From the NCBI GenBank assembly GCA_018268695.1, contig JAFDWD010000822.1, positions 1 to 16,808 of the forward strand: DNA of 16,808 bases. The letters are read 5' to 3'. Shown piece after piece: positions 1 through 16,808 of this stretch. This DNA is from Actinomycetota bacterium. GTDB lineage: Bacteria > Actinomycetota > Thermoleophilia > Solirubrobacterales > 70-9. Each line of letters starts with the position of its first letter. Position 1 is the stretch's first letter. A program made the position numbers and the translations under genes. A model generated the notes under the pieces. It was not told the origin of the DNA. It worked only from the letters and a program-made list of their open reading frames with translations, and searched no databases.

Positions 1-7
1 GTCTCAT
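1..7 (-). CDS. Start of the next gene of the operon (cut off by the window edge)
   Basis: An ATG at bases 7-5 of the minus strand shares one base with the TGA stop of the biotin carboxylase (TGATG). A good ribosome binding site, GGAGG at 17-13, lies 5 bases before it. Only two codons (Met-Arg) and one base are visible, so the product cannot be identified. Because the preceding biotin carboxylase has no carrier domain, a free biotin/lipoyl carrier protein or another carboxylase subunit would be a natural product here; this is inference. Confidence 0.45.
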
Positions 8-1485
8 CAGGGCCTCCACTCCCCCATCGCCGCGAGCGGCTCGGGAATCTCGAAGCGATGGTCGAAGCGCGGGCTCGCCAGCGCCGCGGCGGCCAGCAGC
101 AGGCGCGCCTCCTCGGCGGTGACCGGCGGCGCGACGAGCTCCTCGACGTGTTCGTCGAGGAAGCTGGTGGTCGTGTCGCCGGAGGCGAAGGCCGGGTGGG
201 CGAGCACGCGCTCGAGGTAGGCGGCGTTCGTCGTCAGCCCGAGCAGGACCGTCTCGCGGAGGATCTCGCGACTGCGCCGGATCGCGTCGTCGCGGTCGGC
301 GCCGGAGCCGATCACCTTGGCGATCATCGGGTCGAAGGAGGCCGAGACCTCCTGGCCCTCGATCGTCCCGTGGTCGACCCGCACGCCCGGTCCGGCGGGG
401 AAGTGGACCAGCTCGAGCCGGCCGGTGGCCGGCGCGAAGTTGGCGGCCGGGTCCTCGGCGTAGATCCGGCACTCGATCGCGTGGCCGGTCAACTCGACCG
501 CGGACTGGTCGTAGCCGAGCTCCTCGCCGGCGGCGATCCGCAGCTGCTCGGCGACGATGTCTTTGCCGGTGACCAGCTCGGTGACCGGGTGCTCGACCTG
601 GAGGCGGGTGTTCATCTCGAGGAAGTAGAAGTTCCGCTCGCCGTCGACGACCATCTCGATCGTCCCCGCCGAGACGTAGCCGACCGCCTTGGCGAGGTCG
701 ACCGCGCGGGCGCCCATCTCGGCCCGGGTCTGGGGATCGATGAAGGAGGACGGTGCCTCCTCGATCACCTTCTGGTAGCGGCGCTGGATCGAGCACTCGC
801 GCTCGCCCAGGTGCACGACGTTGCCGTGCGAGTCGGCCAGCACCTGCACCTCGATGTGGCGGGGGCGGTCGACGTAGCGCTCGACGAAGACGCGGCCGTC
901 GCCGAAGCTGGCGACCGCCTCCGAGGAGGCGAGGTCGAAGGCTTCGCGGCATTCCTCGGCCGACCGGGCGATCCGCATCCCCTTGCCGCCACCGCCGGCG
1001 CTCGCCTTCAGCAGGACCGGGTAGCCGACCTGCTCGGCGGCCGCCAGCGCCGCGTCGGCATCGGAGACGGCGCCGTCGGAGCCGGGCACCGTCGGCATCC
1101 CGGCCTTCTGGGCGATCGCCTTCGATTCGATCTTGTCCCCCATCGCCCGGATCGCGTCAGGCGGCGGCCCGATGAAGGCGATCCCGGCGTCGGCGACCGC
1201 CTGGGCGAAATCGGCGTTCTCCGAGAGGAAGCCGAAGCCCGGGTGGATCGCGGTGGCCCCGGTCTCCACCGCCGCGGCGATGATCGCCTCGGCATTCAGG
1301 TAGGCGCCGACCGGGGTGTCCCCGTGCAGCTCGACCGCCTCGCCGGCGTCGCGCACCGCCGGGCTTTCGCGGTCGAGCGCGTGGAAGACGGCGACGCTCG
1401 GGACCTCGAGCGCGCGCAGGGTGCGGATGATCCGCGCCGCGATCTCGCCGCGGTTGGCGACCAGGACCTTGTCCGGAAGCTTCAT
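7..1485 (-). CDS. Acyl-CoA carboxylase, stand-alone biotin carboxylase subunit
   Basis: 492-residue ATP-grasp biotin carboxylase (AccC type), which carboxylates protein-bound biotin with ATP and bicarbonate in the cytoplasm. Visible in order: the N-terminal [16 protein letters not shown] segment (residues 7-22), HPGFGFLSEN (81-90), the nucleotide-binding ASAGGGGKGM loop after Lys160 (161-170), and the active-site segment [14 protein letters not shown] (290-303). The Biotin_carb_C region runs to about 445. The chain stops about 45 residues later, so there is no BT or biotinyl domain and no (A/S)MKM motif, unlike the fused alpha subunit encoded at 5672-7627. The ATG overlaps the AtuA-family stop (ATGA) and follows a GAGG Shine-Dalgarno, indicating translational coupling. 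It must use a carrier protein encoded elsewhere, possibly by the gene starting at position 7. Whether it serves acetyl-, propionyl- or another CoA cannot be read from this subunit. Confidence 0.93.
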   Translation of the reverse strand: MKLPDKVLVANRGEIAARIIRTLRALEVPSVAVFHALDRESPAVRDAGEAVELHGDTPVGAYLNAEAIIAAAVETGATAIHPGFGFLSENADFAQAVADAGIAFIGPPPDAIRAMGDKIESKAIAQKAGMPTVPGSDGAVSDADAALAAAEQVGYPVLLKASAGGGGKGMRIARSAEECREAFDLASSEAVASFGDGRVFVERYVDRPRHIEVQVLADSHGNVVHLGERECSIQRRYQKVIEEAPSSFIDPQTRAEMGARAVDLAKAVGYVSAGTIEMVVDGERNFYFLEMNTRLQVEHPVTELVTGKDIVAEQLRIAAGEELGYDQSAVELTGHAIECRIYAEDPAANFAPATGRLELVHFPAGPGVRVDHGTIEGQEVSASFDPMIAKVIGSGADRDDAIRRSREILRETVLLGLTTNAAYLERVLAHPAFASGDTTTSFLDEHVEELVAPPVTAEEARLLLAAAALASPRFDHRFEIPEPLAAMGEWRP

Positions 1486-3266
1486 CGACCCGCCTCGAGC
1501 AGCGCCGCGACCTCGGCGTCGACCTCGATCGGCATCGTCAGCAGCATCGCCGCGTACGACTTCGCCTGCGGGTCGTAACGCAGGGTCGAGGTGCCGCCGG
1601 TGCCGCCGAGCACCTCGGTCATCACGATGTTGATCGCGTCGAGGCCCGGCACCGCCCAGCGCTTGACGACGGCGTCGTCGCGCAGGTTGTGGGCGAAGAA
1701 GGAGCCGACCCGCGCGGCGGTCACCTGTTCGGCGATCGTCGCCGCGAACTCCGGCCGGCGGGCGATCAGGCCGATGTTGGCGAGGTTGCCCTTGTCGCCG
1801 CTGCGCCCGTAGGCGAGCCGTTTGAGCGGCACCTTGGTGGTCCCGGAGAGGGTCGCCTTCGGCTCGTCGAGGACGGCCGTCCCCGGCTTCGCGTCAGGAT
1901 TGCCCGGCGAGAGCGAGAGCGGTACGTCCTCGCCCGCCATCGTCACCCGCGGTTCCAGCATCCCCTTGTCGACCAGCAGGTGGATGACGCGGAAGACCGG
2001 GGCGGGGCGCGGCCGGCCGGCGAAGAACCCGGTCATCCCCTGGGCGACCAGGCTGGTCGGGACGTACTCGCCGGAGAAGACCTCCACCCCGGCCCGCTCG
2101 GCGTGCAGGACGCCGAGCTTCACGACCACCTCGGTGGCCGCGTCGGGCATGCTCTTCTCGCCGTAGATGTCGCCGCCGCCGACCACCTCGAGCGAGGTCT
2201 CGCGGAAGGGCTCGAGGCCCTTCTCGGCGAGCAGCCGTTCGGAGCGGGCGAAGATCGCCTCGCCGGCGCGGCGGGCGCGGCCGGCCGCCTCGTAGCCGGC
2301 GAACATCGCCGTGGTCACGGCGCGGTAGCCGTCCTGGTGGGTCGCGGTCACCTTGTAGGTGCCGGTCGGGGCGCTGCCCTTGGCGCCGCTGGCGCGGACC
2401 CGGTCGGGCCCGACCTGCTCGAGCGCCACCTCGCGCCAGTCGCAGACCACCTCCGGCATCACGTAGGCGCCGGGGTCGCCGATCTCATAAAGGATCTGCT
2501 CGCCGACCGTCCCCGGGGTCACCAGGCCGCCGGTTCCGGGCGCCTTCGTGATCGTGACCGTGCCGTCCGCCTCGACCTCGGCGATCGGGTAGCCCATGTC
2601 CTCCCACCCCGGGACGCTCGACCAGTCGGTGAAGGTGCCGCCCGCGCACTGCGGGCCGCACTCGACGATGTGCCCGACGAGGGAGCCGGCGGCGAGCAGG
2701 TCGTGGTCGTCGTCGGACCAACCGAACTCGTGCATCAGCGGGCCGAGGACGACGGCCGCGTCGACGCAGCGGCCGGTGACGACGATGTCGGCGCCGGCGG
2801 CGAGGGCGGTCGCGATCGGCCGCGCGCCGAGATAGGCGTTCATGGTCGAGACGTCGGCGGGCAGCGGCTCGCCGGTGAACATGTCCTTGGCGCCGGCGCC
2901 GACCAGCTCGTCCACCTTCGGCAGCAGGTCGTCGCCGGTGACCGCGGCGACCTTGAGGTCGAGCCCGGCCTCCTTCACCGCCTCCTCGAAGGCGGCGGCG
3001 CAGGCGGCCGGGTTGAGCGCGCCGGCGTTGGTGACGACCGTGATCCCGCGCTCGGAGATCTCCGTCAGGTACGGCTTCAGCGCGGCGATCGCGTCGGGGA
3101 CGAAGCCCGCCGCGGGGTCCTTGGCGCGGGCGCGCGCCAGCAGCGCCATCGTGATCTCCGCCAGGTAGTCGGAGACCAGGTAGTCGAGGTCGTCCACGCG
3201 CAGGAGCTGCGCGACGGCCGATCGGGTGTCGCCCCAGAAAGCTGCCCAGCATCCGATCTTCGTCAC
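1482..3266 (-). CDS. AtuA-family (acyclic terpene utilization, DUF1446) protein
   Basis: 594-residue member of the AtuA family (Pfam AtuA, former DUF1446), close to the usual length of about 600. AtuA is encoded with geranyl-CoA carboxylase in Pseudomonas citronellol/geraniol degradation clusters, but its biochemical role is not established. The long N-terminal domain (about 1-450) carries the family-like segments DYLVSDYLAEITMA (28-41), VTNAGALNP (78-86) and VTGRCVDAAVVLGPL (163-177). A separate C-terminal domain (about 478-580) has the characteristic AYGRSGDKGNLANIGLIAR stretch (485-503). The GTG at 3266 is chosen because AAGGAG lies 5 bases before it and the family starts at TKIGCWAAFWGD. 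A further 52 upstream codons are open but Arg/Pro-rich and overlap the previous gene. It lies 34 bases after the hydratase/isomerase stop and overlaps the biotin carboxylase start. It is probably an accessory enzyme or CoA-intermediate handler for the carboxylase; that role is inference. Confidence 0.88.
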   Translation of the reverse strand: MTKIGCWAAFWGDTRSAVAQLLRVDDLDYLVSDYLAEITMALLARARAKDPAAGFVPDAIAALKPYLTEISERGITVVTNAGALNPAACAAAFEEAVKEAGLDLKVAAVTGDDLLPKVDELVGAGAKDMFTGEPLPADVSTMNAYLGARPIATALAAGADIVVTGRCVDAAVVLGPLMHEFGWSDDDHDLLAAGSLVGHIVECGPQCAGGTFTDWSSVPGWEDMGYPIAEVEADGTVTITKAPGTGGLVTPGTVGEQILYEIGDPGAYVMPEVVCDWREVALEQVGPDRVRASGAKGSAPTGTYKVTATHQDGYRAVTTAMFAGYEAAGRARRAGEAIFARSERLLAEKGLEPFRETSLEVVGGGDIYGEKSMPDAATEVVVKLGVLHAERAGVEVFSGEYVPTSLVAQGMTGFFAGRPRPAPVFRVIHLLVDKGMLEPRVTMAGEDVPLSLSPGNPDAKPGTAVLDEPKATLSGTTKVPLKRLAYGRSGDKGNLANIGLIARRPEFAATIAEQVTAARVGSFFAHNLRDDAVVKRWAVPGLDAINIVMTEVLGGTGGTSTLRYDPQAKSYAAMLLTMPIEVDAEVAALLEAGR

Positions 3267-3271
3267 GTCGT

Positions 3272-3277
3272 CTCCTT
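3272..3277 (-). promoter_or_regulatory. Shine-Dalgarno AAGGAG fixing the GTG start of the AtuA-family gene
   Basis: AAGGAG is followed by the 5-base spacer ACGAC and then GTG (3266-3264). It sits in the 34-base gap after the hydratase/isomerase stop codon and decides the start against the longer open frame that runs back into the upstream gene. Confidence 0.8.
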
Positions 3278-3300
3278 CGGGTGGTGGTGGTCTTCGGGGC

Positions 3301-4077
3301 TCATTTGGCCTCCTTCGCGAGGAAGGCGCGCATCGCGCCCAAGGTCTCGTCGGTGCCGAGCGCGATCGCCTGGGCCAGCGCCTCGATCCGCAGCGAGTCC
3401 TCGAGCGTCGTCCCCTCGCCACGGTTGATCAGGTCCTTGGCCATCGTCACCACGGCCGGGATCGGCGTCGCCAGCTTCTCCGCCAGGGCGAGCGCCTCGG
3501 CGAGCGCCTCGTCGGCGGTCTCGACCAGCCGGTTGACGATCCCGAGCTCCTTGGCGCGGGCGGCGTCGATCTCCTCGCCGAGCAGCATCAGCTCCTTCGC
3601 CGCGTGGGTGCCGACGGTGCGCGGCAGGAGCCAGGCGCTGCCCAGGTCCGGCACCAGGTTGCGGCGGACGAAGACCTGGCAGAAGCGGGCGTCGGCGGCG
3701 GCGACGATCAGGTCGCAGGCGAGCGCGGTCGAGAAGCCGGCCCCGTAGGCGGGCCCGCTGACCGCGGCGACGATCGGCAGGCGGCTGTTCCGCAGGCCGG
3801 TGATCAGGTGGTGGAGCGCGCCCATCACCGCGATCCGCGACTCCGGATCGCCGGCCTCGACGCGAGCGCCGACGTCGGCCAGGTCGCCGCCGGAGGAGAA
3901 GGCGCGGCCGGCGCCCGCGAGGACGACCGCTCGCACATCCGTGTCGGCCTCGAGCTCTCCCAATGCGGCGACGACGTCGGTGACCAGCTCGACCCCGAGC
4001 GCGTTCAGCCGCGCCTCGCGGTCCATGCGCAGGATCGCGACGTGACCGTCGCGACGCTCGATCGTGGCGTAGGACAA
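3301..4077 (-). CDS. Enoyl-CoA hydratase/isomerase family protein, PaaG-like active site
   Basis: 258-residue crotonase-fold protein (ECH_1). The oxyanion-hole segment AGAGRAFSSGGDL (54-66) and the second one, SGPAYGAGFSTALACDL (107-123), are present. The two glutamates that define true enoyl-CoA hydratases (Glu144 and Glu164 of the rat enzyme) align with Ser116 and Phe136 here. An aspartate, Asp144 in LVPDLGSAWLLPR, sits where PaaG-type isomerases carry theirs. An isomerase or another crotonase chemistry is therefore more likely than plain hydration; this is inferred from hand alignment. The TTG start is chosen because GAGGAGG lies 6 bases before it and the chain then begins as family members do (SYATIERRDGHVAILRMDR). 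The Shine-Dalgarno overlaps the stop codon of the carboxyltransferase gene. By context it acts on an unsaturated CoA ester before or after the carboxylation step. Confidence 0.88.
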   Translation of the reverse strand: MSYATIERRDGHVAILRMDREARLNALGVELVTDVVAALGELEADTDVRAVVLAGAGRAFSSGGDLADVGARVEAGDPESRIAVMGALHHLITGLRNSRLPIVAAVSGPAYGAGFSTALACDLIVAAADARFCQVFVRRNLVPDLGSAWLLPRTVGTHAAKELMLLGEEIDAARAKELGIVNRLVETADEALAEALALAEKLATPIPAVVTMAKDLINRGEGTTLEDSLRIEALAQAIALGTDETLGAMRAFLAKEAK

Positions 4078-4083
4078 GTTCGG

Positions 4084-4090
4084 CCTCCTC
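4084..4090 (-). promoter_or_regulatory. Strong Shine-Dalgarno GAGGAGG for a TTG start
   Basis: GAGGAGG lies 6 bases before the TTG at 4077-4075 and includes bases of the carboxyltransferase stop codon (TGAGGAGG). Its perfect spacing supports TTG as the true start and indicates translational coupling of the two genes. Confidence 0.8.
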
Positions 4091-5675
4091 ACATTCGAAA
4101 GATCGGCTGGCGGCGCTCGCCGAGCGGCGCGTTGGCGGTGACGGAAAGGGCCAGCCCGAGGACGTCGCGGGTGCTCTCGGGGGCGATCACGCCGTCGTCC
4201 CAGAGCCGGGCGCTGGCGTAATAGGGATGGCCCTGGGTCTCGTACTGCTCGCGGATCTCGGCTTTGCGGGCCTCGATCTTCTCCGGGTCGGTCTCCCGCC
4301 CGACCATGGTCAGGACGTTGGCCGCCTGCTCGCCGCCCATCACGCTGATGCGGGCGTTCGGCCACATCCAGAGGAAGCGCGGGAAGTAGGGCCGGCCGCA
4401 CATGCCGTAGTTGCCGGCGCCGAAGGAGCCGCCGACGATCACGGTCAGTTTCGGCACCCGCGCGGTGGCGACCGCGGCGATCATCTTGGCGCCGTCCTTG
4501 GCGATCCCGCCCGCCTCGGCGTCGCGACCGACCATGAAGCCGGTGATGTTCTGGAGGAAGACGAGGGGGATGCCGCGCTGGTCGCACATCTCGATGAAGT
4601 GGGCGCCCTTCAGCGCCGAGGAGGAGAAGATCACGCCCTGGTTGGCGAGGATCCCGACCGGGTGGCCGTGCAGGTGGGCGAAGCCGCAGACGAGCGTCGT
4701 CCCGTAGCGCGCCTTGAACTCGTGGAAGCGGCTGCCGTCGACGATCCGGGCGATGATCTCGCGCGGGTCGTACGGGGTGCGGATGTCGGCGGGGACGGCG
4801 CCGGTGAGGGTCGCCGGGTCGACCGCGGGCGGCTCGACCGCCTCGCGCGGCCAGGGGCAGGGGCGACGCTCGGGCAGGGTGGCGACGATCGAGCGGACGA
4901 TCGCCAGCGCCTCGCGGTCGTCGGCGGCGAGGTGGTCGGCGACGCCGGAGACCTTGGTGTGGAGCTCACCGCCGCCGAGATCCTCGGCGCTGACCTCTTC
5001 CCCGGTCGCGGCTTTCACCAGCGGCGGGCCGCCGAGGAAGATCGTCCCCTGTTCCTTGACGATGACGCTCTCGTCGCACATCGCCGGGACGTAGGCGCCG
5101 CCCGCGGTGCAGGAGCCGAGCACGGCGGCGATCTGCGGGATGCCCTCGGCGGAGAGGTTCGCCTGGTTGTAGAAGCTCTGGCCGAAGCCGCGGACGTCGG
5201 GGAAGAGCTCGTCCTGCAGCGGCAGGTAGCCGCCGCCGGAGTCGACCATGTAGACGCAGGGGAGCCGGTTCTGCAGGGCGATCTCCTGGGCGCGCGTGTG
5301 CTTGCGCGCGGTCATCGGGTAGTAGCTGCCGCCTTTGACCGTGGCGTCGTTGCAGACGATCATCACCTCGCGGCCCTTCACCCGGCCGATGCCGGTGATG
5401 ATCCCGGCGCCCGGCGCCTGGTCCTCGTACATCCCGTGGGCGGCGAGCTGGGAGAGCTCGAGGAAGGGCGAGCCGGGGTCGAGCAGCATTTCCACCCGGT
5501 CGCGGGGCAGCAGCTTGCCGCGGCTGACGTGGCGCTCGGCGGCGCGCTCGCCGCCGCCCGCGCGGACCCGCGCCCACTGGTCCTGGAGGTCGGCGGTCAG
5601 CTCCGCGAACGCCGCCTCGTTGGCGGCGAACTCCTCACTGGCCGGATCGGCGTGGCTGCGCAGGACGACGCTCAT
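4089..5675 (-). CDS. Acyl-CoA carboxylase carboxyltransferase (beta) subunit, methylcrotonyl/geranyl-CoA carboxylase type
   Basis: 528-residue carboxyltransferase (Pfam Carboxyl_trans), the usual length of MccB/LiuB/AtuC proteins. It moves the carboxyl group from carboxybiotin to an acyl-CoA. N-terminal crotonase-like half: [21 protein letters not shown] (113-133), [14 protein letters not shown] (141-154) and the oxyanion-forming [13 protein letters not shown] (187-199). C-terminal half: [21 protein letters not shown] (342-362), [11 protein letters not shown] (373-383), [16 protein letters not shown] (415-430). These features place it with methylcrotonyl-/geranyl-CoA carboxylases rather than propionyl-CoA or acetyl-CoA carboxylases. 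The ATG overlaps the stop of the fused alpha subunit (ATGA), so alpha and beta are made together, consistent with an alpha6beta6 holoenzyme. The exact substrate cannot be set by eye. No HMG-CoA lyase, isovaleryl-CoA dehydrogenase or citronellyl-CoA dehydrogenase gene lies in the window. Confidence 0.93.
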
Positions 5676-7627
5676 CCGACCGGCTCCAGCTCGACCAGCG
5701 ACTGGCCCTGGCGGACGCCTTCGCCGGCGGCGACGAGGACGTCGGCGACCGTCGCCTCGGTCGGCGCGGTCAGGGACATCTCCATCTTCATCGACTCGAT
5801 CACGACCAGGACCTGGCCCTCGGCGACGCTCTCGCCGGGGGCGACGCGGAGCTCGAGGACGGTGCCCGGCATCGGCGCCTCGAGCGAGCCCTGCGCCCCG
5901 GCCACGGCGCCCTCGACCACCGGCTCGACCAGGCGGAAGGCGAAGGCCTCGGGGCCGGCGGCAACCCAGGTTTCGCCGTCGTCGGTAGTGGCGAGCTCCC
6001 AACCCCAAGCCGGCCCGACGGGCAGCACCGTCTCCCGCACCTCCTGCACGCTTGTCTCGCATAGCGAGACAAGCGTGCAGGAGTTCGCGATCGTCACGGT
6101 GACCGGATCGCCGCCGCGGGGGGCAACCTCGAGCTTCAGCGGTGCGGGGCCGCTCAGGCGGAAGCCGACCAGGGAGCTCCAGGGGTCGTCGTCCTCACCA
6201 CTCCGCAGCTCCTCGCACTGTGCCGCGGCGAAGGCGGCCAGCGCCTCGCGTTTTTCGGACTCCGGCGGGAGCGCGGCGGCCTCGCCGCGGTCGATCAGGC
6301 CGGTGTCGATGTCCCCGGCACGGACGTCGTCGAGGCCGATCAGCCGCCGCAGGAAGCCGCCGTTGGTCGGCAACCCGAGCAGGCGCAGTTCGCCGAGGGC
6401 CAGGTCGAGCCGCTCGATCGCCGCTTCGCGATCGGCGGAATGCGCGATCACCTTCAGCAGCAGCGAGTCGTAGAAGGGGGTGACGGTGCTGCCCTCCTCG
6501 ACGCCGGAGTCGACGCGGACGCCGGGGCCGCTCGGCTCGCGGTAGCCGACCAGCTCGCCGGTGGCCGGGAGGAAGTCGACCGCGGGGTCCTCGGCGCAGA
6601 CGCGGACCTCGATCGCGTGGCCGTCGAAGGCGACCTCCTCCTGGGCAAAGGAAAGCTCCTCCCCCGCGGCGACGCGCAGCTGCTGTTCGACCAGGTCGAG
6701 GCCGGTGACCATCTCGGTCACCGGGTGCTCGACCTGCAGGCGCGCGTTGACCTCGAGGAAGAACCACTCGGAGGGATCGTCGGCGGAGACCAGGAACTCG
6801 ACCGTGCCGGCGCCGACGTAGCCGGCCTCGCGGGCGAGGGAGACGGCGGCCGCGGTGAGCGGCCCGCGCACCTCCGGGGCGATCGCCGAGGACGGCGTCT
6901 CCTCGACCACCTTCTGGTGGCGGCGCTGGAGGCTGCACTCGCGCTCGCCGAGGTGGACGACGTTGCCGTGGGAGTCGGCGAGGATCTGGACCTCGACGTG
7001 GCGGGCGCGCTCGACGTAGCGCTCGACCAGCAGCGAGTCGTCGCCGAAGCCCGCCAGCGCCTCGCGCCGGGCCGCGGCCAGGCCGTCGGGGAGCGCCGCG
7101 CCATCGCGGGCGATCCTCATCCCCCGCCCGCCGCCGCCGGCCGCGGCCTTGATCATCAGCGGCAGGCGCCCGGGGTCCTCGTCGACGAAAGCGACGATCT
7201 CCTGATCTTCCAGCCCTGGTCTCTGCAGCCCGGGCAGGACCGGCACGCCGAGGCGCTCGGCGAGCGTCTTCGCCGCGACCTTGTCGCCGAGCAGGCGGGT
7301 CGCCGCGGGCGGCGGGCCGATGAAGACGAGGCCGGCCGCCTCGCAGGCGGCGGCGAACTCGGCGTCCTCGGAGAGGAACCCATAACCCGGGTGGATCGCC
7401 CGGGCGCCGGTGGCAGCCGCCGCGGCGAGCACGCGCTCGGCGGAGAGGTAGGACTCGGCGGCGGTCGGCGGGCCGAGGCGGACCGCGCGGTCGGCGGCGC
7501 GCACGTGCGGCGCCGCGGCGTCGGCATCCGAGTAGACGGCGATCGATTCGATCCCCAGCCGGTGCAGCGTCCGGATCACCCGCAAGGCGATCTCACCACG
7601 GTTGGCGACCAGCACCGAGGCGAACAT
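5672..7627 (-). CDS. Acyl-CoA carboxylase alpha subunit (biotin carboxylase fused to biotin carrier domain), with an in-frame palindromic insert
   Basis: 651-residue MccA/AtuF/LiuD-type alpha subunit. The biotin carboxylase part spans about 1-445: [17 protein letters not shown] (4-20), [13 protein letters not shown] (79-91), glycine-rich [10 protein letters not shown] after Lys160 (161-170), [15 protein letters not shown] (291-305). A BT-like linker (about 480-570) follows, starting [13 protein letters not shown]. The biotinyl domain ends the protein: EAPMPGTV (583-590) and ESMKMEM, with biotinyl-lysine at 614; Ser replaces the commoner Ala before Met. Residues 516-529 ([14 protein letters not shown]) are encoded by a 43-base palindrome that recurs at 10972-11012, an apparent insertion that keeps the frame open. 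ATG 7627 is chosen for family fit ([12 protein letters not shown]) with GGAG 6 bases upstream. A second in-frame ATG at 7654 has the same Shine-Dalgarno arrangement and would add nine residues. It lies 70 bases after the ligase gene. Confidence 0.93.
6041..6083. repeat. Palindromic repeat element, copy 1, inside the carboxylase alpha gene
   Basis: A perfect inverted repeat with 20-base arms and a 3-base loop (ATA on the plus strand). The inner 18 bases of each arm (CCTGCACGCTTGTCTCGC on the left) are identical to those of the copy at 10972-11012. It lies wholly inside the coding frame of the alpha subunit and is read as [14 protein letters not shown]. No stop arises in that frame. It could form a very stable hairpin in the mRNA. 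The class resembles REP/MITE-like or Rickettsia palindromic element (RPE)-like insertions, but no known family could be assigned. Confidence 0.9.
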
Positions 7628-7630
7628 CGA

Positions 7631-7666
7631 CCGCTCCAAAGCAGAGGTAACCATTCTCCGCTCCAA
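7631..7666 (-). promoter_or_regulatory. Duplicated Shine-Dalgarno TTGGAGCGG before two in-frame ATG starts
   Basis: The 9-mer TTGGAGCGG occurs at 7666-7658 and again at 7639-7631, 27 bases (nine codons) apart. In each case GGAG stands 6 bases before an in-frame ATG (7654 and 7627). The inner start matches the family N-terminus better. The arrangement may allow two N-terminal forms or may be a neutral small duplication. Confidence 0.6.
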
Positions 7667-7691
7667 GCTACGGGTCAGATTTTCGGCTGGT

Positions 7692-7711
7692 CACTGGCTA
7701 AAGCGCCAGTG
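7692..7711. other. Small stem-loop around the acyl-CoA ligase stop codon
   Basis: CACTGGC and GCCAGTG form a 7-bp inverted repeat with a 6-base loop that includes two bases of the TAG stop of the ligase gene (minus strand). There is no T-run after it, so it is not a convincing terminator. It could at most modulate read-through into the downstream carboxylase genes or stabilise an mRNA end. Confidence 0.3.
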
Positions 7712-9182
7712 CGCGGAGGGCGCCGCGTTCCACCTTCCCGGTCGGGTTCTTCGGCAGCTCATCGAGGGTCAGGATCCGCTTCGGCAGCTTGAACGAGGCG
7801 ATGTGCGGGCGGCAGGAGTGGATCAGCTCGGCGGCCGGGATTTCGGCGCCCTCGCGGAAGACGACGAAGGCGACGACCTCCTCGCCCCAGTGGTCGTCGG
7901 CGACGCCGACGACGGCGGCCTCGGCCACCTCCTCGCGCTCGAGGATCGCGTTCTCGACCTCGGTCGGGTCGACGCTGAAGCCGCCGGTCTTGATCATCTC
8001 CTTGCTGCGACCGACGTAGTGGAGGTCGCCGGCCGGGTCGATCCGGCCGAGGTCCCCGGTCCGCACCCAGCGGCCTTCGAGCGCCGCCGCGGTCTCCTCC
8101 GGGCGGCCGTGGTAACCGCTCATCAGCGAGGGGCCGGCGAAGGCGATCTCGCCGACCTCGCCGGTCGCGACGGCGGCGCCGCCGGGGTCGAGGACCGCGA
8201 CCTCCGAGACGCCCATCGAGCGGCCGACCGAGGTCGGCTCGGCGGCGAAGTCCTCGCGGCGCGCGCAGGTCAGCTGCGCCTCGGTCAGCCCGTACATGTA
8301 GACGAAGACCTCGCCGAAGCGGGCGAGGGCGGCGCGGCGCAGGCGCTCGGGGAAGGCGTAGGCGGTGTAGACGATCTCCAGGGCGGAGAGGTCGCGGGCC
8401 TCGTGACCCTCGACGGCGAGCATGGCGCTGATCATCGTCGGGGCGAGGAAGGTGCGGGTGGCGCGGTGCTCCTCCAGGAGGACCCAGGCGCGGTCCGGCG
8501 CAAAGGCGCCGTCGAGCACCACGGTCGCCCCGCCGAGCAGGGCCGGCACCAGGAAGTGGAGGAAGCCGATGCCGAAGATCGGCAGGTTGAAGAGCTCGAC
8601 GTCGGCGCTGGTGCGGGGGGCGCCGAGCGCCGAGTTGACCGCGTTCCAGGAGTTGGCGCGGTGGCTGCGGACGACGCCCTTCGGCAGGCCGGTGGTGCCG
8701 GAGGTGTAGATGATCGTCGCCGGAACCCGCTCGTCGCCGTCGTCCGCGCCGGGGGGCGGGCCGGGTGCGGTGGCGCGCAGGGACTCGACCGAGGTGCCCC
8801 CGCCGCGGAGCGGGATCACGGCCAGGCCGAGGTCCCCGCCGAGCTCGCGGGCGAGCGCCAGGTTGTCCGCGTCGGCGACGATCGCCGCGGCGCCGCAGTC
8901 GGACAGCGCGAAGCGCAGCTCGGGGGCGGCGAGGCGCGTGTTCAGCGGCACCACGACCGACCCGGCCCGCGCCAGCGCCATGTAGAGCTCGACCGTCGCC
9001 GACTCGTTGGCACTCAGCGCGGCGACCGTCTTCCCGCCCAGGCCGATCTCCCCCAGCCCGGCGGCGAGGCCGGCGATGCGGCGCTCCAGCTCGGCGTAGG
9101 TGACCTCCCCGTCGCGGTCGACCAGGGCGACCCGATCGCCGTTGCGGAGGCAGGAGCAGTAGAGCGGATACGAGTAGTTCAG
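7698..9182 (-). CDS. AMP-forming acyl-CoA synthetase (class I adenylate-forming)
   Basis: 494-residue AMP-binding enzyme that activates a carboxylic acid to its CoA thioester through an acyl-adenylate. Motifs: the P-loop-like IIYTSGTTGLPKGVV (157-171), YMYGLTEAQ (295-303), WVRTGDLGR (372-380), GRSKEMIKTGG (391-401) in the hinge region, and the C-terminal LPKNPTGKVERGAL (476-489) with the catalytic Lys483. It is slightly shorter than most FadD proteins but complete. The start is uncertain. Upstream codons lack ATG, GTG or TTG in a useful place; a CTG at 9182 is preceded by GGAGG 10 bases away, and the chain then runs NYSYPLYCSCLRNGDRVALVDRDGE. It is the first gene of the left operon and probably loads the acid later carboxylated by the alpha/beta enzyme. 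The substrate class (aliphatic, terpenoid or aromatic acid) is not predictable by eye. Confidence 0.88.
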   Translation of the reverse strand: MNYSYPLYCSCLRNGDRVALVDRDGEVTYAELERRIAGLAAGLGEIGLGGKTVAALSANESATVELYMALARAGSVVVPLNTRLAAPELRFALSDCGAAAIVADADNLALARELGGDLGLAVIPLRGGGTSVESLRATAPGPPPGADDGDERVPATIIYTSGTTGLPKGVVRSHRANSWNAVNSALGAPRTSADVELFNLPIFGIGFLHFLVPALLGGATVVLDGAFAPDRAWVLLEEHRATRTFLAPTMISAMLAVEGHEARDLSALEIVYTAYAFPERLRRAALARFGEVFVYMYGLTEAQLTCARREDFAAEPTSVGRSMGVSEVAVLDPGGAAVATGEVGEIAFAGPSLMSGYHGRPEETAAALEGRWVRTGDLGRIDPAGDLHYVGRSKEMIKTGGFSVDPTEVENAILEREEVAEAAVVGVADDHWGEEVVAFVVFREGAEIPAAELIHSCRPHIASFKLPKRILTLDELPKNPTGKVERGALRALAL

Positions 9183-9273
9183 CTGTCTTCCCCCTCCGTC
9201 GACACGGTAGATGCGGACGGTGGCGCCGAGGTCTGGCGGAAACGACAGCGGCCGCGACGGAATACTGGGATTC
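9183..9273. promoter_or_regulatory. Divergent promoter region between the ligase operon and the hydratase/lactonase pair
   Basis: A 91-base gap separates two divergent gene sets, so at least one promoter is expected here. On the plus strand AATACT (9261-9266), a -10-like hexamer, ends 7 bases before the GTG at 9274 and no good Shine-Dalgarno is present, which fits a leaderless mRNA. On the minus strand TACCGT (9209-9204) is a weak -10 candidate ahead of GGAGG (9197-9193). No clear -35 boxes or operator palindromes were seen. Confidence 0.35.
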
Positions 9274-10077
9274 GTGAGCGACGACTGGACCACCCTCGAG
9301 CGCCGGGACGGGGTGGCCCACCTGCGGCTGCACCGCCCGCCGGTCAACCAGTTCGACTCGGCGCTGCTCCAGCGGATCCTCGACGCGGTGGCCGAGATCG
9401 GTGAGGAGACCCGGGCGCTGGTGGTCAGCAGCGACCTCGAGGGGTGCTTCGCGGCCGGCGGCGACATCCCCTGGATGGCCCGCGCCGGGCTCCCCGAACA
9501 GCTCGACTTCGTCGCCCTCTGCCAGGACACCTACTCGGCCTTCGAGCGGATCGTCTGCCCGGTCGTCGTGGCCATCGACGGCCACTGCCTCGGCGGCGGC
9601 CTCGAGCTGGCGCTCTGCTGCGACATCCGCGTCGTCTCCCGCACCTCGAGCCTCGGGCTGCCGGAGGCGAACATCGGGCTGATTGCCGGTGCCGGCGGCA
9701 CCCAGCGGCTGGTCCGCGCGATCGGCCAGGGGGTCGCCCGCGACATGCTGCTGACCGGGCAGCGGATCGACGGCGCCGAAGCGCTCGCGTTGGGACTGGC
9801 GAGCCGACTCGCGGCGCCGGGGGAATGCACGGACGAGGCGCTCGAGATCGCCCGCAAGCTCGCCGACGGACCGGCCGAGGCGATCGCCGCGACCAAGCGC
9901 CTGGCGGTCGCCGCCTCGGAGGTGACGATCGAGGACGGCCTGGCGCGCGAGCGGGCCGAGTGGGCCCAGATGCGCCCGTCGCGCTCGACCCAGGAGGGCC
10001 TCACCGCCTTCGCCGAGCGCCGGCCGCCCGACTTCGACGCGGCCCGCCGCGGCGAGACGCCGCCGGGACCGAGCTGA
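9274..10077 (+). CDS. Enoyl-CoA hydratase with canonical catalytic glutamates
   Basis: 267-residue crotonase-family hydratase, the typical length. First oxyanion segment GCFAAGGDIPWMA (57-69); second HCLGGGLELALCCDIRV (104-120). Both catalytic glutamates of hydratases are present 20 residues apart: Glu111 in GGGLELAL and Glu131 in LGLPEANIGLIAGAGGTQRL (127-146). The C-terminus has the usual EGLTAFAERRPPDF (241-254). It should add water across an alpha,beta-unsaturated CoA ester. This contrasts with the glutamate-less paralogue at 3301-4077. GTG 9274 is chosen because the family-like sequence begins there (SDDWTTLERRDGVAHL). The 21 upstream open codons have no family look. The Shine-Dalgarno is poor, possibly because the message is leaderless. 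It ends 2 bases before the SMP-30 gene. Its partner pathway is probably the divergent carboxylase operon, by proximity only. Confidence 0.93.
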   Translation: MSDDWTTLERRDGVAHLRLHRPPVNQFDSALLQRILDAVAEIGEETRALVVSSDLEGCFAAGGDIPWMARAGLPEQLDFVALCQDTYSAFERIVCPVVVAIDGHCLGGGLELALCCDIRVVSRTSSLGLPEANIGLIAGAGGTQRLVRAIGQGVARDMLLTGQRIDGAEALALGLASRLAAPGECTDEALEIARKLADGPAEAIAATKRLAVAASEVTIEDGLARERAEWAQMRPSRSTQEGLTAFAERRPPDFDAARRGETPPGPS

Positions 10078-10079
10078 GG

Positions 10080-10970
10080 ATGGCGGTGGGCGAGGTCGGC
10101 GCCGAGGCGGTCGTCGTCGACTGCGGCAACGAGCTCGGCGAGACGCCGGTCTGGGACGCGGCGGCGGGCCTACTGCACTGGGTTGACATCTTCGCGGGTG
10201 CGGTGTGGAGCCTCGACCCGGCGGGCGGCGAGCCGCGCTACTTCGAGCACGGGACGGTGGTCGGGGCCGTGGTCCCGCGCGAGCGCGGCGGCCTGGTGCT
10301 CGGCGCCGAGCGCAGCCTCGTCGCCACCGAGCTCGACGGCAGCGGCGCCGAGACCTTGGCATCGGTCGAGCCCGACCGCCCCGAGAACCGCTTCAACGAC
10401 TGCCGCGTCGACCCCGCCGGCCGCTTCTTCGGCGGCACCAAAGTCAACGACCCCGACGTCGAGGGCCGCGGCGCCCTCTACCGCGTCGGCCCCGACCTCC
10501 AGCCCGTCGTCGCGATCCCCGACACCGGCATCGCCAACGGCATCGGCTGGAGCCCGACCGGGGACACGCTCTACTTCATCGACACGCCGCTCGCGCGGGT
10601 GGACGCCTACGACTACGAGGTCGCGACCGGTGAGATCGGCGCCCGCCGCACGGTCGCGAGCATCGACCCCGACGACGGCCTCCCCGACGGCCTCACGGTC
10701 GACGCCGAGGGAGGCATCTGGGTCGCCCTCGTCAACAACGGGGCGCTACGCCGCTACGACCCGAGCGGCGCCCTCGAAGCCGAGCTGCGGATGCCGGTCC
10801 GCAACCCGACCTGCCCCGGCTTCGGCGGCGAGGGCCTTCGAACCCTCTACGTGACGAGCGCCCACCTCCGCTCCGACCCGACCTACGCCGACGAGACCCC
10901 CCTGGCCGGAGCCCTCTTCGCCCTCGACGTCAGCGTCTCCGGCCTCCCCGAGCCCCCCTTCGCCGGCTGA
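10080..10970 (+). CDS. SMP-30/gluconolactonase/LRE-like hydrolase
   Basis: 296-residue six-bladed beta-propeller of the SMP-30/gluconolactonase family (Pfam SGL), typical length. The expected divalent metal ligands are visible by comparison with human SMP30: Glu21 in ELGETPVW (18-25), Asn153 in GIANGIGWSP (150-159) and Asp203 in GLPDGLTVDAEGGIWVA (200-216). The substrate-side motif ENRFNDCRVDPAGRFF (102-117) is also conserved. Such enzymes open lactones, usually sugar lactones, though some family members act on other esters. No signal peptide is seen, so it is cytoplasmic. Its ATG follows the hydratase stop by 2 bases, indicating co-translation. The close pairing with a hydratase hints at a lactone formed from a hydroxyacyl intermediate, but that is inference. 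It ends just before the palindromic repeat at 10972. Confidence 0.92.
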   Translation: MAVGEVGAEAVVVDCGNELGETPVWDAAAGLLHWVDIFAGAVWSLDPAGGEPRYFEHGTVVGAVVPRERGGLVLGAERSLVATELDGSGAETLASVEPDRPENRFNDCRVDPAGRFFGGTKVNDPDVEGRGALYRVGPDLQPVVAIPDTGIANGIGWSPTGDTLYFIDTPLARVDAYDYEVATGEIGARRTVASIDPDDGLPDGLTVDAEGGIWVALVNNGALRRYDPSGALEAELRMPVRNPTCPGFGGEGLRTLYVTSAHLRSDPTYADETPLAGALFALDVSVSGLPEPPFAG

Positions 10971-10971
10971 G

Positions 10972-11012
10972 CCCTGCACGCTTGTCTCGCTATGCGAGAC
11001 AAGCGTGCAGGG
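10972..11012. repeat. Palindromic repeat element, copy 2, between convergent genes
   Basis: A perfect inverted repeat with 19-base arms and a 3-base loop (TAT). The inner 18 bases of each arm are identical to the copy at 6041-6083, and the loop is its reverse complement, so the two copies lie in opposite orientations. It begins 2 bases after the SMP-30 stop and lies 21 bases from the stop of the convergent secreted-protein gene. It may act as a bidirectional transcription barrier, but it has no T-tract (GGGGGCGCG follows), so it is not a standard intrinsic terminator. Confidence 0.9.
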
Positions 11013-11026
11013 GGCGCGTGCAGGGG
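11003..11026. repeat. Short direct repeat at the edge of palindrome copy 2
   Basis: GCGTGCAGGGG occurs at 11003-11013, as the outer end of the palindrome's right arm, and again at 11016-11026, a 13-base offset. It may be slippage or the remnant of a second, decayed element end. Confidence 0.6.
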
Positions 11027-11033
11027 CGCGTGG

Positions 11034-11573
11034 CTACTCGCAGAAGGCTGGTGCGGGGACCGCTATCGCTTCGACGGTGCGGGTTCCGGGTTCGACGATG
11101 AGGGTCATCTTCGGGTGGGTGAGGTTCGGGATCCAGAGGAAGCCCTGGGGGAACGGATCGGCCGTTCCGGGTGCCTGGTAGAGGGCGTGGGGATATGCCG
11201 TCCGCGCTTCGGAGGCGGTCGATCCGATGGCGATGTGCCGGGCGGTTTCGGCGCCGCCTTCGATCGTCAGACCGGTCAATCCGTGGCCGTGGGCGGCAAA
11301 GGTCGCCCAGCCTCGCAGCGGCGCCCGCAGCGGAGCGACCCGCTGCCCGGGTTCGAGCTCGCAACCCTTGCGCAGGTTGCCGATCAGGTTCTTCTGGCGC
11401 AGGGCGGCAGGGGCAGTGCCGAGCCGCAGAGCGCCGACGCCGCTGGTAGTCACGACCGGAGTCTTTGCCGCCGGTGCCGCGGCGGTGGCGGTGGCCGAGG
11501 CCGTCACGGCGGTGACGGCGACCAGCAGGATGCTCAGGACGGAGAGACGCCCGATCCGGGCTCGCTTGATCAT
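11034..11573 (-). CDS. Small secreted protein of unknown function
   Basis: 179 residues; the family is not recognised. It has a clear signal peptide: basic KRARIGR (3-9), hydrophobic LSVLSILLVAVTAVTASA (10-27), then an Ala/Thr-rich cleavage region near 27-36 without a lipobox cysteine, so it is probably exported and soluble. The mature part has a GVGALRLGTAPAALR segment (45-59) and a weaker echo IAIGSTASEARTAYP (114-128). This is the G-x-LxLG-x-t-x-aeAr pattern common in actinobacterial secreted proteins of unknown role. Two cysteines (71 and 178) could form a disulfide. It stands alone between two gene blocks. No good Shine-Dalgarno precedes the ATG, but TAGCCT lies 5 bases before it, a possible -10 for a near-leaderless transcript. 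It is probably unrelated to the surrounding catabolic genes. Confidence 0.75.
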   Translation of the reverse strand: MIKRARIGRLSVLSILLVAVTAVTASATATAAAPAAKTPVVTTSGVGALRLGTAPAALRQKNLIGNLRKGCELEPGQRVAPLRAPLRGWATFAAHGHGLTGLTIEGGAETARHIAIGSTASEARTAYPHALYQAPGTADPFPQGFLWIPNLTHPKMTLIVEPGTRTVEAIAVPAPAFCE

Positions 11574-11599
11574 GCGTCAGGCTAGCAACGCCCGGCCCC

Positions 11600-11612
11600 G
11601 CCGGCGACCGGC
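11600..11612. terminator. Weak GC stem-loop after the CaiC-like ligase stop
   Basis: GCCGG-CGA-CCGGC forms a 5-bp stem with a 3-base loop immediately after the minus-strand TGA (11615-11613), at the end of the right-hand operon. No T-tract follows, so an intrinsic terminator is only a possibility. Confidence 0.25.
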
Positions 11613-13172
11613 TCAGGCCAGACGGTCCCAGGTGTCCTGGGTGATGCCGTCTTCGCGGAGCTTGAACTTCTGGATCCGCTGGCTCGAGTTTTTCGGCAGC
11701 TCGCTCATGATCCGGACGTAGCGGGGGACGGCGAAGCGGGCGAGGCGGGACTCGCAGTGGGAGATCAGGGCCTCGAGATCGAGGTCGTCGGCCTCGGGGA
11801 CGACGGCGACCATGACTTCGTCCTCGCCGAGTTCGGAGGGGACGCCGTAGGCGGCGCACTCGAGGACCGCGGGGTGGGCGGCGACGACCGCCTCGAGCTC
11901 GAAGGAGGAGACGTTCTCGCCGCGGCGGCGAATGCTGTCGGTGAGGCGGTCGTAGTAGTAGAAGTAACCGTCGGCGTCGCGGGTGGCGCGGTCGCCGGTG
12001 TGGAACCAGAAGTTGCGGAAACCCTCCGAGGTGGCGTCGGGGCGGTCCCAGTATTCGTGGATCATCACCTCGGGCTCGTTCGGGCGGACCTGGATTTCGC
12101 CGACCTCGCCGACCGGCACCTCGCGGTCGTGCTCGTCGGCGAGGCGCACCGTGTAGTGGGGCGCCGCGAGGCCGATCGAGCCGACCCGCCGCACCTGGCG
12201 CGTGTTCTGGGTCGTGATCCCCGTCTCGGTCATGCCGTAGTGCTCGTGCAGCCGCACGCCGAAGCGCTCTTCGAAGGGCTCCCAGAGGAGCGGCGGACAG
12301 GCGCCCCCGTAGGCGCGGACGACGCCGTGGCCACGGTCGGTCTCCCTCGCCGGCTGCTTGTCGATCATCGTCAGCAGGCCGCCGAGGTAGTTGAACGAGG
12401 TGACGCCCTCCTCCTTCATCCGCGGCCAGAAGGTGGAGGCGCTGAAGCGCTCGTCGAGCACCAGGCGCGCGCCGGCGAGCATCGCCGAGGTGACCGAGGT
12501 GAACTTGGCGTTGACGTGGAAGAGCGGGAAGGCGGTGTAGAGGACGTCGTCGGCCGTGTACTCCATCAGGTCGATGTTCGCCCGCGCCAGCTTCAGGTTG
12601 GCGCCGTGCGGCAGCACCACCCCCTTCGAGCGGCCGGTGGTGCCCGAGGTGTAGAGGATGCAGGCGACGTCGGCGATCGTGGCCCGCGGCAGCGAGGCGG
12701 CGGGCGGCGCGGCGAGCGCCTCCTCGAGCGGCACCGTCGGCAGGTCCGGCGCCTCTCCCTCGACCTCGCCGCGGACCACGATCCGCTCCAGGTCGGGCAG
12801 CTCGAGGCCGACCAGGCGCGGCACGAACTCGGCGTCGCAGAAGAGGATGCGGGCGCCCGACTCGCCGAGGATGTGCTCGAGCAGCGGGCCGCGGTGGGCG
12901 GAGTGGACCGGCACCTCGATCGCCCCGGCGCGGAGGATCCCGAACCAGCAGGGGAGGAACTCGGGGACGTTCCCCATCATCACCGCGCAGCGGTCGCCGA
13001 CCTCGATACCCCAGGCGCGGAGCGCCCCGGCGACGCCACGACTGCCGGCGTCGATCTCCCCCACCGTCGTCTCCCGACCGGCGGTGCGTAGCAGCGGGTG
13101 GTCTGCGTCGCGCGCGACCGCGGCGTCGAGCGCCTCGGTCATCGTCGTCGCGGCGGCGAGCGCGTCGGTCAT
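11613..13172 (-). CDS. AMP-forming acyl-CoA ligase, crotonobetaine/carnitine-CoA ligase (CaiC)-like
   Basis: 519-residue class I adenylate-forming enzyme. Motifs: ILYTSGTTGRSKGVVLPHG (172-190), FPLFHVNAKFTS (215-226), HEHYGMTETGIT (309-320), FHTGDRAT (390-397), and YYDRLTDSIRRRGENVSSFELE (406-427), whose RRGENVS core is typical of CaiC-like ligases. The C-terminal motif reads ELPKNSSQRIQKFKLRE (491-507). The usual GK catalytic lysine position is filled by Gln-Arg (Arg499), with lysines at 502 and 504 close by. ATG 13172 is chosen because it overlaps the stop of the SnoaL-like gene (ATGA). A second in-frame ATG at 13142 would remove ten residues; neither has a good Shine-Dalgarno. It is the last gene of the transporter operon and probably CoA-activates the imported acid. 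A separate, second ligase for the carboxylase pathway lies at 7698-9182. Confidence 0.9.
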   Translation of the reverse strand: MTDALAAATTMTEALDAAVARDADHPLLRTAGRETTVGEIDAGSRGVAGALRAWGIEVGDRCAVMMGNVPEFLPCWFGILRAGAIEVPVHSAHRGPLLEHILGESGARILFCDAEFVPRLVGLELPDLERIVVRGEVEGEAPDLPTVPLEEALAAPPAASLPRATIADVACILYTSGTTGRSKGVVLPHGANLKLARANIDLMEYTADDVLYTAFPLFHVNAKFTSVTSAMLAGARLVLDERFSASTFWPRMKEEGVTSFNYLGGLLTMIDKQPARETDRGHGVVRAYGGACPPLLWEPFEERFGVRLHEHYGMTETGITTQNTRQVRRVGSIGLAAPHYTVRLADEHDREVPVGEVGEIQVRPNEPEVMIHEYWDRPDATSEGFRNFWFHTGDRATRDADGYFYYYDRLTDSIRRRGENVSSFELEAVVAAHPAVLECAAYGVPSELGEDEVMVAVVPEADDLDLEALISHCESRLARFAVPRYVRIMSELPKNSSQRIQKFKLREDGITQDTWDRLA

Positions 13173-13615
13173 CGCTTGCGCGGCCGCATAAAGGCGGGCT
13201 CGACCCGACGCGAGGCGAACCGCCAGCCGGCGTCGGTGAGGCGGAAGGTGTCGTGCGCCTCCCCCATCCATTTCGGCACTTCCATCACCACCGGCAGCGA
13301 TTCGTCACCTTCGGCGCGGTCGTGCCGGTAGTTGATCATGTAGCTGAGGCCCGTCGCCTCGGTCGCCGACACCACGTCGATCATCACGTTGGTGAAGACG
13401 TGGCGGGACACCCGTCGGGCGACCGCCTCGCGCTTCTCGAACCAGGCGCGGATCTCCTCGCGGCCGGTGAGGACCAGGTCGGTCCCTTCCCAGGTCGCGT
13501 CCTCGGTGAAGAGGTCGGCGACTGAAGCCGCCTCGCCGAAATCGACGAGGCGGCTGTACTCATTGATCAGTCGCTCACAGGAGCGCTCGACCTGAATGCG
13601 GTCGAGTTCATCCAT
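13169..13615 (-). CDS. SnoaL-like (NTF2-fold) protein
   Basis: 148-residue protein of the SnoaL_4/NTF2-like type. The family-like pattern is visible: an N-terminal helix ERSCERLINEYSRLVDFGEAASVADLFTEDATWEG (residues 10-44), then GREEIRAWFEKR (51-62), RHVFTNVMIDVVSATEATGLSYMINYR (71-97), and a final strand DAGWRFASRRVEP (128-140). This fold includes polyketide cyclases, ketosteroid isomerases and small dioxygenase-type subunits; the reaction cannot be given from sequence alone. There is no signal peptide, so it is cytoplasmic. It lies 3 bases after the binding-protein stop and overlaps the ligase start, so it is made with both. An isomerase, dehydratase or hydrolase acting on the imported compound or its CoA ester is the most natural role, by inference. 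Confidence 0.8.
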   Translation of the reverse strand: MDELDRIQVERSCERLINEYSRLVDFGEAASVADLFTEDATWEGTDLVLTGREEIRAWFEKREAVARRVSRHVFTNVMIDVVSATEATGLSYMINYRHDRAEGDESLPVVMEVPKWMGEAHDTFRLTDAGWRFASRRVEPAFMRPRKR

Positions 13616-13618
13616 ACA

Positions 13619-14947
13619 TCAGACCCCGTATTCGGCTTTCCATTTGGCGATGAAGTAGGACGGCACATCCCACTTCGGCATCACGTACTGGCCCGCTTCG
13701 GGGAGATTTTCTTTGGTCACGATCTGGTAGGTGAACGGGTCACCGATCGTCGGGTATTTCGGCTGGTTTTCAGTGCTCATCGATTCTTCGCGAGCGAGTT
13801 CCTGAGCGATCCCGTCGATACCCATCCAGACCGCGGCGTCGTAGTTGACGTCGGACTCCATGTCGATCGCACCCGATTCGATCAGACCGAGCGTCGCGAG
13901 ATCACCGTGGAAGGTAGCGACGAGCGGCTTTTCGGGGAATTCCTTACCTGGGAATTTCGACTGGATCACCTGACCGCCGACCTGGCCGGTGGTGTCGAAC
14001 GTGAACCAGTAGGCCTTCACGTTCGGGTTCTGGGTGATCTGCGTGGTGACCGTGTTGCGGGTGAAGGGCACGAGGTTGGCCGCATCGGTCACGACCTCAT
14101 CGCTGATCTTGATCTTGCTCTGGCCTTCGACCGCCTTTTCGAGCTGTTCGGTCCGTTCCGTGCCCCACTTGGCGGGGAAGTTGTGAACGTCGATTTCGAC
14201 CGGTTCTTCTTCAACCGTTTCGAGTTTTTCGAACAGGGCTTCGGTCAGCAGCTGTCCGGCTTTCGCCTCGTTCGGGCCGTAGTTGCCATTGAGTTCGCCG
14301 AGCGGCACACCGCCGCCGCCAACCTGGACGACCGGGATCCCTTTCGATCGCGCCTTCTGCAAGACCGGCGTGATCTGACCCGGTTCGATCGCGATCTCGA
14401 CGATCGCGTTGACGCCTTCGGCGAGCAGCGAGTTGCCGCAGGCGACGAACTGGGACGGCGTGCCTTTGCCGTCGCAGACGGTCGACTTCCAGCCGAGCTG
14501 CGCCGCCGCGAAGGTGGTCGAGTCGGCAAGACGATCAGACGATTCGATCCCGTTCAGGAAGTTGATGATCCCGATCTTGGCCTCCGGGACTTTCGCCGCT
14601 TCCTTTTCTTCACCGGCTTCGGTACCGGCTTTTTCGGCTTTTTCCTGTTCGGCGCCGCCCTGCGGACGGATGCCGCCACCGGTTTCGCCTTCGCTCAGGT
14701 AGGTGGCGCTTTCAAGCGCGGCGGTGACGGCGGCGCTGGTTTCGCCCCCGCTTTCTTCGCCGCCTTCTTCTTCGCCGCCTTCTTCTTCGCCGCCGGTTTC
14801 TTCGCTGGTTTCCGCCGGTTCGCTGGATTCGGTCGCACTGGAGCTGGAGCTGCTGCCCCCGCCGCAACCGGCCACGACCAAAATCGCGGCCAGCGCCAGG
14901 ACGACCAAGCCCAAGAGCCGTAGGCGCGATAGTCCGATTGATCTCAT
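13619..14947 (-). CDS. ABC transporter substrate-binding lipoprotein (type 1 periplasmic binding protein, sugar/RbsB class)
   Basis: 442-residue exported binding protein. Signal: RSIGLSRLRLLG (2-13), a hydrophobic stretch to 24 and the lipobox LVVAGC, lipidated at Cys28. A Ser/Glu/Gly-rich linker follows (about 30-70, GGEEE repeats), tethering it to the membrane. The Peripla_BP_4-type core begins near 123 (AKIGIINFLNGIESSDRLAD) and includes LLAEGVNAIVEIAIEPGQITPVL (174-196) and ARSKGIPVVQVGG (199-211). The N-terminal 120 residues are unusually long and disordered. ATG 14947 is chosen because the lipoprotein signal starts there and AGGAG lies upstream; the longer open frame runs into the ATPase gene. 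Glutamate and lysine codons are mostly GAA and AAA, unlike the GAG/AAG-rich neighbours. It forms an import system with the ATPase and permease genes to its right; its ligand is unknown and may be a carboxylic acid. Confidence 0.92.
   Translation of the reverse strand: MRSIGLSRLRLLGLVVLALAAILVVAGCGGGSSSSSSATESSEPAETSEETGGEEEGGEEEGGEESGGETSAAVTAALESATYLSEGETGGGIRPQGGAEQEKAEKAGTEAGEEKEAAKVPEAKIGIINFLNGIESSDRLADSTTFAAAQLGWKSTVCDGKGTPSQFVACGNSLLAEGVNAIVEIAIEPGQITPVLQKARSKGIPVVQVGGGGVPLGELNGNYGPNEAKAGQLLTEALFEKLETVEEEPVEIDVHNFPAKWGTERTEQLEKAVEGQSKIKISDEVVTDAANLVPFTRNTVTTQITQNPNVKAYWFTFDTTGQVGGQVIQSKFPGKEFPEKPLVATFHGDLATLGLIESGAIDMESDVNYDAAVWMGIDGIAQELAREESMSTENQPKYPTIGDPFTYQIVTKENLPEAGQYVMPKWDVPSYFIAKWKAEYGV
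14753..14794 (-). repeat. 15-base tandem repeat encoding GGEEE units in the lipoprotein linker
   Basis: About 2.8 copies of TTCTTCTTCGCCGCC (plus strand), read on the minus strand as GGEEE repeats. It forms part of the acidic, flexible tether behind the lipidated cysteine. Copy number may vary between strains by slippage. Confidence 0.8.
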
Positions 14948-15002
14948 CGTCTTCTTCTCTCCTCTGCTGTTTCCTAGGACATCGAACGGTTTCTGAACGA
15001 GG

Positions 15003-16544
15003 TCAGCTGGCCGCGAGCGGCTCTGCCTCGTGGCTGTAGCAGGCGTCGACGAGTTCCCCTTCGGAGATGTCGACGCCCTCGAACTGAGCAACCAGTTCGC
15101 CCTCGCGCATGACCAGGATCCGACTGCAGGTCCCGGTCAGCTCGTTGAACTCGGAGGACACGAAGATGACCCCTTTGCCCTGATCGGCCAAAGCGGACAT
15201 CAACTGGTAGACCTCCTCCTTCCCTTCGACGTCGATTCCCTGGGTCGGCTCGTCGAAGATGAAGACGTCGGCGCCGCTGTCGAGCCACTTCGCCAGCACC
15301 ACCTTCTGCTGGTTGCCGCCCGAGAGGTAACGGGTCGGATGCTCGACGTCGGCGACCTTGATCTGCAGGCGCCCGACCAGGTCGCGGGCCGCCTTGCGCT
15401 CGCGGCGCTCGCTCGGGAACGGCGCCGGGCCGGCGACGCGGAATTTCGGCAGCGAGGGCAGCGTCATGTTCTTGCGGACCGAGAAGTCGAGTACGCCGCC
15501 CTGGTTCTTGCGGTCCTCGGGCAGCAGGACGATGCCCGCCTTGAGGCCCTCGCGCGGGGAGCGGATGCGAACCTGCTTGCCGTGCATCAGGACCTCGCCG
15601 GAGGCGGCGCGGTCGGCGCCGAAGATCGCCCGCATCAGCTCGGTCCGGCCGGCGCCGACGAGGCCGGCGATGCCGAGCATCTCGCCCTGCTTCAGCTCGA
15701 AGCTGACGTTTTCGACGATCCCCGGGATGGTCATCCCCTTGACCTCCATCAGGTTCGGCGCCCCGGCCGGGGTCGAGTGCGGCACCCGTTTCTCGACCGC
15801 GATCGCCGAGCCGGTGATCAGGCTGATCAGCTTCGCCTTGTCGAGGTCGGCGGTCTCGCCGTGATGGACGGCGGCGCCGTTCAGCATCACCGTCACCTTG
15901 TCGGTCATCGCGAAGATCTCGTCGAGCCGGTGGGAGACGTAGAGGATCGCCACGCCCTCGGCGCGGAGGCTCTTCAGCGTCCGGTCGAGGTGGTCGATCT
16001 CGGCGTCGGTCAGCGAGGTGGTGGGCTCGTCGAGGACGAAGAGGCGGGCGTCGGCGGCGAGCCCGCGGGCGATCACGACCAGGCGACGCTGGGCGATGCT
16101 GAGGCTCGTCAGCGGCGCGCCGGGGTCGATCCCCGCGTCGAGGCGGTCGAGCGCCTCGGCCGCCTTCTTGCGCATCGCCCGACGCCGGACGAAGGCACCG
16201 CCCGCGGTCGGGTAGCCGAGGCCGAGCAGGACGTTCTCGGCGACGGTCAGGTTGGGGACGTCGGTCAGCTCCTGGTGGGCGAAGGCGAAGCCGAGCTCAC
16301 CCGCCGCGTGGGGGCTGTGGATCTCGGTCGGCTCGCCGTCGATCTTGATCTCGCCGCCGTCGGGCTGGACCACGCCGGCGAGCACCTTGATGATCGTGCT
16401 CTTGCCGGCGCCGTTCTTGCCGAGCAGTCCGTGGATCGAGCCAGCCTCGACCGTGAGGTCGGCCTGGTTCAGCGCGAGGACGCCGGGATACTGCTTGACG
16501 AGGCCGCGCGCCTCGATCCGCAGGCCTTTCTCGGGGCCGGTCAT
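15003..16544 (-). CDS. ABC transporter ATP-binding protein with two ATPase domains (RbsA/MglA class)
   Basis: 513-residue fused double ATPase of the sugar CUT2 type. Domain 1 (about 8-250): Walker A LLGKNGAGKST (40-50), Q-loop His-Gln91, a divergent signature SLSIAQRR (147-154), Walker B LFVLDEPTTSLTD (168-180), switch His205 in YVSHRLDE. Domain 2 (about 263-505): the degenerate Walker A GLVGAGRTE (294-302) usual in this class, LPEDRKNQGG (341-350), signature YLSGGNQQKV (406-415), Walker B VFIFDEPTQGIDV (427-439). Both domains look intact by family standards, one being the usual weak site. ATG 16544 follows the permease stop by 1 base (TGACATG) with AGGG upstream. The order permease-ATPase-binding protein differs from the classical rbs order. 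It powers uptake of the solute captured by the lipoprotein encoded next. Confidence 0.96.
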   Translation of the reverse strand: MTGPEKGLRIEARGLVKQYPGVLALNQADLTVEAGSIHGLLGKNGAGKSTIIKVLAGVVQPDGGEIKIDGEPTEIHSPHAAGELGFAFAHQELTDVPNLTVAENVLLGLGYPTAGGAFVRRRAMRKKAAEALDRLDAGIDPGAPLTSLSIAQRRLVVIARGLAADARLFVLDEPTTSLTDAEIDHLDRTLKSLRAEGVAILYVSHRLDEIFAMTDKVTVMLNGAAVHHGETADLDKAKLISLITGSAIAVEKRVPHSTPAGAPNLMEVKGMTIPGIVENVSFELKQGEMLGIAGLVGAGRTELMRAIFGADRAASGEVLMHGKQVRIRSPREGLKAGIVLLPEDRKNQGGVLDFSVRKNMTLPSLPKFRVAGPAPFPSERRERKAARDLVGRLQIKVADVEHPTRYLSGGNQQKVVLAKWLDSGADVFIFDEPTQGIDVEGKEEVYQLMSALADQGKGVIFVSSEFNELTGTCSRILVMREGELVAQFEGVDISEGELVDACYSHEAEPLAAS

Positions 16545-16545
16545 G

Positions 16546-16808
16546 TCAGACCCTGGCGGCGCCGAGTCGGCTGACCAGGACGGCGGCGATGAGGATCCCA
16601 CCCTGGACCAGGTTGATCACGTACGTTTCGAAGTTCAGCATCACCAGGCCGGTCTGGATGACGCCGAGGAAGAGGACGCCGACCACGGTGCCCGGAACGT
16701 TGAACTCGCCCGGGCGGAACACCGCGGCGCCGAGGAACACGGCGGCGAAGGCGGGCAGCAGGTAGGTGGCGCCGCCGTTGGGCGAGTAGGACGAGGAGAG
16801 GGAGATCA
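16546..16808 (-). CDS. ABC transporter permease (RbsC class), C-terminal part only
   Basis: The last 86 residues of a membrane permease (BPD_transp_2 family); the gene continues past the right edge. The visible chain reads LSSSYSPNGGATYLLPAFAAVFLG, then AAVFRPGEFNVPGTVVGVLFLGVIQTGLVMLNFETYVINLVQGGILIAAVLVSRL. It shows membrane segments around LLPAFAAVFLGAAV, GTVVGVLFLGVIQTGLVML and VQGGILIAAVLV. The F-x-PG-E-x-NVPGTVVGVLFLGVIQTGL pattern is typical of RbsC/XylH-type permeases. A GTG at 16740 opens an apparent short ORF but is internal to the gene, since the frame continues to the window end with family-like sequence. It is co-translated with the ATPase. Confidence 0.93.
   Translation of the reverse strand, partial: ISLSSSYSPNGGATYLLPAFAAVFLGAAVFRPGEFNVPGTVVGVLFLGVIQTGLVMLNFETYVINLVQGGILIAAVLVSRLGAARV

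Follow-up and report, generated by a model that had tools for sequence, protein, structure and literature searches.

The stretch of DNA analysed here, 16,808 nucleotides of a contig from an Actinomycetota bacterium (hereafter the window), raises the question of how a long perfect palindrome came to lie inside the reading frame of an acyl-CoA carboxylase gene. The segment 6041-6083 very probably belongs to a clade-specific short palindromic repeat family, one member of which has been copied into a variable loop of surface type in the carboxylase, where it is translated. We refer to this family by our own label, F2. The window contains the following relevant features:

6041..6083, unstranded: F2 palindrome, coding copy, with 20-bp arms and an ATA loop
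6048-6076: F2 core of the coding copy, ACGCTTGTC-11nt-GACAAGCGT
6041..6082, minus strand: 14-residue peptide encoded in frame by the insert, within the alpha-subunit BT domain
5675..7633, minus strand: host gene, acyl-CoA carboxylase alpha subunit with biotin carboxylase, BT and biotinyl domains; start codon provisional
10972..11012, unstranded: F2 palindrome, intergenic copy, with 19-bp arms and a TAT loop; a stop codon lies just before it (10968-10970)
10086..10970, plus strand: SMP-30/gluconolactonase-like (SGL) gene, upstream neighbour of the intergenic copy; start approximate
11034..11573, minus strand: ORF of 179 aa that converges on the intergenic copy; without a Pfam match at E 0.001

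The inverted repeat at 6041-6083 is perfect (20+3+20), with 6041-6060 being the exact reverse complement of 6064-6083, and reads CTCCTGCACGCTTGTCTCGC-ATA-GCGAGACAAGCGTGCAGGAG, with the ATA loop at 6061-6063. A preliminary description of this DNA had given the position, the 43-base length, the 20-base arms and the loop exactly, and had reported a recurrence at 10972, where we found the copy with 19-bp perfect arms. The loop of that copy reads TAT, which places it in the inverse orientation relative to the coding copy. In 60 Markov-1 surrogates of the window, with loops of 3-10 nt allowed, no perfect arms exceeded 13 bp, and the 20-bp arms are thus far beyond chance. The 14 translated residues, two of them cysteines, are numbered 516-529, as described before, if the protein starts at MFASV, and 518-531 in the 653-aa translation. 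The open frame and the codon use suggest that the alpha gene is translated through the insert.

The insert had been assigned to the linker/BT region, and it was located inside the Pfam domain BT_MCC_alpha (463-570), ahead of the biotinyl domain (584-649). Among the best 120 of 7998 homologues of the alpha subunit, the top match was a metagenome protein with 87% identity (P0001); further down came a protein from a Solirubrobacterales MAG (P0018, 79%), one from Conexibacter (P0024, 68%), and the subunits of Solirubrobacteraceae MAGs and Patulibacter, with approximately 61-64% identity. The peptide patterns of F2, or of a second palindrome termed F1 (see below), occurred within residues 441-600 in none of these best 120, and the alignment of the window subunit with 16 homologues (17 sequences) placed the insert at 516-529 in a loop of variable length. 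The DNA comparison with the closest genome, G516, likewise showed a variable loop at the insert site. Window positions 1-7618 are colinear with contig C160 of that genome, at 87.9% DNA identity over 7.6 kb, which identifies the source organism as a relative within or near Solirubrobacterales. By hand reading, 51 nt in the window correspond to 15 nt in G516 between the codons of the preceding strand and GAGACGGTG, and this net gain of 36 nt bears out the earlier proposal that the insert must be a multiple of three despite the 43-nt palindrome. Downstream of the insert, another 21 nt are absent, which implies more than one indel and no unique insert boundaries; since the loop that holds the empty site evolves fast, the exact boundaries are uncertain. 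The AlphaFold model of the subunit had a mean pLDDT of 75.7, with low confidence at the insert (528-532). The surrounding cluster (7-7633) comprises two biotin carboxylase genes, an AtuA-type gene, an enoyl-CoA hydratase gene and a carboxyltransferase gene.

The family to which the palindrome belongs emerged from searches with patterns of different width. The exact inner arms of the window copy, with GC beside the loop, occurred in two stretches among 84,980 species genomes and in two stretches among viral contigs, none with the family spacing, and all four were judged unrelated. This pattern was too narrow and missed the family, which was revealed by a 3-mismatch search and then by a shorter-arm search. 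The 3-mismatch search of the 232 genomes of the order Solirubrobacterales yielded one relative, in G512, again intragenic. The arms of F2 are ACGCTTGTC and GACAAGCGT, 11 nt apart. The exact-arm pattern (ACGCTTGTC-N3..25-GACAAGCGT), run on the same 232 genomes, matched five of them: G514 at 41 places (only part of which were listed individually), G510 at two, and G505, G512 and G649 at one each. The spacing was different in the G649 match and in one G510 match, and these two were not counted as typical F2. The reversed pattern gave no match in any of the 232 genomes, and G516 contained no exact-arm match. A reversed-pattern control with up to four mismatches also yielded 0 matches. Of 399 genomes searched across the class, 4 were positive, each of them already known from the order. 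Viral contigs gave no match to a 12-nt arm pattern, the plasmids and phages searched held no match, and the window had no match to Rfam at gathering scores. F2 is a new palindromic repeat family in that no description of it was found in the open-access literature, as judged by titles and the starts of abstracts; on the same basis, searches of that literature for palindromes in Solirubrobacter, Solirubrobacterales and Thermoleophilia, and for coding palindromes in general, turned up no such elements in this group. A palindrome in G516 with TCGCTTGTA..TACAAGCGA-like arms (L169:14232-14275) is possibly a distant relative of F2.

The DNA examined for individual copies comprised about 1.03 Mb of the roughly 4.2 Mb of G514, together with portions of G510 and individual loci. 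The spacing was tested independently by counting the 9-nt arm in the 1.03 Mb of G514: with both arms counted, 45 of 46 had a mate (≤3 mismatches) exactly 11 nt away. Fixed 11-nt spacing and at most two arm mismatches defined a set of 30 distinct copies (24 in G514, two in G510, one each in G505 and G512, and two in the window), which are related to one another and not independent. Their consensus is CCCG-ACGCTTGTC...GACAAGCGT-CGGG, the window having TGC...GCA; the core spans 29 nt, and about 35-45 nt with the outer arms. The loop centre is ATA in 26 of the 30, both window copies among them, the exceptions being L022, L056, L064 and L104:12746. The preliminary description had called the palindrome a mobile-type element and had proposed a count of copies in related genomes; it proved to belong to a dispersed family whose copies in such genomes are both coding and non-coding. 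This dispersal suggests that the palindrome may still be mobile at present.

Copies within genes were called using a codon model trained on 171 long ORFs of G514. Six of the 30 copies were strictly intragenic, or seven when the copy in the G510 E2 acyltransferase is included; it fell below the score threshold on one side and was added by domain layout, as it lies between the E3-binding and catalytic domains. The intragenic copies are distributed as follows:

DAO/ThiO-like oxidase: G512 and G514
BirA-type biotin ligase: G514
Gfo/Idh oxidoreductase: G514
glycosyltransferase ORF: G514, insert outside the Pfam domain, called by codon score alone
E2 acyltransferase linker: G510
acyl-CoA carboxylase alpha subunit: window

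An extra copy, outside the set of 30, lies in the E2 linker of G514. Two of the 30 occupy C-terminal ORF tails (L088:14335 and L113:16838), and their host genes each hold a second, interior F2 copy. The copy at L111:17777 had at first been favoured as intragenic by its frame score and was dropped, its ORF being only 15 codons long. The intragenic copies use all three forward frames and are accordingly read as unrelated peptides (TLV..TSV, RLS..QA and DAC..DKR). All six frames were free of stops in 21 of the 30 copies, compared with 14.7% of mirror-shuffled palindromes; seven further copies were open in five frames and two in four, and both window copies are open in five.

The two arms of the copies have remained complementary. 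In the 30-copy set, 78.1% of the pair cells were paired, compared with 38-47% after sliding the partners by 1-3 columns. Cells changed on both sides numbered 52 (shuffled mean 32.4) and the covariation score was 0.191 (0.119 in shuffles), values that none of 500 shuffles attained. Two of the five measures did not stand out, namely the number of pairs changed on both sides (13 versus 11.2, with 42 of 500 shuffles as high) and the number of further pair types (32 versus 29.4, 93 of 500). These statistics come from related copies, 24 of the 30 from G514. The core pairs are nearly invariant, and the covariation support stems from the outer and inner pairs.

One other explanation, to which we give a limited chance, is that F2 is an ordinary REP or terminator-type RNA hairpin, which the host maintains at the ends of genes, the coding copies being accidents without wider meaning. 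In its favour, both strands of both window copies were predicted to fold strongly as RNA (-44.8 to -53.6 kcal/mol, with none of 200 shuffles folding equally well in each of the four cases), and 21 of the 30 copies were not found within or at the tail of ORFs. The copy at 10972-11012 begins right after a stop codon and sits between convergent genes, a position typical of REPs according to PMC3733652. The REPs of the GTAG and CGTC super-families, as presented there, are similar palindromes of 20-40 bp, mostly intergenic and at 3' ends, some of them intragenic. The same source records intragenic REPs in several species, and intragenic palindromes as such are therefore not new. With regard to the CGTC type, 20 of the 22 G514 copies counted end in CGTC and both window copies end in CGTG; the word 'Actinobacteria' is absent from the main text of that paper. 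A terminator within the genes for the carboxylase, BirA, ThiO or E2 would be harmful, yet in-frame copies are present in all of them. Moreover, a host function leaves unexplained why one genome has 41 copies and its relatives none or few.

It is also unlikely that F2 is a MITE or a REP moved by a known class of transposase, through the terminal repeats of an insertion sequence or through a RAYT, even though its copies are dispersed, uniform in length and non-autonomous, and REPs elsewhere have been linked to RAYTs (PMC3733652). The RAYT domain Y1_Tnp (PF01797) was detected in none of six multi-contig draft genomes, whereas 5 of 14 controls were positive, and the F2 hairpin differs from GTAG REPs in having no GTAG tag at either end of the consensus. 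Lone arms were nearly absent (1 of 46 in the 1.03 Mb of G514), which, for that part of the genome, disfavours F2 arms as the ends of a longer element. PF01797 was the one transposase family searched for, in these six genomes. That no mobilising gene for F2 was found also counts against the reading preferred here, as do the failure to define a target-site duplication (the closest genome, G516, has 87.9% DNA identity) and the lack of exact-arm matches and of a raised palindrome density in G516.

The sites equivalent to the intragenic copies were then compared between genomes. For ThiO, a search that matched 50 of 50 family genomes, some by distant paralogues only, provided 20 loci for examination. 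The same turn of the protein carries F2 in G512 and G514. At this turn G510 has a perfect 18-bp palindrome with another sequence and G505 an apparently decayed version of it; longer irregular inserts are found in G506, G511, G515 and G516, and no insert in G509, G519, G520 and G521. For BirA, 44 of 50 genomes were matched and the 12 best loci (L132-L143) were examined. A clear in-frame palindrome was present in the BirA loop at seven of the 12, a decayed one at one and none at four (G509, G511, G516 and G519), with at least four types represented: F2 in G514, F1 (GCTGTTCCTTATG) in G510 and G512, a large palindrome with the loop cctccccgctgtt in G506, G515 and G520 (one base shorter in G520), and yet another palindrome in G508. 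The arms of the G515 palindrome are perfect over 27 bp of coding DNA. The decayed F1 in G513 was recognised by sequence, its pairing score of 9 not exceeding the background (73 of 400 random windows reach 9). At L137, L138 and L142, in three genomes, the large coding hairpins have a conserved loop around cctccccgctgtt and stems that differ yet remain largely complementary. At the protein level only, the F1 peptide pattern (VPY/VPF..RNS) was found in 56 and the F2 pattern in four, including the query, of 120 listed BirA homologues, the loop being parsable in 104 of them. In E2, one linker site is occupied by F2 in both G510 and G514, and the element is missing from it in G511, G512 and G516. 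Such sharing of sites between unrelated palindromes is unusual.

The comparison bears on the idea that the inserted peptide was selected for a function in the protein, which we regard as improbable. The insert sites are loops and linkers, where new residues would be usable, and the peptide in the window contributes two cysteines; nevertheless, F2 is read in three frames as unrelated peptides, and the BirA loop accepts palindromes that are themselves unrelated. An assembly artefact or a chance palindrome can practically be dismissed, since metagenome assemblies may be misjoined at repeats but F2 is present in several separate genomes, the gene aligns to G516 on both flanks of the insert within a single colinear block of 7.6 kb, and no surrogate approached the arm length observed.

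We therefore return to 6041-6083 as a genuine coding member of a new family of palindromic repeats in an unexpected bacterial group. As to how such a family might spread, an enzyme that would act in trans and would not be a detectable Y1/RAYT transposase would copy the hairpin DNA, probably while the latter is single-stranded and exposed at replication forks. Frame-keeping insertions in loops and linkers would survive because the palindrome is mostly stop-free, and others would end up between genes or be lost; the positions of the survivors would thus follow from selection against stops and frameshifts together with the tolerance of loops. The complementarity of the arms may be kept because the mobilising step requires a hairpin, or because template switching, a process by which one arm of a palindrome can be repaired from the other, restores it. 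More tentatively, many unrelated families of coding palindromes in some Solirubrobacterales might insert time after time into a small shared set of loops (that of BirA, the ThiO turn and perhaps the E2 linker) via an undescribed, non-RAYT mechanism that senses hairpin shape more than sequence, a possibility that we hold to be real but rather doubtful. If it were true, the biotin ligase hot spot would be an independent parallel of that in Rickettsia and Wolbachia, and the mechanism would be general in bacteria.

The nearest systems in behaviour are the Rickettsia and Wolbachia palindromic elements (RPE and WPE), which PMC2229807 and PMC3767692 describe as dispersed palindromes inserted in frame at solvent-exposed places of conserved genes and also present between genes. 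F2 resembles them in lying in frame within conserved protein genes and in having copies both inside and outside genes, as exemplified by 6041 and 10972 in the window. The biotin ligase gene, in which WPE and an extended RPE-4 occupy the same region in the account of PMC3767692, is a hot spot in the genomes compared here too. In contrast to the symmetric F2 of about 35-45 bp, RPEs of the RPE-1 type measure about 100-150 bp (PMC2229807 and PMC3767692), although RPE-4 and RPE-6 have been treated as short CGTC-type REPs in PMC3733652. The sequence of F2 is also different and its host belongs to Actinomycetota; the comparison concerns behaviour, and homology is not claimed. F2 works like the coding palindromes of Rickettsia and Wolbachia but is probably a separate family. 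Perfect inverted repeats within protein-coding genes are likewise described for hairworm mitochondria in PMC6649704, although those differ from F2 in being mitochondrial and up to 284 bp long.

The best-known coding palindromes are those of the obligate intracellular Rickettsiales, in which reduced selection could account for them. To our knowledge, Solirubrobacterales are not noted for an obligate intracellular life style, and the present set would show that endosymbionts are not the only bacteria in which enzymes gain peptides via coding palindromes. In two natural pairs (the alpha subunits of the window and G516, and the BirA proteins of G514 and G511) one member has an insert and the other lacks it, so that the cost of carrying it can be tested directly. 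The steep range of copy numbers, from 41 in G514 to none by the exact pattern in G516, offers a comparative route to a putative mobilising gene.

The overall load of palindromes (arms ≥14, ≤1 mismatch) was 71.9 per Mb in the G514 sample and 121.8 in G510 (386 kb), and 32.9 in G516 (8 in 243 kb) versus 30.0 in the control G437 (3 in 100 kb). Palindrome richness therefore holds for G510 and G514 and not for G516, whose density is no higher than that of the control. A Markov sequence of 200 kb contained no palindromes of this kind. The 74 palindromes of G514 fell by single linkage into clusters of 26 (F1-like), 17 (F2), 5, 4 and 2, with 20 remaining single, and 5 of 56 non-F2 palindromes were scored as intragenic. 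In G510 (L172-L189 and L115-L117), long palindromes of several families were observed, including CTGTTCCTTATGG, GATGGGCCGAAAACTCAAGC, GCGTTCCGTACTTTGACCCTGC and GCGTTCGCACTTTGCCGTA.
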